This document shows positions 1 to 64,000 of a stretch of 64,000 nucleotides of DNA, in pieces. The position numbers and the translations under genes are program-made. Within the stretch, counting starts at the first letter, position 1, and each line of letters begins with the position of its first letter. The DNA is taken from contig AP024096.1 in the NCBI GenBank assembly GCA_015099395.1, forward strand, positions 1,674,001 through 1,738,000, written 5' to 3'. A model generated the notes under the pieces. It worked only from the letters and a program-made list of their open reading frames with translations. It was not told the origin of the DNA and ran no database searches. The DNA comes from Ktedonobacteria bacterium brp13. Its GTDB lineage: Bacteria > Chloroflexota > Ktedonobacteria > Ktedonobacterales > Ktedonobacteraceae.

Positions 1-496
1 CGGGCGCCAGCCAGACGAGCAGGAGAAAGAGCGGACTTTGCTGCCTCGCGTAGCTGATTCCGTTTCCAAGCGACCAGGCCAGGTACGCGGCGGAACAAAG
101 GAGCAGCATGAAGAAGGTCAGCAGGTAGCGCCAGGTCAACACTCCATACATTCCAGCACGCGTCGCCATCATCACCTCCAGCAGGGGATCGCCCACGAGC
201 AGCGAGCCGGCGAGCATGCCCACGAGCAGCCCCGCGCCAGGCTCCATTACAAACCGGCTCAGTTCGGCGGCGCGGCTCAACCCCTGAGAACCGCCCGTGT
301 GCAATTGCAGCCAGACCAGGCCACCGGCACCAAGAAAGCCGAGCAACATGAGCAGAAACAGCCACCAGTTGAGCAGGCGCAGGTGATAGAAGATCCACAA
401 AGTAATCTCGCGCAAGGGCATATGTTGCTGCGCAGGAATGGGTTCGTACTGCAATGGTGAGGTGCTTCGTGAAGCGCTTTTCTCGCTGGTTTGCAT
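1..496 (-). CDS. ABC-2 type membrane protein, partial (C-terminus outside window)
   Basis: The minus-strand frame is open from ATG at 496 to the window edge, about 165 residues. The first 30 residues are polar. Membrane segments follow at about residues 44-66 (LLNWWLFLLMLLGFLG), 85-110 and 125-150, so this is an integral membrane protein, probably a subunit of an ABC-2 type exporter like its upstream neighbour. The start sits one base after the stop of that neighbour (TAG-C-ATG), and a GAGGAGG ribosome site lies inside the neighbour's last codons, so the two are co-translated. The family call rests on operon context and hydropathy, not on a diagnostic motif. Confidence 0.7.
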   Translation of the reverse strand, partial: MQTSEKSASRSTSPLQYEPIPAQQHMPLREITLWIFYHLRLLNWWLFLLMLLGFLGAGGLVWLQLHTGGSQGLSRAAELSRFVMEPGAGLLVGMLAGSLLVGDPLLEVMMATRAGMYGVLTWRYLLTFFMLLLCSAAYLAWSLGNGISYARQQSPLFLLLVWLAP

Positions 497-497
497 G

Positions 498-1364
498 CTA
501 GGCTTCCTCCTCACGATGCCGCTGGAAGGCCAGGCTCCCATAGGTTAGGAACAGCGCCACAATGGCGGTCAGGAGTAACACTGCGATATTGAGCAGCGCC
601 AGTTGCATGGAAGTCTTAAAGTTCGGGTAGACGGTAGGCATGAGCGTTGTAAGGGGAAAGAACACCGGGTAGACATAGAGGCCACTCGGATTAAAAATGC
701 TGGCACCGAACCCATACCGACCCAGACCTGTATTGAAGTACAACCAGAGCAGTGAAAAACCGACCTGGACAACGCGCAGCGGCAGGAAGCTCGCCAGCAA
801 GAGCGTCAGACCCACAGCAGCAAGCGAGGAAGGGACAAAAACGAGCACAAAGGCTTGCATAAGCTTCAAGAGAAGCATTAGCGGCCAACCCAGCACGAGC
901 GAAATCAGTGCGCAGAGCAGGTACACGAGCAAGGTTGGCACAAGGACCGCGACATAATTGCCAAGAAATTTACCCAGAACGTAGGGAGCATATCCTTGCG
1001 GCGTGGCACGTTGCAACTCGAACATGCCCAGGCTCCGATCCCGTCCCACACGATCAACCACGAGCAGGGCTACGACAAGACCAAAGAATATCGAACCATA
1101 CATGCCAGTGTCGTAGACCATGAGATTGTCTAAATCCTCAGGTGTGTAGTGTTGCCGCACATAGATCGAGTTTGGTGGAAGATGTAACAGGTAGGTCGCG
1201 GCCTGTATCGTCAGCAGCAATAGCAGACCGGTAGCGCAAGCAAAGGCTACCCAGAGACCCCAGCGCCGCCACTGCATCACGATCTCGGCCCGCATCGTGG
1301 CCCAGATCTGCCCAGATGCAGCAAACAAGCTGCGGCCAGGCACAAGACGAGGAATAGCTATCAT
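498..1364 (-). CDS. ABC-2 type transporter permease-like protein
   Basis: This 288-residue protein has about six membrane segments: near residues 35-58, then a group from about 100 that includes FFGLVVALLVVDRVGRD, and a C-terminal pair. The loop ending in DRSLGMFELQRATP resembles the cytoplasmic loop of ABC-2 permeases, where a gate domain contacts the ATPase. The start at 1364 is preferred over a longer frame because AAAGGAG lies 10 bases upstream and the ATG overlaps the stop of the small upstream gene (ATGA). It is the fourth gene of a sigma/anti-sigma operon and probably forms the export channel. No ATPase gene is visible in the window part of this operon. The first eight codons are identical to those of the small gene just upstream. 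Confidence 0.75.
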   Translation of the reverse strand: MIAIPRLVPGRSLFAASGQIWATMRAEIVMQWRRWGLWVAFACATGLLLLLTIQAATYLLHLPPNSIYVRQHYTPEDLDNLMVYDTGMYGSIFFGLVVALLVVDRVGRDRSLGMFELQRATPQGYAPYVLGKFLGNYVAVLVPTLLVYLLCALISLVLGWPLMLLLKLMQAFVLVFVPSSLAAVGLTLLLASFLPLRVVQVGFSLLWLYFNTGLGRYGFGASIFNPSGLYVYPVFFPLTTLMPTVYPNFKTSMQLALLNIAVLLLTAIVALFLTYGSLAFQRHREEEA

Positions 1365-1462
1365 TGACCTGGACGCTCCTTTTTCCCAAAAAGCACGAGA
1401 AAGAGAAAAACAATCAGAACCATAACTAGCGAGACAATTACAAGACGAGGAATAGCTATCAT
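1361..1462 (-). CDS. small 33-residue single-pass membrane peptide
   Basis: An ATG at 1462 overlaps the TGA of the anti-sigma gene (ATGA), and its own TGA overlaps the ATG of the ABC-2 gene (ATGA), so both boundaries are translationally coupled. The product starts MIAIPRLVIVSLVMVL, is almost entirely one hydrophobic helix of about 19 residues, and ends in a short basic tail (GKKERPGQ). That is the topology of a small membrane-modulator peptide. Its first 23 bases are identical to the first 23 bases of the next gene, so it probably arose by duplication of the start of that gene or of the junction. It is not a match to any family I recognise. The exact fit between two neighbours makes a chance frame unlikely. 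Confidence 0.6.
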   Translation of the reverse strand: MIAIPRLVIVSLVMVLIVFLFLVLFGKKERPGQ

Positions 1463-2415
1463 CGAACGAAACGCTCCTTTCTTTCAAGAACAATGAAGGT
1501 CAGAAGAACAGCCAGGATAGCAACTACGAACAGCAGCGGCCCCTGATGCCAGAAACTCTCATATTGTTGCTGCCAGGGTGCTTCCGGGAGTGGTCGCGAG
1601 CCGCCAAACAGGATTGTTTGCACACTGTTTAGCAGGCGCAGTGCCCAGAGAAGGGCACAGACGAGCACAGCAGTACCTGAGTTCACCAGAATACTCAGGA
1701 GCAAGGCAATGGCGCTCAGGCAGCAGAGCGGAGCCAGCCAGTTCACCAGGAACCAGGCTGGTGTGACGACGCCATGCAGGGCCAGGAAAGGGAGCACCAG
1801 ACCGCAGTTGAGCAGCAGGTCGTAGCCAAAGACCAGGCAACAGCGTACACCCAACACCAGGCGGGGCGAGGTCCGAGTGACCAGCGCTATCTCGCGAGCT
1901 GGATCAACCCTCTGGCCGTAGAGAAAAGCCATGCCGAGCGCGGTGAGCAGCGCGGCCAGCAAAGCAGCCGGACCCGGCGTATCCTGCCACGGTCGAGGTA
2001 GGTACACAAGCGAGCCGGCCAGAGGCACGATGAACAGGGGCATCCAGAAGAGATCGCGACGAATCAGGCGGGCCTGCGCCCGGAAATGCTCTCCACACAC
2101 AGTCAAAGCGAACCAGCAAGCCTGAAGCAGGGAACCCAGCCAGGCCAGGGGAGCAGGAGATGGCAACACATCGAGCTGTTGCTCAATCTGCATGAAGAGA
2201 TCTGCTCGCGGCTCCGGTGTTCGTACACTCACACCCCGCATGACCTGGCGGAGTTCGGTCCAGACCGCGACCTCTGCCCGGCAGGCAGCACACTCGGTCA
2301 GGTGAGCCTCAACGGTTACCCGTTCCTCCGCAGAGAGCGTCTGGTTGACAAACCATTTCAACTGGTCCATAGGACAGTGAGAACGAAAGAAATGATGTTC
2401 ATGATGCAGTGTCAT
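1459..2415 (-). CDS. anti-sigma factor with zinc-finger head and multi-pass membrane domain
   Basis: This 318-residue protein begins at the ATG overlapping the sigma-factor stop (ATGA at 2412-2415). The N-terminal 55 residues hold the anti-sigma zinc-finger pattern (zf-HC2), with a His-rich start and HLTECAAC as the H-x3-C-x2-C core. From about residue 110 to the end there are about six membrane segments with a layout like an ABC-2 permease. The expected role is to hold the partner ECF sigma factor at the membrane and release it on a signal. Fusion of the zinc-finger head to a long multi-pass domain, rather than a single helix, suggests that the transporter-like domain is itself the sensor (inference). 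Confidence 0.8.
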   Translation of the reverse strand: MTLHHEHHFFRSHCPMDQLKWFVNQTLSAEERVTVEAHLTECAACRAEVAVWTELRQVMRGVSVRTPEPRADLFMQIEQQLDVLPSPAPLAWLGSLLQACWFALTVCGEHFRAQARLIRRDLFWMPLFIVPLAGSLVYLPRPWQDTPGPAALLAALLTALGMAFLYGQRVDPAREIALVTRTSPRLVLGVRCCLVFGYDLLLNCGLVLPFLALHGVVTPAWFLVNWLAPLCCLSAIALLLSILVNSGTAVLVCALLWALRLLNSVQTILFGGSRPLPEAPWQQQYESFWHQGPLLFVVAILAVLLTFIVLERKERFVR

Positions 2416-3032
2416 AGAAAAGGTTCTGCCTCCCATCCATTGTGGAATAAGGCCGCTTTCAAGGCGCGCCGGGCGTAGCTCAAACGGCTCTTTACGGTGC
2501 CTAAAGGAATGCCAACAATAGCGGCGATCTCTTTGCACGCGAAATCCTGGAAAAAGGCCAGTTCCAGCACCTCGCGGTGTTCGGGGGTCAAACAGGCCAG
2601 GGCTTTGGCAAGTTCCTCATGCGTTGTCCGGCGCAGCAGATCAGCCTCCGGACCCAGCGCTTCATCCGGAAGCTCCAACGCTGCCTCCAGTTCGATAAAA
2701 GTAGTGCCTGCATCCCGGCGCAGAGCCTTGAAAGCCTGGTGGTGGGCTATCCCGAAAATCCAGCGCGCAGCCTGAGCTGTCCTCTGAAAGGTATACGCTT
2801 TCTGCCAAACAATCACCATGACTTCTTGCAGGACATCTTCAGCCAGCTCTTTCTGTCCCAACAAGTGAAAGAGATAGCTGAAAAGTGGGCGCTGAAAATG
2901 CGCATATATCTCAGCCAGAGCCTCACGATCTCTTTTCGCCACCTGCACCAGTAAGAGGTTTTCGGGAGATTCTCGACTCCCTTCTCTCCCGATGCTCTCG
3001 CTTGTATGCCTGGAAAATCCAATACGAATCAA
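2412..3032 (-). CDS. ECF-type RNA polymerase sigma factor
   Basis: About 206 residues. Region 2 is visible around LFSYLFHLLGQKELAEDVLQ, and region 4 is a helix-turn-helix with CKEIAAIVGIPLGTVKSRLS near the C-terminus. Both are typical of sigma-70 family extracytoplasmic-function factors. The chosen start is TTG at 3032 because AAGGAGG lies nine bases upstream in the same frame; no ATG fits better. The gene overlaps the anti-sigma gene by four bases, the standard arrangement for an ECF sigma/anti-sigma pair. It probably directs transcription of its own operon, including the ABC-2 genes downstream. Confidence 0.88.
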   Translation of the reverse strand: MIRIGFSRHTSESIGREGSRESPENLLLVQVAKRDREALAEIYAHFQRPLFSYLFHLLGQKELAEDVLQEVMVIVWQKAYTFQRTAQAARWIFGIAHHQAFKALRRDAGTTFIELEAALELPDEALGPEADLLRRTTHEELAKALACLTPEHREVLELAFFQDFACKEIAAIVGIPLGTVKSRLSYARRALKAALFHNGWEAEPFL

Positions 3033-3469
3033 CTCACCTGACCTCCTTATAAAGTAAGTACCCAAAAAGCGAGAAATGGTTCAAACAGATGAGAAGCAAT
3101 GGGACCAAAAAGCCCGAGAAACACATGCTACTTTCCTGAGAAGAAGAGGAAAAAAAGCTTGCCCTGCGCGTCTCAGAGATATCAACGAGGGGGACTCAGA
3201 AATAGAAGAAGTCGCAAGTAGGGGTAGCGCTACCCCTATAAGATAAAGCATCTGTCTGATCTCTGATGATATGCCCACACAAACAAGCCAATTTAGCCAT
3301 CTTCGTCATCCTTTCTGCCTCAGAAGAGATATAAAAGCAAACGCAGTATTCCGCCAATACTGTTAACTTGTGTATACGTTCAGGGTTGTGAGGTGGTTCA
3401 ATAAATCATCTCAAATTTAAACATTTAAAGCCATAGTTCAGTTTGAACCTTGCTAAGCATTCTGGGGAA

Positions 3470-3500
3470 GTACAAGGATTCCTACAAAAATGGGCCATTT
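3470..3500 (-). repeat. dispersed 31-bp repeat, copy 1
   Basis: Read on the minus strand this matches 7696-7726 at 30 of 31 positions (core GGCCCATTTTTGTA, then GAATCCTTGTAC). A third, more diverged copy lies at 40891-40918. All three sit in intergenic DNA. Function unknown. Confidence 0.7.
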
Positions 3501-3526
3501 AGCAAAAGATCCACCAGCTCACATCG

Positions 3527-3617
3527 TTTATCGCACCTAATGCGTAAAAAGCGTTTATTTTGGCAGGATCTTAAAGAAGTGTTTTTACTCTCTATTGGCT
3601 ATTTATCGCACCTAATG
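3527..3617. repeat. 16-bp direct repeat pair
   Basis: TTTATCGCACCTAATG occurs at 3527-3542 and again at 3602-3617, 75 bases apart. It could be a pair of regulator sites or the trace of a small duplication; nothing in the sequence decides. Confidence 0.6.
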
Positions 3618-3737
3618 GGCTATTAGCTGCGATACACGGCACCAGCAAGGCATCCCACTGAGAAGATGGCGTCATGATACGGAAACCCTTCAAGCCCCTG
3701 GTACGTAGCCGCGTAACGGTAGGTTGAAGAGAACCGG

Positions 3738-4295
3738 TCAGGTCGCCCATGTCTGCCCTGGCAACAGATCTCCCTCATCCTGACGAGGTTCCTGCTCGAG
3801 GACGCGACCAGTCAAGGGGCTGAAGAGCACGATATTGCTGATCAGTTCTCCATGCTCGCCCAGCCGCTCCAGGCATGCTTCCAACTGCTGCATTGAGGGA
3901 ACGACGACCTTGAGCAGCGAGCAATGCTGACCGCTGAGCTTGTGCATCTCCATGACTTCGGGGAAATCTGCGGCGTGCGTAGTTTTCATGAGGCACTTCC
4001 CAGGAGCACATCGTAACTGGATCCAGGCGGTGAGTGACAGGCCGACTTTTGCCAGGTTCAATTGAGCGTGATAGCCCGTCAGAACGCCAGCATCTTCGAG
4101 CTTGCGCACGCGTTCGGCTGTCCCCGGAGCCGAGAGTCCCACCCGTCGCCCCAGTTCTCGGTAGGAGAGACGAGCGTCTTGTTGCAGTTCCCGCAAAATG
4201 TGCCAATCAGTGCTATCGAGCGGAGTTTCCTTTTGGAAGGTCATACCAGCAATTCTTCTTTCATTGTTACTTTCTACGAGCATATTCCTTTCCAT
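3738..4295 (-). CDS. Lrp/AsnC family transcriptional regulator
   Basis: The start at ATG 4295 gives about 185 residues; AGAAGG lies just upstream. An alternative ATG at 4244 begins the conserved part. The N-terminal winged helix-turn-helix (LDSTDWHILRELQQDARLSY then ELGRRVGLSAPGTAERVRKL) is the AsnC DNA-binding domain. The C-terminal half is a degenerate RAM ligand-binding domain (HKLSGQHCSLLKVVV). It is transcribed divergently from the alpha-glucosidase operon with about 85 bases between starts, so it may regulate that operon and itself. Confidence 0.85.
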   Translation of the reverse strand: MERNMLVESNNERRIAGMTFQKETPLDSTDWHILRELQQDARLSYRELGRRVGLSAPGTAERVRKLEDAGVLTGYHAQLNLAKVGLSLTAWIQLRCAPGKCLMKTTHAADFPEVMEMHKLSGQHCSLLKVVVPSMQQLEACLERLGEHGELISNIVLFSPLTGRVLEQEPRQDEGDLLPGQTWAT

Positions 4296-4379
4296 TTTGC
4301 CTTCTTTTTGGAGCATTCCCCTGCTATCATTATGCTCAAACCTGATGAGAGTGTCAATCCTGAAGGAGGTCACACACGT

Positions 4380-6023
4380 ATGCCGCACCAGTTCCCTGTA
4401 CCAGCTCCTCGTTCATCCACCCTGCTCTGGTGGCAACGAGGCGTGCTGTACCACATCTACCCACGGAGTTTCCAGGATAGCAATGGCGATGGCGTTGGGG
4501 ATGTGCAGGGCATCATCACGCGTTTGGACTACCTGAGCTGGCTTGGGGTAGATGTCCTCTGGCTCTCTCCGATCTTTCCCTCACCCATGATTGATGGGGG
4601 CTACGACCTCGCCGATTATTGTACGGTTGATCCGCTCTTCGGCGACCTGGCGACCTTTGTGCAACTGCTTGAGCAGGCCCATCGCCGGGGATTGAAGGTC
4701 CTGCTTGATTTTGTCCCCAACCATACCTCCGATGTGCATCCCTGGTTCATGGAAGCACGTGCCGGTCGCACCAGCTGCAAGCGTGAATGGTACATCTGGC
4801 ACGATCCCGCGCCAGATGGAGGTCCTCCCAACAACTGGGAGAGCTACTTCGGTGGCCCAGCCTGGACATTTGATCAGCACACGGGGCAATATTACTTGCA
4901 TCAGTTCGATGACAGGATGCCTGAGTTGAACTGGCGCAATCCAGAGGTGCGAACCGCCATGTACGGCGTGATGCGCTTCTGGCTCGATCTGGGAGTGGAT
5001 GGCCTGCGCGTCGATGTGCCTTGGCTGCTCATCAAGGACGAGCAGTTTCGTGACAACCCCATCAATCCCGACTGGAAAGCAGGGGACTTGCCCTGGACTC
5101 GCCAGATCCGGCTCTACAGCGAGGATCGACCCGAGGTTCACGAAGTGGTGCGTGAGATGCAGGCTGTGATAGACAGCTATGCCGAACGGGTGCTGATCGG
5201 AGAAACCTATCTGCCGCTCCCTCGCCTGTTGCGCTATTACGGGGAGCGCCTGCAGGGCATGCACTTTCCTTTCAACTTCCACCTCATCCTGCTTTCAGAG
5301 TGGAATGCACAAGCGATCCGGCAGGCGGTGGAGGCTTACGAAGCAGCCTTGCCAGTAGGGGCTTGGCCCAACTGGGTGCTGGGCAACCACGATCAGCCAC
5401 GCCTGGTCAGCCGGCTTGGATGGCAAGCTGCCCGCGTCGCGACGATGTTGTTGCTAACCTTACGCGGGACGCCCACCTGGTACTATGGCGATGAGCTTGG
5501 CATGCAGGACGTGCCGATTCCTGATCATCTCGCCCAGGACCCGCAAGGCAAGCGCCAACCGGGCTTTGGACGCGATCCTGCACGCACACCGATGCAGTGG
5601 GATGACGGACCAAACGCTGGATTCTGCTTGCCCAATGTGGAACCATGGCTGCCGCTGGCCGCCGATTCCCAGAAGATGAACGCAGCCGCAGAGCAGGAAG
5701 ATGCTCGCTCACACCTTTCCCTCACCCGCGCACTGCTCAGCCTGCGCCGCAGGACACCAGCGCTCACCAGCGGCAGCTATCATACGCTTGAAAGTGGTTC
5801 TGAATGCTGTTTTGTCTATCTGCGAGAACAGGGAGAGCAGCACCTGATGGTTGCCCTGAACTGTTCAGTGCAGGAACAAGTAGTGAAGGTGCCTGAGGTG
5901 GGCCAGGGCCGCCTCCTCCTTTCGACCTATCTCGATCGAGAGGGACCGGTGAATCTGGCTGCTCTTGCGCTGCGAAGCCAGGAAGGGTGCATCATTGAAA
6001 TCGAGGAGTTTCACATGTTATGA
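4380..6023 (+). CDS. GH13 alpha-glucosidase / oligo-1,6-glucosidase-like
   Basis: This 547-residue cytoplasmic enzyme hydrolyses alpha-glucosidic bonds in short oligosaccharides. All four GH13 regions are visible: DFVPNHTSD (region I), GLRVDVPW with the nucleophile Asp (II), GETYLP with the acid/base Glu (III) and GNHDQPR with the transition-state Asp (IV). RDPARTPMQWDDG is the usual motif of the alpha-glucosidase branch. The start at 4380 follows GAAGGAGG by ten bases; the frame extends further upstream but overlaps the Lrp gene and has no homologous content there. No signal peptide is seen. The last codons overlap the start of a decayed monooxygenase fragment (ATGA). Confidence 0.93.
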   Translation: MPHQFPVPAPRSSTLLWWQRGVLYHIYPRSFQDSNGDGVGDVQGIITRLDYLSWLGVDVLWLSPIFPSPMIDGGYDLADYCTVDPLFGDLATFVQLLEQAHRRGLKVLLDFVPNHTSDVHPWFMEARAGRTSCKREWYIWHDPAPDGGPPNNWESYFGGPAWTFDQHTGQYYLHQFDDRMPELNWRNPEVRTAMYGVMRFWLDLGVDGLRVDVPWLLIKDEQFRDNPINPDWKAGDLPWTRQIRLYSEDRPEVHEVVREMQAVIDSYAERVLIGETYLPLPRLLRYYGERLQGMHFPFNFHLILLSEWNAQAIRQAVEAYEAALPVGAWPNWVLGNHDQPRLVSRLGWQAARVATMLLLTLRGTPTWYYGDELGMQDVPIPDHLAQDPQGKRQPGFGRDPARTPMQWDDGPNAGFCLPNVEPWLPLAADSQKMNAAAEQEDARSHLSLTRALLSLRRRTPALTSGSYHTLESGSECCFVYLREQGEQHLMVALNCSVQEQVVKVPEVGQGRLLLSTYLDREGPVNLAALALRSQEGCIIEIEEFHML

Positions 6024-6126
6024 ACTATGGATGTTTCTCACAGGTACGCCCTCCGACATTGTCAAACCTGCTCAGGAAGCGGAGCATGCTGGCCGGGACG
6101 GCATCTTCCTTCCTGATGATAACACA
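6020..6126 (+). pseudogene. decayed 5' fragment of LLM-class monooxygenase
   Basis: An ATG overlapping the glucosidase stop begins a copy of the first about 35 codons of the monooxygenase at 6734. After ATG AAC TAT GGA one base is missing, and the +1-restored frame then reads FLTGTPSDIVKPAQEAEHAG, closely matching the intact gene's start. The fragment ends near 6126. So a truncated, frameshifted duplicate sits exactly where a translationally coupled operon gene would begin, suggesting the intact gene was once directly behind the glucosidase. Confidence 0.75.
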
Positions 6127-6191
6127 AACTGTCGTACTTCTGTAATCAGGAATCGGATCCATACAGAAGCTATTGGAAAGAGAGAGACTCA

Positions 6192-6737
6192 ATGATCTGG
6201 GAAATCGATGCCATCCATTCGCAAGCCGCATTTGCAGTCAGATATATGATGATAAGCACGGTTAAGGGACGCTTCAAGGGACTCCAGGGGAAGCTTGCTT
6301 TGGACAAAGAGCACCTGGAGCGTTCAAGGGTTGAGGCCGAAGTGGACGTTGCCAGTATAGATACCGGCGACAGCAGCCGCGACACCCACCTGCGCTCGCC
6401 TGACTTCTTTGATGCAGAGAAGTATCCCACGATGACATTCAAGAGCACGAAGGTTGAAGCTGCCGCCGAGGATGGGTATCGTGTAACCGGCGATCTCACG
6501 ATGCATGGGATAACCAGAGAAGTCATCTTTGTCGTTGTGTATCATGGTCAAGCGAAAGACTTCTCAGGAAAGCTTCGTGTCGGCTTGAGCGCAAAAGCGC
6601 AGATCAACCGCAAAGATTTTGATCTGACCTGGAACATGGTCCTTGAGACAGGTGGTGTGGTCGTTAGCGAGGATGTCAGGATTGAGGTTGACCTGCAAGC
6701 TATTGCTCTGGAAGAGAAGGAGGATTTCACAGAATGA
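6192..6737 (+). CDS. YceI family lipid-binding protein
   Basis: This 181-residue protein matches the YceI beta-barrel family, whose members bind isoprenoids or other amphiphiles. The N-terminus IWEIDAIHSQAAFAVRYMMI and the central DTHLRSPDFFDAEKYPTMTF are hallmark segments. Unlike many family members it has no signal peptide, so it is probably cytoplasmic. Its stop overlaps the start of the monooxygenase gene (ATGA), so the pair is co-translated. The ribosome site before the start is weak. Confidence 0.9.
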   Translation: MIWEIDAIHSQAAFAVRYMMISTVKGRFKGLQGKLALDKEHLERSRVEAEVDVASIDTGDSSRDTHLRSPDFFDAEKYPTMTFKSTKVEAAAEDGYRVTGDLTMHGITREVIFVVVYHGQAKDFSGKLRVGLSAKAQINRKDFDLTWNMVLETGGVVVSEDVRIEVDLQAIALEEKEDFTE

Positions 6738-7528
6738 AATATGGTTTTATTCTTATGGGCCATCCCTCCAAAGTCGTTGAGTTAGCCCAGGAAGCGGAGG
6801 CTGCTGGCTGGGATGGTGTCTTTCTCTCCGATGACTGGATGACCGCCTGGATCATGTTGGCGGCGATCGCTACGCGAACGCAACGTATCCGCCTGGGAAC
6901 GATGCTGACACCATTGCCAGAACAACTTCCCTGGTACGTCGCCGCGCAAACGGCCACGCTCGATCACCTCTCTGGTGGTCGCGTAATTCTCACAGCTGGT
7001 CTGGGTATTCTGGAACAGGACCAGGCTGGCTCGTTGAACAACAAGGTACGCGCCCAGCGGCTTGACGAGGCCCTCTCGATCCTCGCAAGCCGCTGGCGCA
7101 GCGAACCCCTGAGCACAGCCTCTCTCTCCCACTACGCTCACTTGCAGGAAATGCATAGTAGCGTCGAGGTAGGTACATACACACCACAGCAGAACCCGCG
7201 GATTCCCATCTGGGTGGTTGGCGGCCCAAAGCAGAGGCAGCTGCAGCGGGCGGCGCGCTGGGATGGTGCAGTCATTGGCGGAAGGCCCGAAGAACTCCAT
7301 GCACGTAAAGCCGCGATTGAGGCTCTGCGCACCAGTTCCGTCCCGCTCGACATCATTACAGAAGGCGAGACGCCCCACGACGACCCTGAGCGCGCCGCCT
7401 CCATTGTTCGTCCGTATGCCGAAGCAGGAGCAACCTGGTGGCTGGAGAGCATGTGGGAGTGGGAGGGCGTCGCCCGTCCCTACGATATGCCGACGCGTAT
7501 CCGCTCAGGTCCACCACGCATATCGTAA
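6734..7528 (+). CDS. LLM-class flavin-dependent oxidoreductase
   Basis: This 264-residue luciferase-like monooxygenase has a TIM-barrel fold and would use reduced FMN or F420. Conserved features include EAEAAGWDGVFLSDD, a TLDHLSGGRVILTAGLG segment and WVVGGPKQRQLQRAARWDG near the C-terminus. Its length is on the short side for the family. GAAGGAGG is placed well before ATG 6734, inside the YceI gene. The substrate cannot be told. A truncated copy of its 5' end lies at 6020-6126. Confidence 0.88.
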   Translation: MKYGFILMGHPSKVVELAQEAEAAGWDGVFLSDDWMTAWIMLAAIATRTQRIRLGTMLTPLPEQLPWYVAAQTATLDHLSGGRVILTAGLGILEQDQAGSLNNKVRAQRLDEALSILASRWRSEPLSTASLSHYAHLQEMHSSVEVGTYTPQQNPRIPIWVVGGPKQRQLQRAARWDGAVIGGRPEELHARKAAIEALRTSSVPLDIITEGETPHDDPERAASIVRPYAEAGATWWLESMWEWEGVARPYDMPTRIRSGPPRIS

Positions 7529-7695
7529 GCCTTGCAGGCGGCCTCATTCCACTCCAGACATGGGCGGTTTTTTACTTGACTCGCGCCTCCTGTGACCCAG
7601 AACAAAGGGGGGGAATGTCTATGAGACAGGGAAGAGTGACGATGGCACCTGACCATCTTCCCTCTCGATACACTGACCCTCGATACACTGACCCC

Positions 7696-7726
7696 AAATG
7701 GCCCATTTTTGTACGAATCCTTGTAC
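7696..7726 (+). repeat. dispersed 31-bp repeat, copy 2
   Basis: This matches the reverse complement of 3470-3500 with one difference. It resembles 40891-40918, with which it also shares the following TATCCCT. It lies 20 bases before inverted-repeat element A. Confidence 0.7.
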
Positions 7727-7745
7727 TATCCCTACAACACTACAA

Positions 7746-7963
7746 GAGGTATGGCCAGGATACGTGCAAAAATCTATCAGAACGCACGAATGTTCTAAAA
7801 TAGGGCATATAAAACCATTCAAGAATGATATAAAAGCGGTTATATCGCACATTTTATGCATGTATCAAGCGAGATTTTGCTACTGCTATCACCACATAAG
7901 TTGGCCTGGGAAGCGACTCTATGAGCTTCTGATAGATTTTTGCACGTATCCTGGCCATACCTC
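7746..7963. repeat. inverted-repeat element A (218 bp, 37-bp perfect arms)
   Basis: Arms 7746-7782 and 7927-7963 are perfect reverse complements. Each arm has GAGGTA at its outer end, a variable middle, and GCAAAAATCTATCA at its inner end. Related elements lie at 15739-15953 and 21689-21909; the variable middle differs between elements but matches between the two arms of each. No target duplication and no coding capacity are seen. A transcript would fold into a long hairpin. Confidence 0.9.
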
Positions 7964-8143
7964 AACTCGTAGCCTACTCAACAATTTTAAGGGCAAGATA
8001 GCTGAAGCTGTATTGATGAGATGGCTACGAGTTGCGGAAATACCCTGGGTCACAAGGATCGAAAGTCATACACCAGGGGCAGGGTAGCGGTTACTAGATG
8101 CATAAAATGCATGGTAGATCATTGCTAGTTCTGGCTTCTAGGC

Positions 8144-8407
8144 CCAGTGCTACGGAAGCTGCTATGAAGCGCAAGGTAGCAGGTATTTCCTGCGAATACG
8201 TAGGAAATCGATGATAACAGGCACCTGAACGGCTTTCCTTGCCATGTATATATGCAGAATATAGGTATATCTGGCGGTTCTCCAAGTTTTTGAAGAAGTT
8301 TCGGAAGACGTATAGGTCAGGATGAGTCTGTACTATCACCCGAAATAGTATCTGTATGTATCTTCTACCTGCTACTTTGCGCTTCGTAGCAGCTTCCGTA
8401 GCACTGG
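8144..8407. repeat. inverted-repeat element D (264 bp, 42-bp arms)
   Basis: Arms 8144-8185 and 8366-8407 are reverse complements with two mismatches. They begin CCAGTGCTACGGAAGCTGC and each contains a smaller palindromic piece (GCTAC...GTAGC). A degenerate single arm resembling it lies at about 24541-24566. Non-coding; probably a MITE-like element. Confidence 0.85.
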
Positions 8408-8425
8408 TCCTTCCAGATACAACGT

Positions 8426-8899
8426 TTATTGCGATTGCTGCGCCTCATTCCCTTGCAAACGCTCGACTCTCAGCAGACCAAAGGTGACTCCCAGAGTAAT
8501 CGGGTTGAAGTATTCATAATACTCCTTGATTTTGCCCTCTTCATTAAAGATGAGGATACAGACAAATGTATTATCGTAGCGTCTTGTGCCGCCTTTCATG
8601 ATATTGTGGGAATCAAAACGCATGATGGCCGTCTGTTTTGTCACATCCACATAGATGTCGTGAATAGGGAAGCTGAGGCTCTCAAACAGTTCAAAGACCC
8701 CTTTCCAATTTTCATAGACTCCCTGTTTGCCGACTATTTTCTCCGGAAATATCCCGGAGCCATAGGGATAGTAGTTGATAGCATCATCAGCCCACAGATC
8801 CATCCAGGCAGAGATATTCTTTTCTTCGAGCAAACGTTGAAAGTCTTTGACGACCTGAATATAATGCTCTTTCTGATTGAGTTGCTGTTGATTTGACAT
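8426..8899 (-). CDS. SnoaL-like / NTF2-fold protein
   Basis: This 157-residue protein has the NTF2-like fold pattern: an N-terminal helix (VVKDFQRLLEEKNISAWMDL) and then WADDAINYYPYG, typical of SnoaL-like ketosteroid-isomerase or polyketide-cyclase relatives. Start 8899 follows AAAAGGAG by seven bases; two earlier in-frame methionine codons have poorer sites. It lies just downstream of a truncated SDR gene, a common partner for this family in small-molecule metabolism. The substrate is unknown. Confidence 0.8.
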   Translation of the reverse strand: MSNQQQLNQKEHYIQVVKDFQRLLEEKNISAWMDLWADDAINYYPYGSGIFPEKIVGKQGVYENWKGVFELFESLSFPIHDIYVDVTKQTAIMRFDSHNIMKGGTRRYDNTFVCILIFNEEGKIKEYYEYFNPITLGVTFGLLRVERLQGNEAQQSQ

Positions 8900-8913
8900 T
8901 CTTTTTCTCCTTT

Positions 8914-9105
8914 TCATTCATCGTTCTTCATAAGGAAGATTCGTTGCCACCCTTCAGGGCCAAGCACAAGATAGTCTCCAGCGACGGGGAGATCACTACC
9001 TGTCATGAACTGAGCTTCGTCAGAAGCCAGGAACACGACCGCATGCCCGATATCTTCCTGGTCGCGGGTGCGTTGTTCATGACGTACCTGCGTCGATAAA
9101 GTCAT
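8914..9105 (-). pseudogene. C-terminal remnant of a short-chain dehydrogenase/reductase
   Basis: The frame encodes EDIGHAVVFLASDEAQFMTG and then SDLPVAGDYLV, the conserved C-terminal segment of classical SDR enzymes. The Rossmann nucleotide-binding half and catalytic Tyr-x3-Lys are absent. Only about 60 residues remain, and no proper start is present. The DNA upstream (9106-9234) shows no SDR similarity, so the rest was deleted. Confidence 0.75.
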
Positions 9106-9234
9106 CTGTCACTGGCTCTCTCTCTTGTTCCGGGCGGTGCAGATCAATCATCCAGTTGATGCTTCTATGATACATGGATGAACAGGAAGGCTTCTTGCGC
9201 ATTCTTGCTCTCGCTATCGAAAACGTGCGCTGTT

Positions 9235-10278
9235 TTAGGACTCCTGCCGATACCTGTACGGAGTCAGGCCCAGTCGGCGTTTAAATGCGTGGGTAAAATG
9301 ACTTTGGTGAGGAAAGCCAACCTCTAACGCGATCTGAGCAAGGGGGAGATCTGTTTCTTTGAGCAGATGCTGCGCAGCCTCAATGCGCTTGTACAGCACA
9401 AATTGGTGGGGGCTTTCTCCTGTGGTTTGCCGAAAGAGGCGTGCAAAGTGATAGGCGCTGAAACCGATCTGTTGTGCCAGGGCTTCCAGGGAGAGATTCT
9501 GGTTGAGATGAGCCTGGATATAGTCCATGATCCGCTTCATTTGCGGGCTCGTGAGTCGAGGCTCAACGTCTTTGATGGAAACGTCTGTTGCCAGGTAATG
9601 GCGCAAGAGGTGAACTGCAAGCATCTGGGCGGCAGTTTCCGCATAGAGTTTTCCCGCAGGTGCAGGAACATGCAATTCCTGTCGCAGCGCCAGTCCCATT
9701 TGAGCAAGCAAAGGGTCCTGAAAGCCCGCACGCTCCACCAGTTCCACACAGGCAGGATCGCGATCCGCAAGCTGGAGAGCAGCGCGAGAAACAAGATCGG
9801 TGCTCACATGGACGTGGAGCGTCTGGATCGGTTGAGAAGAGAGGCTGCTCCAGCGCAACTCGTAGGGCATACCTCCTCCGGGGGTTAAAAACCAGTCTCC
9901 CTCGACGAGGGTAAATGCTTCCCAGGAACCACCCACATCTCGACTTTCGAGGTGGATCGCCCCTCCAGTGACCATGACCAGCGAGACATCAGGAACGGCA
10001 GGAGCAATCACACGCTCAACCACCATTGGCTCATGGTAAGTGCGTACAATGATTCCTTCCCATCCTGCCTGCACGCTCGAAAGAATGGGAGCCGTGGGCG
10101 TATACGTTTCAAAGGCGAGCGTTGATGTGTATTGAGGAATAGCTTGCTTCTCAGACATAGGACTTCTAATGATTCCTTCCCATCCTGCCTGCACGCTCGA
10201 AAGAATGGGAGCCGTGGGCGTATACGTTTCAAAGGCGAGCGTTGATGTGTGTTGAGGAATAGCTTGCTTCTCAGACAT
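9235..10278 (-). CDS. AraC family transcriptional regulator with duplicated N-terminus
   Basis: The 347-residue protein has an N-terminal cupin-like sensing domain and a C-terminal AraC DNA-binding domain. The two helix-turn-helix units are visible as LSLEALAQQIGFSAYHFARL and LAQIALEVGFPHQSHFTHAF. The first 40 residues (starting MSEKQAIPQH) are repeated almost exactly as residues 41-80 because of a 120-bp tandem duplication, which also duplicates the start codon and its weak ribosome site. Translation may therefore begin at 10278 or at 10158, the latter giving 307 residues, the ancestral form. It may regulate the divergent or neighbouring SnoaL/SDR genes. Confidence 0.88.
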   Translation of the reverse strand: MSEKQAIPQHTSTLAFETYTPTAPILSSVQAGWEGIIRSPMSEKQAIPQYTSTLAFETYTPTAPILSSVQAGWEGIIVRTYHEPMVVERVIAPAVPDVSLVMVTGGAIHLESRDVGGSWEAFTLVEGDWFLTPGGGMPYELRWSSLSSQPIQTLHVHVSTDLVSRAALQLADRDPACVELVERAGFQDPLLAQMGLALRQELHVPAPAGKLYAETAAQMLAVHLLRHYLATDVSIKDVEPRLTSPQMKRIMDYIQAHLNQNLSLEALAQQIGFSAYHFARLFRQTTGESPHQFVLYKRIEAAQHLLKETDLPLAQIALEVGFPHQSHFTHAFKRRLGLTPYRYRQES

Positions 10279-10288
10279 AGGACTTCTT
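10049..10288 (-). repeat. 120-bp tandem duplication in AraC gene start
   Basis: 10049-10168 and 10169-10288 are identical at all but one compared position (a G/A difference changing His to Tyr). The unit is a multiple of three, so the frame is kept, and it includes the start codon and upstream bases. Near-identity indicates a recent event. Confidence 0.95.
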
Positions 10289-11154
10289 CTGCTTATGGCA
10301 ATGAATGCAGGTGTGGTGATTACCTTTGACCTGAAAGTTCTCTCCTGAAGGAAGTATAACATATCTGTGGAGAAGAGAGGAAATCTCAAATCTCTCCTGG
10401 TACATTAGGCCTGTCAGTGCGATTCTGACGGAAAAGTACTGTGTACCATATAACTGAGGCTGAGTTTGCTCTTTTTCTTCTTTCCTGCGCCTAAAAGCAG
10501 GCTTTTCTCTCCTCTCCGAAGGCTTTGTCTGAAGTCGCGCATCGAACGTGGCGTGGCGTGTTCCTTGTAACAAGGTGAACGTCTTTAAGTGGAGTACAAG
10601 AGTCTCTAGAGCGGCTTCACACATAAGCTCAGCCTCAGTTATATGGTACGCCGTAGTGCGCCCAATGAGGCCCATGATTGTCTGCGGCAGGGTTTGCCGC
10701 CTCACTCAGGCAAGGTGAGTAAAGCAGCTTCTTACCTTTGACCGAAAGGTACAGGGGGACAGGAGCATGGAGTGAAAAGCCCGTTGAAGTCCTAGCACCA
10801 GGGACCAGAGGGCGGGCAGCTAGGCTATCTATGGTGAAAGCTTGATTGTTTAAAGCCCAGTCACGGTGGATGATACCTATCCTGCGGGAGGGTGTAATTG
10901 CCCGCATCTGACGAGATGAATGAAAGATACAGTCGCATTCATCTAGCCTGCGTCAGAACCAGCCTTCAAGGAGAAGGAAATGACGAACGGGCCACCTATG
11001 GAAGACCGACGATCAGGGGTAACTTGGGGATCGCCTAAACGCTGTAAAGCGCAAGGCGACGGAAGAGTCATAGTACTCAAACGCTCTCCGCAATGGGAGA
11101 GACACGGGGAAGGACTCTAGAGAGTCCGCTTCATTCAAAAGGAGGTTGGCTCGG

Positions 11155-12085
11155 ATGAGCCAAAAGACCATCGCGCGATTGGAGCGCCTACAACAATTGA
11201 ATAGCAATCGACAGTGGATCAATCACGATCTGTACCGACTGATGTATCAGGAAGATCTGTATATCATCGCCTACGAGCGGATCAAGTCCAAACCCGGCAA
11301 TATGACGCCGGGGACAGACGAAGAGACGCTGGATGGCTTCTCCCTCGCGACGATCCGTGAGATCATTCAGGAGATGAGAACCGAACACTTTCGCTTTCGC
11401 CCCGTTCGGCAGCAGTTCATACCGAAGTCGAACGGCAAGATGCGCAAGCTCGGCATTCCCTGCGTGCGGGACAAAGTGGTCCAGGAGGTCATGCATATGA
11501 TCCTCGAAGCCATCTACGACAGCCCTAACGCACCCTACTTTCAGGAAACCAGCCACGGATTTCGGCCACAACGGAGTTGCCACACCGCCCTACGGGAAAT
11601 CCGCACCCACTGGACCGGAGTGAACTGGTATATTGAAGGAGATATCCATGCCTGCTTCGATGAACTCGACCATCAGATCCTAGTCCATATCCTGCGCAAG
11701 AAAATCAAGGATGAGCGCTTTCTCAACCTCATCTGGAAATTGCTGAAAGCAGGATATATGGACTTGCACGGAAGCAAAAAGGAAAGCCTCATCGGTTCCC
11801 CCCAGGGTGGCATCATCAGCCCGATCCTGGCGAATGTGTATCTTCATGAACTCGACGAATATATCGAGAAAATCAAGAAAACACATGAGAAAGGAACCAA
11901 AAAGCGAGACAATCCTGAGTACGTCCGGCTCATCCGAGAGAAGAACCGGCTGGTAGCGCAGGGAGCCACCAAGACCAAGGCGTTTCGAGCCATCATGAAA
12001 CAGATCCGAGCAACCCCTTCCAAGGTGGTCAACGATCCCACATTTTGCAGGATAAAATACCTGAGATATGCGGACGATTGGCTCA
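11155..12085 (+). CDS. ltrA: outer intron reverse transcriptase-maturase, 5' part
   Basis: The start at ATG 11155 follows AAAGGAGG by nine bases. The part encodes RT domains 0 to 5: RFRPVRQQFIPKSNGKMRKL, SHGFRPQRSCHTAL, IEGDIHACFDELDH, SPQGGIISPILANVYL, ending at the catalytic box YLRYADDWL. The inner intron begins in the codon just after this box. Without splicing, the frame reads a few bases into the intron and stops at 12096. With splicing it continues as DWLIGLCGSRATAEEIKE from 14538. The full spliced product is 615 residues. Confidence 0.92.
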
Positions 12086-14537
12086 GTGCGACCTGAAGTC
12101 GCTTGTGTTGAGTGGAGCAAAGGCGCTCCCAGCCTAGTATCCAAGGCTGTCTCCAATCCCTCTCTGCGTCACTGGCAACGGTGAGGTGGAAAGCGAGGGG
12201 TAACGTCCAAGGAAGCTTCGAGCCGAATGAGGCAACCGGGCAAGGGGAAAACTGGAAGGATGAATGCAAATGAACCTTCGATGAGGCTGCGTGACGTCGC
12301 GGTCATCGAAACGGCTAAAACGATGATGAATGGGACAACGGTCCCTGTGGGCTAAGCCATCCCAGGAATGGATACCCAGTCCCCGCAGTAAAGAAGGCAC
12401 TCCTCACCAGTTGTATCTCACACATGCGAAACAGGATAACCCCAATGAAGTCTCAGAGATGGTCGATGCTCTGAGTAAGCCAACCGCAAGGAAAGCCGAA
12501 CTCTTCAGTGGGAAAGGGAGGGATCAAAAAGCGAATGCTGCCAGCCGAAAGGCAACAGGAATTCATAACTGGGCAGATAGGGCCGGAAACGGAGATACCC
12601 ACGCCGAAAGGCGGCTGACGTGATCCTGGTGCATTACCCAAAGAACGATGTAAAGGCTATTTATCAAGGGAAAAGTTCGATGCAAGCCACACGCTTTGCA
12701 AACGGAACCGAGAAGCAGACCGACTGGAACGCGATCAACTGGCGTAAAGCCAATCGGACTGTTCGTAACCTGAGACACCGCATCTTTCGGGCAGCACAAG
12801 AGGGCAACCGGAAACGGGTGCGCTCGCTTCAAAAACTCATGCTGAAAAGCTACTCCAACCGGCTGGTGAGTGTCCGGCGAGTAGCACAGATCAACGCTGG
12901 GAAAAACACGCCCGGGGTGGATAAACTGGTTATCAAAACACCAGCCGCCAGAGGAAGAATGGTCGATACCCTCGCCCACTACACCCTCTGGAAAGCCAAA
13001 CCAGCAAAAAGGGTTTACATCCCCAAAGCCAACAACAAGTTAAGGCCGCTCGGAATCCCCGTCATTCAGGATCGCTGCCTTCAGGCAATGGTCAAGAACG
13101 CCCTGGAACCTTTCTGGGAAGCCAAGTTCGAGGGCACAAGCTACGGATTTCGACCAGGGCGCAGTGGACATGATGCGATCGAGAAAATCTTCGGATTGGC
13201 TCGACCAAACAAGACCAAGAAATGGGTCTTGGACGCAGATATACGCGGCGCCTTCGACCACATCTCACATGAACACTTGCTCCGGGCCATTGGTCCGGTT
13301 CCAGGGATGGAACTCATCAAGCAATGGCTCAAAGCAGGTTATGTCGAAAAAGAGGTCTTCTACGCAACAGAGCAAGGAACGCCCCAGGGCGGCGTCGTGT
13401 CGCCCTTATTGGCCAATATTGCCCTACACGGCATGGAAGAGGCCATTGGGGTCAAATATGACTCCCGAGGCCAACTTACTGGCAAACGGGCAGTCGTGAG
13501 GTATGCAGACGACTTCGTATGCTTTTGTGAAACCAGGGAAGATGCCGAGCGAGTGCAAGGCATCCTGACGGAATGGTTGAGAGAGCGCGGTCTGACCCTC
13601 TCGGAGGAAAAGACGCGGATTGTCCACCTGACTGAAGGGTTTGACTTTCTTGGTTTCAATATTCGGCATTACCCCGCGCCGAAAACCTCACGCACAGGAT
13701 GGAAACTCCTCATTAAACCCAGCAAAGAGTCAGTACAGGAAGTGCGAACGAAGCTCAAAGTTTTGTGGAAAAAAGCCCACGGAACAAACGTCCAAACCGT
13801 CCTGGGGCAATTCAACCCGGTTATTCGGGGATGGGCGAACTACTTTCGCACGGCGGTAGCCAAAGAAATCTTTAGCGGCTTGGACTGCTGGATGTTCTAC
13901 AAAGAAGATCGGTACACCAGGCGCGCACACCCCAAAAAGGCCAAAGACTGGCGGCATCAACACTATTGGGGCCGATTGCATCTCGAACGGAACGATCCCT
14001 GGGTGTTTGGTGACAAACAAACCGGGGCGTATCTGCTCAAATTCAGTTGGTTCCCCATTGAACGACATACGCTGGTCAAAGGGACATCCTCACCCGATGA
14101 TCCCCGCCTGAGGAGTTACTGGATGGAACGGCAGGCGGCGAAAGCCAAGGACCTGACCTTCTCCAAACAAAAGCTCGTCAAAAGGCAACATGGTCGATGT
14201 CCACAATGCGGAGAGTCCCTCTTCAAGGATGAAGAACTCCAGATCCATCACCTCCATGCCCGCGCCGATGGGGGAAAGAATGTCTACAGTAATCTTGTTC
14301 TGGTTCATTTGCTCTGCCATCAGCATATTCACGCCGCGTCGAAACGAGCACTGAGCGATTGCCAGGAGTTCAACAACCGTGACCCGCTGGCGACAAAACG
14401 CAAAGCCGCTCGATACACAAAGCGCAGAGAGGAAGAGAAGCAGTGCTGTACGTGATGTGCTTGAGCCGTGTGCGTTGAGAGGCGCACGCACGGTTCTCAG
14501 GGGGCCGGGGGACAGCAATGTCCTCTGGCTACCCGAC
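12086..14537 (+). mobile_element. inner group II intron nested in RT gene of outer intron
   Basis: The 5' end is GTGCGACC at 12086. The 3' end is CTACCCGAC ending at 14537, after a domain V hairpin (GAGCCGTGTGCG...CGCACGGTTC, 14463-14497) and a domain VI stem. Removing exactly 12086-14537 (2452 bp) fuses the two halves of the outer RT gene in frame, which proves the boundaries. Its ORF is of the chloroplast-like class, different from its host's, so this is not self-insertion. The 12086-12679 stretch is non-coding domain I-IV RNA. Confidence 0.93.
12680..14455 (+). CDS. ltrA: inner intron reverse transcriptase-maturase-HNH endonuclease
   Basis: This 591-residue protein has an RT with SYGFRPGRSGHDAIEKI, QGTPQGGVVSPLLANIALHG and the catalytic YADDF, then the maturase X domain, and a C-terminal HNH nuclease with CPQCGESLF, IHHLHARADGG and CHQHIH as zinc and catalytic residues. 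It looks intact. ATG 12680 is chosen as it begins the conserved N-terminus; an in-frame GTG at 12620 is also possible. It would help splice its own intron and copy it into new DNA sites. Its splicing is needed for the outer maturase to be made. Confidence 0.93.
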   Translation: MQATRFANGTEKQTDWNAINWRKANRTVRNLRHRIFRAAQEGNRKRVRSLQKLMLKSYSNRLVSVRRVAQINAGKNTPGVDKLVIKTPAARGRMVDTLAHYTLWKAKPAKRVYIPKANNKLRPLGIPVIQDRCLQAMVKNALEPFWEAKFEGTSYGFRPGRSGHDAIEKIFGLARPNKTKKWVLDADIRGAFDHISHEHLLRAIGPVPGMELIKQWLKAGYVEKEVFYATEQGTPQGGVVSPLLANIALHGMEEAIGVKYDSRGQLTGKRAVVRYADDFVCFCETREDAERVQGILTEWLRERGLTLSEEKTRIVHLTEGFDFLGFNIRHYPAPKTSRTGWKLLIKPSKESVQEVRTKLKVLWKKAHGTNVQTVLGQFNPVIRGWANYFRTAVAKEIFSGLDCWMFYKEDRYTRRAHPKKAKDWRHQHYWGRLHLERNDPWVFGDKQTGAYLLKFSWFPIERHTLVKGTSSPDDPRLRSYWMERQAAKAKDLTFSKQKLVKRQHGRCPQCGESLFKDEELQIHHLHARADGGKNVYSNLVLVHLLCHQHIHAASKRALSDCQEFNNRDPLATKRKAARYTKRREEEKQCCT

Positions 14538-15454
14538 TCGGCCTGTGCGGGAGTCGCGCCACAGCAGAGGAGATCAAGGAACTGGTGAAAACCTTTCTCC
14601 ACGACCACCTCAAGCTCACTCTTAGCGAAGAGAAAACACGCATTACCCACGCACAAACCGAAGAGGCGTTCTTCCTGGGAACCATCTTGACCATTGGCAA
14701 TGGAGGAGAAGCGAAAGTCGTCCGGCAAAAGACCAGCAAGGGCAAAATGATTCAACGACGAAGCACCGGATGGGCAACCATCATGAAGGCCCCTCTGGAC
14801 AAAGTGCTGAAACGACTCAAGGAACGCGGCTTCTGTACCGGGGAGGGAGAACCGACAGCGAAAGGACTATGGACAGTATTGAATGCAGACCAGATCATCC
14901 AGCTCTACAGCAGCGTCAATCGTGGTCTTCAGAACTACTACCGCTTCGTAGATAACTGGAAACAATGCTCCCGCATTCAATATATCCTGAAATTCTCGCT
15001 GGCAAAGACGCTAGCGCAGAAATACAAGATCTCCGTCCCCCAGGTGTTTCAACGCTTTGGCAAAGACCTCTCACTTCTCATCAAAGGGCAAGGGGGGAAA
15101 GCAGATCGTCAGGTCAGCTTTTACCTCAACCAAGATTGGACGAAAAGCCGACTGGCCTTTCAAGGAGGAAATCAGCACGACCTGGACGTTGTACGAACCC
15201 TGGTCCGTCTCCGAACTCGCTCCAAGCTGGGAAAACCCTGTTGTATCTGCGGCGAAGCACAAAAACAGATTGAGATGCACCATATCCGACATATTCGGAA
15301 GCTGAGCAACAAACGAGTGGCAACAGGCTTCAATCGGCTCCTACGAGCCATGAACCGCAAGCAAGTACCCGTCTGCTCAGACTGTCATTGGAAGATCCAC
15401 CGAGGAGAGTATGATGGCCTCAAGCTCTCCAATCTGGCGTATCTCCCACGCTAA
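14538..15454 (+). CDS. ltrA: outer intron reverse transcriptase-maturase, 3' part
   Basis: This is the continuation of the outer ORF after the inner intron. It holds RT domains 6-7 (TFLHDHLKLTLSEEKTRITH), the maturase domain X (NRGLQNYYRFVDNW), and an HNH domain with CCICGEAQKQIEMHHIRHIR and VPVCSDCHWKIHRG. The frame is uninterrupted to TAA at 15454. It has no start of its own and depends on splicing of the inner intron. Confidence 0.92.
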
Positions 15455-15738
15455 ACAAAGACGGTAGTGGCTCTTGGAGAGCCGGATGCACGGAAACGTG
15501 CAAGTCTCGGTTCGGCGGGGAGGGGTTGGTGTTCCTGAGCAATCAGGACCCGGCCTCTTACCCGACTCTTTTGGTCAGTTTCACACTGACGGGCCAATTC
15601 TCTGAAATTGGCTGAGGTTTGGATTACTCACAGATCAGGTGTTTTTTCGTCAAACGGTCTACTGCCAAGATATCCTTCACAGAGCGCATCTGCGTCAGAG
15701 GCTCATAGTGTTGCCGTTTTCGCCCAGCGTTCCAGATA

Positions 15739-15953
15739 GAGGTAGGACGAGGATCACAGCAAAAATCTATCATAAGGAGTTCCACGCTTCAATCAATCCA
15801 TAAGCTCCACTCCTCACGCTCTCAAAACGTGCATGTAAGGCATGAAAGGCTCATCGTGCTCTGCAATCACCCTGCTTCGGCATCATCAGTATCGACACAG
15901 TGAGAATAGAAAGAAGCTCTGATAGATTTTTGCTGTGATCCTCGTCCTACCTC
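15739..15953. repeat. inverted-repeat element B (215 bp, 34-bp perfect arms)
   Basis: Arms 15739-15772 and 15920-15953 are perfect reverse complements. They share outer GAGGTA and inner GCAAAAATCTATCA with elements A and C. The middle of the arm (GGACGAGGATCACA) differs from A and C but is matched in both arms. The interior has no similarity to the other copies that I can see. Confidence 0.9.
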
Positions 15954-15972
15954 AAATATAGACAACATTATC

Positions 15973-16033
15973 GTAGCCGTAAGACCTCCGAAACGGTGCA
16001 CGCGTTGGCTGGTTTCGGAGGTCTTACGGCTAC
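15973..16033. repeat. 22-bp perfect stem-loop
   Basis: GTAGCCGTAAGACCTCCGAA and its extension at 15973-15994 pairs perfectly with 16012-16033, leaving a 17-base loop. It lies beyond the terminator of the hydrolase gene. It could be a further terminator, a REP-like element or a structured RNA. Confidence 0.8.
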
Positions 16034-16045
16034 ACAGGACACACT

Positions 16046-16081
16046 CAGCGGCCCGCCCGTCGGAGGCAAGGCGGGCCGCTG
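16046..16081 (-). terminator. GC-rich terminator hairpin after hydrolase gene
   Basis: CAGCGGCCCGCC pairs with GGCGGGCCGCTG across a 12-base loop, 12 bases after the stop of the minus-strand hydrolase. No clear T-run follows. Confidence 0.6.
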
Positions 16082-16092
16082 AATAGACTTGA

Positions 16093-17055
16093 TCAGGACA
16101 TGTATTTCTCGAACCACTCCAGCATCGGCTGCGGGCGGCGTTGGAACTCAAGGTAGCCGTCCCAGCGGGCCGTGGTGCCGTAGATCCACTGCAGTTTCTT
16201 CTCGGCGATGGGAATGTTGTCGAATATGGTCTGTACATCGCTCGGCTGCGTCAGCACGTCGTCGTGTACCTGGTAGAGGAACGTAGGGATGCGGACATGC
16301 TTCGCCCACTCCCTCGGGTCTCTGGCTGCGAACCCGAGGCCCGTGCGCAACACGATGCGCTGTTCCAGATCCTTGATGTCGATGCGGTCAGCCGGAACTC
16401 CCGCCAGGGCCAGTCGACGCGGGGCAATGATCTGCGTTGACACGGGTTGGGGTCCGACCAGGCAGCGCACATCGTTGAATGCTTCGGGAAACTGCGTCAT
16501 CGCAGAGAATGTGGAGTTGCAGCCCAGGCAGCGGCTGAAGAGGCCGATCGTCATGTCCCGCGTCTCGTCGCGGCTGCGCACATACTGCAGCGAGCCTACG
16601 ACATCACGCGCCTCAAAGATGCCACCGGACGCGATGCTGCCGTTGGCCGCGCCACTGAAACCGTGGTTGCGCAGGTCATAGGTCAGGACGTTGTATCCGG
16701 CATCATGGAGAATCTTGTAGTCCGGGATGAAGTTGATCTCGAAGCCGTTCCCGCCGGACGCCCACTCCGAGTGCCACGGCTCGAACTGCGTGGGTAGCCC
16801 GGACCGGCTGAAGCCCATCGGGTGATTGGCGATGATCAGCCTGTCGGACCCGGCAGCCGGGATGAACCAGCCCTCCAGCGGGACACCGTCGCGGGACGGA
16901 AAGGTGACGTTCTCGTAGTCGAGACCCTGCTCCGCAGGTGAGTGCATGACCGGTGACCGCCGCAGCTGGCCGAACCCATCGGCAAACCGCTGCAACACGT
17001 CATTGATTTGATCATTGGAGAGCTGAGGCGCTTTGTTTGTTGCAACTTCAGTCAT
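16093..17055 (-). CDS. alpha/beta hydrolase with Cys-type nucleophile elbow
   Basis: This 320-residue protein has the alpha/beta-hydrolase core: LIIANHPMGFSRSG as the oxyanion region, NVLTYDLRNHGFS, and the elbow LFSRCLGCNS, where the nucleophile position of the Sm-x-Nu-x-Sm pattern is Cys, as in dienelactone-hydrolase relatives. YQVHDDVLTQPSD would supply the acid. The usual C-terminal catalytic His is not obvious; TARWDGYLEFQRRP occupies that region. Start 17055 has GAAAGGAC upstream. It is followed by a GC-rich terminator and may share a transcript with the NmrA-like gene upstream. Confidence 0.8.
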   Translation of the reverse strand: MTEVATNKAPQLSNDQINDVLQRFADGFGQLRRSPVMHSPAEQGLDYENVTFPSRDGVPLEGWFIPAAGSDRLIIANHPMGFSRSGLPTQFEPWHSEWASGGNGFEINFIPDYKILHDAGYNVLTYDLRNHGFSGAANGSIASGGIFEARDVVGSLQYVRSRDETRDMTIGLFSRCLGCNSTFSAMTQFPEAFNDVRCLVGPQPVSTQIIAPRRLALAGVPADRIDIKDLEQRIVLRTGLGFAARDPREWAKHVRIPTFLYQVHDDVLTQPSDVQTIFDNIPIAEKKLQWIYGTTARWDGYLEFQRRPQPMLEWFEKYMS

Positions 17056-17083
17056 CTGGTGGTCCTTTCGTTTGCGGTGGTGC

Positions 17084-17959
17084 TCAGACCAGGACGGCTG
17101 GCTTAAGCACTTCCTCGCACCACTGGCGGAAGCTCGTAGGAGTGGTGGATTCGAGAGTGCGCGGCTCGGCTTTATCGATGCCTTCGTTCTTGGACATCAT
17201 CATGTCAAGCATGCCCTGAGCCATGGCATCGGACAATCCATGTTCGATCAGCATGGCCTTGAAGGCCTCGCCAGAAATTTGTTGGAAGCGGATCGGTCGC
17301 TCCAATACCTCCGACATGATGTGTGCCATATCGTTGAACGACAGGTCCTCCGGACCGAGCACCGCGACGTGGCCCTGTCCACTCCAGGTGTGATCGAGCA
17401 GCAGCCTGGCGGCGGCGGTAGCGATGTCGCGCGTGGCGCAGGTCGGGAGCTTGAGATCCGCGGAGGTGGGGTCAAAAAACACTCCCTGGCTCTTAATAGA
17501 GCTGACCTGGCGGAGGATGTTGTCCATGAACGAGGGCATCGTCAGAGCACGGAAATTTACTCCGGTGCTGGCGATCAGGTCGTCCATAGCGAGCGACGCC
17601 GAGACATAGCCTGCGTTCAGCGGCACTCCGCGTCCCAGAGCCGAGATGCTCACAACGCGCTCGACTCCGTGGCGTACGGCTTCGGCCGCCGGTCGGCTGA
17701 AGTCCACGTAGGCGGCGTACACGCTCTCAGCACGGGGGTCAGGCGGGACCAGCCAGAACACGGAGTGAGCGCCTGCGAACGCTTGATTGACAACGTCGAG
17801 GTCGCCATGCGATCCTTGCACGACCTCGACGCGCTCACGTGTGCGCGCGGGAAGGCGAGAGGGATCGCGTACGATCACGCGGATCGGCTCGTCGCTCTTG
17901 AGCAGGTTGTTCAGAACTTGATGGCCGATCAGGCCAGTGGGAGCAGTAACGACAATCAT
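17084..17959 (-). CDS. NmrA-like NAD(P)-binding protein
   Basis: This 291-residue protein starts with the Rossmann motif VVTAPTGLIGHQVL (TGxxGxxG-like). Residues such as FWLVPPDP, VVSISALGRG and FRALTMPSFMDNIL follow, typical of the NmrA/atypical SDR family that senses or reduces with NAD(P). Start 17959 has TGGAGGTGG five bases upstream; a longer frame reaches 18130 but lacks family content. It is the first gene before the hydrolase (29 bases apart), suggesting a two-gene operon. Confidence 0.85.
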   Translation of the reverse strand: MIVVTAPTGLIGHQVLNNLLKSDEPIRVIVRDPSRLPARTRERVEVVQGSHGDLDVVNQAFAGAHSVFWLVPPDPRAESVYAAYVDFSRPAAEAVRHGVERVVSISALGRGVPLNAGYVSASLAMDDLIASTGVNFRALTMPSFMDNILRQVSSIKSQGVFFDPTSADLKLPTCATRDIATAAARLLLDHTWSGQGHVAVLGPEDLSFNDMAHIMSEVLERPIRFQQISGEAFKAMLIEHGLSDAMAQGMLDMMMSKNEGIDKAEPRTLESTTPTSFRQWCEEVLKPAVLV

Positions 17960-18330
17960 GAAAACCACCTCCAGGTCAAATGTAGAGAAGTTGCATGGAT
18001 CTTGTCTTTCTGGTCCATGTGGAACTTCCTTGAAAACCCTTTTTCTAAAACCCTTTTTTCGTAGAAGACACACCTGTGTGCGTCTCTCAACAGTGTAGTT
18101 TCCAGGAGGGCGAACCAACATCATCCACAAAGATGATCGGCTGCATGATTGTAGAGGATCTGTTGGGGAACATCAGCGCTGCAAACGCAGCACGGCATAT
18201 GACCACCAACGTGATCAGAAGAAAATCATGTTCTGGAGCGCACCACGACACAATGAAAGCAGCACTTCTAGAAGATTATCTTTTGCACCTGTTTTGCAAA
18301 CTTTTTTTCAAAAGTTTGCAATGTCACATC
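17960..18330. other. intergenic region upstream of NmrA-like gene
   Basis: 371 bases with no supportable gene. It contains the promoter region of the two-gene operon (unidentified) and the stem-loop that follows the MalT-like regulator. Confidence 0.5.
18294..18321 (-). terminator. stem-loop after MalT-like regulator
   Basis: A 12-bp stem (TTGCAAACTTTT with its complement) is closed on the minus strand by a GAAA tetraloop, ten bases after the regulator's stop. No strong T-run follows, so termination is probable but not certain. Confidence 0.55.
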
Positions 18331-21300
18331 TCATGAAATGAGATGGAGCTGACGAGCGACCTCGACAGCCGCTGCGCGATTATGCGCATCAAGCTTGCGA
18401 TAGATGTTCTGCACGTGAGTACGCACCGTATTGACGGAGACGACCAGTTCGCGTGCAATCTCGGCGTTGGAGCGACCAGGGACCAGCAGGTGCAGGACCC
18501 GTAGCTCCTGCGAACTCAATGGTTCGGCCAGAAGCGTGGCAGAAGATGTCGCCAGCAGGTCCTGTGACCTGGGAAAGGCACGTATGATGCTCTGAAGAGA
18601 GGCAAGTACAGGCTGCTCGCGTACGTGCAGCACGAGGGAGCGCAAGAGAACCGCCATGGCTTCTCCCTCATCCAGGAAGAGACGCAGATACCCCTTGGTG
18701 CAGGTCTGTGCCAGCAGCGTCAGAAGGATGTGTTGGGACTGCTCCGGCTGCTCGTGCGCCGCGTAGACCTGGGCAAGCAGCGCCTGCGCCTCAAAGGCGC
18801 TGCGCCTGCGCCCCGTTTCCTGGGCCGCGCGTTCCAGGTCTCGCAAAAGCCGAAGTGCCACTTCTCTTCTGCCCTGAGCAAGATACCAGCGCGCAAGCAT
18901 CAGCATTTCCTGGTCGCTAGCGAAGGGAAATTGCCTACTATCAGCCTGATCCAAACCAGTGATCCAGCGTTGCACAGCAACAAGATCACCGTCTGCCAGC
19001 GCCAATCGGGCCTGCAAGGTCAGAATCTCGCGGGATAACGGCCATGCAGGGTCCAGTTGCGTGGCGGGTAGCCGGGCAAGCAGCGCATCCATGCGCTGAC
19101 GAGCGGCTGCAGTCTCGCCTTGCGCATGCTGAATACGAGCCAGCAGCAAGGTTGCCTGCACCTCGTGAAACTCCAGTGTGAGATACTGGCCGATGGCTAA
19201 CATCTCTTCCGCCTGCTGCCGGGCCATCTCTAGCTCATTGCGTTCATAGGAGATGCGTGCCAGGCCACATAATGCATGCGCCATGTCGTCACTATGGACG
19301 TACCCCTCTCTGGCCTCATGAAGCGCCCCCTGGTAATATTCGCAGGAACGATGCAGCTCTCCCCGCTCAAAAAGCGCCCGCGCAAGCATATTGATCGTCG
19401 CACGACTGAGCCTGAAATGGCGATGGTCAGTCGCCTCACACAGCGTATATGCCTCCTCCAGCATCTCATAACCTTCATCCACGTGCCCATTGTAGAGCAG
19501 CTCAACTTTTCCCACCACACCTAGACTCAGGGCACGCCAGGTTTGCTGCTCTTCTGATAACCAAGCGAGCGCCTGCCGGGCATAGCGAGCGGCCTCAATG
19601 GCATCATCCCGCCTCCAGGCGGCCAGCGAGCGAAAGGCAAAGACCTCTCCCAGTCGCGGCAGATCGCGCTCCGCCCGGTAGCGCTCCTCTGCCATCTGGA
19701 ACAGCTTCTCAAGCAGAACCAGCGTGGCTTGTGAAAGCCTCCACGATTCTGCCCGATATAAGAGCGCCCGGGCATATCCCAGACAGAGAGCGGGTGACTC
19801 GGCGAGGTACGCCTCAGGCAGTTGTTCCAGCCACGTGTACAACGTGTGATACTCATTGGCCTGATAATAGGCATGCGGCTCTTGCAGTATGCGTTCGATC
19901 AAGACGGCCGCACGCAGGTAGTCCTGCGCGTAGAGCGCGGACTCGACCGCCTCCGCAAAGAGATGATGCGTCTCATACCAGCGGCTGGCCTTCGCGGAGC
20001 GCGCGCGCAGTTGCTCCTCACCCAGCCGCCGCCGCGCCTCGGCCCGCATTGCTGAAGCCCAGAGCCCGTGATATCGATACCAGGGCTTCGCCGGCGACGC
20101 ATCAAGTGGAGAGCTACCCAGCGGCTCGAGAAAAAGATTTGCGCGGGCCACTGTTTCAAGCATACGCTCACTCTCGCGCTCGCCCGTAATAGCTGCGCAG
20201 AGCGGTCCAGTTAAACGCGCAAGCACGCTCGTCTGCAGGACAAAGCGCTGCAAGGGCTCTGGCAGCGTATTGAATACCTCTGTAAGAAAATAGTCTTGCA
20301 GCGTCGGCTTTCCGCCCGCGAAGACCCGCAAAAGCGGCTCGATCTCTTGCGAGAGTGCAGACTCGCGCAGCACAATCAGCAGCAGGCGCAGTCCGGCGGC
20401 CCAGCCTTCTAAATCGGCATCGACGCGCTGAACAATCTCCGGCGCGAGCGAAACAGACAGCTCTTGCTGGAGAAAGGCCGAAGTCTCCTCTAGCGAGAAG
20501 CGCAGATCAGAGGCGCGCACATCGCAGAGCTCGTTGCGCGCACGCAGCTGGACCAGCGAAAACGGCGGATCGCTGCGCGTCATAATAACGACGTGAATAC
20601 TGGCGGGTAGATACGTAAGGAAAAAGGTCATCGTTTGCTGAATGCGCGGGGATATGATGGCATGATAATCGTCCAGCAGCAAGATCCCACCCTGCTCACA
20701 TTGGGCCAACGCATTCAGAAACACCGTCAGGGCCATCTCGGTAAGAGACGCTTCAAAAGGCGGCTGTGGCATACTCAGCAAAAGCGCCAGGGCCTCCCGC
20801 GCCACATCATCGCCAAAAACCTGACAGGCGGTCAGAAGATAGCGCCAGAAGCGCACAGGATCGTTATCGCCTCTATCCAGAGAAACCCAGGCAACCGGCG
20901 GAACATGCGGCTGTGTGCTCCGTTCGGCCACCCACTGACGCACCAACGTCGTTTTTCCAAAGCCTGCGGGCGCCGATACCAGCGTGAGCCTGTGCTCCAG
21001 CGCACGATCAAGCAGCGTCAGCAAGCGCTCGCGCGGAACCAGCAAGGGATGTAACGGGGGCAAATGGAGCTTGGGGACAAGCAAGGGAATCTGAAGTGAA
21101 GACGCTATGCTGTCTGCATGTTGCCCAGCCATATCTGTTGCTTGCCGATCTCTTCCGTCGCCTGATCCGCTGGCATCTCCATTGGACAAGACCTGGTGTA
21201 TCCGCTCCGGTGAACACCTGAGCGCTCTGGCCATCTGTTCCAGGCGCGCAGCGGTCAGATCAGCCGTACGCCCGGCATACTTTTTGGCCGTGCGCTTTCC

Positions 21301-21534
21301 CTGGCGTCGATAGGCATACCAGTACCCATCTCCTCCCCGCGGTCGCGCTTCTTTGAGCAGCGTGAGATGTCCCTCTCGTCCCTGAAAAGAGAACGAGGTG
21401 GATGCAGCCAGCCGCTTGAGCCACGCTTCCGGCTTCTCGCGTACATCAATCGTGTCCGCATAGTGCTCGTCACGCCAGAGATACTGCTGATCTTCCTGTG
21501 ACCAGATCAGCACTGCCTGTCTCGTTTTTGCCAT
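18331..21534 (-). CDS. MalT-like LuxR family ATP-dependent transcriptional activator
   Basis: This 1067-residue regulator has an unusual N-terminal domain of about 115 residues (RDEHYADTIDVREKPEAWLK, then a charged region) not found in MalT itself. A STAND-type NTPase follows with the P-loop APAGFGKT at about 188-195 and Walker B GGILLLDDYHAI. Next comes a long helical TPR-like sensor region, then a C-terminal LuxR helix-turn-helix (LSSQELRVLHLLVPGRSNAE). Such proteins bind ATP and an inducer to oligomerise on promoters. It is monocistronic here. The target may be the divergent beta-propeller/hydrolase genes (inference). Confidence 0.92.
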   Translation of the reverse strand: MAKTRQAVLIWSQEDQQYLWRDEHYADTIDVREKPEAWLKRLAASTSFSFQGREGHLTLLKEARPRGGDGYWYAYRRQGKRTAKKYAGRTADLTAARLEQMARALRCSPERIHQVLSNGDASGSGDGRDRQATDMAGQHADSIASSLQIPLLVPKLHLPPLHPLLVPRERLLTLLDRALEHRLTLVSAPAGFGKTTLVRQWVAERSTQPHVPPVAWVSLDRGDNDPVRFWRYLLTACQVFGDDVAREALALLLSMPQPPFEASLTEMALTVFLNALAQCEQGGILLLDDYHAIISPRIQQTMTFFLTYLPASIHVVIMTRSDPPFSLVQLRARNELCDVRASDLRFSLEETSAFLQQELSVSLAPEIVQRVDADLEGWAAGLRLLLIVLRESALSQEIEPLLRVFAGGKPTLQDYFLTEVFNTLPEPLQRFVLQTSVLARLTGPLCAAITGERESERMLETVARANLFLEPLGSSPLDASPAKPWYRYHGLWASAMRAEARRRLGEEQLRARSAKASRWYETHHLFAEAVESALYAQDYLRAAVLIERILQEPHAYYQANEYHTLYTWLEQLPEAYLAESPALCLGYARALLYRAESWRLSQATLVLLEKLFQMAEERYRAERDLPRLGEVFAFRSLAAWRRDDAIEAARYARQALAWLSEEQQTWRALSLGVVGKVELLYNGHVDEGYEMLEEAYTLCEATDHRHFRLSRATINMLARALFERGELHRSCEYYQGALHEAREGYVHSDDMAHALCGLARISYERNELEMARQQAEEMLAIGQYLTLEFHEVQATLLLARIQHAQGETAAARQRMDALLARLPATQLDPAWPLSREILTLQARLALADGDLVAVQRWITGLDQADSRQFPFASDQEMLMLARWYLAQGRREVALRLLRDLERAAQETGRRRSAFEAQALLAQVYAAHEQPEQSQHILLTLLAQTCTKGYLRLFLDEGEAMAVLLRSLVLHVREQPVLASLQSIIRAFPRSQDLLATSSATLLAEPLSSQELRVLHLLVPGRSNAEIARELVVSVNTVRTHVQNIYRKLDAHNRAAAVEVARQLHLIS

Positions 21535-21688
21535 GGTGCTTCCTCACCAGAAAAAGGGGAGAGAGATGTTCCCCAACACTTCTCTGAAAAGTATATCTCC
21601 TGATGTCCGCATGATGCAAGCGTTCCCCAACATATTCCAGGGCAATCGCATCTAATTAACCCCATCCAGAACGCGCAAAAGATACTGG

Positions 21689-21909
21689 TTGAGGTATGGC
21701 TAGGATCCGTGCAAAAATCTATCATAAGCGCATAGAACCGCTTCACGAGCTAGCCGAGGTGGTGCAACAAAAATAATGGCGAGCTGGAGAAATACACGAA
21801 TGAGGCGATAAAACCGCTTGTAAGACACCTGTACATGGTCTTTTGAGTCATATTTTCGAACCTTCGGGTGTTATGATAGATTTTTGCACGGATCCTAGCC
21901 GTACCTCAA
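21689..21909. repeat. inverted-repeat element C (221 bp, 39-bp arms)
   Basis: Arms 21689-21727 and 21871-21909 match at 38 of 39 positions. This is the third member of the family with GAGGTA outside and GCAAAAATCTATCA inside; its variable middle (GGCTAGGATCCG) again matches between its own arms. The right arm ends three bases before a -35 box. Confidence 0.9.
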
Positions 21910-21911
21910 TA

Positions 21912-21940
21912 TTGACGCACACGGAAAAATCAGGTACGAT
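21912..21940 (+). promoter_or_regulatory. sigma-70 type promoter of propeller/hydrolase operon
   Basis: TTGACG at 21912-21917 and TACGAT at 21935-21940 are spaced by 17 bases, about 68 bases before the start codon. It abuts element C, which may insulate it or supply upstream sequence. Confidence 0.55.
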
Positions 21941-22007
21941 TTCTACAACAGACAAGATTATCGTTAACTTAAATTTTACTCTTAACAATAGGATAAGAGG
22001 ACAAAGC

Positions 22008-23763
22008 ATGGAAGTTCCGCATCACACCATCCGCCCCCTTCTCACCCCTTCGAGGAGTGGAGGCCGCTCCTTCTTCGCGCAAGTTGTACACTCACGAGCA
22101 AGCTGGCTGATTTTGGCAGGAGTCATCGTACTCGGTGCAGTTCTCCTGAAATTCACGTTTCCCTCACGATCTTCGACCTCTGCTCCTCAACCTGGCAAGA
22201 TAAGCGTGCTGACTGCCAGCTACGATATGATGCGTACCGGGCAAAACAGGCAGGAGACAATACTCAATACAGCCAACGTCAATGCAAATGACTTTGGCCT
22301 GCGCTCCTCATTTCCAGTGATAGGAACCATCCAGGCACAACCGCTCTATGCCCCCAATGTGATGATCGGGGGGAAAAGCCACAATGTCGTCTATGTAGCA
22401 ACCACCTCCGATTATATCTACGCCTTTGATGCAGATAGCGGCGCGGGCGCTACAGGCCCACTCTGGCAAGACCATTTAGGGGTGAGCTATCACGCCCCCG
22501 GCATTTATGGTACCCCCGTGATTGCGCTTGATCAGCGAGGCGGAGGAACGCTGTATGTCATTACCAATGACTCGCTCCAGGCCGAACACCTGCATGCTCT
22601 TGACATTACCAATGGCCGGCCACGGCCCGGGAGCCCTGCGCTCATTGCCCCGAACGGCTTCCGACCTGCGACCACGTACGAGCGAACTGGCCTGGCCCTG
22701 GTTAATGGGGTGATCTATGGTGGATGGATGGGTCTGGAACTGGGCAGCGGAGCAGCGGAACATGGATGGGTTATGGCTTTCGATGCCCATACACTGAAGC
22801 TGCTTGGTGCATTTAATACGACCGCTGGAATGGATACTGCTCCGCATGGGGAAAACAAAAGGGAATGGTCTGGAGACAGGCAACCCTGGCAGCGTCTGGC
22901 AGAGTACCACAGGGCTTTCTGTTGATGCACAGGGAAACGTTTACCCTGTTGTAAGTAACGGCCCTTTCAATGGCAGCACCAGTTTTGGAGATTCCTTTCT
23001 CAAGTTGCATCTGACCAATGGGGCATTCTCAGTCGTCGATTATTTCGCCCCGTTCGATCAGCAATGCCTGAAAGATTGGGACTATGACCTGGGCTCCAGC
23101 GGTAATCTCCTGCTGCCAGATCAAACGGGCACCCATCCGCATTTAATGCTCGACATCAGCAAAAGCGGACGCCTCTACCTGGTAGATCGCGATCATCTGG
23201 GCGGGTTTGTCGCAGTCCCGGGGTTCTCCTGTGCCACTCCCCAGGAACAGAGCACGAATGTCGATCGAATTGTCCAGGAGAGCAAAGCGGGATTGATCCC
23301 GGGTCTCTTTATGGCTCCCGTGTACTGGAGCACACCCGACGGGAAGCAGTATATCTATGTTTCCGGCGCGAACGCAGACACAGCGCAAGGAGATCACATT
23401 CAAGCCTTTGAACTGACCAACAACCAGATCAATCTCACCCCGGTCATGCACACCTCAATCTCCTATGGCTATCCAGGAGCCGGGATCGCAGTCTCCAGCG
23501 ATGGAAACAAAAAAGGCACAGGCATCCTCTGGGCGCTCCAGCCAGCCCCCTGCGGCGGTGGTGGTTGCAACCCTCAAGGTCCCGCGATCCTGCGGGCCTA
23601 CGATGCCACAAATTTGAGCGTAGAGCTGTACAACAGCGCGCAAAACGCTACACGCGATGGGATGGATAGCTATGAGAAGTTTACACGCCCGGTTGTAGCT
23701 GATGGCAAGGTCTTTGTCTGCTCGCAGTCAACCCTGTACATTTATGGCCAGCTTCATCCATAA
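22008..23763 (+). pseudogene. frameshifted PQQ-type beta-propeller membrane protein
   Basis: From ATG 22008 (ATAAGAGG upstream) the frame encodes a membrane anchor (LILAGVIVLGAVLLKF) and then propeller repeats such as VVYVATTSDYIYAFDADSGA, typical of PQQ-like beta-propeller domains. The first frame ends at 22925. A second frame continues the same protein from about 22850 (SVWQSTTGLSVDAQGNVYPV) to 23763. The switch lies in the run GGGGAAAACAAAAGGG around 22848-22864. Either the gene is broken by an indel, or the base call is wrong there, or frame-shifting occurs. The rest of both halves looks well preserved, so the lesion is recent. It shares a transcript with the next gene. Confidence 0.8.
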
Positions 23764-23778
23764 AGGAGGATCATCTTG

Positions 23779-24528
23779 ATGAAACGCATTTGCTTGCTGC
23801 TGCTCTTCCTGGCATTTCTGATCACGGCATGTAGTTCAGGAACAGGCTCACCCGGTGCTCTTTCACACCCTTCAGCTACTCCGACAGTGACCTTATCTGA
23901 TGACTCGATCCGCCCGGCGTCTTTCACGACTCCGGACCATCTTCAACTGGCGGGCCTGGTATATGGGCAGGGGAAAACCATGATTATCTGTACCCATATG
24001 TCGGATACGACCTATGACACCTGGATTGATACCGGGATGCCCCAACAGCTTGCTACCCTGGGCTACTCTGTGCTCCTCTTCAATTTTCGCGGATACGGCA
24101 CTTCTCAGGGATCGCAAGATCCTTCGTTTCTCGATGTCGATCTTCGTGCTGCGGTACACTTTGCCCAACAGCAAGGGGCCACCCGGATCGTTCTGATGGG
24201 TGCCAGTATGGGAGCGACGGCCGCGCTGAAAGTCGCCGCTGAGATCCAGGTGACAGCCGTGATCTCTCTCTCGGGTCCACTCGCATTCGGTGTTTCGATC
24301 ACCGATGATGAGCTTAAGGCCATGAAAACGCCGAAACTTTTTCTGGCCAGTGCTGACGACCCTCCATTCGCTGGCGCTGCGACTCATATGGACGAGGTAG
24401 CCAGCGCCCCCAAACAGATACAAATCTATCCCGGCATGGCCCATGGAACCCAACTCCTCCTCAGCCCTGACACTGATCCCGCCCGGCTTATTTTGCACTT
24501 CATTGAGCAATATGCTCCGGCGATATAG
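23779..24528 (+). CDS. lipoprotein alpha/beta hydrolase
   Basis: This protein of about 249 residues has a lipoprotein signal (KRICLLLLFLAFLITAC, cleavage before Cys). The mature part is an alpha/beta hydrolase with the nucleophile elbow GASMG, an Asp in SADDPPF and a His in GMAHGTQLL, so the triad is complete. NFRGYGTSQG is the usual oxyanion-side segment. AAAGGAGG lies before ATG 23779, which overlaps no gene and follows the propeller stop by 15 bases. It is probably a membrane-anchored extracytoplasmic esterase or peptidase-like enzyme. Confidence 0.88.
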   Translation: MKRICLLLLFLAFLITACSSGTGSPGALSHPSATPTVTLSDDSIRPASFTTPDHLQLAGLVYGQGKTMIICTHMSDTTYDTWIDTGMPQQLATLGYSVLLFNFRGYGTSQGSQDPSFLDVDLRAAVHFAQQQGATRIVLMGASMGATAALKVAAEIQVTAVISLSGPLAFGVSITDDELKAMKTPKLFLASADDPPFAGAATHMDEVASAPKQIQIYPGMAHGTQLLLSPDTDPARLILHFIEQYAPAI

Positions 24529-24620
24529 GCCCAATATGCGCGAAGCTGTCACGAAGTGCAATGTAGCGATTTTGCCATTTCTCGGCAGTGGAACTCAACC
24601 AGCTTTATAGGCCGATCTAT

Positions 24621-24786
24621 TGTAAATTTGGGAATTAAGCTGGTGGAATCTTGCCAAATATGCTGGTGATTCTCAGTTCACTTTCTCTTCCATTTTCCTC
24701 TAGAATGGCTTCACAGGCTAAAGAAGGAGAGATGCTTTCAACAGAGTAATTGCAAAGAAATCAACAACCTAATTCCCAAATTTACA
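24621..24786. repeat. inverted repeat with TGTAAATTTGGG ends
   Basis: TGTAAATTTGGGAATTA at 24621-24637 pairs perfectly with 24770-24786. The ends resemble those of the elements at 28691 and 29119 (TGGTAA..TTG). No matching target duplication is seen. The right end overlaps the truncated transposase fragment. Confidence 0.65.
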
Positions 24787-24984
24787 CCACAGTTCCACAT
24801 GCTGGCTCTCAAATTGAATGAACCGCTGCATTTTTGGACTGGGGTACTTCCCTGAAACGTTATTGGCTCGGACTCTTACCTTGCGGATAGGAGGTGACGA
24901 GCGAATGCGTGTGATAAATGCTTCCGTCTCGGGTTCGATCTGGAGGCGTTGGCACCAAGCTCGGAATTCTTCCGTCGTCAACAT
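24769..24984 (-). pseudogene. N-terminal fragment of TnsA-TnsB/Mu-type transposase
   Basis: 71 residues beginning MLTTEEFRAWCQRLQIEPET and containing RANNVSGKYPSPKM and IQFESQHVELW. The last part resembles the start of a TnsA-like endonuclease domain (F-E-S-x-x-x-E-L) that precedes Tn7/Mu-type integrases in related genomes. The frame ends inside the inverted-repeat end at 24770, and the catalytic integrase domain is missing. Identification is from remembered family patterns and is moderate only. Confidence 0.5.
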
Positions 24985-25000
24985 GAGAGGGATTCCTCAC

Positions 25001-25672
25001 CTATGAGAGTGGGACCTTTTGTGCTACTCCTCGCCAGACGCACTTGTCTGTCCAATGCCCAGAGGGAGGGAAATGGAGATGGGTCAAGTCAAGAAGCTGC
25101 CAAGTTTGCAACAGGTCACGACAATAGGCTTCGCTAAAAAAATGCATCGTTTGCCCATCAGACTCTCGATAGAATGCCGGCTCGATTTCTTGGACACGCT
25201 CTTTCGGACGGTATTGCATGTCTTCAAGCGAATTGACATGAAAGAGAAAAAGTCCGCCCGGACGAAGGACCCGTGAGATCTCTTTGAGGATCGAGCGCAG
25301 AAGGAGATCAGGAAAAGAATGGAAGGCCACATTACTCATGACCGCGTCAAACTGACCCGCAGGAAATGGGAGAGCTTGAGTCATATCTGCCTGAAGAAAC
25401 ACCGCAGACCGGTTTTCTTGGCGAGATTTCTCCTGTGCCTTCGTCACCGCTTCTTGTGAATAATCGATTCCAATAGCATCCAGTCCATGCTGTGCCAGAA
25501 CCAGACAATCTGCGCCGGTGCCGCATCCCAGATCAAGAAGTCGAGTGCAAGAAGAGTGATCAAGAAGAGGAATCCAGGACGCTGCCCATGATCCTGTCGG
25601 GTTGAGATCGCGTTCGGCTTGACGAAGGCTTTGATAGTAGGAATCCCAAAATGAAGATGGAGCGTAGGTCAT
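25001..25672 (-). CDS. class I SAM-dependent methyltransferase
   Basis: This 223-residue protein has the SAM-binding motif LLDLGCGTGADCL near residue 48, AIGIDYSQEA as the acidic strand-2 end, and FDAVMSNVAFHSFPD as the post-I motifs of UbiE/type-11 methyltransferases. Start 25672 follows GGAGGAGAG by four bases; a longer frame to 25852 has no family content. Monocistronic. The substrate cannot be predicted. Confidence 0.9.
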   Translation of the reverse strand: MTYAPSSFWDSYYQSLRQAERDLNPTGSWAASWIPLLDHSSCTRLLDLGCGTGADCLVLAQHGLDAIGIDYSQEAVTKAQEKSRQENRSAVFLQADMTQALPFPAGQFDAVMSNVAFHSFPDLLLRSILKEISRVLRPGGLFLFHVNSLEDMQYRPKERVQEIEPAFYRESDGQTMHFFSEAYCRDLLQTWQLLDLTHLHFPPSGHWTDKCVWRGVAQKVPLS

Positions 25673-26283
25673 AGAACTCTCCTCCTCTGTATATGAGATA
25701 CCATCACTCTTATGGATATCTTTGAAAGTCAAGTATACCAGGGATTTTCTGAATATGCGAGTTTTTGCCTCATTTTCAGTCGTATCTGCCAGATATTGTG
25801 TCGCAAGCCAGAGAAAAAGAGGGTATGAATGTTTGCATACATGAGAAAACAACGACGGACGATTGTTTCGTCAGCTTATGTGGCAGAAACCGTTGTGAGA
25901 TAAGCGTGAGCGATGCGACATGTTATTTGTCAGAGGCGACAAATTTACTGACGAAGGACACCAAGCTCTCGCAAAAGACAACGGCTCATACTTGCCTGGG
26001 GGCCACGTCGTGCTTGATCCGGCAAGAGCCAACACCAACGAACTTCGTTTCACTCAACGTCGCATCACTGCGAAAAAGGTTCGCGATTTCTGGATAAAGC
26101 AAGCTGTTGCAGATCAGATGCGCAGCTTTTTTCACATACCGTGACTCCCTGATCCCATGGGAGAAAAGATAGGTAAGCGCTATGTCCTGGATGACCTTTC
26201 GACAGCCAATCCGGTCTATTTCTCTTCCGTACCGCCATCGTACGAAACAGCTCGTCTCAAGAATTTCGATATCTCAAGATAGT

Positions 26284-26349
26284 ATATTAATAATAATACA
26301 ATACAATCATAAATTTAAATTTATGATTGTATTGTATTATTATTAATAT
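26284..26349. repeat. 66-bp perfect palindrome without spacer
   Basis: Every base from 26284 to 26316 pairs with 26349 to 26317, centred on AAATTT/AAATTT. All but four or so pairs are A-T. A loop-less 33-bp palindrome is rare because cruciforms are cut in most bacteria. It lies about 35 bases before the -35 of the lectin gene. Confidence 0.97.
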
Positions 26350-26382
26350 TACAATCGAAATATATTTTTTAATTATATCTTA

Positions 26383-26411
26383 TTGACTTAAAAGCATAAA
26401 TATTTTAATAT
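26383..26411 (+). promoter_or_regulatory. sigma-70 type promoter of lectin gene
   Basis: TTGACT at 26383-26388 and TAATAT at 26406-26411 are spaced by 17 bases, about 70 bases upstream of the start codon. Confidence 0.6.
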
Positions 26412-26480
26412 AGTACTAGAGTGTTCTTTAGGTATAGCACACTTCTCGTGGTTTTTTGATTTTGAGAAAGGAAATACGAC

Positions 26481-27977
26481 ATGAAGATGACACTCAGGAG
26501 ATTTGGTCTGGTCCTGGTGATGTGCGTTGCTATTGTTTTTGCCCAATTTGGCCTTGAACACAAGACCTATGCTGCACGTGCTGAACAGGCGCAGGTAGCA
26601 ACGACAACAACGTGCTCGCGTTATGTGATTGACGGTGGAGCAAATGGGTATACCCAAACGGTTGCCAGATATGGCTATAGTTTTTCTTTATGGTACAACG
26701 CTTGTACTGGCCAGAACTATACAAGCCTCAATACCTTTGGCATGTCTGCATCTGGCCAGATTACGGTGGAACGTGCGGATGGACCAGATGGAGGAGATCG
26801 TATAGAATATGCCACGGTCAATGGCAGCGGGATTATCAATACCCCTGGAGTCAATGCTCCACAGAATGCAGCGAGAGCTTGTTTTCAAAATAATGCTGAC
26901 TATCAAGTGCAGTGCACGCCTTGGACGGATCAGATGACAGCTAACACTAATTCAGCCACACCACCACCACCAACTGGTTTCAGTAATGCTTTTGTAGGGA
27001 AAAATTCTGACGGTCGTCTTGAAGTCTTTGCACGAGGCACTGATAATAATATCTGGCATACATACCAGACAGCACCCAATTCAACGTCCTGGAGTACTTG
27101 GTCGTCCCTTCAGGGCGGCAATGGCTTTAATGGTGATCCAGTAGTTGGGGTCTATAATGGTACACTGCAGGTCTTTGCACGCGGCCCAGATAACAATATC
27201 TGGACTGTTGGTCAATCGGCAAGTGGTGGCTGGAGACAATGGAAGCCGCTACAAACTGGTTACGGTTTTCAGGGCACACCTGCAGTTGGAACAATGAGCA
27301 ATGGCAATTTAGTGATTATTGCACACGGCGGCGATAACAACATGTGGGCAAACATCTTTACTGGATCTTCGTGGCAAGGATGGGCGACCATTCCGGGCGG
27401 CAATGGCTTTAATGGTGATCCAACGATTGGCACCTATGGCGGCATGCAGGTCTTCGCGCGCGGCACAGATAACCACATCTGGATCGTAGGTCTATCCTCA
27501 AACGGCACCTGGGGACAATGGAATACCGTACAAATTGGTGGTACATTCCAGGGTACACCTGCAGCTGTGACAATAGGCAATGGCAATTTAGTGGTTATTG
27601 CACGCGGCTCCGACAACAACATGTGGTCAGATACCTTTGCTGGCTCGTGGAAAGGATGGGCGACCATTCCGGGCGGCAATGGCTTTAATAGTGATCCAAC
27701 GATCGGCACCTATGGCGGCCCACAGGTCTTCGCGCGCGGCACAGATAACCACATCTGGATCGTAGGTCTATCCTCAAACGGCACCTGGGGACAATGGAAT
27801 ACCGTACAAATTGGTGGTACATTCCAGGGTACACCCGGTACTGGAACGATGCCTAATGGCAATATGATGGTTTTTGCGCAAGGTTCCGATAGTAATATCT
27901 GGCAAGACACCTATGCCGGATCCTCGTGGAATGGATGGTCTGTGATCCAGGCAGGATGGGGCTTCAATGGGGCATAG
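26481..27977 (+). CDS. secreted PLL-like lectin (beta-propeller)
   Basis: This 498-residue protein has a signal peptide (RRFGLVLVMCVAIVFAQFG, then AYAARA-like cleavage). A domain of about 140 residues with two likely disulphide pairs (TTTTCSRY, YNACTGQ, ARACFQN, QVQCTPW) follows, then a Pro-rich linker. The rest is seven repeats of about 47 residues of the type LEVFARGTDNNIWHTYQT..W, as in the PLL (Photorhabdus) fucose-binding propeller lectins. AAAGGAAAT precedes ATG 26481. Two blades were recently duplicated as a block of 276 bases (about 27383-27545 and 27659-27821). It probably binds glycans outside the cell. Confidence 0.85.
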   Translation: MKMTLRRFGLVLVMCVAIVFAQFGLEHKTYAARAEQAQVATTTTCSRYVIDGGANGYTQTVARYGYSFSLWYNACTGQNYTSLNTFGMSASGQITVERADGPDGGDRIEYATVNGSGIINTPGVNAPQNAARACFQNNADYQVQCTPWTDQMTANTNSATPPPPTGFSNAFVGKNSDGRLEVFARGTDNNIWHTYQTAPNSTSWSTWSSLQGGNGFNGDPVVGVYNGTLQVFARGPDNNIWTVGQSASGGWRQWKPLQTGYGFQGTPAVGTMSNGNLVIIAHGGDNNMWANIFTGSSWQGWATIPGGNGFNGDPTIGTYGGMQVFARGTDNHIWIVGLSSNGTWGQWNTVQIGGTFQGTPAAVTIGNGNLVVIARGSDNNMWSDTFAGSWKGWATIPGGNGFNSDPTIGTYGGPQVFARGTDNHIWIVGLSSNGTWGQWNTVQIGGTFQGTPGTGTMPNGNMMVFAQGSDSNIWQDTYAGSSWNGWSVIQAGWGFNGA

Positions 27978-28153
27978 TTTGAAACAAATATACAGGGTCT
28001 TACGCCACTTGAAAGGTCCGCGCATCAAGAACTAGAATGTGAGCCATAGCAAGCTCGCGTTTCTACTTTTTGATGCGCGTCATCGTAACTGGAGTGAAAC
28101 CCTGATATATATATAACTTCTTGTATTATGGGGTGAAGAAAGGAAGCATGAAG

Positions 28154-28205
28154 AAAGGAAGCATACGGAGCACATTTGTCATGTGTTCTGCATGCTTCCT
28201 TTTTG
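28154..28205 (+). terminator. long terminator hairpin
   Basis: AAAGGAAGCAT and a further partly paired ten bases form a stem of about 21 bp with ATGCTTCCTTTTT, ending in a T-run, about 180 bases after the lectin stop. Confidence 0.75.
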
Positions 28206-28278
28206 GCAGGGTTACAAAAATGACAAAGATGTAAAATATGCTTCAAAATCGACTCGAAACATCTTTGTGAAGCATAAG

Positions 28279-28441
28279 TTGGCTCTTCGACTCGTTTGGT
28301 GATGGGTGGTGCGCATTGAAGAAGATTCCAGGCCTTTGCACCACCTTCGAGAGAATGCAGCGGAGAAAGCAGCTTTCCTCTTCCCAGTTCCCAGGCTGAT
28401 CTGGTTCCATTTCTTATCACCAAACGAGTCGAAGAGCCCAA
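28279..28441. repeat. inverted-repeat element I (163 bp, 25-bp arms)
   Basis: The left arm 28279-28303 and right arm 28416-28441 are reverse complements with a one-base indel (core CTCTTCGACTCGTTTGGTGAT). It is followed by two direct repeats beginning GCCACTGGAC (28513 and 28552), each ending GGTCAAAA. The ORF spanning it shows no family features. Confidence 0.75.
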
Positions 28442-28690
28442 TTCCTGTCCAGTTTGAACCATATCCTGACCGCGTAGTCCATGCGAACCAGGGTTACATG
28501 AGCCATATCAGCGCCACTGGACCAGAGGACACGTTATCGGTCAAAAATGGTGCCACTGGACAGGATATTGGTCAAAAGCTGAACAATGGCGAGCTTTGGC
28601 GGTGCCTGCAATAGGCTTCTGAGGCCGGGCGCTGGACAGATTATGCGTCAATGGTCAGGACAAAAACGCAGTCAAATCACACGATCAGAG

Positions 28691-29106
28691 TGGTAATTTG
28701 GTTCTATGATCGAAGAGTTGCGGACTGTATGTTCGAAAATCGACGGAATCTTCGAATTTGGCATTGCTCTCTTCTTCCTATGCTGCTCCACAGTTGCTTC
28801 CTTCTGCTGATAGTATGTAAATTCGCTACTTTGTTAAGGCTGTTGATTTTGAGAAAATTCACGTTTCTTGCACGCTGTGCGACCTGCCCAAGAGAGCAGA
28901 CAGCTCCATCTCGGAGGATCTCTGGGATAAAAGGAGGCAATTTTCATCGGTCTTTCGCTTCCGGACCTTTCCCAATTTCCAAGCGTCGTAGCCGTGAACG
29001 CCGACCTGGAGCGAGGTTGACAGACGGATGAATGGTCAAATTCGAAGATTCCGTCGATTTTCGAACATACAGCCCTCGACTCTTCAACCATAGGGTCAAA
29101 TTACCA
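28691..29106. mobile_element. non-autonomous element, TGGTAATTTG ends, CAGAG duplication
   Basis: About 71-bp terminal arms (28690-28760 and 29037-29107) match at 63 positions, with an inner block around GTTCGAAAATCGACGG identical. The outer ends read TGGTAATTTG and its complement, i.e. TG...CA. CAGAG occurs directly outside both ends (28686-28690, 29107-29111), a 5-bp target duplication. There is no coding capacity in 416 bp. The geometry is that of Tn7/Mu-type or related DDE transposition (inference). Confidence 0.85.
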
Positions 29107-29118
29107 CAGAGAGCAACA

Positions 29119-29587
29119 TGGTAAATTGGCTGAAGGTTCGACCGAATTTGACCCAATGATGGAAACGTGGGCTGAAGGTTCGAACAGGAACTGGTGACCG
29201 ACAGAGAAATAGGCTTGCCTCCTCCTCTCCCTGGCCAGAAGCAGATGGAAATTGGCCGGATGATGTTCTGCGCCCCGAATGGGCCATCTGATGAATCTGG
29301 TTGCTACGGCCTGAGAGCGGTCGTCTGTACCGGGAGGAGGGGATGTGAGCCCGAAAGTGTAGGAAGCTGCCGCAGAGAGGTTTGCGCTACACCGCGATGA
29401 GGTCATTGATGCAGGCGCAGGAGACGAGAAGCCCCTTGAGATCGCGGGAATCATGCTTCCACCTCTGGAAATGCGTTCGAACCTTCGTGTATGCGTTCGA
29501 ACCTTAGGCCCAACATTTTTTGGCTCAAGGTTCGAACAAGGGGCCCTCAGCCCAGCATTTTCGTTCGATCCTTCAGCCAATTTACCA
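29119..29587. mobile_element. non-autonomous element with six AAGGTTCGAAC boxes, CAACA duplication
   Basis: The ends read TGGTAAATTGGCTGAAGG inward from both sides (25 of 27 positions shared) and are flanked by CAACA (29114-29118, 29588-29592). The element holds six copies of AAGGTTCGAAC or close variants: 29133 and 29175 inward from the left; 29475, 29495 and 29563 in the opposite orientation; 29527 direct. Such clustered boxes near both ends are typical of transposase-binding arrays. It interrupts a TPR gene. No gene inside is convincing. Confidence 0.85.
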
Positions 29588-29827
29588 CAACAACTGGGTG
29601 CCTCCCATCCTGGCACCGCGGCCAGCCTCAACAACCTGGCTTCGCTCTATGACACGCAGGGCAAGGACACCGAAGCCGAACCGTTGTACCAGCGGGCCCT
29701 GGCGATCTTTGAGAACATCCTAGGCCAAAACCATCCTAACTCACAAACTGTTCGTAGGAATTATGCCTCCCTTCTCCAAGCAATGGAACACGATGGAGAA
29801 GCAAAGCAGCGGAAAGAAGATTTTTAA
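29588..29827 (+). pseudogene. C-terminal fragment of TPR (kinesin-light-chain-like) protein
   Basis: The frame from the right edge of the 29119-29587 element encodes LGASHPGTAASLNNLASLYD and then AEPLYQRALAIFENILGQNH, two TPR_12 repeats of the kind found in large NB-ARC/TPR regulators. It continues to a natural stop at 29827. The 5' part is not present to the left of the element, so it was lost in earlier rearrangements. Confidence 0.8.
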
Positions 29828-29898
29828 TCCGGCTTCACATACTCGACATTGTCCTGGCCTGATTTCGCTGGGTGTGTGTGTCTGTGTGTAATACCTTC

Positions 29899-31965
29899 CA
29901 GCCTGTTGAAAAAGTCTGTGCTGAGTTTATTGAAGAACACGTGAGTTTGGCTGAACATCAGTTTACACTGAGGAGATAAACGAGCAAAAAGAAGATTTTC
30001 AGGCAAAAGGAGATAGTTGAGGTTGACAAGAGCGAGGAACGTGCAGTGCAATGAGAGGCGAGGAGGAGTATCAACAATGATAGGCTTGAAAGAGCGGGCC
30101 TTTGCCCCATTCGTCGCGGTGTCGCTGGAGGAGCCCGTTCCCCAGGATCATTTTTACCGACACCTCCAAAAAGTGCTGGACCTCTCGTTCGTCTATGACC
30201 TGGTGCGTGAGTCTTACGCAGCCGTTGGACGACCATCAGTTGATCCGGTGGTGTTCTTTAAGCTCCAACTGGTCATGTTTTTTGAAGACATCCGCTCCGA
30301 ACGCCTGCTGATGCGTCAGGTGGCGGATCGGTTACGTGTGCGCTGGTATGTCGGGGTGGTATGTGGGCTATGATCTGGATGAGCCTCTGCCTGATCATTC
30401 AACCCTCAGCAAGATTCGCACCCGCTACGGCCTGGAGGTGTTTCGGCACTTCTTCGAGGCCATTGTCGAACAATGTCAGCAAGCCAAGTTGGTCTGGGGC
30501 AAGGAGTTGTACTTTGACGCCACGCAAATCGAGGCCAATGCCGATCTCGATTCGCTGGCACCGCGTTTTGCCGTTGAGGCTCGTGAAGCGATCCAAGACC
30601 ACCTCACCACCCTGTTTTCCTCTGAGTCGACAATGCTTGAGAAAACTGAAGAAACGCACAGGGACTCCGCCGTTCTCGAACCCGTCTCGCAGAAGGAAAC
30701 CGTTCCAGAACCCTTCCTGCTCCCCACATCCCTTTCCCAGACGCGGCGTGAGGAACTTGCTGCCAACAACGCCACTCACAACGCCACTCGCCACGATTGG
30801 ATCGCTGAGGAGGGTCGGCCTCAGCGAGAAGTCCATGGCGTCTATCAACGGACGGCGGACCTGCGGATGAGCACCACTGATCCCGATGCCACTCCCATGC
30901 GTCTCAAAGGAGGGGGCACCCACCTGGGCTATCATACCCACTACGTCGTCGATGGGGGGGGAAATCGGATTATCCTGTCGGTACTCGTGGTGCCAGGGGA
31001 GGTCAATGACAATCAGCCCATTCTCGATCTGATCTGGCGAACGGTGTTCCGCTGGCATATTCGACCGGCACAGGCAACGGGTGACATGATGTACGGAACC
31101 ATCGAGATTATCAAAGCCTTGGAGGATGCTCATATCCGCGCCTCTATTCCCATCGCCGAGAGAGGACAACGTCCTGGCTATTATGGATCGGCGCAGTTCA
31201 CCTATGATGCAGTCCATGATCAGTTTTACTGTCCTCAAGGACAAATCTTGCGGGCAGCGTACCGCCTGGAGGAGTCGCAGGAAGTGCAATATCGCGCGGA
31301 TGCTGCTATCTGTAACGCTTGCCCAGTGAAGAGTGCCTGTACCGAAAGTAACCGCGGTCGGCATGTCCATCGCCCTTTTTGGGCCGACTACCTGGACCGT
31401 GTGAGAGCCTACGAATCCACCTTTGCGTATCAAAAAGCGCTCAACAAACGCAAAGTGTGGGTTGAACCACTCTTTGGGGAGGGCAAGCAGTGGCATGGGA
31501 TGCGGCGATTTCGTTTACGACGACTCTGGCGGGTCAACTGTGAGGCGCTAGTGATTGCCTCTGGACAGAATCTTAAACGTCTCCTCCAGAAGCGAGGGTG
31601 GGGGCGACGCCCGTTTCCTACCCAGGCAATGGCGATAGTGCCACCTCCCAACTGGGAGGCAGAAGAATTCTTCAGAAACACCCACAAGAGAAAGGCTGCT
31701 GTGGCCTTGACGACCTTGACGACCTTGACGGCCTTGACGGCCTTGACGGCCACATTCAGCTCCAGCAAGACGTGTTTCACCACGCCAAAGAGTTGTTTTT
31801 CTCTTTTCATTACAAATATTCCTTACTTTCTGTATTTTAGATGTATTTTGCTGTTTTTTTAACTTATCCCTCTTTTCTCTGGATTTCCCCTTTTTCGGGA
31901 GAACGTTTGAGACTTTTTAGCTCAGGCTTTCTTATAAACTCAACAAGGAGTTTTTCAACAGGCTG
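29899..31965 (+). mobile_element. IS1182-type insertion sequence
   Basis: Terminal inverted repeats starting CAGCCTGTTGAAAAA (left 29899, right end 31965) are about 32 bp with mismatches. CTTC flanks both ends (29895-29898 and 31966-31969), a 4-bp target duplication. The element is 2067 bp with one transposase gene, now frameshifted. Confidence 0.88.
30077..31862 (+). pseudogene. IS1182 family transposase, frameshifted
   Basis: ATG 30077 follows AGGAGG. The N-terminal part (DHFYRHLQKVLDLSFVYDLV) and the DDE core (GYDLDEPLPDHSTLSKIRTR, FDATQIEANADLD, CPVKSACTESNRGRHVHRPF) match IS1182/IS5-like transposases. Near 30340 the sequence TGGTATGTCGGGG is followed by a second TGGTATGTGGG. This 13-bp tandem duplication shifts the frame, ending the first part at 30373. 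The C-terminus carries a 9-bp tandem repeat (five units of CCTTGACGR type, 31703-31747) encoding LTTLTTLTALTALTA. Confidence 0.88.
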
Positions 31966-32135
31966 CTTCGTTTTTTGTGCTCATCCATTCACCTCCTCCA
32001 AACCGCTCCTGACAGGCCAAATTCGTGTGCGTAGTGCCGTCTGGAAATCAACGTCCGTAAACGTGCCTCCTCTGATGAGTTCTGATACAATAAACTCATC
32101 AAATAGAGAGCGAGAGAGCGAGGGAAACCACGACC

Positions 32136-32743
32136 ATGAAAATTGGCTACAGCAGAGTCTCACGTGAGACGCAAACCACCGCCCTGAAACCATCGCCCTG
32201 CAGGAAGACGCGCTGGAGCAGGAACACTGTGAACGGATCTTCACCGACACAATGAGCGGCAAACGCTTTGATCGGCCCGAGTTCCTCACCATGCTGGAGA
32301 TGGCGCGGTCAGGCGACGTGATCGTCGTGTGGAGGCTCGACCGCCTGGGCCGCTCCCTCAAGCAACTCATCGAAACGGTGACCCTGCTCGGAGAACGGGG
32401 TATAACGGGGCATTGCGTTGCGCAGCCTGAAGGAAAACATTGATACCACGACCTCCACACGGCCTCCACCGGCAAACTCATGTTTCACATTATCGGCGCC
32501 ATGGCTGAATTTGAGCGCGATGTGATGCGCGAGCGAACCCAGGCAGGGCTCGATGCAGCGCGCGCACGCGGTAGACACGGCGGACGACCGAAAGCCATCC
32601 AGCACATAGAACCACGCAACCTGGCCCGCGCCAAAGAGCTCTATGCCGCCAGGCAAAACACCATCGCCGAAATCATGCACATGACTGGCTTCAAAAGTCG
32701 GAATACGTTCTATAAATATGTCGTGAACACTGAGAAATCATGA
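32136..32743 (+). pseudogene. tnpR: serine recombinase/resolvase, frameshifted
   Basis: ATG 32136 begins MKIGYSRVS, the resolvase N-terminus with the catalytic Ser. The frame shifts near 32185, continues as RIFTDTMSGKRFDRPEFLTM and VIVVWRLDRLGRSLKQLIET, shifts again near 32400, and resumes as MFHIIGAMAEFERDVMRERT, ending with the helix-turn-helix AEIMHMTGFKSRNTFYKYVV. All resolvase parts are there but not in one frame. A 9-bp inverted repeat (TGATGAGTT/AACTCATCA, 32073-32101) just upstream may be a remnant of its resolution site. Confidence 0.88.
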
Positions 32744-32796
32744 GGAAACACGTTGTGATTTGCCACTGTTTCTGTCCTTGCCTGTGACTGTAAATA

Positions 32797-32926
32797 GTAG
32801 CTCTAACTTTGCACCTTTCCGCCATTGTCTGGGAGCATATCAACCTGGTCGGTTCCTACCAGTTCTCTGAGGTGCAACTGGATGGAGAGTTTCGTCCTCT
32901 GCGGGACGTGGAACAACGGCACAGGC
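32797..32926 (+). pseudogene. tnpA: C-terminal fragment of Tn3 family transposase
   Basis: The frame reads LHLSAIVWEHINLVGSYQFS and then GEFRPLRD, which is the conserved extreme C-terminus of Tn3-type TnpA. The upstream 980 or so residues are missing. With the adjacent resolvase it marks a collapsed Tn3 transposon. Confidence 0.7.
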
Positions 32927-33294
32927 GACGGCCAAAAGACGAAGGAGACTCCCCGCATCCTGCTCAAGTGAAGCAGGCCCAACACGCAGAGGGAGATGAG
33001 GAAGAGACCCCGCAACAGTTGTCCCTCTTGCAGGAAGAGGCGTGAGGCATTGGAAGGTGGAACCCATTGTGGTCTTCTCGCTCCATTTGGGGGAGCGCTA
33101 CATCAGCAGTCGCCAGCCGCTTGTGTAGTGGGCAAAAGCAGAACAAGGGTGAGTTCCCTTCCTGGTCACATGACCCAGAAGCAGAAAGCCGAGAGGAGAG
33201 GGAGACCGAACAGAAAAAGCGCCTGGTCAGAAATCGCTCCCTGAAGAGGCGCTTCAAGCTTGACGACCCCGCTAAAACGGATAATCGCCTGGAG
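32927..33294. other. gene-free stretch before RidA gene
   Basis: 368 bases; I see no supportable gene or repeat. It follows the Tn3 remnant and the 3' end of the RidA gene lies on its right. Confidence 0.5.
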
Positions 33295-33729
33295 CTAGAA
33301 CGGGACGACGGCAATGGCATCCATCTCCACAAGAAAATCCGGGTGTGCCAGCGCTGAGACGTAGATGCCAGTAATGGTAGGTGGGTCTGGCTGGTATCCC
33401 CAGAACTGCTGGAAGGCCGTAAAACCCGCCTGCAAGGATTGTCCCTGCACCAGGTAGACGTTCCATTTGATGATATGCTCCGGCTTGGCGTCAGCGGCAG
33501 CGAGGGCATTGCGCAAGTTGAGGAGGACTTGTTGCGTCTGAGCTGCTAGGTCTCCCTTCCCTACGATATTGCCCTGGGCGTCAACAGCATCTTGCCCGCC
33601 AATGTAGATCGTTCTTGCCGATCCTGTAACGTTGATCACTTGTGTAAAAGCAGGATTTTTATGCAGAGTCTCAGGGTTCAGATGGTGTACTGAGCCGTGG
33701 ATTGGGCCCCCTTCTGGATTCTGGGTCAT
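33295..33729 (-). CDS. RidA family protein (enamine/imine deaminase-like)
   Basis: This 144-residue protein has the YjgF/YER057c/UK114 fold pattern: TIYIGGQDAVDAQGNIVGKG, QTQQVLLNLRNALAAADAKP and a C-terminal ALAHPDFLVEMDAIAV. The Arg that marks true RidA deaminases is replaced in this region, so it is probably a RidA-like subfamily member rather than the housekeeping enzyme. Start 33729 follows AAAGGAGAGG. It is a lone intact gene among mobile elements; the IS481-like element is inserted 39 bases before its start and probably supplies or removes its promoter. Confidence 0.88.
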   Translation of the reverse strand: MTQNPEGGPIHGSVHHLNPETLHKNPAFTQVINVTGSARTIYIGGQDAVDAQGNIVGKGDLAAQTQQVLLNLRNALAAADAKPEHIIKWNVYLVQGQSLQAGFTAFQQFWGYQPDPPTITGIYVSALAHPDFLVEMDAIAVVPF

Positions 33730-33767
33730 ATGTGTTGCCTCTCCTTTCTGAATGCTCTTTGTTGAAT

Positions 33768-35399
33768 TGTAAATGTTGTCATGACCCTGGTGGAATCTTT
33801 CTGATTATCCTGTGGATGAGCGTGTATGCATGTGAGACCGCGTCCCCCAAGGAGTTTCCCCACCTCGTGTCCCTCATTAAGAAGAGCTCAGGGCGCGCAC
33901 GCGTTGCTGTCGCTCCTGCAAGGAGCGAAGACGATGTTCGGATCGTGCCTGTTCTTGGATCTGTTGCACGTAGGTCGCAAACGAAAGAGGCGTGGTTGAC
34001 CAGGACACCACGGGAAGCACTTTGATGATCTGCCCTTCTGCCAGCAGCACCAGTTGCGCTTCCTCCGCGTTCAGGTGCACGGTGATGACCTGTCGACGCC
34101 ACGCCTTGCCGACGTAGTAATGCTTGAGATCCAACGTGATGCGACCGGCGGCATCGACGCGACGGCAAAAGACCTGTTGTGGTTCCTGGCGCAACCACGC
34201 CAACGGATCGACCTGGGTGGGCAGCGGTGGTAACGGGGTCGCCTGGGCGACCCTCTCGGCTGGAGGTCGATCCAGGAGCGCTCGTCCTTGATGCGGTCGC
34301 TCGTGGTTGTAAAAGGCCTCAAATGTGCTGAGGGCTTCCTGGGTCTGCAGCTGCGTGGTGGGACGTTCAAACTGCAGACACTCTTGATTGAGCGTGCGAT
34401 GAAAGCGTTCGACGTAGGCATTTTGCTGAGGATGATGCGGATCACAGACCTGCATCTGGATGCCCAGACAAGCACCAAAACGCAGCAGCGCGGAACGAAA
34501 ATCGCTGCCCTGAGGACTCCCGACAAAGCGGGGATCGCGGTCCAAGGTGATCTGGCGTGGCACGCCCCAGCGCTCCATGGCATGGACCAGGGCTTCAATC
34601 ACGGTTTCCGCGGTAAAGTCACTGCGCACTTCGGCGTGCAGCCAGAACGAAGACCCTTGATCGACCACGTTGAAGATTTCCAGGCGATGCTGCTGTTTGC
34701 CCTGGGGATCGATCTCGGCACTGCTGACATCCTTGAAATCCACTTGCCACTGACGCAACGGCTCAACGGGATCCAGGGGCTCATGGTGGGAAGGATGTCG
34801 AGGAACGATATACTGAAGCAGGCGTAAATAGTGATAGATGGTGCTACTTGCCGGAGGCACATAGCTTTCCTCTTCGGCATGGACCTGCCGTTGCAAATAG
34901 CTGCGAATGGTGCGTGGACCAGCCACCCGATGCAGTTGCTCGGGAAGCTGTTCGCGCAGGGTCGCAATCTGGAAAATCTCGTCAAGCGAGAGATGGGGAG
35001 GTGGCGTTTTGCGGGCACAGGAGTGCCCTTGTAAGATGAGATACACATCGTCAAAAGGAGCGTCCAGATAGGGGCGAAGGCGACGGCGCCAGTCTTTGAC
35101 CCAACTGAGGGACATGCCCGTCTCTTTGGCCAGGTGCGCTTGCGTCCACTCAGGATGACGTTGCAACAAGGTATACAACAAAAAGCGTTTGGGGTACGAT
35201 TCATGCATGGCGATACTCCCTGATCTCTTCATCGATGAACAACTTTTGCACAGAGTGTATCGCCGTTTGCTTGGTATTTCCAGGGGCACGAGGTGGTAAG
35301 ACTCTCTGGGGGACGCGGTCTCACATGCATACACGCTCATCCACAGGATAATCACAGGATAATCAGAAAGATTCCACCAGGGTCATGACAACATTTACA
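33768..35399 (-). mobile_element. IS481-like insertion sequence with very long terminal repeats
   Basis: The ends start TGTAAATGTTGTCATGACC. The arms are about 84 bp on the left and 95 bp on the right; the right arm has an extra 11-bp copy of GATTATCCTGT, otherwise they are near identical. The element is 1632 bp and carries one transposase gene. No convincing target duplication is seen. Confidence 0.85.
33877..35208 (-). CDS. IS481-like DDE transposase (integrase core)
   Basis: This 443-residue protein has an N-terminal helix-turn-helix (HPEWTQAHLAKETGMSLSWV) and the rve integrase core with WQVDFKDV (first Asp), LDRDPRFVGS (second Asp) and AYVERFHRTLNQE (Glu), plus a Mu-type C-terminal beta domain. 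Start 35208 follows AGGGAG; a longer frame upstream lies inside the terminal repeat. The gene appears intact, so this copy may be active. Confidence 0.9.
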   Translation of the reverse strand: MHESYPKRFLLYTLLQRHPEWTQAHLAKETGMSLSWVKDWRRRLRPYLDAPFDDVYLILQGHSCARKTPPPHLSLDEIFQIATLREQLPEQLHRVAGPRTIRSYLQRQVHAEEESYVPPASSTIYHYLRLLQYIVPRHPSHHEPLDPVEPLRQWQVDFKDVSSAEIDPQGKQQHRLEIFNVVDQGSSFWLHAEVRSDFTAETVIEALVHAMERWGVPRQITLDRDPRFVGSPQGSDFRSALLRFGACLGIQMQVCDPHHPQQNAYVERFHRTLNQECLQFERPTTQLQTQEALSTFEAFYNHERPHQGRALLDRPPAERVAQATPLPPLPTQVDPLAWLRQEPQQVFCRRVDAAGRITLDLKHYYVGKAWRRQVITVHLNAEEAQLVLLAEGQIIKVLPVVSWSTTPLSFATYVQQIQEQARSEHRLRSLQERQQRVRALSSS

Positions 35400-35507
35400 G
35401 TCAGAGGTTTGTGGTGTTGCCGTTTTTAGGATAGCGCGAGAATCCGTTCATAAAATAGGCCAGTTCGCTGGAAGGATCGAACTGCCTGGGCCAGGGGAAA
35501 ACGTCTG

Positions 35508-36158
35508 CTACTTGTCCATCATCCCTGAGCGCCAGGCAAAGATCGCCACCTGGGTTCGGTCGGCCAGGTGAAGTTTGCTCAGGATATTGTTGATATGGCT
35601 CTTGACCGTCCGCTCAGCGATCACGAGGCGTTCCGCAATCTGAGCGTTGCTGAGACCTTCTGCGATCAGGCGTAGGACTTCGCGTTCGCGCTGGCTGAGC
35701 GTCTGATAGAGCGTCGAGGTTTCCTGGGAAGCTCCTTTCAGCTCCTGCACCAGACGAGCCGCGACATGTGGGTGCAGCACCGCCTCACCTCTCGCAGCTT
35801 TGCGCACGGCGGCAGTCAATTCCTCCAAACTGGCCCCCTTGAGCAGATAGGACAGAGCACCAGCACGAATAGCGGGGAAAATATGCTCGTCCTCATGGTA
35901 GGAGGTCAGAATGATGACCTGGGAGTTGGGACTCTGTTGCTTGATCAGCCTGGTCGCCTCCACGCCGTCTACATCGGGCATGAGCAGGTCCATCAGGACA
36001 ACCTCGGGAACCAGATCGCCAACGCGCAGAACGGCTTCCGCTCCTGAAGCCATCTCACCAACGACCGTAAAATCTCCCTCGGCTTCGAGCAGAGCACGCA
36101 TCCCATGCCGAACAACGGCGTGGTCATCAACAATCATCACGGTAATGGCTTCACTCAT
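35508..36158 (-). CDS. NarL/LuxR family response regulator (cassette 1)
   Basis: This 216-residue regulator has a receiver domain with the acidic pair at 11-12 (VDDHAVVRHG), phosphoacceptor Asp57 (VVLMDLLMPD) and a Lys in SYLLKGA. A C-terminal LuxR helix-turn-helix follows (LSQREREVLRLIAEGLSNAQ). Its start overlaps the kinase stop (ATGA), so the pair is co-translated. It is closely similar to the regulator at 56334. The likely target is the ABC transporter operon upstream. Confidence 0.93.
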   Translation of the reverse strand: MSEAITVMIVDDHAVVRHGMRALLEAEGDFTVVGEMASGAEAVLRVGDLVPEVVLMDLLMPDVDGVEATRLIKQQSPNSQVIILTSYHEDEHIFPAIRAGALSYLLKGASLEELTAAVRKAARGEAVLHPHVAARLVQELKGASQETSTLYQTLSQREREVLRLIAEGLSNAQIAERLVIAERTVKSHINNILSKLHLADRTQVAIFAWRSGMMDK

Positions 36159-37309
36159 ACCATCACTCCTGTTCTGGCCACCGTTTCGGGGGTGAACAGG
36201 GGCAAACGGATTTCGATATACGTCCCAGCAGGACTGCTGGCGATCCTACAGGTTCCAGCCAGCGCTTCGATCCGTTCACGCATATTGGCCAGACCAGATC
36301 CTTTCCTGGCGGTGTTGCGCCTGAGAAAACCATGCCCATCATCCTGGATCGTCATGGTAATCTGTGCAGTTGTCCAGGTCAGATGCAGTGCAACGTTGTC
36401 CGCTTCACTATGGCGAGCAACATTGGCCAGCGCTTCTTGAACCACGCGAAACAAGGCTTCTTCCTGATCCAGTGGCGTCGTCCGTTCACCCTGGATATGG
36501 AACGTAACAGGAATACCCATCCGCCGTGACCAATCCTCAGTATACTCTTGCAGCACCGCAACCAGCCCTTTATCGGCCATCGAAGCCGGACGCAGCGCCT
36601 GTATCAAATCGATGAGCGCCTGTTGCGTTTCGGTTGCGAGTTCTTCAGCCTCGGCAAGATGGGTCTGGGCTTTGGTGGGATCGTGGACAAGTGTCTTGCG
36701 TGCCGCCCGCACCAGCAGGGCATTGGCAAAAACCTGTTGTTTTACCGAGTCATGTAAATCACGAGCCAGGCGGTTGCGCTCTTCGACCACAGCCAGTTCC
36801 TGGCGAGTCACCAACAATGTTCGCACCTGCTCAGCCATCCTGTTCAGGTCCAGCGCTAATTGCCCCAGCTCATCGTTTGTAGCGTCGTGCACGGTCACCT
36901 GAAAATCTCCCTGGCTCCAGGCACCGGCTGCCCTGGTAATAGTGCGGAGACGGCGGGTAAGACCCCTGGTAACCACCAGGCCAGTCAGTGTGCCCACCAC
37001 CATTGCCAGAAGCAGAAAGGAGAAGGTCGCTGGTTGCAACTGGGCGAGATACACCGCCCAGTTTCCGGGCAACGTTTGCGGCGGTGCATCTCCCTGGTCA
37101 CTCTGGGCCGGTACAGTGCTGTTACGAGAAACCCTATGAGCAGACAGAGGTACGCTGACACTTGCTCCCTGATGGATCGAGCCAAAGGGCAAAAAGATTG
37201 AGGCGCCTTCGATGACCACTACCGCGACCAGGGTCACCAGAAAATAGGAGAGCGTCACCCGCCAGTACAGACCTCCTGGCAGCCAGCTTCGCCTGAAAGA
37301 GTTGCTCAT
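36155..37309 (-). CDS. NarL-type sensor histidine kinase (cassette 1)
   Basis: This 384-residue kinase has two membrane helices (about 14-36 and 98-122) enclosing an extracytoplasmic loop of about 60 residues, then a HAMP segment (TRRLRTITRAAGAWSQGDFQ), the HisKA_3 H-box ERNRLARDLHDSVKQQ and a HATPase domain (DDGHGF, then GLANMRERI). Start 37309 follows AAAGGAGG; a longer frame upstream has no family content. The small sensor loop is typical of kinases that sense through a partner transporter, as in Bce or LiaS systems (inference). Confidence 0.92.
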   Translation of the reverse strand: MSNSFRRSWLPGGLYWRVTLSYFLVTLVAVVVIEGASIFLPFGSIHQGASVSVPLSAHRVSRNSTVPAQSDQGDAPPQTLPGNWAVYLAQLQPATFSFLLLAMVVGTLTGLVVTRGLTRRLRTITRAAGAWSQGDFQVTVHDATNDELGQLALDLNRMAEQVRTLLVTRQELAVVEERNRLARDLHDSVKQQVFANALLVRAARKTLVHDPTKAQTHLAEAEELATETQQALIDLIQALRPASMADKGLVAVLQEYTEDWSRRMGIPVTFHIQGERTTPLDQEEALFRVVQEALANVARHSEADNVALHLTWTTAQITMTIQDDGHGFLRRNTARKGSGLANMRERIEALAGTCRIASSPAGTYIEIRLPLFTPETVARTGVMV

Positions 37310-37437
37310 CGTTGTCGCCTCCTTTATGTGCCGATGGGAAATGCATTTGTTCTGAGACCATTGTAGAACAGCCTCCTTTACAGCAGAGTGGTCACGATAC
37401 ATCGGACCACTCTGCGTCTGCCTGTCATTCCTGCCTG

Positions 37438-39849
37438 TCATTCGTAGCGTAACATATCCGCAATCCGCAATTGCGAAGCTCTGAAAGCCGGAAGAATACT
37501 CGCCAGGGTGGCAATCAGCAGAACCGCGACAACCATCACGATGAGGGCTGAGGTGTCCAGCAGAAAATCGACCTGGAGAAACAGCTTGCCCATTAATTGC
37601 ACAAACCCATAGGCCATAGGAATGCCTACCAGAGCTCCCAACAGCAAGGCGATACCTCCCAGAGACATGCCTTCCACCCAAAAAATCTGGGCTACCCGCC
37701 AGGAACTCCCACCCATCGAGCGCAACATCCCGATCTCGCGTTTTCTCTCCAGCACCGACGCGGCCAGGGCGTTGGCAAGTCCCAGTATGCCGACACTGCC
37801 GACGATCAGCGCCACGCTATATAACAGAGCATAGAAGATGTAAAAACCCTGTTGCTGTTGCGCAACCAGCGCCTGATGCGTCATAACAGGACCAGATCCA
37901 CCTATGGAGTGCCCTGTGCTGCCGTTGGGATAGAACTGGTCAACCTGGTTGACAAGCGTCACAAGAGCTGCTGCTGAGTTATCGCGGGCCTGCACCAGGA
38001 GATCCGTGACAATACCGAGATTCGGATTTGAAGTGCCCAGTTGATCGACCACGTCATTCGTGGTAATAAGCTCGCCGACTCGCCCCAAATCCTGTTGCGG
38101 TTGATGGACGATGCCAATCACCGTCAGGGTCAGATTCGATACCAGCAGGGTCTGGCCAACCTGTAAACCAGACGTCTGAGCGAACCGCTCATTGATGAGC
38201 ACTGCGTCGGTATCGTTGGCTGTGAGCCAGCGTCCGCTCAGAAGAGTCGGTTGATAGATCCGGGTGTCCACCTGAAAACCCTCCATATCCACCTTGCCCC
38301 ACTGGGTGGTGAGCCCATCACCTTCCACTTGCGTCGCGGTCTCAACGCGCTTGACATTCGTCAGCGCCTGGATCTGCGAGCTGAGCGTTTGAGCTTGCCT
38401 CCCGTTGGGAGGTACATCTGCTTGCACGTCATAGTGGCTATTGGCCGTAATATCAGCAATCATCTGATTGGTGGAAGCGCTGGTCGTCTGGACCGTCAGG
38501 AAGGTTGCCCCCGCCAGGGTCAGCGTTAGCAAGGTCAATATCGCCCGTCCTCGCCTGCGAAAAACGCCGCGCAGGCCCAGCCAGGTTGTCTGGGAGAGCA
38601 AGCCCATCCGCTCGCCCGAGCCGCGCACCCGACGCCGACGCTGCCCGGAGCTGATGCCATAGCCCGCGAAGGCCTCACGCACTGTGATGCGGGTACCCAT
38701 CCAGAGCGGAATGAAAGCAGCCAGTAGAGGAACGCCAAAGCCTACCCCCAGGCTGAGGATGACAATCCATGGGTCCACATAAAATGGGCCAAGATCAATA
38801 TCATTGACCAGAGCAGAGGCCAGCGGATAGCCCAACACCAGCCCCAGAGCGATCCCAGGCAATGTCCCCAGAATGCTATAGATCCACACCGAAACCAGGT
38901 AGCCGCGCAGAATTGTGCCCCGGGTTCCCCCAAGCGCTTTCATTGTCCCCATCATCTGGGTTTGTTCAGCCACGAGGGTGATAATGGTATTGAGTATCAG
39001 CATGCTACTCAAGAGAACTGCCAGAATTGCCAGCAAGCGCAACAGAGTAAAGACTCCGCCGATAGCCGTGAGGAGAGCCGTATTAAAAGGCGTTGGATAC
39101 GATATCCCTTTAATCGTCACCCCCCTGGCCTTCAGCACAGCGGCAACCGCAGTAGCCGTAGAACTCTCCAGCTTCGTATTTTTCACCTTGAAAGCGACCG
39201 CATAACTGAGCTGTGGTCCAATCTGCGATGAGACCGTTGCGCCAAATGCCTGTTGAAAGCCATCCATGCTGACATAGCCTCTGGCTGTTCGCGTGGAGAC
39301 CGGACTTGCCAGGCCCTGCGTGCGGGCAAAACCCACCACCTTGAGTGTTGTCGTCGCATCCGGGCTCGTATTGACCGTGACCGTATCCCCGATAGCGATA
39401 TGCTGCAATTGCTGATCACCATATTCCAGCACAATTTCACCCACTCCTGGATAACGTCCGCTGGTCAACTGAAACGGGGTGATCGCCACCTGTTGCATAT
39501 CAGGAAAACTGAGAATGCCCATGCCAAAACCGCCGTGGGGCGCAGCACTCACATTCCAGCTGGTGTCTATCTCAGCCTGCATCTGGATAGCCTGAATGTT
39601 GTCTACTGCAGCCAATGACGAGGTAAGCGCAGGCACCAGTTTGTCCACTGCCACATCGACATCGGGATAATTCGCAGCCGAACCCATGCTATAGGCATAG
39701 GCATTGAAGATCGTGGCCTGGGTAAAGTTGATCACGGTCAGACCAAAGACCCCGATAAAGATACCCATGACCACCATAAACGTGCGGCCCTTGCGCCTGG
39801 TGACATCGGCGAACGATTTTTTCCGTCTGGCATTCATCCTGGCATTCAT
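37438..39849 (-). CDS. FtsX/MacB-type ABC transporter permease (cassette 1)
   Basis: This 803-residue permease has an N-terminal helix (RTFMVVMGIFIGVFGLTVIN), a periplasmic MacB-like domain and two FtsX modules (about residues 270-400 and 690-800), the latter including RKREIGMLRSMGGSSWRVAQ. The layout is that of a fused, two-module exporter permease. The start overlaps the ATPase stop (ATGA). The start codon lies in a 12-bp tandem repeat (ATGAATGCCAGR twice), giving MNARMNARR. The paralogue is at 52649. Confidence 0.92.
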   Translation of the reverse strand: MNARMNARRKKSFADVTRRKGRTFMVVMGIFIGVFGLTVINFTQATIFNAYAYSMGSAANYPDVDVAVDKLVPALTSSLAAVDNIQAIQMQAEIDTSWNVSAAPHGGFGMGILSFPDMQQVAITPFQLTSGRYPGVGEIVLEYGDQQLQHIAIGDTVTVNTSPDATTTLKVVGFARTQGLASPVSTRTARGYVSMDGFQQAFGATVSSQIGPQLSYAVAFKVKNTKLESSTATAVAAVLKARGVTIKGISYPTPFNTALLTAIGGVFTLLRLLAILAVLLSSMLILNTIITLVAEQTQMMGTMKALGGTRGTILRGYLVSVWIYSILGTLPGIALGLVLGYPLASALVNDIDLGPFYVDPWIVILSLGVGFGVPLLAAFIPLWMGTRITVREAFAGYGISSGQRRRRVRGSGERMGLLSQTTWLGLRGVFRRRGRAILTLLTLTLAGATFLTVQTTSASTNQMIADITANSHYDVQADVPPNGRQAQTLSSQIQALTNVKRVETATQVEGDGLTTQWGKVDMEGFQVDTRIYQPTLLSGRWLTANDTDAVLINERFAQTSGLQVGQTLLVSNLTLTVIGIVHQPQQDLGRVGELITTNDVVDQLGTSNPNLGIVTDLLVQARDNSAAALVTLVNQVDQFYPNGSTGHSIGGSGPVMTHQALVAQQQQGFYIFYALLYSVALIVGSVGILGLANALAASVLERKREIGMLRSMGGSSWRVAQIFWVEGMSLGGIALLLGALVGIPMAYGFVQLMGKLFLQVDFLLDTSALIVMVVAVLLIATLASILPAFRASQLRIADMLRYE

Positions 39850-40625
39850 CGTCCTCCCTCCATGGAAGAGACCAGCAGCGCATTTGCCCCCTGCTGCTCA
39901 ACGATGCAACCATCGAGGAGACCTATGCGAGCCTGAGCGCGGGCAGCTAACTCATGATCATGAGTGACATAAATGACCGTCTTCCCCTGCTGCGTCAAAC
40001 CAGCAAGGGTCGCAAACACTTCGTGCGCCATCTGCGAATCCAGATTGCCCGTCGGCTCATCGGCAATCAAGACCGGCGGATTATTCGCCAGTGCCCGCGC
40101 AATGGCTACCCGCTGCTGCTGCCCACCAGAAAGCTCGCTGGGCAAGCGACGAGCAAACGCACTCAGCCCCACAGTTTCCAGACACTCCTGAGCGCGCTTC
40201 CGCCAGTCTCGTTTTGGTAACCCACCGCCTTTGCCTAACTCAAGAGCCAGCAAGACATTCTCCATAGCCGTCAGCGTCGGCACCAGTTGGAAAAACTGAA
40301 ATATGACCCCGACGTGCTGTCCACGCCAGCGAGCGAGGGCATTCTCGCTGCGTCCCCCTAGTTCCTCATTGCCAAAGATCACCCGCCCACTGGTTGGACG
40401 ATCAACCCCTGTCAGCATATTGAGCAGGGTAGATTTGCCACTCCCAGAAGGGCCATTGATGGCGAACAGAGATCGCTCAGGCACGCTAAAAGTTACATCA
40501 CGTAGAATAACGGTTTTCTGGCTACGCGTCGAGATCACCCGCGAAAGATGCTCTACTCGCACCAACGGATGACCCGCCGGGGCGAAAGCGGTGAGAGACG
40601 GCGAGAGGGGCTGCTGCATATACAT
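39846..40625 (-). CDS. MacB/LolD-type ABC transporter ATPase (cassette 1)
   Basis: About 259 residues with Walker [11 protein letters not shown]-loop [19 protein letters not shown], signature [20 protein letters not shown], Walker [14 protein letters not shown] and the H-loop VTHDHELA. The start is either ATG 40625 or the second ATG at 40619, which is better spaced from AAGGAAGG. It forms the exporter with the downstream permease and is overlapped with it. No promoter was identified upstream. Confidence 0.93.
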
Positions 40626-40943
40626 TTCCTTCCTTTCACGAGCCTGAAGCTGGCGCGTCAGACGCCCGCACTCCGGCTGTTGCTCATTCGGGCTGTTGCT
40701 CATTCGGGCGCACGTTGTTCTCGTTTGCCCTCACGAGCAAGTATGCCCCGTACAGCGTGAAAGGGGATCGTCCTGTGGGTGGATTCGCACCTGTACTCAA
40801 GTTGGATTTTGGTCAAATAGAGGGAATAGAGGGACAGGAGGAAAGAAAAGAAGCTCTCACCGTCGAGGAACCAAAGGCTGCGAGCAATTAGCCCATTTTT
40901 GGACGAATTCTTTTGTACTATCCCTCTCTGTCCGCTGCTCTTC
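40626..40943. other. intergenic region upstream of cassette 1
   Basis: About 320 bases with no gene, holding copy 3 of the dispersed 31-bp repeat (40891-40918) and a 13-bp duplication of TTGCTCATTCGGG at about 40680-40706. Confidence 0.5.
40891..40918 (+). repeat. dispersed repeat, copy 3
   Basis: GCCCATTTTTGGACGAAT then TTGTACTATCCCT resembles 7701-7733 with a two-base insertion and a few substitutions. Confidence 0.6.
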
Positions 40944-41540
40944 TCACACTCCTCGCTCGCTTTCTGGTTCTCCCACCGGAAACCGTATCGGTTTTGGTTC
41001 CCCAACGCGCCTGGTTCGTTTGGGTTTCGCAGCAGGCGTTGAAGTTGGAGCATCGGTCGAAGCCTCGCGTGCGTTGGATGTATCCGCTGCTGGTTTGTTC
41101 TCCTGATCGGCATGGCGGGCGTCGGTCTCGTCTGCGGTTCTCTTCTTGCGCCCACGTTTCGCGGGGGTGGTTGGGGATGTTCCCTCTTCCTCAGCCTGGG
41201 CCGCGCGATCCGCCTCCTGCTCTGCGACTTGTGCCTCGACCTTTTTGCGCGTCCGGGTCTTTTTGGCAGGTTTCGATGGGGCTGCCTCTTCCTTCTCGAC
41301 CTTCTGATCTTCCACCGACTCCATTCCCACGGGTGCAGGCGAGGGTCCATCAGTCTGTGCCGCCTCCGTCTCGGTGGGCGTATCGCGTGGGGGAAGTGGG
41401 GGAACGGGAGCGATTAACTCGCCGCCTTGGAGCAGCCGCCACACATGCTCCCGGTTCGCTTCTGTGTGGTTCAACCGCTGCTCTCCTTCGTAGGCATCCA
41501 GGGCCATTTGCCGGTAGACCTCTACCGGGGGTCCCAACAT
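40944..41540 (-). CDS. highly charged AT-hook-like protein, N-terminus replaced
   Basis: This 198-residue frame is rich in Ala, Lys, Arg, Glu and Thr. The N-terminal about 45 residues (VYRQMALDAYEGEQRLNHTE) look folded; the rest is low-complexity with basic AT-hook-like clusters KKTRTRKK, KRGRKKR and KPKRTRR. It may bind DNA. Its ATG lies inside the left arm of inverted-repeat element G, so the original N-terminus was probably replaced or lost when the element inserted. I do not recognise the family. Base composition is consistent with coding, but a chance frame cannot be excluded. Confidence 0.5.
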   Translation of the reverse strand: MLGPPVEVYRQMALDAYEGEQRLNHTEANREHVWRLLQGGELIAPVPPLPPRDTPTETEAAQTDGPSPAPVGMESVEDQKVEKEEAAPSKPAKKTRTRKKVEAQVAEQEADRAAQAEEEGTSPTTPAKRGRKKRTADETDARHADQENKPAADTSNAREASTDAPTSTPAAKPKRTRRVGEPKPIRFPVGEPESERGV

Positions 41541-41801
41541 TTTTTCCCTGCGTTTTCCCCGCTAAGCAAGAGAGGAAAGAGGGAGCAACAGAAGTATTTG
41601 GGGAGAGAATGAGCTTCTTGCAGGCCTCTTTGGGTTCCACAGGAAGAGGAAAAAGAGGTTTGCCACGCAACTTGGCGGGTTCACGCTGGCTCCTTGGTGT
41701 CTCTCGACCCAGTACGCATCTTGAAATACTTCTTTATTCTCTTCTGCATGTATTGCTAGATACTTAGCGGGGAAAACGCAGGGAAAAAATGTCGGGACCC
41801 C
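41528..41801. repeat. inverted-repeat element G (274 bp, 39-bp arms)
   Basis: 41528-41566 and 41763-41801 are reverse complements with one mismatch (GGGGTCCCRACATTTTTTCC...). It overlaps the start of the charged-protein gene on the left and directly touches element F on the right. Non-coding interior. Confidence 0.9.
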
Positions 41802-41989
41802 TATTAGGCCCGCCGGAGAAATTTACAACGTTAAGGGTTTCCGCATGCTCGTTGCGAAAAATCGACGGTTCTTTTGCTACCAATTTGGGTAAGTAATCAG
41901 TAGCATTCAAGGTGCAAAACAGGTAATTATAGTCTGCTTTTCTCTTGTTTTTCCTTCGCGTTGTAAAGTTTGTCAGCGGGCCTAATAGG
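41800..41989. repeat. inverted-repeat element F (190 bp, 31-bp arms)
   Basis: Arms 41800-41830 and 41959-41989 match at 26 of 31 positions, with CCTATTAGGCCCGC outside and TTTACAACG inside. It shares two bases with the end of element G. Confidence 0.8.
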
Positions 41990-42205
41990 CCGGCATGAGC
42001 CATTTAATTGTCAAATTTACAATAACGCACCTCATCCTCCAGTTGTCAATGACTCCATCTCCTCTGCCCCCTTGTCTTCGAGGATGCTCAAACCTTTGCC
42101 CTGCTCACATAGTTCGTGTCTTGCCTGGCACTCGCGAACCTTTTGTGGCTCTCGCTCGTAACAGGGAACAGCACACGACTGAAAGGAGCCGCAAAGCCGC
42201 GTTCC
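41990..42205. other. transposon-end-like sequence before sigma operon
   Basis: CATTTAATTGTCAAATTTAC at about 42004-42023 recurs in inverted orientation at about 48169-48188 as CATTTAATTATCAAATTTAC. The pair brackets the sigma/ABC-2 operon. No gene is seen; a GAAAGGAG lies at 42181, too far from the sigma start. Confidence 0.55.
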
Positions 42206-42775
42206 ATGCAAGAGAGAAGCGATGAACAGTTGATGACTGCCGTGATGGCAGGCGACCAGGTGGCATTAGCTGCGCTGGTGACGCGCCATCATGCCCCACT
42301 GCTCGGTTATCTCTATCGTCTCGCCGGTGGCGACCGTCCGTTGGCCGAAGATCTGGTCCAGGAAACGCTGCTGCACGTGCTGCGGCAGCGCTCGTATCGA
42401 GGTGATCGCCTGTTCAAGCCCTGGCTCTACATGATTGCCACCAATCTGGCCCGCGACTATTTCAAGTCAGCTGCGGTGCGACAACGCTGGCGAGAGGGAG
42501 ATGAAGAGGAAGCATTGCTCCATCTGTATGATCGAGAGCCTTCCCCAGAAGAACATGCCCTGGCGGCGGAGCAGGGCAGCGAGGTGCGAGCGGCGCTCGC
42601 TCAGCTTGGTGAGGACTATTGCATCGTGTTGTTACTCCGCTTTTATCAGGGCTTCAGCTTACAGGAAATTGCTGAGACACTTCGTATCCCGCTCGGGACG
42701 GTCAAGTCACGGCTCTCGGTGGGCATTCACCGCTTGCGCGCCCGGCTTTCCCCAGTTCAGGAAGGAGTAGAGTAG
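42206..42775 (+). CDS. ECF-type RNA polymerase sigma factor (second operon)
   Basis: 189 residues with sigma region 2 (YLYRLAGGDRPLAEDLVQET, WLYMIATNLARDYFKS) and region 4 (FSLQEIAETLRIPLGTVKSR). Start 42206 begins the conserved part, though the nearest ribosome site is 18 bases away; the frame continues upstream without family content. It ends exactly one codon before the next gene, so the two are coupled. The operon parallels 1-3032. Confidence 0.88.
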   Translation: MQERSDEQLMTAVMAGDQVALAALVTRHHAPLLGYLYRLAGGDRPLAEDLVQETLLHVLRQRSYRGDRLFKPWLYMIATNLARDYFKSAAVRQRWREGDEEEALLHLYDREPSPEEHALAAEQGSEVRAALAQLGEDYCIVLLLRFYQGFSLQEIAETLRIPLGTVKSRLSVGIHRLRARLSPVQEGVE

Positions 42776-43630
42776 ATGTCCTATCCCCAATCATCCTGGC
42801 CCATCGAGCGACCAGAGCAGTTGGCAGATATGCTGCACGAGCAAGGAGCCTCGCCAGAGGAGTGTGCCGATCTGCTCCCAGCCTTGCTTCGTCTGTCCGA
42901 GTGGCAGGCACCGCAGCCTTCGCCAGCAGAGACCCGGCGCCTGCTTGCCGTGCTTGCGCCAGAACTGCCAGCGACCTCGCCCGTGCGCCAGGCCATCCGC
43001 GAGCACCGACAGCATCGCGTGGCCTTTCTGCTGGCAACGGCCCGCGCGCAGGTCAGCCTCTTTGGGCTGGGCTTCTGGCTGGTGAGCGCGCTCGTCACCT
43101 TGATCGGCGCAGCGGTTGTATTGAGCAACGTGGTTTCCGATCAGGAAGTGGTGTTGCGCGCCAGCGGGCCGTTGCTGGCCTTCCTGGGAACCATCGTCGC
43201 CTTTCGCGGGAGAGGTGCGCGGGTGCTGGAATTGGAACTGGTCTGCCTGCCCTCTCCGCTACAACTGGCCCTGGCTCGGCTAGTGATTGTGCTGGGCTAC
43301 GATGTGGGCCTGGGTCTTGCATTGAGCCTGGTGCTCTGGGCGGGTGGCAGCGGACAGGTTTTGGCGCTGACGCTCGCCTGGCTCATGCCCTTACTCCTGG
43401 TCGCGGGACTGGCCCTGCTGCTTTCGCTCCGCCTCCCGGTCCAGGCCGCAGCTTCCCTGGCCTATGGGAGTTGGCTGGCCTTCCTGGTCATCAGCAGTGC
43501 GACCAATCTCCAGGCGCTCCTGCTCACGCCAACACTGCTCGTACTGCCGGGCTGCATTGGTCTAGCGTTGTTAGCCATTGCGCTGCTGCGCATCCATACC
43601 GACATGCATCGCCTGCTACCTCATCCCTAA
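42776..43630 (+). CDS. membrane protein in the anti-sigma position
   Basis: This 284-residue protein starts directly after the sigma stop (TAGATG). The first 85 residues are soluble and Glu/Leu-rich (ERPEQLADMLHEQGASPEEC) with no zinc-finger triad. About six membrane helices follow. The position and topology match the anti-sigma protein at 1459-2415, but the H-C-C zinc motif is absent, so if it restrains the sigma factor it does so in another way. No other family resemblance is seen. Confidence 0.75.
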   Translation: MSYPQSSWPIERPEQLADMLHEQGASPEECADLLPALLRLSEWQAPQPSPAETRRLLAVLAPELPATSPVRQAIREHRQHRVAFLLATARAQVSLFGLGFWLVSALVTLIGAAVVLSNVVSDQEVVLRASGPLLAFLGTIVAFRGRGARVLELELVCLPSPLQLALARLVIVLGYDVGLGLALSLVLWAGGSGQVLALTLAWLMPLLLVAGLALLLSLRLPVQAAASLAYGSWLAFLVISSATNLQALLLTPTLLVLPGCIGLALLAIALLRIHTDMHRLLPHP

Positions 43631-43719
43631 GCTTCGCGAACCTTTTGGGGAGTTGGAACGTCCAGAGTGGACGTGCATCCACGGGCTGCACTGCCACATT
43701 CACACACAAGGAGAATCCT

Positions 43720-44682
43720 ATGAATACCACAGCGCTGACCAGTCTTAGTCAGCAAACTCGGTCTACCCAGCGCCCGCATCCGCTCCTGAGCGTCATGGCC
43801 TGGGACCTGCGACGCTTCAGCGCCAGTCTCCTCTTTTGGGTGCAAGCCCTCTGCTTCTTCTGTCTGGTGCTCTTCGTGACGTGGTCAACGCGGATGCCAG
43901 GTCATCCCTTCGATCTCGCGAATAGCCACGGGGCGATCAACGGCTCCATTGCTGGAACCAGCGCCTGGGGACTGCTGACCAGCAGCCTTCCAACCGGTCC
44001 TTTGTTGCTGCTGGTTCTCCTCTTGCCCTTTGTCACGACGGATGGGGTGACGCGGGATCTGCACCGACGCACCCACGAACTGCTCCTGACGACGGCACTG
44101 CCAACCTGGGCGTATGTCTGGGGGCGCTACCTGGTGGGCCTGGTGATGAGCCTGGGGCTGGCGGGGCTGGCGCTGGGCGCCACGCTGGGGATGGGCTTGC
44201 TGTTGCACCTGAGCATTCCGGCATATCCTCTGCCTCCGATCGGTGCGGTGCTGCTCCTCTGGGTCGGCATGGTCGTGCCAGCAACGGTTCTGGTCAGCAG
44301 TGTCAGCTTCGCTCTTGGCACCTTGCTTCCGCGCCTGACCAATCTGGTCAAGATCGGGATCATGGTGGTGTGGATCGTGGGGGCCATGATTCTCCCCAGC
44401 GGACTCGACACCACCAGCCTCCCTACCTGGTACATCAATTGGGACCCGACCAGTGTGGTCACTGCGCAAGGGATACTCCCCCAGTATATCGCTGATTTCG
44501 GCAACCAGACCCGCACGGTCACCAGCGCGGCGCAATTCCAGCAGATCCTCCTCACCCTTGAGAACAAGATGCCTGACCTTGGGGTCTGGTTCGTGTCACA
44601 TCTGCTATTGGCTGGGGTCAGCCTGGTGCTGGTGCTGGTCGCGGCCCTCGCTTTCAAGCGCTCCCGCGAGGTGCTCAACTAA
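43720..44682 (+). CDS. ABC-2 type transporter permease
   Basis: This 320-residue protein has about six membrane segments. The cytoplasmic loop VTRDLHRRTHELLLTTALPT and the following YVWGRYLVGLVMSL are the typical ABC-2 gate region. Start 43720 follows AAGGAG; a long frame further upstream is a shadow of the previous gene. It pairs with the ATPase at 44728 to form an exporter. Confidence 0.88.
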   Translation: MNTTALTSLSQQTRSTQRPHPLLSVMAWDLRRFSASLLFWVQALCFFCLVLFVTWSTRMPGHPFDLANSHGAINGSIAGTSAWGLLTSSLPTGPLLLLVLLLPFVTTDGVTRDLHRRTHELLLTTALPTWAYVWGRYLVGLVMSLGLAGLALGATLGMGLLLHLSIPAYPLPPIGAVLLLWVGMVVPATVLVSSVSFALGTLLPRLTNLVKIGIMVVWIVGAMILPSGLDTTSLPTWYINWDPTSVVTAQGILPQYIADFGNQTRTVTSAAQFQQILLTLENKMPDLGVWFVSHLLLAGVSLVLVLVAALAFKRSREVLN

Positions 44683-44727
44683 AGGCTTCGAGCGTGAGCG
44701 CGCAAAAAAGAAAGAGAGAGAACAGAG

Positions 44728-45603
44728 ATGGAATTGATGATTGAACACCTCAGCAAGCGCTATGGGCAACACTTCGCGCTGCGCGAGCTGTCACTGCGCT
44801 GCGAGCGGGGCATGGTGGGGCTGGTGGGGCCCAACGGCGCGGGCAAGACGAGCTTGATGCGTATGATCGCGACGCTGTTAGAGCCCACCGAGGGAACGAT
44901 CCGCTGGAACGGGCAGGACATCCACACCCATGGCCAGGCGCTCCGGCAGGTCTTGGGCTATCTGCCCCAGGATTTTGGTGTCTATCCGGAGTTCACGGGA
45001 CGACAGTTTCTGCGCTACCTGGCTACGATGAAAGGGCTACCCAAGCCGCTTGCCTACCGGCGCGTCGATGAGGTGTTGGAGATTGTGCAACTGGAGCAGG
45101 TGGCCGACCGCAAACTGCCTACCTATTCCGGCGGCATGAAGCAGCGCATCGGTATCGCGCAGGCCTTGCTCAACGACCCCGAACTCTTGATTGTCGATGA
45201 GCCGACCGTCGGGCTCGATCCCGCCGAGCGCGTGCGTTTTCGCACCCTGCTCTCCACCCTGACTAGCAACCGGATTGTTCTGCTGAGTACGCATATCATC
45301 AGCGATGTGGAGGCCGTGGCCAACCGCTTGTTGATTTTGCAGGAGGGGCGCGTGCTGGCTGATACGACGCCAGCGGCGTTGCTGGCACAAACCGCAGGCA
45401 GGGTCTGGAGTGTGACCACCGATCAGGCCACGGCCTTGCAGTTACAAGCGAGCTATCAAGTTAGCACAATGGTCAACCAGATGCACGGCGTCACCTTGCG
45501 CATCGTTAGCGTCACACGCCCACACGCAGCTGCGGTCGCCATTGACCCCAGCCTGGAAGACGCCTATCTGCTGGCGACGGGCAGGCAAGCGGTTCGTCTC
45601 TAA
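44728..45603 (+). CDS. ABC transporter ATPase (ABC-2/DRA type)
   Basis: This 291-residue protein has Walker A GPNGAGKTS, Q-loop YLPQDFGVYPEFTGRQFLRY, signature YSGGMKQRIGIAQALLNDPE, Walker B LLIVDEPTVGLDP and H-loop STHIISD, plus a C-terminal extension of about 75 residues as in drug-exporter ATPases. GAAAGAGAGAGAACAGAG precedes the start. It energises the ABC-2 permeases on either side. Confidence 0.93.
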   Translation: MELMIEHLSKRYGQHFALRELSLRCERGMVGLVGPNGAGKTSLMRMIATLLEPTEGTIRWNGQDIHTHGQALRQVLGYLPQDFGVYPEFTGRQFLRYLATMKGLPKPLAYRRVDEVLEIVQLEQVADRKLPTYSGGMKQRIGIAQALLNDPELLIVDEPTVGLDPAERVRFRTLLSTLTSNRIVLLSTHIISDVEAVANRLLILQEGRVLADTTPAALLAQTAGRVWSVTTDQATALQLQASYQVSTMVNQMHGVTLRIVSVTRPHAAAVAIDPSLEDAYLLATGRQAVRL

Positions 45604-45819
45604 CCGGAGTACGCGCGCCCATCGCCAGGAGGGGCGTCTGGCTCACCTGTACTCGAGAGCGCCAGTGGATCTCTCGCATCACAGCGCTCTCGCCATCCGA
45701 CGAGAAGAGCAAGAACTCCTCTCGCGGGTACAAGAGTAAACAGGAGGAAGCAGGAACGCATATGGCTCTTCTTCCTCCTCTTTCGTTCTCTGGGAAATAC
45801 AGCATTCTGTGGAGGAACC

Positions 45820-47355
45820 ATGATGGAACCAAAGAGAACCGGGCGTGACGGCTTCGCGCACGTGCTGCGCGCGGAATGGACCACCTTCCGGAAAGGCCAC
45901 GTCTTTTTGATTGGCATGGTGGTCGCGGCACTGGCCACCGCGCTGCTCGGGCTGTGCTACGTGGCGGTCAACGGCATGCCTTGCGCCGGTGCGAGCACAG
46001 TCTGCTCCCCTGCCCTGGTAGGGCCAGACGGCGAGGCGGTAGACGACAAGTTCTACTTCGTATACCAGCCGCTGGCCGGAAACGGCAGCATCACTGTCCG
46101 CCTGACTTCCATGACCGGCGAATTCGCCTATGTCCCACCAAACGCCAACCCCAATGTCCCCAGCCTCGTCCTAGTTCCCGGCGTCCAGCCGTGGGCGAAG
46201 GCCGGGGTCATCATCAAGGCGAGCACCACACAGGGATCGCCCTACACGGCGATGATGCTCACCGGCAGCCACGGGGTGCGGATGCAGGACAATTTCACCC
46301 AGGACATCGCCGGCCTCCCAGGCGGCGTCTCCTCGACATCCCCACGCTGGCTCCGGCTGACTCGCTCCGATTACACGCTCACCGGCTACGACTCGACCGA
46401 CGGTACGCAGTGGACCAGGGTTGGCACGGTTCAGCTGGCCGGGCTGCCAGCCACCGTGCAGGTCGGGCTCTTCGTTACCTCCCCGTGCGTCCTGACGGTG
46501 AGTGAGGGTGTAGGCGGCTGCCGCTACACCCAGGCTACCGCTGTCTTCGACCACGTCAGCCTGCAGGGCGAGGCGCCTCGCGGCGCGTGGAGCCGCGACG
46601 ATGTCGGAGTCACCATCGATCCCAATGGGAAGCCTCACCATCCGGGCTCGCTCGTCGAGTCCGGCGGCACGTTTACTGTCGCTGGCAATGGCGACATCGC
46701 GCCACGCGGAGCCAAGGGTGGCCGGACCATCGAACTCACCCTGAGAGGCGCGGTGGCCGGGCTGATCGTGGTGATCGTGGTGGCGGTGCTGTTCGTCACC
46801 GCCGAATCCCCATCTGGTCGCATCCCAAAGCGTGCAAGCCCGCAACGGCGGCGGGTATTGACCGCAAAGGCTCTGGTGCTTGGGGTGGTCACGTTCACGA
46901 CCCAACTACTAGCCGCCGTCATCGCGGTCCAGCTTGGCACGCACCTCATGCTCTCAAACGGCGGGTTCCTGCCGGTGAGCTTCCTCACCGAATGGCGTGT
47001 CATGGTGGGAACTGCGGCCGCAATCGCGGTCGCTGCGATCTTCGCCCTGGCCCTCGGTGCCTTGTTCCGGCGTCGCGTTGTGGCCGTGGCCGCTAGCATT
47101 GCACTCACGGTCTTCCCTTTCATCTTCGCTTTCGTCAACCTTGCGCCTGTGTCCCAGTGGTTGCTGCGGATCACACCAGCTGCCGGGTTTGCGATCCAGC
47201 AGAGCATTCCGGCGTACCCGCAGGTGGCCGATCTGTACACACCACAGGCCGGGTACTACCCGCTGGCGCCGTGGGCCGGCTTCGCTGTGCTCTGTGGCTA
47301 CACCGTGTTCGCTCTCGGTCTGGCCATCTTCATGCCGCGCCGCAGGGAGACATGA
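45820..47355 (+). CDS. ABC-2-like permease with extracytoplasmic concanavalin-like domain
   Basis: This 511-residue protein has one membrane helix at about 27-50, then about 250 residues outside the membrane that resemble the DUF1349/concanavalin-like fold (FYFVYQPLAGNGSITVRLTS, PWAKAGVIIKAST, HGVRMQDNFTQD, RWLRLTRSDYTLTGYDSTDG). About five membrane helices follow from residue 310. Such hybrids are common in actinobacterial ABC exporters. The gene is more GC-rich than the DNA around it, pointing to transfer. It is 216 bases after the ATPase gene and likely part of the operon. Confidence 0.82.
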   Translation: MMEPKRTGRDGFAHVLRAEWTTFRKGHVFLIGMVVAALATALLGLCYVAVNGMPCAGASTVCSPALVGPDGEAVDDKFYFVYQPLAGNGSITVRLTSMTGEFAYVPPNANPNVPSLVLVPGVQPWAKAGVIIKASTTQGSPYTAMMLTGSHGVRMQDNFTQDIAGLPGGVSSTSPRWLRLTRSDYTLTGYDSTDGTQWTRVGTVQLAGLPATVQVGLFVTSPCVLTVSEGVGGCRYTQATAVFDHVSLQGEAPRGAWSRDDVGVTIDPNGKPHHPGSLVESGGTFTVAGNGDIAPRGAKGGRTIELTLRGAVAGLIVVIVVAVLFVTAESPSGRIPKRASPQRRRVLTAKALVLGVVTFTTQLLAAVIAVQLGTHLMLSNGGFLPVSFLTEWRVMVGTAAAIAVAAIFALALGALFRRRVVAVAASIALTVFPFIFAFVNLAPVSQWLLRITPAAGFAIQQSIPAYPQVADLYTPQAGYYPLAPWAGFAVLCGYTVFALGLAIFMPRRRET

Positions 47356-47418
47356 GGTTGCCGTCGAAGTTTCCCCAGCCTGGAAGATGCTGATCTGTAC
47401 ACATATGTATCTTCGGTT

Positions 47419-48168
47419 GTACGAATAGGTAGGAACTCACGTTCTTTCCCTTCGTCCAAACCGGACAGGCCAATTTCTCGGCATCCGGCTTTCCAGTACT
47501 CGACTTTGCCTTTCGGCCCGTCCGGTTGAGGTGGGAGATTCGGGTTTCCCGTTGAGGTGCACCAGTTCAAGCACAGCACAACCCGTTGCATGGCAACCCC
47601 CAGTAAACTGGAGAACACGATGCCACTACTTGAACCGTCATCTGCTTTCCTCAATTCATCTCTTTTTCCCCTCGTGACGTGTCTTTCCCTGGCGGACCTT
47701 CACCATGTCCCTGCCATTACAGCAGAGCGTTAGGCTAATACGCCGCCTCCGCCCTCTCGACCGCACGCTAGCATTCTCGCGTCTCTTTCGAGTGAAGCGG
47801 TTTGAGAGTTCCCCCATTTCAAGTAAGGAAGTTCTAGTGACCCTTAGCTCGCCTTCTATACGCCGGGCGGTCTTCGGAGCAATTCCAGCCATAATTTACA
47901 GATAGCCGGACAGCCGCCTTCCCATTTTGGGTCAGGTGTATCAGCCGTTTCACCTGTTTTATCTAACGACGCTTCAAACGAAGGTTTCTCGCGTCGGCAT
48001 AGGCCACAGGGTTCGGTCTTGGGTCCTTTCGGCTAGGATCGCAAGCTCCTTTGTCAGCGGGCTTCACACCCAAAGCCTTGCTGAGGCTTTACGCATGCCG
48101 CTCAACCCTTATGCCATTACTCAAGCATATCTCTTTTGAGAAACTCCTTTACCCGTGAAGGGGCGCAC
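47419..48168 (-). mobile_element. ORF-less group II intron
   Basis: On the minus strand it starts GTGCGCCCCTTCACGGG at 48168 and ends CTACCTATTCGTAC at 47419 (750 bp). A domain V hairpin is readable near 47455-47500 as AGCCGGATGCCGAGAAAT then CCTGTCCGGTTTGG, with the AGC triad and a two-base bulge. Domain VI follows. A GGCTGATAC segment fits domain I. There is no reverse-transcriptase gene, so it depends on a maturase in trans or is dead. The 5' exon is the transposon-end box ATTATCAAATTTAC. Confidence 0.75.
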
Positions 48169-48222
48169 GTAAATTTGATAATTAAATGGGTGAATTGTTA
48201 AAAATTTTGACAATGAAATGGG

Positions 48223-50095
48223 GTATCCTCTCAATAATTGGGGGTAGCCAAGCATGAGAGAACAATTGATGGCTCATATATACTAGAAGTATGATAGAAA
48301 ATTTCGATCCCAACACCATTGAAGATGAAAGTCTGCGTCACGTATTCACCACGCTGATGAATCTGGTGGAAAACCTGACGGCCAAAGTGCAAGAGCAAGC
48401 CGAAGAAATTCAACGCCTGCGAGACGAGAACAATCGGCTCAAAGGTGAACAAGGCAAGCCCAGTATCAAGCCAAAGACACCAACACCTGCCCTCTCATCG
48501 GAAAAAGAACGTCATGAGTCCAAAGCCCATCACAAAGCCAAGAAGCACGTTCAGATACGGATCGATCGGGTCGAGATGGTCACGATTGATCCGGGGCGCC
48601 TCCCGGACGATGCCCAGTTTAAGGGCTACGATGACGTCATTGTGCAAGATGTGGTGTTTCGCACGGAGAATGTTACCTTTCGCAAAGAGAAATATTACTC
48701 TCCGAGCCAAAAGCGGACCTATCTGGCAGATCTTCCCACTGGCTACCACGGTCAGTTTGGGCCGGGAGTCAGAGCCTGGGTCTTGGCTCTCTACTACGCC
48801 GCTGGCATGAGTCAGCCAAAAATCCTCAACCTCTTGCAGACGGTCGGCGTGCACATCAGTGCCGGACACCTTTCAACGCTCTTGATTGGCGACCAAGACG
48901 TGTTCCACGCCGAGCGTGCAGCCGTCTTGCAGGCAGGTCTTTCAAGTTCCCCTTGGCAGCATCTCGACAGTACGGGCACCCGCGTCAATGGCAAAAACGA
49001 ACAGTGTCATATCCTCTGCAATCCCTGGTATACCGCCTATTGTACCCTCCCTTCCAAAGATCGGATGACGCTGCTTCGTGTTCTTCAAGGAGGTGTTGAT
49101 CCCCTCTTTCAGGTGAATGCGCTCGCCTTGATGTTGTTGCCTCAGTTGGGCGTCTCTGAGAAGTGGTGCCGTCTGCTTCCCACGCTGTTGCCGCCCGATC
49201 AAATCTACACCGAGAGCCAACTCGACACCGTGCTGGATCGCTCTCTGCCCTCACAAGGAGTGAATCTGCGCAGGCACATCAAGGAAGCCCTGGCCATTGC
49301 GACCTATCGAACGCAGACGACATACCCGGTGGTTGAGTTACTGCTGTGTGATGATGCTCCCCAATTCGACCACTTGACGGCCCAGTTGGCCCTGTGTTGG
49401 ATTCATGAATATCGCCATTACAAGAAACTGACCCCACGCTTCCTGGCTCATCTCGATCTCCTCAAGGGTTTCGCCAAGGACTTTTGGGCGCTGTACCGAA
49501 GGCTGTTGGCTTACCGTGATCATCCAAGCGCGGTCGAAGCCGAGAGCTTGCGTACGGCCTTTGATCACCTCTTTGGGCAAACCAGCGGCTACCAGCAGTT
49601 GGATGAGCGCCTCGCCCAGACGCTCGCCAAGAAAGAGCCCTTATTGATGGTGCTTTCCCATCCGGAGATTCTCTTGCACAACAATCCGGCTGAACTGGGG
49701 GCTCGACAGCGGGTCCGCAAACGAGACGTGAGTCTACAAGCATGCACCGCAGATGGCATCACGGCCTGGGATACCTTTCAGACGCTGGTCGAAACGGCCA
49801 ACAAGCTTGGAGTCAATCTCTTCCAGTATTTCCATGATCGCATCTCGCACCTCAACGTGGTTCCCGCCTTGGCGACCTTAATCCAACAACGCAGTCTCGA
49901 TCTTCACCTTGGCGACTCCTGGCGTCTCACCACCTGAGCCATGTTGTAGTGCATCTCCCCCTCTCAGAGACAAGATCGATCCCCATGCATTTTCCTCATC
50001 GTGTTCTTCTTCGCTCCTCCTTCCCTCCCTCTTTACATTGCTCTGCCTTTTATGCGTACATCGATTTTTCTCTCCCCCAATTATTGAGAGGATAC
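48223..50095 (+). mobile_element. IS66-type insertion sequence, 8-bp target duplication
   Basis: Terminal inverted repeats GTATCCTCTCAATAATTGGG plus two further bases are perfect at both ends. GAAATGGG lies directly outside each end (48215-48222, 50096-50103), the 8-bp duplication expected for the IS66 family. The element is 1873 bp with a single transposase gene, as in the ISBst12-like subgroup. Confidence 0.93.
48291..49937 (+). CDS. IS66 family transposase
   Basis: This 548-residue protein has an N-terminal coiled coil (LTAKVQEQAEEIQRLRDENN), a basic linker, and the IS66 core with LPTGYHGQFGPGVRAWVLAL, WQHLDSTGTRVNGKNEQCHI (first Asp) and LLLCDDAPQFDHLTAQLALC (second Asp region) before a helical C-terminus. 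The frame is intact. The element lacks the TnpA/TnpB accessory genes of classic IS66. Confidence 0.9.
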   Translation: MIENFDPNTIEDESLRHVFTTLMNLVENLTAKVQEQAEEIQRLRDENNRLKGEQGKPSIKPKTPTPALSSEKERHESKAHHKAKKHVQIRIDRVEMVTIDPGRLPDDAQFKGYDDVIVQDVVFRTENVTFRKEKYYSPSQKRTYLADLPTGYHGQFGPGVRAWVLALYYAAGMSQPKILNLLQTVGVHISAGHLSTLLIGDQDVFHAERAAVLQAGLSSSPWQHLDSTGTRVNGKNEQCHILCNPWYTAYCTLPSKDRMTLLRVLQGGVDPLFQVNALALMLLPQLGVSEKWCRLLPTLLPPDQIYTESQLDTVLDRSLPSQGVNLRRHIKEALAIATYRTQTTYPVVELLLCDDAPQFDHLTAQLALCWIHEYRHYKKLTPRFLAHLDLLKGFAKDFWALYRRLLAYRDHPSAVEAESLRTAFDHLFGQTSGYQQLDERLAQTLAKKEPLLMVLSHPEILLHNNPAELGARQRVRKRDVSLQACTADGITAWDTFQTLVETANKLGVNLFQYFHDRISHLNVVPALATLIQQRSLDLHLGDSWRLTT

Positions 50096-50287
50096 GAAAT
50101 GGGCGGGTAAAACGAGCAAGAGTATACAAAATGTTTGCAACGTATCCCTGTTGATGATCTATTTAGCTGTTTGCTCGTTTTACCGCTCACCTCATTGTCA
50201 AAATTTCCGCTCACAGAATTCCAAAATTTACACCCACTCTCCTTAACTTAATGCAAGGAAACGGGATAATTTTTACCACTCATTTTA
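49938..50287. other. IS right end and transposon-end array
   Basis: 350 bases without a gene: the right end of the IS66-type element to 50095, its duplication, then the transposon-end boxes described separately. Confidence 0.6.
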
Positions 50288-51646
50288 TTGCAAGAGATAC
50301 TGCACACAGATGTTACCAGAGTTGTGGCGAGGTTTCCCACCCATGTCCTGCTCTGTGGACCAGGTGGTGTTGGGAAGACGACTGCTTTGGGGGTGGTCGC
50401 CGAACGGCTCACGCGCGAGGAAACAGATCGCTTCGTGGTGCCGATCCTCGTGTTAGAGCCGATCCCACCAGATCAGGGGCCCTATCTGCGGCTGGATTAC
50501 TACCGGCAAATCATCGAGGCGCTCAAAGAGCATGTGCTGGTCAAAGAGCTGGTGGGCAGCGTGGCGCACCTGATGGCGCAACCTCGAGCCACCCGTTTAA
50601 AACTCGGGGCCATCGATTGGCTCAAGATGCGTCATGTCGCCGAGCAAGCCCTGATCAGGGCGCACGTTCGTGCCGTATTCGCCGATGAAGGGCATCGCTT
50701 AATGCAAGGAGATGGGAGCCACAGCGTCGATGAGCAACTGGAGTGGTTGAAATCGTTAAGCAATCGCACGAAGGTACTCCATGTCCTCGCTGGCCCCTAT
50801 ACTCTCTTTGGCTTCCGCAATACCAGCGGACAACTCGCGCGTCGGGGCCGCGATATACATTTTGCCCGCTATCACGTTGAAGACAAAGAAGAACGCACAG
50901 ACTTTGTGGCTGCCTTGAAATACTTACTGGAACGGGTTCCGCTGGAGGTGGATGTGCCTGCCTTGCTCTCACGCTGGCGCTGGTGGGCCTCAGGCTGTGT
51001 CGGCTGCATTGGCGTGCTCAAAGACTGGCTCGTGGATGCGGTGGCGGCGACTTTCGTCCAGCACGGGACCAGCTTAACGGAGGAGATCCTCACAAAAACC
51101 ATGCCACATCCGGCCAGACGCCTCAGTTTGGAAATGGAGGCGCATGCAGGAGAACGCCAGGTAGCGCTCCACAACAGCGAGAATGCCAAAAAGTTCCAGG
51201 TTCTCCTCAAGCAGCCTCCAAAGAAAGCTGAGCAGACAGAATCAGCTCCTGGAAGTTCCTCCAAAGCTGCGGAGGCGAGGGAAGCCTCCACGAGTGACAA
51301 AGGCGTGCGGAGCTCATTTCCTCTGCCGCAAGTCACGCCCAAACCGACGCCACGTCGTGTGGGAAGCCGTGCTCCTGAACGTGATCCTGTGGGTGAAGCA
51401 GGAGCTCCACTCGAACGGAAAAACACGAGCTGTCCCTTTACCGAAGTCATTCCGGTAACCCTCGTGCAGATGGAAGAAGCCAACCTCTTCTGTTTTGAAT
51501 GTCCAGTCTGTCTCGCGGTTCGAGACGTGCACCCAAAGGGAACCATCGTGAGATTCCGTTGGCACCCCAGGCGCACGACCAGCACCCCAAATCGTGGGAG
51601 ACGCTGGATCAGGCGAGAGGGAGTCTGGACGCCTTCTGATAGCTGA
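50288..51646 (+). CDS. TniB/TnsC-like AAA+ ATPase, 5' end possibly truncated
   Basis: About 452 residues. Walker A is LLCGPGGVGKTT at 22-32, Walker B is AVFADEGHRL, and VLHVLAGPYTLFGF fits sensor 1. This is the pattern of transposition regulators of the Tn7/Tn5053 group that recruit the integrase to target DNA. The C-terminal 150 residues are Lys/Pro-rich with a CPVC pair. Only about 22 residues precede Walker A, fewer than usual, and the start would be TTG, so the 5' end may be lost. No TnsB/TniA integrase gene is in the window. Confidence 0.7.
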   Translation: MQEILHTDVTRVVARFPTHVLLCGPGGVGKTTALGVVAERLTREETDRFVVPILVLEPIPPDQGPYLRLDYYRQIIEALKEHVLVKELVGSVAHLMAQPRATRLKLGAIDWLKMRHVAEQALIRAHVRAVFADEGHRLMQGDGSHSVDEQLEWLKSLSNRTKVLHVLAGPYTLFGFRNTSGQLARRGRDIHFARYHVEDKEERTDFVAALKYLLERVPLEVDVPALLSRWRWWASGCVGCIGVLKDWLVDAVAATFVQHGTSLTEEILTKTMPHPARRLSLEMEAHAGERQVALHNSENAKKFQVLLKQPPKKAEQTESAPGSSSKAAEAREASTSDKGVRSSFPLPQVTPKPTPRRVGSRAPERDPVGEAGAPLERKNTSCPFTEVIPVTLVQMEEANLFCFECPVCLAVRDVHPKGTIVRFRWHPRRTTSTPNRGRRWIRREGVWTPSDS

Positions 51647-51878
51647 AAGCAGAGGGAACCCCCGCGCGTAGCGGAGACAAGCCAATCGTGCTTGCAACGC
51701 ACCCATTTTCAGCCCACAGACTGAGTGCGTTCCGCCCCTGGACTGATGACAGATCCCCTGACACCGGGCATACTCTGAATGACGAAACCGCATGGTCCAC
51801 TCGATCATGCCACATGGTTCCCCTCTCCATCACCATGGGGAGGGGCCAGGGGTGAGACCCCTCCGAAGGAGATCGTAT

Positions 51879-52652
51879 ATGATACAACCGACCGCATCGA
51901 GACCATCCGCACCATTCCCGCAAGACAGCCCGTTGATCCGCGTGGAGCATCTGACGCGCGCCATCACCACCCGCGCGCAACGAACCATCATCCTCGACGA
52001 CGTGACCTTCACCATTCCTGCGCAGCGTTTGTTCGCCATCAATGGCCCATCGGGCAGCGGCAAATCAACCCTGCTCAACATGCTGACCGGCATCGACCGC
52101 CCGAGCAGCGGGCGCGTGATCTTCGGTGCAGAGGAACTGAACGAGAGATCTGAGAATGCTCTGGCGCGCTGGCGCGGAGAACACGTGGGGATTATTTTCC
52201 AGTTCTTCCAATTGGTTCCCACCCTCACCGCGATGGAGAATGTCTTGCTGGCGTTGGAACTAGGCAAAGGTGGCGGGCTCCCCCACCGAGCCTGGCGTGA
52301 GCGGGCGCAGCTGTGCCTGGAAACTGCGGGCCTGAGTGCCTTTTCCCAGCGTTTGCCCAGTGAGCTTTCCGGAGGGCAACAGCAGCGCGTCGCGATTGCG
52401 CGGGCGCTGGCCAACGATCCGCCAGTCCTCGTTGCCGATGAGCCGACCGGCAATCTGGACTCGCGGACGGCGCACGGCGTCTTTGAGACGCTCGCGAGCC
52501 TGACCGAAGTCGGCAAAACTGTGATCTATGTTACCCATGACCCCACTCTCGCGGCCCGCGCCCAGGCGCGTCTCGATCTGCTCGATGGGCGTATCGTTGG
52601 ACAGCACGGCGCGAACGCGCTGATGGCTTCTTCGCCGGAGGTGCGCTCATGA
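51879..52652 (+). CDS. MacB/LolD-type ABC transporter ATPase (cassette 2)
   Basis: 257 residues. Walker [11 protein letters not shown]-loop [19 protein letters not shown], signature [20 protein letters not shown] and Walker [14 protein letters not shown] are nearly identical to those of cassette 1 (39846-40625). Start 51879 follows AAGGAG. The gene overlaps the permease by four bases. A stem (CCCTCTCCATCACC/GGGGAGGGG-like, about 51823-51845) lies upstream. Confidence 0.94.
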   Translation: MIQPTASRPSAPFPQDSPLIRVEHLTRAITTRAQRTIILDDVTFTIPAQRLFAINGPSGSGKSTLLNMLTGIDRPSSGRVIFGAEELNERSENALARWRGEHVGIIFQFFQLVPTLTAMENVLLALELGKGGGLPHRAWRERAQLCLETAGLSAFSQRLPSELSGGQQQRVAIARALANDPPVLVADEPTGNLDSRTAHGVFETLASLTEVGKTVIYVTHDPTLAARAQARLDLLDGRIVGQHGANALMASSPEVRS

Positions 52653-55072
52653 GCGCCAGCCTGAAAAAGTCGTTCGCGGATGTGACGCGGCGCAAGGGGC
52701 GCACGCTGATGGTCGTGCTGGGCATTTTCATCGGCGTGCTGGGCCTCGTGAGCGTCACGTTCATTCAGCAGACCCTCTTGTCCGCTTTTACCTACAGTAC
52801 AGGCACCGCCGCCAACTCTCCGGATCTGACGCTCCAGGTGAATCGGCTCGACTCGGCACTCGTTCCGCAGCTTTCCGCTGTTGCGAACGTGCAGGCGGTG
52901 CAAATGCAGTCCGTCTTTGCCACGCAGTGGCACGTCAGCGCAGCGCCTGGACACGTGCCCATTACGCTTGTCGGTTATCCTGATTTGCAACGCGCCCCCA
53001 TCACGCCGTTTCAACTGACGAGCGGACGCGACCCAGGCGTGGGTGAGGTCGTGCTGGAGTATGGCGACCAGGAGTTGCAGGGTGTTTCCCTTGGCAATAT
53101 GGTCACCGTGGATACCGGCACCACCACCATCTCTTTGCGCGTCGTGGGCTTTGCGCACACCCAGGGGTTGGCAAATCCGGCGGACAGCGGCACTGCACGC
53201 GGGTATATGAGCGAGGCCGCCATCACTCAGGCGTTTGGGTCCGTTGTACCCGCGCCGGGCAACCAGGGGCCGCAGGTACGGCAAGAAGTTGCGGTCAAGG
53301 TCCAGAACATCAGCCAGGTGATTACAACGGAGGACGCGCTGGCGCGTGTGCTGCGGGCGAAAGGCGTGGCTGTCCTGAGCGAAACGATCAACCAGCCATT
53401 CAACCAGGCAAATATCCGTACCGCCAACGGCGTCTTTACACTGCTGCTGATGTTATCCATCCTGGCGGTGATGTTGAGCGCGCTTCTCATTCTTAACACC
53501 ATCATCACGCTCATTACCGAGCAGACGCCGATCATCGGCACGCTGAAAGCCGTGGGCGGGACGCGAGGCACCATTCTACGCGGCTACCTGCTCTCGGTGG
53601 TGATCTACAGCGCGGCTGCAACCTTGCCCGCCATCGCGCTCGGGCTCCTTCTGGGGTATCCGCTGGCATCCTCCCTTGCCAGCGCCAGTTCGCTCGCTGT
53701 GGGTCCCTTTACCGTCTTCCCCTGGATCATCATCCTTGGCCTGGCGGTTGGCTTTGGTGTGCCGCTGCTTTCAGCCCTCGTGCCGCTGTGGATCGGCACG
53801 CGCATCACCGTGCGCGAGGCGCTTTCCGCCTATGGCATCAGCGCCGGGCGGGCTGGCAATCGCCGAGCCAGGCTGGCACAGCAAATGCCCTGGGTCTCGC
53901 AGACGACCTGGCTGGGACTGCGCGGGGTCTTCCGCAAACGCTGGCGGGCGGCGCTGACTCTGCTGACATTGACGCTGGCAGGGACCACCTTCCTGGTGGT
54001 CCAAACGGCCACCGCTGCCACCAACCAGACCACCGCGAATGCGTTCACTCCCTATCATTACGATGTCTCGGCGCAGATCTACGCGCAAAACGCGCCACTG
54101 GTCTCGCAGATCAGCGCGTTGCCTAATGTCGGACTGGTGGAACGCTACCGAGAAGCGGAGGGAGCCGAGAGCCAATGGGGGCAAATGCTCCTGCTGGGTT
54201 TTCAGCCAGATACCAAACTCTATTCCCCGCAGCTCATCAGCGGGCGCTGGCTCTCTCCCGGTGACACAAATGCGGCCCTGATCAACGAAGAGGCGGCCAC
54301 GGCAACGGGCTTGCACGTGGGCGATACCCTGACCCTTTCGAGTGTTCAGTATTTCAATGGTCAGCCCACACCAGGGAATCAGGCCACCTGGACCATTATC
54401 GGCATCATTCATCAGCCGATGGATGGTCTTGGACAAATTGGCACAGTGATTACCTCGGTGGAGAACGCCAATCACTTGTTCGGCGACCCCGCCGATTTGA
54501 CACCGGAACTGCTGATTCAGGCGCGGGACCACTCGCAAGGCGCCGTGGATGCCCTCACCAGGCAGGTCGATCAACTGGTCAATGCAGGGAATGCGAATGG
54601 AGGGCATGTGAATGGGGGATTGGTTCAAACCAGACAGCAGGAGGTCCAGCGCCGCCAGCGGAGCTGGTTGATCTTCTATGTCCTGCTCTACAGCGTGGCG
54701 CTGATCGTGGGGGCGGTGGGCATCCTGGGACTGGCAAACGCGCTGGCGGCCTCGGTGCTGGAACGGCGGCGCGAGATCGGCCTGCTGCGTGCGATGGGAG
54801 CCTCCGACTGGCGAGTGGCGCGCGTCTTCTGGGTCGAAGGGCTGGCCTTGGGCGGCATCGCCTGGCTGCTGGGGGCGCTGCTGGGGCTTCCGCTGGCCTA
54901 TGGGTTCATCCAGGTGATGAGCAAGCTGGTGTTCCGAGTGGACTTCCTCATCGCCCCTTCGGCCCTGGTCGTCATGCTGGCCGCCGTACTCATCATCTCG
55001 ACACTGGCGAGCATCATTCCGGCGCTGCGGGCTTCGCGCGTGCGCATTGCCGATATGCTGCGCTACGAATAA
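52649..55072 (+). CDS. FtsX/MacB-type ABC transporter permease (cassette 2)
   Basis: 807 residues with the same layout as 37438-39849: SFADVTRRKGRTLMVVLGIF at the N-terminus, a periplasmic domain, two FtsX modules and RRREIGLLRAMGASDWRVAR in the last. The start overlaps the ATPase stop (ATGA). It forms an exporter with the ATPase. The DNA is more GC-rich than cassette 1. Confidence 0.94.
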   Translation: MSASLKKSFADVTRRKGRTLMVVLGIFIGVLGLVSVTFIQQTLLSAFTYSTGTAANSPDLTLQVNRLDSALVPQLSAVANVQAVQMQSVFATQWHVSAAPGHVPITLVGYPDLQRAPITPFQLTSGRDPGVGEVVLEYGDQELQGVSLGNMVTVDTGTTTISLRVVGFAHTQGLANPADSGTARGYMSEAAITQAFGSVVPAPGNQGPQVRQEVAVKVQNISQVITTEDALARVLRAKGVAVLSETINQPFNQANIRTANGVFTLLLMLSILAVMLSALLILNTIITLITEQTPIIGTLKAVGGTRGTILRGYLLSVVIYSAAATLPAIALGLLLGYPLASSLASASSLAVGPFTVFPWIIILGLAVGFGVPLLSALVPLWIGTRITVREALSAYGISAGRAGNRRARLAQQMPWVSQTTWLGLRGVFRKRWRAALTLLTLTLAGTTFLVVQTATAATNQTTANAFTPYHYDVSAQIYAQNAPLVSQISALPNVGLVERYREAEGAESQWGQMLLLGFQPDTKLYSPQLISGRWLSPGDTNAALINEEAATATGLHVGDTLTLSSVQYFNGQPTPGNQATWTIIGIIHQPMDGLGQIGTVITSVENANHLFGDPADLTPELLIQARDHSQGAVDALTRQVDQLVNAGNANGGHVNGGLVQTRQQEVQRRQRSWLIFYVLLYSVALIVGAVGILGLANALAASVLERRREIGLLRAMGASDWRVARVFWVEGLALGGIAWLLGALLGLPLAYGFIQVMSKLVFRVDFLIAPSALVVMLAAVLIISTLASIIPALRASRVRIADMLRYE

Positions 55073-55212
55073 CAGCCATCGGGAGCAGGGCAACGCGTTC
55101 GGACGCTCTGCTCCCGGTTTGTCTCGTATGGTATACTACTCCCGTCTTTCGAGAGTTTCTGAGCCCGCGCCGGGAGGAGCGGCGCGGTATGATTACGCGG
55201 AGGAGAAGTGAC

Positions 55213-56337
55213 ATGCAAAGTCTACGCAAACGTTTTGGGGGACTCTATTGGCGGTTGACGGGTTCCTACTTGCTCGTTACCTTGTTGGCAGCCGTCATCA
55301 TTGAAGTCGCCATCACCCTTCCTGCCAGCCTTCAAGGGTATCAGCAGGGGAACATCACCGTTCACCCCTCACCTTCTGGCTTCTCGCCCCCCAGTTCGCC
55401 CAGTTCGCCCACACCCTCTGGCGTCTCCCTGTTTCTCAGCATCTTTTGGAATCACTTGCAGAGCGGGGGTCTGTATTTCATCCTGATCGCCAGCGTGGTC
55501 GGCACGCTGACCGGCCTGCTGATCATGCGCAACGTCACCCACCGCCTGCACCGGATCACCCAGGCGGCGCAAGCCTGGAGCAAAGGGGAGTTCGCGGTCG
55601 AGGTGCGTGATCCTTCCCGCGATGAAATCGGCCAGCTAGGGCAGGACCTCAACGGCATGGCCGAACAACTCCACACCTGGCTTTCGGCCCGCGAGGAGCT
55701 TGCGGCCATCGAGGAGCGCAACCGGCTGGCGCGCGATCTGCATGATTCCATCAAGCAAAACATCTTCGCCACCGCCCTGCTGGTCGGCGCGGCGCGCGCG
55801 TATCTGCCGCCGGATACCGGGCCTGCGCAGACCTATCTCGCCGAAGCCGAGGCGCTGGCCAAGCAGACACGTCAGGAATTGACCGCGGTCATCCGTGAGT
55901 TGCGCCCGGCCCGCCTGGCAGATACAGGGCTGGCCGTCGTCCTGCGCGATTATGCCGAGGAGTGGTCGCGCCGCATGGGCATCGCCGTTGCCATGCAGGT
56001 CCAAGGCGAGCGGGTCATCGCGCTCGACAGCGAGGAGGCACTCTTTCGCGTCGCGCAGGAAGCGCTCACCAACATCGCTCATCACAGCGGAGCCGCGCAC
56101 GTCGCCGTTCATCTCACGTGGGAAGGTGCGCAGGTGCGCCTGACCATCGTCGACGACGGCACCGGCTTTGACGTGGCCCGTGCCAGCGGGCGCGGCGTGG
56201 GGTTAGCCAGCATGCGCGAGCGAGTAGCCGCCCATGACGGCGCGCTGACTATCTCCAGCGCAGCGGGCGCGACGACGGTGGAGGCCACGATCCCGCTGCA
56301 CTCGGCTTCGAAGCCGACCCAGGAGGCGACACGATGA
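55213..56337 (+). CDS. NarL-type sensor histidine kinase (cassette 2)
   Basis: This 374-residue kinase has two membrane helices (about 18-38 and 95-118), a short Ser/Pro-rich outer loop, HAMP, the H-box ERNRLARDLHDSIKQN and the ATPase domain (DDGTGF, then GLASMRERV). Start 55213 follows GGAGGAGAAG. The small outer domain, different in sequence from that of cassette 1, suggests that the two kinases answer to different cues or to their own transporters. Confidence 0.93.
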   Translation: MQSLRKRFGGLYWRLTGSYLLVTLLAAVIIEVAITLPASLQGYQQGNITVHPSPSGFSPPSSPSSPTPSGVSLFLSIFWNHLQSGGLYFILIASVVGTLTGLLIMRNVTHRLHRITQAAQAWSKGEFAVEVRDPSRDEIGQLGQDLNGMAEQLHTWLSAREELAAIEERNRLARDLHDSIKQNIFATALLVGAARAYLPPDTGPAQTYLAEAEALAKQTRQELTAVIRELRPARLADTGLAVVLRDYAEEWSRRMGIAVAMQVQGERVIALDSEEALFRVAQEALTNIAHHSGAAHVAVHLTWEGAQVRLTIVDDGTGFDVARASGRGVGLASMRERVAAHDGALTISSAAGATTVEATIPLHSASKPTQEATR

Positions 56338-56984
56338 GCGATCCCATCACCATCTTGATTGTCGATGATCATGCGGTCGTGCGGCGCGGCGTGCGGGCAT
56401 TCCTCGAAGCGCAACCGGATTTCGCCGTCGTGGGCGAGGCTGGCTCCGGCGGCGAAGCGGTGTTGCTGGCAACTGACCTGGCCCCCGACGTCGTGCTGAT
56501 GGATCTGGTGATGCCCGGCATGGACGGTGTGCAGGCGACCCGGCTGGTGAAGCAGAAAAGCCCCGGCTCCCAGGTCATCGTGCTGACCTCGTATCATGAG
56601 GACGAGCATATCTTTCCCGCCATCCGTGCTGGCGCGCTCTCCTATTTGCTCAAAGACATCGGCCTGCCCGATCTGGCCGACGCGATCCGCAAAGCGGCGG
56701 GCGGCGAGGTCGTGATGCATCCCCACATCGCCGCCCGCGTCGTGCAAGAGCTGGATGGCGCGTCGCATCCTGACATGGCGAGCTTCGCCCAACTGAGTGA
56801 GCGCGAGCGGGAAGTGCTGCGCCTGATCGCCGAGGGGCTGAGCAACGCCGCGATCGCCGAGCGGCTCGTCCTCAGCGAAAAGACGGTGAAAAGCCACGTC
56901 CGCAACATCCTCGGCAAGCTGCATCTCGTCGACCGCACGCAGGCCGCTATCTTTGCTTGGCGCCAGGGGTTGATGGGAAGCTAA
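56334..56984 (+). CDS. NarL/LuxR family response regulator (cassette 2)
   Basis: 216 residues, the same length as the cassette 1 regulator, with VDDHAVVRRG, Asp57 in VVLMDLVMPG, and the LuxR helix-turn-helix LSEREREVLRLIAEGLSNAA. Overlaps the kinase gene (ATGA). Followed by a strong terminator. Confidence 0.94.
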   Translation: MSDPITILIVDDHAVVRRGVRAFLEAQPDFAVVGEAGSGGEAVLLATDLAPDVVLMDLVMPGMDGVQATRLVKQKSPGSQVIVLTSYHEDEHIFPAIRAGALSYLLKDIGLPDLADAIRKAAGGEVVMHPHIAARVVQELDGASHPDMASFAQLSEREREVLRLIAEGLSNAAIAERLVLSEKTVKSHVRNILGKLHLVDRTQAAIFAWRQGLMGS

Positions 56985-57005
56985 ATGCGGGGTGAGCCGA
57001 GAAAC

Positions 57006-57056
57006 GAGCAAAAGCGGCCCTTGCTGAGCTCCCCCCAGCAAGGGCCGCTTTTGCTC
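57006..57056 (+). terminator. 20-bp terminator hairpin after cassette 2
   Basis: GAGCAAAAGCGGCCCTTGCT pairs perfectly with 57037-57056, with an 11-base loop, 22 bases after the regulator stop. The stem's A/T-rich outer part can serve either strand. Confidence 0.85.
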
Positions 57057-57256
57057 AGAAACCCATCTGTTTTTTGGGGTTCTGTCAGGGCCTCGGGCCA
57101 GTCCTAACCCTGCACATCTAGAATGAAACAACTTTCCCTCATCGCAATCTCGCGCCATAGATCCACAACGATCATCTTTCACCATGATCCCGCACTCCCC
57201 ACATTCTCCTTTGAAGCAGGGCGTTTTTCTCCTCTGCACATATCCTGCTCTGTGAC

Positions 57257-57285
57257 TTGACAAGGATGAACCGAAGAGGTATATT
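57257..57285 (+). promoter_or_regulatory. sigma-70 promoter of tetR gene
   Basis: TTGACA at 57257-57262 and TATATT at 57280-57285 with a 17-base spacer: a near-consensus promoter 43 bases before the start codon. Confidence 0.75.
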
Positions 57286-57288
57286 TAG

Positions 57289-57313
57289 CAATGAAAGAAA
57301 TTTTCACTCATTG
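57289..57313 (+). promoter_or_regulatory. candidate TetR operator
   Basis: CAATGA at 57289-57294 and TCATTG at 57308-57313 form an inverted repeat across the likely transcription start, with a further partial dyad GAAATTTTC inside. The position fits autorepression by the downstream TetR protein. Confidence 0.5.
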
Positions 57314-57328
57314 AAAAAGGATAGGGAA

Positions 57329-57964
57329 ATGCCTCGAACGCCAGAAGCGAATCAACGCATCCGCGAAGCGCAGCGCGCAAAGATCCTGGAGAGTGCTAGG
57401 AGCGTCTTTGCGCGCAAGGGAATGGAGGCGACGATTACGGATATTGCCGCTGAAGCTCAGATCAGCCTTGGACTAGCTTACCGCTACTTTGCCGACAAGG
57501 AGGCAATCTTCTCTGAACTGGTCAAGCAAACAGTACCAGACGATTCTGCCGAGTTTCAGAAGCTGGTGGAGATGCCTGGAACACCAGGGGAACGCCTTGC
57601 CGCGCTGATTTCGAATATCGTGGGAGCACGCGGGCAGCGCGAGTCACTTGAGGCTCATCAACTGCTTACTCATGCCCTCGATGCGGATGCAATGCCTGAG
57701 GAGATACGCGAATTGCTCGGCAAACGCTATCACATGCTGCGGGCGGCGATGAGACAACTGATTGTGGAGGGCCAGGCCACAGGCGAGGTTGCGCTGGGCG
57801 ACCCGGATCAACTGGTCGCGGTGGTGAGCGCCTGTCTCGATGGCCTGACTCGCTGGGCCCTACGAGATCCAGAACAATTCCGCACCTCTGTTCCTGATGC
57901 CCAGATCATTCTGCGACTTTTTCAGCCCGAAACCGCCGAGAAGAACATCTCAGAACCATCGTAG
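57329..57964 (+). CDS. TetR/AcrR family transcriptional regulator
   Basis: 211 residues. The N-terminal domain has ILESARSVFARKGMEATITD and IAAEAQISLGLAYRYFADKE, the TetR helix-turn-helix. The C-terminal part is a helical ligand domain. Start 57329 follows AAGGATAGGG and begins MPRTPEAN. As a passenger of the 57086-61796 transposon it probably represses itself and the TIM-barrel gene 120 bases downstream. Confidence 0.9.
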   Translation: MPRTPEANQRIREAQRAKILESARSVFARKGMEATITDIAAEAQISLGLAYRYFADKEAIFSELVKQTVPDDSAEFQKLVEMPGTPGERLAALISNIVGARGQRESLEAHQLLTHALDADAMPEEIRELLGKRYHMLRAAMRQLIVEGQATGEVALGDPDQLVAVVSACLDGLTRWALRDPEQFRTSVPDAQIILRLFQPETAEKNISEPS

Positions 57965-58084
57965 AGCAGCTTGCTAGAGGCTAAAGGAAGTATCGCTTTC
58001 ATGGATAGTATGTCCTGATATCCGCCTGTCCTTTTCTTTTGTTTTCTTGTCTGAAGTAAAAAAGTGTCCGAAAGGAAAGCGTGT

Positions 58085-59143
58085 ATGAAGCTCAATAACA
58101 CCGAAGCAGCCACGCAACGCAAACGATCCCTGCGAGCCAGGGGTATCGGTTACGACACCGGATTCTGCATCGACGGCATCTTCAATCGGTCGTTTGACCA
58201 CGCACTCGTCCGGCGCGAGTTGCAGATCATTCACGACGATCTGCACTGCAACGCGGTGCGCCTGATTGGCAACGACCTGGACCGGCTCGAATTCGCCGCC
58301 GACCACGCCGCCGACCTGGGTCTGGAGATCTGGTTCTCGCCGTTCCCCATGGAACTCGACCCCGAGGAAGTGCTCAAGTTGCTCGCCGACGCCGCCGAGC
58401 GTGCTGAGCGGATTCGCCGCCGAGGAGCCGAGGTCGTGTTCGTCACCGGTGCCGAACTGAGCCTGTTCAACAGCGGCTTCCTGCCCGGCGACAGCCTTGA
58501 GGAGCGAGTCGGCAATCTGCTCCGGCGACAGCCGGAGACGCTCCAGATGCTGGCCGGGCTGCCCGCCCGCATCAACGACTTCCTCGCCAGAGCCGTCGTC
58601 ACGGCCCGCGAGCGGTTCGGCGGCAAAGTCACCTACGCCTCCATCCCGCTTGAGGGCGTTGACTGGACGCCGTTCGACATCGCCTCGGTCGATGCCCACC
58701 GCGCGAAGGAGGTCGCCCACATCTACCAACAGGGCATCCGCGCACTGGTCGCGCAGGGCAAGCTGGTCGCGATCACGGAGTTCGGTTGTGCCACACACCG
58801 CGGCGCGGGCGATCGCGGTGGCCGCGGCGGCAGTGAGATGATCGAGTACGATGGGACCACCCCAGTGCGACTCAACGGCGACTACATCCGTGACGAGCAG
58901 GAGCAGGCCACCCACCTACGCGAGCTGCTGGACATCTTCACCACCGAGGGCGTCGACGCCGCATTCGTAGGCACCTTCGTCTGCTACGGCTGGCCGCACC
59001 GCAGCAACCCCCGCGAAGATCTCGATATGGCCAGTTGGGGCGTGGTCAAGGTCCTGGAGAACCGCCTCGGCGACACCTACCCCGACATGCCCTGGGAACC
59101 CAAGGCCGCCTTCACCGCTCTCGCCGACTACTACCACGACTGA
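58085..59143 (+). CDS. TIM-barrel-like protein resembling proteins annotated abortive infection
   Basis: 352 residues, cytoplasmic. GIGYDTGFCIDGIFNRSFD at the N-terminus, LGLEIWFSPFPMELDPEE, VVFVTGAELSLFNSGFLPGD, DIASVDAHRAKEV and LVAITEFGCATHRG suggest a glycosidase-like (beta/alpha)8 barrel with Glu in AEL and TEFG as possible catalytic residues. From memory, related actinobacterial proteins are labelled abortive phage infection proteins, but I cannot confirm a function. Start 58085 follows AAAGGAAAG. GC content and codon style are more actinobacterial than the flanks. It is a transposon passenger. Confidence 0.7.
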   Translation: MKLNNTEAATQRKRSLRARGIGYDTGFCIDGIFNRSFDHALVRRELQIIHDDLHCNAVRLIGNDLDRLEFAADHAADLGLEIWFSPFPMELDPEEVLKLLADAAERAERIRRRGAEVVFVTGAELSLFNSGFLPGDSLEERVGNLLRRQPETLQMLAGLPARINDFLARAVVTARERFGGKVTYASIPLEGVDWTPFDIASVDAHRAKEVAHIYQQGIRALVAQGKLVAITEFGCATHRGAGDRGGRGGSEMIEYDGTTPVRLNGDYIRDEQEQATHLRELLDIFTTEGVDAAFVGTFVCYGWPHRSNPREDLDMASWGVVKVLENRLGDTYPDMPWEPKAAFTALADYYHD

Positions 59144-59212
59144 CCGCATCAGAACTGGATCAGTGACTCTCTTCGTGCTGTCACTGGCTGGTGACGAGCG
59201 CGCAGTCTCTCC

Positions 59213-59248
59213 TGGAAACGTCATGAGCCTGCATCCATGACGTTTCCA
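59213..59248 (+). terminator. 13-bp terminator hairpin after TIM-barrel gene
   Basis: TGGAAACGTCATG pairs perfectly with CATGACGTTTCCA over a ten-base loop, 70 bases after the stop, followed by a pyrimidine-rich stretch. Confidence 0.7.
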
Positions 59249-59315
59249 TCTTCTCGCTCATGCTTCATGGTTGAGGCGAAAAGAGAACCAGAGACGCTAG
59301 AAAGGAAGACGCAAT

Positions 59316-61789
59316 ATGGAAGAGCAGGATGAGAAAAGCCTTGAACCCTCTCCAAAAGCACATCTGATTTCGCTCATGCAAGCGGGACATCCCTGGCAAA
59401 AGGCTGCTGCAATGGCAGGACTTCACATCAGTCGATCAACTGCGTACCGTCTTTTACAGGCGATGCAGACCCGGGGAGACGCCGCGATCCTCGATGGAAG
59501 ACACGGGCATCCAGCCAAACTACGAGAAGCCGTGCTTCAATGGCTGGTTACAACCTGCCGCGCCAATCCACAGACGCCAAGTCGGCAGGTGCAAGCAGTA
59601 TTGCAAGAACGGTTCGGTATCCACGTCAGTATTGGTCACCTTAATCGAGTCCGTGCTCAACTGGGTATTGGGAATCACGTGGGGCGCTCGAAAAAAAACA
59701 GCAAACGGCCTCTTCTCCTCCTGAACCTCAGTGGCAGGAAGGCGCTGGTGCTTTGCTCCTCGTCGCCGCTGCGCACGAGACAAGTTTGCTAGACTCCTTA
59801 GAGCATGCACTTCTCTCTTGTGCGTCCCATGCTACCTTACGCCTTGCTCATCTCTCTTCTTCATCACGTCAGAGCCTCTTGCGTACCCCGCTCTTTCTTG
59901 GAGTGGCTGGTCTCTCGCGCACCTGGGATTTACGCGGCTACACAGGTGATGCCCTCGGTTTACTGACCGGGCGTTAGCGGTCCTACGGGTATTTTCACAC
60001 GGAACGGTTTCTGGCAGACGTTGCCAGCTCCAATGGTGCTGAAGTATTGACAGGCGCTCTGGCTAAGTGGACTACTGGTCTCTGGCAGGCCGAAGACCTT
60101 GCTGATACGAACAAACAGGCCCTCTTTTACATCGATGGGCACCGCAAGCCAGTCTACACAGATGCCTTCATTCCTCGTGGGTTAGTAGGGCGACGCTCGA
60201 CCATCTTGGGAAGCCGAACGCTCGTGTTGCTCCATGATGCATCTGGCCACCCCCTGCTGGTTACGACCCATCGTGGCGATCAGCATTTAACCTCTGGGTT
60301 GCCGACCACCATCAAGCGTTATGAGCAAGAAACTGGTCTTGGCACTGTCCAGCACATTGTAGTTGATCGTGAGGGAATGGCGGCAGAATTCCTGGCAGCG
60401 CTCAAAGAGATGGGACGAACAGTTATCTCTGTTCTCCGAACCGATCAATATGGTGGCCTCGACTCCTTCACGGACATTGGAGCGTTTGCCCCGCTGCGGA
60501 CCTCAAAACAAGGAGACGTTCTTCTCGAGGTCGCCCCCGCATCGATTACCCTTCCTCTACCCGAACAAAAAGGGCAGATTCTTCAGCTTCGCGTCGCCCT
60601 GATCCGCGATCTGCGTCGCCACGTTCCTGTGCCCCCGGCGAAAGAAGATCTGGACTATCCCAGGCGCTGGGACGCTGATCTTGACTGGAAAGAGCGCATG
60701 TGGTGGGAGGAGGGGTGGCAGGCTACGCCCTCTCCTGCGCCACCAACAGGGCTTCGGGCCACTCGTTCCGTTGCACATCTAGAATGGGACGAAGCTCTTC
60801 CTTTTGAGCAGGAACTAGATCAACAGTCTCATTCTAGATGTGCAGAGATGCTGAGTGGCCTGAAACCCTGACCAACTGTTCCGAAACTCATTCCGATTGT
60901 GAGCACAGCGGAAACCATCGACGCGGTGGAGCTTGCCGAAATCTACACTCGGCGTTGGCCTCTCCAGGAAAATATCATTCGTGATTTTTTGCTCCCCTTA
61001 GGGCTAGATACCAACCACGGCTACAGCAAAAGGCCAGTGGAGAATTCTGAGGTCGCGAAGAAACGGGCCGCCCTGGAAAAACGGCTAGCGAATGTGCAGC
61101 GTTGGGCAGAAGGAGCACGCAAGCGTTCTCTCAATGCCAGCAAACTCTACACGAAGCGGTGCAAACTGACCAAAGAACGAGCCAGGGAATTGTATCGTGT
61201 CCTCAATGACCATCTCATGGAGTTGGAACAGCAGGGGATGGAGGACTGGCGCGTGCGGAAAACCATCAAAGAAGAGAAGGCAGTGGCCGACGCCGAAATT
61301 GAGGAGTATCAACAACGGCAATGGAAAGCCTATGAGACGAGCAATCAAGAACATCGCAAGTGTGAACGCTATTGCCAGGAACAGCGCCAGTTATTACGTG
61401 CGTTAGAAAACCTTAAAGCACATGAGCGAGTGATGTATGAGTTAGACAACCAGAAGGACCAGGTCATGACCGTCTTCAAGGTAGCTTTGGTAAACCTGGT
61501 GATGTGGACCAGGGATCACTATTTTCCAGAATCGTACGCCCACGCGACCTGGAAACGCTTGGCTCCCTTTTTCCATCTGCCAGGGCTGGTTACACAGGGG
61601 CAGGACGTCGTGGAGGTATCGCTCCGGCCTTTCAATGACAAGCGATACAATCAGGATCTGGAAGCACTTTGTGAACGGGTCAATGCCGCCGCACCATGCT
61701 TACCTGATGGGCGTCGTTTGCAGCTTTCAGTGCAGATGAATACAGTGGCGCGTCCCATTCTAGATGTGCAAAAACGTCGAGTGGCCTGA
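59316..61789 (+). pseudogene. transposase of the 57086-61796 element, disrupted three ways
   Basis: The N-terminus (helix-turn-helix AAAMAGLHISRSTAYRLLQA) is in one frame to a run of eight A at 59691-59698, where the frame shifts to one reading SSPPEPQWQEGAGALLLVAA. That frame meets a TAG (59975-59977), where GR-stop-RSYGYF suggests CAG to TAG. It continues with ALFYIDGHRKPVYTDAFIPR (first Asp) and VVDREGMAAEF (second Asp), is cut by the 124-bp insertion at 60747, then resumes in frame with AEIYTRRWPLQENIIRDF (Glu), a coiled coil and the end at 61789. Family: IS4-like DDE. It was originally about 800 residues. Confidence 0.82.
60747..60870. mobile_element. 124-bp internally deleted relative of the host transposon (MITE)
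   Basis: The ends are the same CAGGG...TGCACATCTAGAATG sequences as the 4.7-kb element. Its left end shares the left-type variant (CTTCGGGCC, seven-base gap) and its right end the right-type variant (TTTCAGGCC, eight-base gap). ACCAA flanks both sides (60742-60746, 60871-60875). Only about 43 bases lie between the ends. Insert plus duplication is 129 bases, so the transposase frame is kept but a stop codon is introduced. Confidence 0.93.
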
Positions 61790-61796
61790 AACCCTG

Positions 61797-62260
61797 TCTG
61801 TGCCATGTTATCCTGGCAAAAATCGTGTGGCTCCAGATGCGGCTTTCAAGAGATGCGCGCCATTTTATGGTGACGAAACAATCCATTTCGTCAGAGCTTC
61901 GGAGTCCTTTGAAAGATGAGCTATGTTACCACGTCACATTATGAGACAGAGATTTTATCCAGAAATTGCCTCACCCAGCCACCAGAGCCAATCCTGGGCA
62001 ACAATCCTGGCAGAAATGCGCCTTTAAATCGGACAGACGACAGTTGCGGACACCATTGTTTCCCCATTTAAACTATCTTATATAAAAAAAACAAAATCAC
62101 CTCAAAAGGTAGACAACACCCGTCATTTCTGGTATACTCAACTTCAGAAACTCACGGCATAATAGTAGAAATCTGGACCACGATCTGTTCGACCCTCTTC
62201 CCAGGCTGTTGCAGACGTTATAGAGATACTCACAAAGAATGTGTATGAAGCTAGGCTTCA
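61797..62260. other. gene-free stretch after transposon
   Basis: 464 bases with no supportable gene. A perfect 8-bp stem TGACGAAA/TTTCGTCA lies at 61871-61893. Otherwise nothing recognised. Confidence 0.5.
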
Positions 62261-62560
62261 TTATAGCTTCTCTGCATTGACCACGTATTTATAGAACGTG
62301 TTTCTGCTTTTGAAGCCGGTCATCTGCATGATTTCGGCAATGGTGTTTTTCTTGTCGGCATAAAGTTGTTTGGCACGAGTCAGGTTGCGTGGTTCTTCTT
62401 GTCAATTGCCTTTGGTCTCCCACCTCGTCTCCCACGAGCACGCGCTGCTTCTAAGCCTGCCTGGGTTCATTCGCTGATCACATCACGCTCGAATTCTGCC
62501 ATGGCTCCAATGATATGAAACATGAGTTTGCTGGTAAATTGGGTCAAATCTGCACGGGTT
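62261..62560 (-). pseudogene. tnpR: serine resolvase C-terminal remnant
   Basis: Minus-strand frames encode SKLMFHIIGAMAEFERDVIS, a TGA, TQAGLEAARARGRRGGRPKA, a frameshift near 62400 and then IAEIMQMTGFKSRNTFYKYV to a natural TAA at 62261. It is homologous to the resolvase at 32136-32743 but diverged. The catalytic N-terminal domain is missing. Confidence 0.85.
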
Positions 62561-63137
62561 TTGAGGTGAAACAGAGGAAATCGGCGCGAAATGTAGGAAT
62601 CGACCATTCAGAGCCTGGGAAAACCGCTCCCCGCCTGGTGTACTGGCATTGAGAGTTGGAAATAAAACCCTGGCGAGCTGGAACGATGCACGGCGGCCAG
62701 GGCAACAAGAACGAGGAAACAATTACCACCACCGAAACCATTCTGCATATCAATGTGTCCATTTTGGAAAGAAGCTGGTGATTTCTTTACCATTCCTCTG
62801 TTGAAAGCATCTCTCCTGCTTTAGCCTGTGGAGCCATTCTCTCGGCAAATGGAAGAGAGAGTAAACCGAGAGTCACGCGCATCATTGGCACGTTTCCACT
62901 CGCTTATTTCCAAAATGGACAGCGAATGTTCCTCAAAACCCTTCAATTCGACTTCTGTTACGGTCATCGCCGCCAAAGCGCTCGTACATTTTGCTGGTGG
63001 GCTATATACCTGGTGGACGATATACAAAGAGACGAAGGCTACTGTCTCTGCATTATACATAACAGGCATGAACCTTTTACGATCATGAGGAATTCTTTGT
63101 AACGCAGATATTCCTGTTATAAAGGTGGCGTAATCAA
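62561..63137. other. gene-free stretch before lipoprotein gene
   Basis: 577 bases without a supportable gene. A 15-bp inverted repeat TGTCCATTTTGGAAA lies at 62756-62770 and 62907-62921, in form like a small transposon's internal boxes. Confidence 0.5.
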
Positions 63138-64000
63138 ATGTCTCACAACAAATCTACTTCTTCTCTTATCACACTACTGCTTGCTCTTCTGCTGACCAGT
63201 TGCGGTATCGGTACACCAACTGGTACAGTAACCCTTGCCCCAACGAGGTTGAGCACAGCAACGACAGTCACGGGCAACGAGGTGCGTTTACAGCAGATCC
63301 ATATGTTCAATGCCAGCACGGGCTGGGCCATGACGGGTGATCCAGTGAACGGTCAGCGCCGCATCTTGCGCACGACGACAGGCGTCGCCCACTGGCAGGA
63401 TGTCACACCCGTGACCGGCAAGCAATCCTCGCTCATTGATGGGAGCGGTTTCTTCGATGCGCTGACCGCCTGGGTAGCCGTGGGTGGCGACCCCGGCATC
63501 CCCATGGTTGTCTATCGCACACACGATGGAGGACAAAGCTGGCAGCAGGCACAGTTACGAGACCAGGGCATCAATGGTGCTACGTTTTTCTTCCTCAACG
63601 CGCGGGTTGGCTGGCTCATGCGTGCCACTGGAGCCGCTACGGGCAATGTGGGGGTGGCCGTACTACGGACCAGCGATGGAGGCGCTAGCTGGAAGCGCAT
63701 CTCTGCCTCCACCTTCAGCACTACCAGCCCATCAAAACTGCCATTTGTGGGAAAAAAAATGATCAGCTTTGTGAACGAGACGACAGGCTGGGTCACCGTC
63801 TCCGGTTTTGCCTGGCTCTACGTGACGCACGATGGGGGCACGACATGGCGGCACCAGAACATTCCCTTACCCGCGCAGGTCGGCCAGGCCTTCGGCCCAA
63901 TCATAATAATACCGCCCAGTTTCTTTAGCGCAACTGATGGGCTGCTACCCGCCATCATTCCCAATCCGGCGGGCGAGACCATTACGATCTATGTGACCCA
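63138..64000 (+). CDS. lipoprotein with BNR/Ycf48-like propeller, partial
   Basis: The frame is open from ATG 63138 (AAAGGTGG upstream) to the window edge, 287 residues so far. A lipoprotein signal (LITLLLALLLTSC) is followed by repeats of the type VVYRTHDGGQSWQQAQL, VLRTSDGGASWKRIS and LYVTHDGGTTWRHQN, i.e. Asp-boxes of BNR/sialidase-like or Ycf48-like propellers, each preceded by a GW segment (STGWAM, RVGWLM, TTGWVT). It is probably anchored outside the membrane; the ligand is unknown. The C-terminus lies beyond the window. Confidence 0.85.
   Translation, partial: MSHNKSTSSLITLLLALLLTSCGIGTPTGTVTLAPTRLSTATTVTGNEVRLQQIHMFNASTGWAMTGDPVNGQRRILRTTTGVAHWQDVTPVTGKQSSLIDGSGFFDALTAWVAVGGDPGIPMVVYRTHDGGQSWQQAQLRDQGINGATFFFLNARVGWLMRATGAATGNVGVAVLRTSDGGASWKRISASTFSTTSPSKLPFVGKKMISFVNETTGWVTVSGFAWLYVTHDGGTTWRHQNIPLPAQVGQAFGPIIIIPPSFFSATDGLLPAIIPNPAGETITIYVT

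Follow-up and report, generated by a model that had tools for sequence, protein, structure and literature searches.

The window, by which we mean the whole stretch of 64,000 nucleotides analysed, carries two group II introns placed one inside the other, the pair being lodged in one arm of an inverted repeat. All the features of this nest lie on the plus strand. The left arm of the repeat, about 60 bp long and belonging to the element into which the outer intron was inserted, is found at 10408..10467, as judged from its alignment with the joined right arm and from other genomic copies. The right arm is split into two halves, 10625..10655 and 15567..15595, which are the 5′ and 3′ exons of the outer intron and which were placed by inverted-repeat alignment and by genomic copies of the repeat. 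Between these halves, the 5′ part of the outer intron, of the ML-like type and starting with GTGCGCC, spans 10656..12085, and its 3′ part spans 14538..15566. Both parts are delimited by repair of the inverted repeat and by the repeat copies, the 3′ part being also matched by the Rfam family RF00029. The IEP of the outer intron is itself cut in two. Its N-terminal half, a reverse transcriptase (RT) reaching up to YADDWL plus one base (11155..12085), was recognised from its ORF, its domains, removal of the inner intron and an uninterrupted relative, P0002. Its C-terminal half, with Intron_maturas2 and an AI2M-like HNH (14538..15454), was recognised by ORF and domain search. Domains V-VI of the outer intron follow at 15477..15566.

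The inner intron, CL-like and 2452 nt long (12086..14537), starts with GTGCGAC and terminates with CTACCCGAC. Two other copies in the genome are 100% identical to it over exactly 12086-14537, and two more are 90.66% identical over the same 2452 nt. Since these copies share exactly the same ends, the limits of the intron are independent of any reading of motifs. The ends themselves, GTGCG and CCGAC, agree with a GUGYG 5′ end and an AY 3′ end, and a domain V/VI is found at the terminus (14461..14537). The Rfam Intron_gpII match to domains V-VI (60.6 bits) stops exactly at 14537, and the corresponding fold is far stronger than that of shuffled sequences (z -5.66, with none of 200 shuffles equalling it). 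Upstream, the Rfam family group-II-D1D4-7, describing domain I-IV sequence, matches at 12129-12240. The ORF of the inner IEP (12620..14455; 611 aa from a GTG, with an ATG at 12680) contains RVT_N, RVT_1, GIIM and HNH as seen by ORF and domain searches, that is, reverse transcriptase, maturase and endonuclease domains, and scores 350.4 bits with TIGR04416 for a cut-off of 300. Removal of the inner intron joins ...KYLRYADDWL|IGLCGSRATAEEIKELVKTF in frame, and the same position is read through uninterrupted (YLRYADDWLIGLCGSRATAEEVKELVKTF) in P0002, a Dictyobacter arantiisoli protein that shares 88% identity with the N-terminal half of the outer IEP.

The outer intron is delimited in a comparable way. 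Its 3′ end at 15566 is the exact end of an Intron_gpII match (55.4 bits), and its V/VI fold again stands far from shuffled sequences (z -5.49; 0 of 200 equal). When 10656-15566 is removed and the flanks are joined, an inverted repeat is regained whose arms align, imperfectly, over 61 columns, with a score of 33 that none of 2000 random 3′ flanks attained (best 29). Three other genomic copies of the inverted repeat (L156, L157 and L159), 73-80% identical, are not interrupted at the outer-intron junction. Consistent ends, a domain V/VI and, after removal of the inner intron, a full IEP are thus all present, with RVT_1 located 5′ of the inner insertion and Intron_maturas2 and the AI2M-like HNH located 3′ of it. 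One intron therefore lies wholly within another, and each can be removed with exact repair of its host, which is the anatomy of a twintron. Among solved structures, T.el4h is the best match of the inner IEP (409 bits versus 136 for LtrA), and LtrA that of P0002, the relative of the outer IEP (283.8 bits versus 100), so that the nest is heterologous. In this assignment, which follows the closest match rather than a tree, we take T.el4h to represent the CL class and LtrA the ML class.

Much of this anatomy had been proposed in the initial annotation. The coordinates given there for both introns, 12086-14537 and 10656-15566, turn out to be exact, Rfam ends, identical copies and inverted-repeat repair all agreeing on them. 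The covariance-model search for domain V that had been suggested as a check was carried out, and domains V-VI end on the last base of each intron as it was proposed. Repair of the outer RT in frame at the YADD box was also borne out, with the DWL junction regained and P0002 as an intact counterpart, as was the idea of a heterologous twintron with intron proteins of two classes, T.el4h-like inside and LtrA-like outside. For the inverted repeat, described as 57 bp long, rejoining of the right arm by the excision holds, whereas the extent has to be corrected to 61 imperfectly aligned columns. The repeat belongs to a dispersed family with terminal inverted arms of about 60 bp (10408-10655 and 15567-15595 in the window; L156-L159 elsewhere), one set of which (L156, 1438-4795) is about 3 kb long and has, by eye, a recombinase-like ORF.

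The position of the inner intron bears on the expression of its host. In the unspliced RNA, the reading frame stops directly inside the inner intron, three residues after YADDWL (WL-S-A-T-stop). The unspliced outer RNA therefore codes for a truncated RT without the maturase domain. Since the frame stops in the inner intron and the maturase domain is located 3′ of it, unspliced RNA cannot yield the outer maturase, and to this extent the dependence of the outer maturase on inner splicing, as originally claimed, is retained. From the reading frames, it is likely that the inner element gates the protein-dependent splicing and mobility of the host intron. An ordered splicing, which had also been claimed, does not follow. 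The ORF of group II introns forms a loop that protrudes from domain IV. As the inner intron lies in this loop, its presence need not prevent folding of the outer ribozyme, which could alternatively be helped by a maturase made elsewhere. As the insertion is in the ORF, any order in the predicted splicing would be enforced via the protein.

The nest of the window is accompanied by others. The genome, assembled as a single contig of 8.88 Mb, was searched for domains V/VI by scoring 150 of 615 first-look candidates. At least 46 matches were obtained, weak ones included, several of them following one another at intervals of about 1 kb. The sequences fetched at these places revealed four additional copies of the inner intron, making five in all, and the picture of a single isolated nest, which had been the original one, is ruled out by these four further stacks. 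All five inner copies interrupt a host RT at YADDWL|I. This RT belongs to the outer intron of the window in one case and, in the four others, to a second ML-like intron (L032 4170-9034), hereafter called mid, a relative of which is closest to LtrA (400.8 versus 100.6 bits). The mid intron is in turn inserted exactly after the YADD of a third RT in 4/4 copies in this genome, with three distinct hosts, one of which is of the CL class. The latter is seen at locus L031 (LLIRYADD|FVIFHSNR), one ML-like host is shared by loci L032 and L033 (RYCRYADD|FALAFTGP), and another ML-like host is found at L034 (RFVRYADD|FCLGLAGS). L033 and L034 carry in addition a fourth intron directly behind the domain V hairpin of mid. 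These two stacks, the largest ones, comprise four introns on three levels.

The lineage of this fourth intron, CL-like and hereafter called four (L033 9366-11767), is also observed at L034, L132, L133 and L143. Its insertions into other group II introns all fall within some 10 nt after the domain V hairpin, and four distinct domain V contexts are represented. From its location directly behind domain V, it would be expected to block the host ribozyme directly.

Repeated elements invite misassembly, and it may be asked whether such stacks are assembly chimaeras. The sequence comes from one contig, five loci with several different hosts are concerned, and the same arrangement recurs in other genomes and, as far as protein tails tell, in database ORFs (see below); this explanation is so improbable that it can practically be set aside.

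Empty sites are known at several levels of the stacks. In the same genome, an uninterrupted CL host (L047) is 99.5% identical in DNA over 1610 nt across the mid junction. For the mid intron itself, an uninterrupted RT is found in G034, a genome from another genus of the same family (608 residues, versus 608 for the joined protein, 78.8% identical), and a database protein with a YVDD box (P0121) corresponds to an uninterrupted mid RT, 98% identical to the N-terminal half. The comparison of loci L032 and L033 bears on how the sites were filled. The 5′ part of mid, 1428 nt, is identical in the two loci, and 4 differences are counted in the first 930 nt of its 3′ part. Between the inner introns, which entered mid at one and the same nucleotide, there are 229 differences in 2452 nt (9.3%). 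Like the empty sites, this pair of inner alleles, carried at a single position by hosts that are nearly identical, argues for repeated site-specific homing; without such homing, or a replacement at that site, it would be hard to explain.

A different explanation would be that one nest was formed once and was then copied elsewhere as DNA, by segmental duplication or recombination rather than by homing. The mid and inner parts are indeed identical in L033 and L034, and a single alignment covers mid, inner and fourth introns with 99.7% identity over 7345 nt. Identical composites of this kind may have spread as units, so that copy numbers overstate the number of events. However, the limits of the segment common to L031 and L032 are at most 4 nt away from those of the intron, mid resides in three different host RTs, and near-identical mid introns contain different inner alleles. 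Moreover, the inner intron is also present in the host of the window, and another genus has mid without the inner intron. A purely segmental origin of the nests is therefore very unlikely.

It may also be envisaged that the introns were inserted once and now neither splice nor move, the stacks being debris in a repeat-rich genome. The large number of domain V/VI matches, at least 46 with weak ones included, fits with such a view, as does the fact that some relatives have stops or are themselves interrupted. Against it, frames are open on both sides of the junctions, domains V/VI are intact, three inner copies are 100% identical over 2452 nt, and dN/dS is low. The ratio is 0.12 between the inner alleles and 0.10 for mid between two genera, the dS of 1.47 being near saturation in the latter comparison. 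From these values the intron proteins look to be under purifying selection, much of which may predate the insertions. We consider a dead stack to be an unlikely explanation.

Other genomes extend these observations. In G034, 4/4 relatives of mid are located exactly after YADD, in three distinct hosts. Across 47 genomes of the class, all 8 copies of the mid lineage found at 75% identity or more are at this position. Among 26 other mid-lineage loci that were fetched (at most 60% identity), 18 have a likely intron start and 8 have none; the YADD site was found in none of those 18 distant loci, some of which are, by eye, at transposase motifs. Four distant relatives (L162, L164, L167 and L188) lie in apparent transposase genes, by eye at conserved motifs that we take to be those of TnpB (MDRDQNAA and HDRDINAAK), of an IS110-like element (LASWAGV) and of an IS3-like element (GRALDNIF). 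For the inner lineage, an intron is found in YADDFV|IGVTG (L143) in another genome of the family, inferred to be K. racemifer (G032). Of the close inner-lineage copies, a count of 11 that leaves out relatives at 46% or less and loci from Rickettsia, Ensifer and Rhizobium, 6 are in RTs. The remaining 5 show no YADD flank, so that this lineage cannot be regarded as strictly dependent on YADD sites. Members of this lineage are themselves found interrupted. At L056 of K. racemifer, around 3000-5000, the inner-lineage IEP is broken at TPQGGVITP by a segment with, by eye, a serine-recombinase-like ORF on the opposite strand, and a relative from Ensifer (L061) is also broken at PQGGIITP.

A search for the pattern YADD|GTGCG in 400 Chloroflexota genomes gave matches in 105 of them, for a backward control that also matches in many. 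In the genome under study, this search returns exactly the nine known sites. Elsewhere, the 20 gapless matches listed were fetched. Judging the frames by eye, 4 of these are interrupted RTs, all from G034, and the 16 others are chance matches in unrelated genes. Four gapped YADD matches were also fetched, of which one is real (that of G032), one is an intact RT and two are in unrelated frames. In protein databases, homologs of three N-terminal halves were collected as the best 120 of 3750, of 7198 and of 7844, giving 360 proteins. Among these listed matches, 260 reach YADD and 44 of the 260 break there with tails resembling an intron start, the ORF of the window and 43 others. Among these 44 ORFs, the break occurs directly after YADD in 22, one base later in 9, and six or seven bases later in 13. 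This count relies on protein tails only, with signatures written after the tails had been seen and with a length window that favours fragments, and it is not a prevalence. For annotation, these 44 of 260 listed fragments call for caution, since ORFs that appear cut at YADD can pass as partial reverse transcriptases.

How the site may be recognised was considered from an alignment of eight introns of the inner lineage, in which guide loops were picked by eye. A hypervariable segment is present, the letters of which match, by eye, the own 5′ exon of each intron. The loop and target pairs are TAAGCCA with TGGCTCA or TGGCTGA, GCGAAA with TTCGTG, TGTCA with TGACA, TTTGAG with CTCAAA, and GATATTC with GAATATC. 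After three near-duplicates of the eight (L033, G034_L065 and G026_L078) were left out, the assignment of the five EBS1 loops to their own targets was the best of 120 possible assignments and, with mid added, the best of 720. In the window, the predicted EBS1 of the inner intron, TAAGCCA (12353..12359), picked by eye and scored, pairs at 6 of 7 positions with TGGCTCA or TGGCTGA, with a mismatch at -2 in both hosts. At a length of 7 nt, the L056 loop scores higher with the target of the window (6.5) than with its own (5.0). The predicted EBS2, at 12295..12299, is a CGTCG segment noted by eye in the alignment; its letters would allow pairing with both Asp codons, a G facing the wobble base in both hosts. 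For mid, the EBS1 loop reads ATCGTC in the present genome and GTCGTC in G034. The latter is one of only four hexamers pairing fully with every spelling of Asp-Asp, and ATCGTC pairs at 5 or 6 of 6 positions with these spellings.

A plain search for guides is less telling. In the first 470 nt of the mid intron, a guide as good as EBS1 is found in 84 of 500 and 129 of 500 shuffles, which is not significant, and the raw search was accordingly discarded as a proof. The same is true of hairpin energies. The EBS1 hairpins of the inner and mid introns fold no better than shuffles (z -0.21 and -0.12); the lowest-energy fold of mid agrees with the reading by eye, and that of the inner intron departs from the drawn hairpin, part of EBS1 being paired. 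Because the plain guide search is not significant, the case for the guides rests on the homologous position of the loops and on their covariation with the targets, and the EBS pairing with codons close to YADD is put forward as a prediction.

Taken together, these data lead us to propose, with a probability of about 0.8, that a CL-like intron came to lie in the RT ORF of an ML-like intron, just after the YADD codons, by retrohoming, the Asp-Asp and Trp-Leu codons being the predicted pairing partners of its RNA. In such a scheme, the inner RNP would recognise the YADD-proximal codons thanks to pairing of EBS2 with Asp-Asp and of EBS1 with the following two residues. The inner intron would then reverse-splice at this site and be copied by its own IEP, which carries RT, maturase and HNH. 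The YADD codons are among the most conserved of group II intron RTs, so that one guide would fit many hosts and the site would be a reusable home. The mid lineage occupies an adjacent position, exactly after YADD, and has a predicted EBS1 loop largely indifferent to the spelling of Asp-Asp. Stacking of YADD inserters with the lineage four, settled behind domain V, gives rise to nests of two to four introns.

A broader view, to which we would give about even odds, is that a guild of group II introns living off other group II introns exists in Ktedonobacteria. At least two unrelated lineages would split RTs at or just behind YADD, at different offsets, and a third would settle behind domain V. 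Their guides would read Asp-Asp by wobble, hence a protein motif rather than one DNA spelling. With stacks of up to four introns, in which the RT/maturase or the ribozyme of the host would be held hostage, a chain of RNA hyperparasites would be formed.

Nests of group II introns have precedents. Dai and Zimmerly reportedly described nested group II introns of Methanosarcina acetivorans in 2003. In this archaeon, nests comprise up to five group II introns and result from repeated site-specific homing into other introns, according to a summary of that work (PMC4424553). The nests described here could therefore simply be of this type, that is, a case of the known homing into group II intron ORFs; here, too, the IEP ORFs of hosts are entered repeatedly at a single site. 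However, judging from a summary description of the archaeal case, the present one is distinguished by a donor and a host of different classes, CL-like into ML-like and ML-like also into CL-like, and by a position at the YADD box; adjacent positions, as well as domain V, are occupied by additional lineages. That nothing beyond the Methanosarcina type is involved appears rather unlikely.

Another likeness to the retrohoming proposed here is found in the TeI3/TeI4 twintrons of Thermosynechococcus elongatus. There, a mobile intron repeatedly enters a conserved site of another intron, and inner copies are identical in diverged hosts (PMC2882425). The inner introns are described there as ORF-less and as located between the first two ATGs of the host IEP (PMC2882425). 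Because of this location, translation of the host IEP from the second ATG would still be possible. In the present nest, in contrast, the insertion cuts through the catalytic region, and a complete IEP is encoded by the inner intron itself. In Trichodesmium, Tr.e.I7/Tr.e.I8 form another bacterial nest of group II introns that, like those of the window, are distantly related and each contain an ORF, and their sequential splicing was shown in vivo (PMC4649490). In that case, the inner intron breaks domain I of its host, within a protein-coding gene, and no homolog from another bacterium is reported by the authors (PMC4649490). The mat1f twintrons of the Porphyridium plastid come close in another respect, since the same inner intron is found in two different outer introns at one domain IV site; the case is organellar, the outer IEPs are truncated, and the site is not placed at YADD in the passages available (PMC4476101).

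Twintrons, including some from further bacteria, and homing into intron ORFs are thus already known, and the new part would be the catalytic-codon target. In the literature searched, outside which most subscription papers lie, no report of group II introns in YADD codons was found. If the proposal is true, the most conserved codons of a family of retroelements would serve as a broad homing site for fellow members of the family, and the homing site would be chosen by a guide RNA tolerating synonymous changes. This would explain the multi-level nests and would offer a simple model of retroelement hyperparasitism, as well as a natural system for asking whether an inner intron gates the expression of the host maturase.

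Apart from this nest, the window contains on its minus strand, at 47419-48168, a group II intron about 750 nt long that appears to lack an ORF, no minus-strand ORF of 80 aa or more filling it. Its start, GTGCGCCCC, was located by eye at about 48168, and RF00029 matches with 60.3 bits at 47493-47419.
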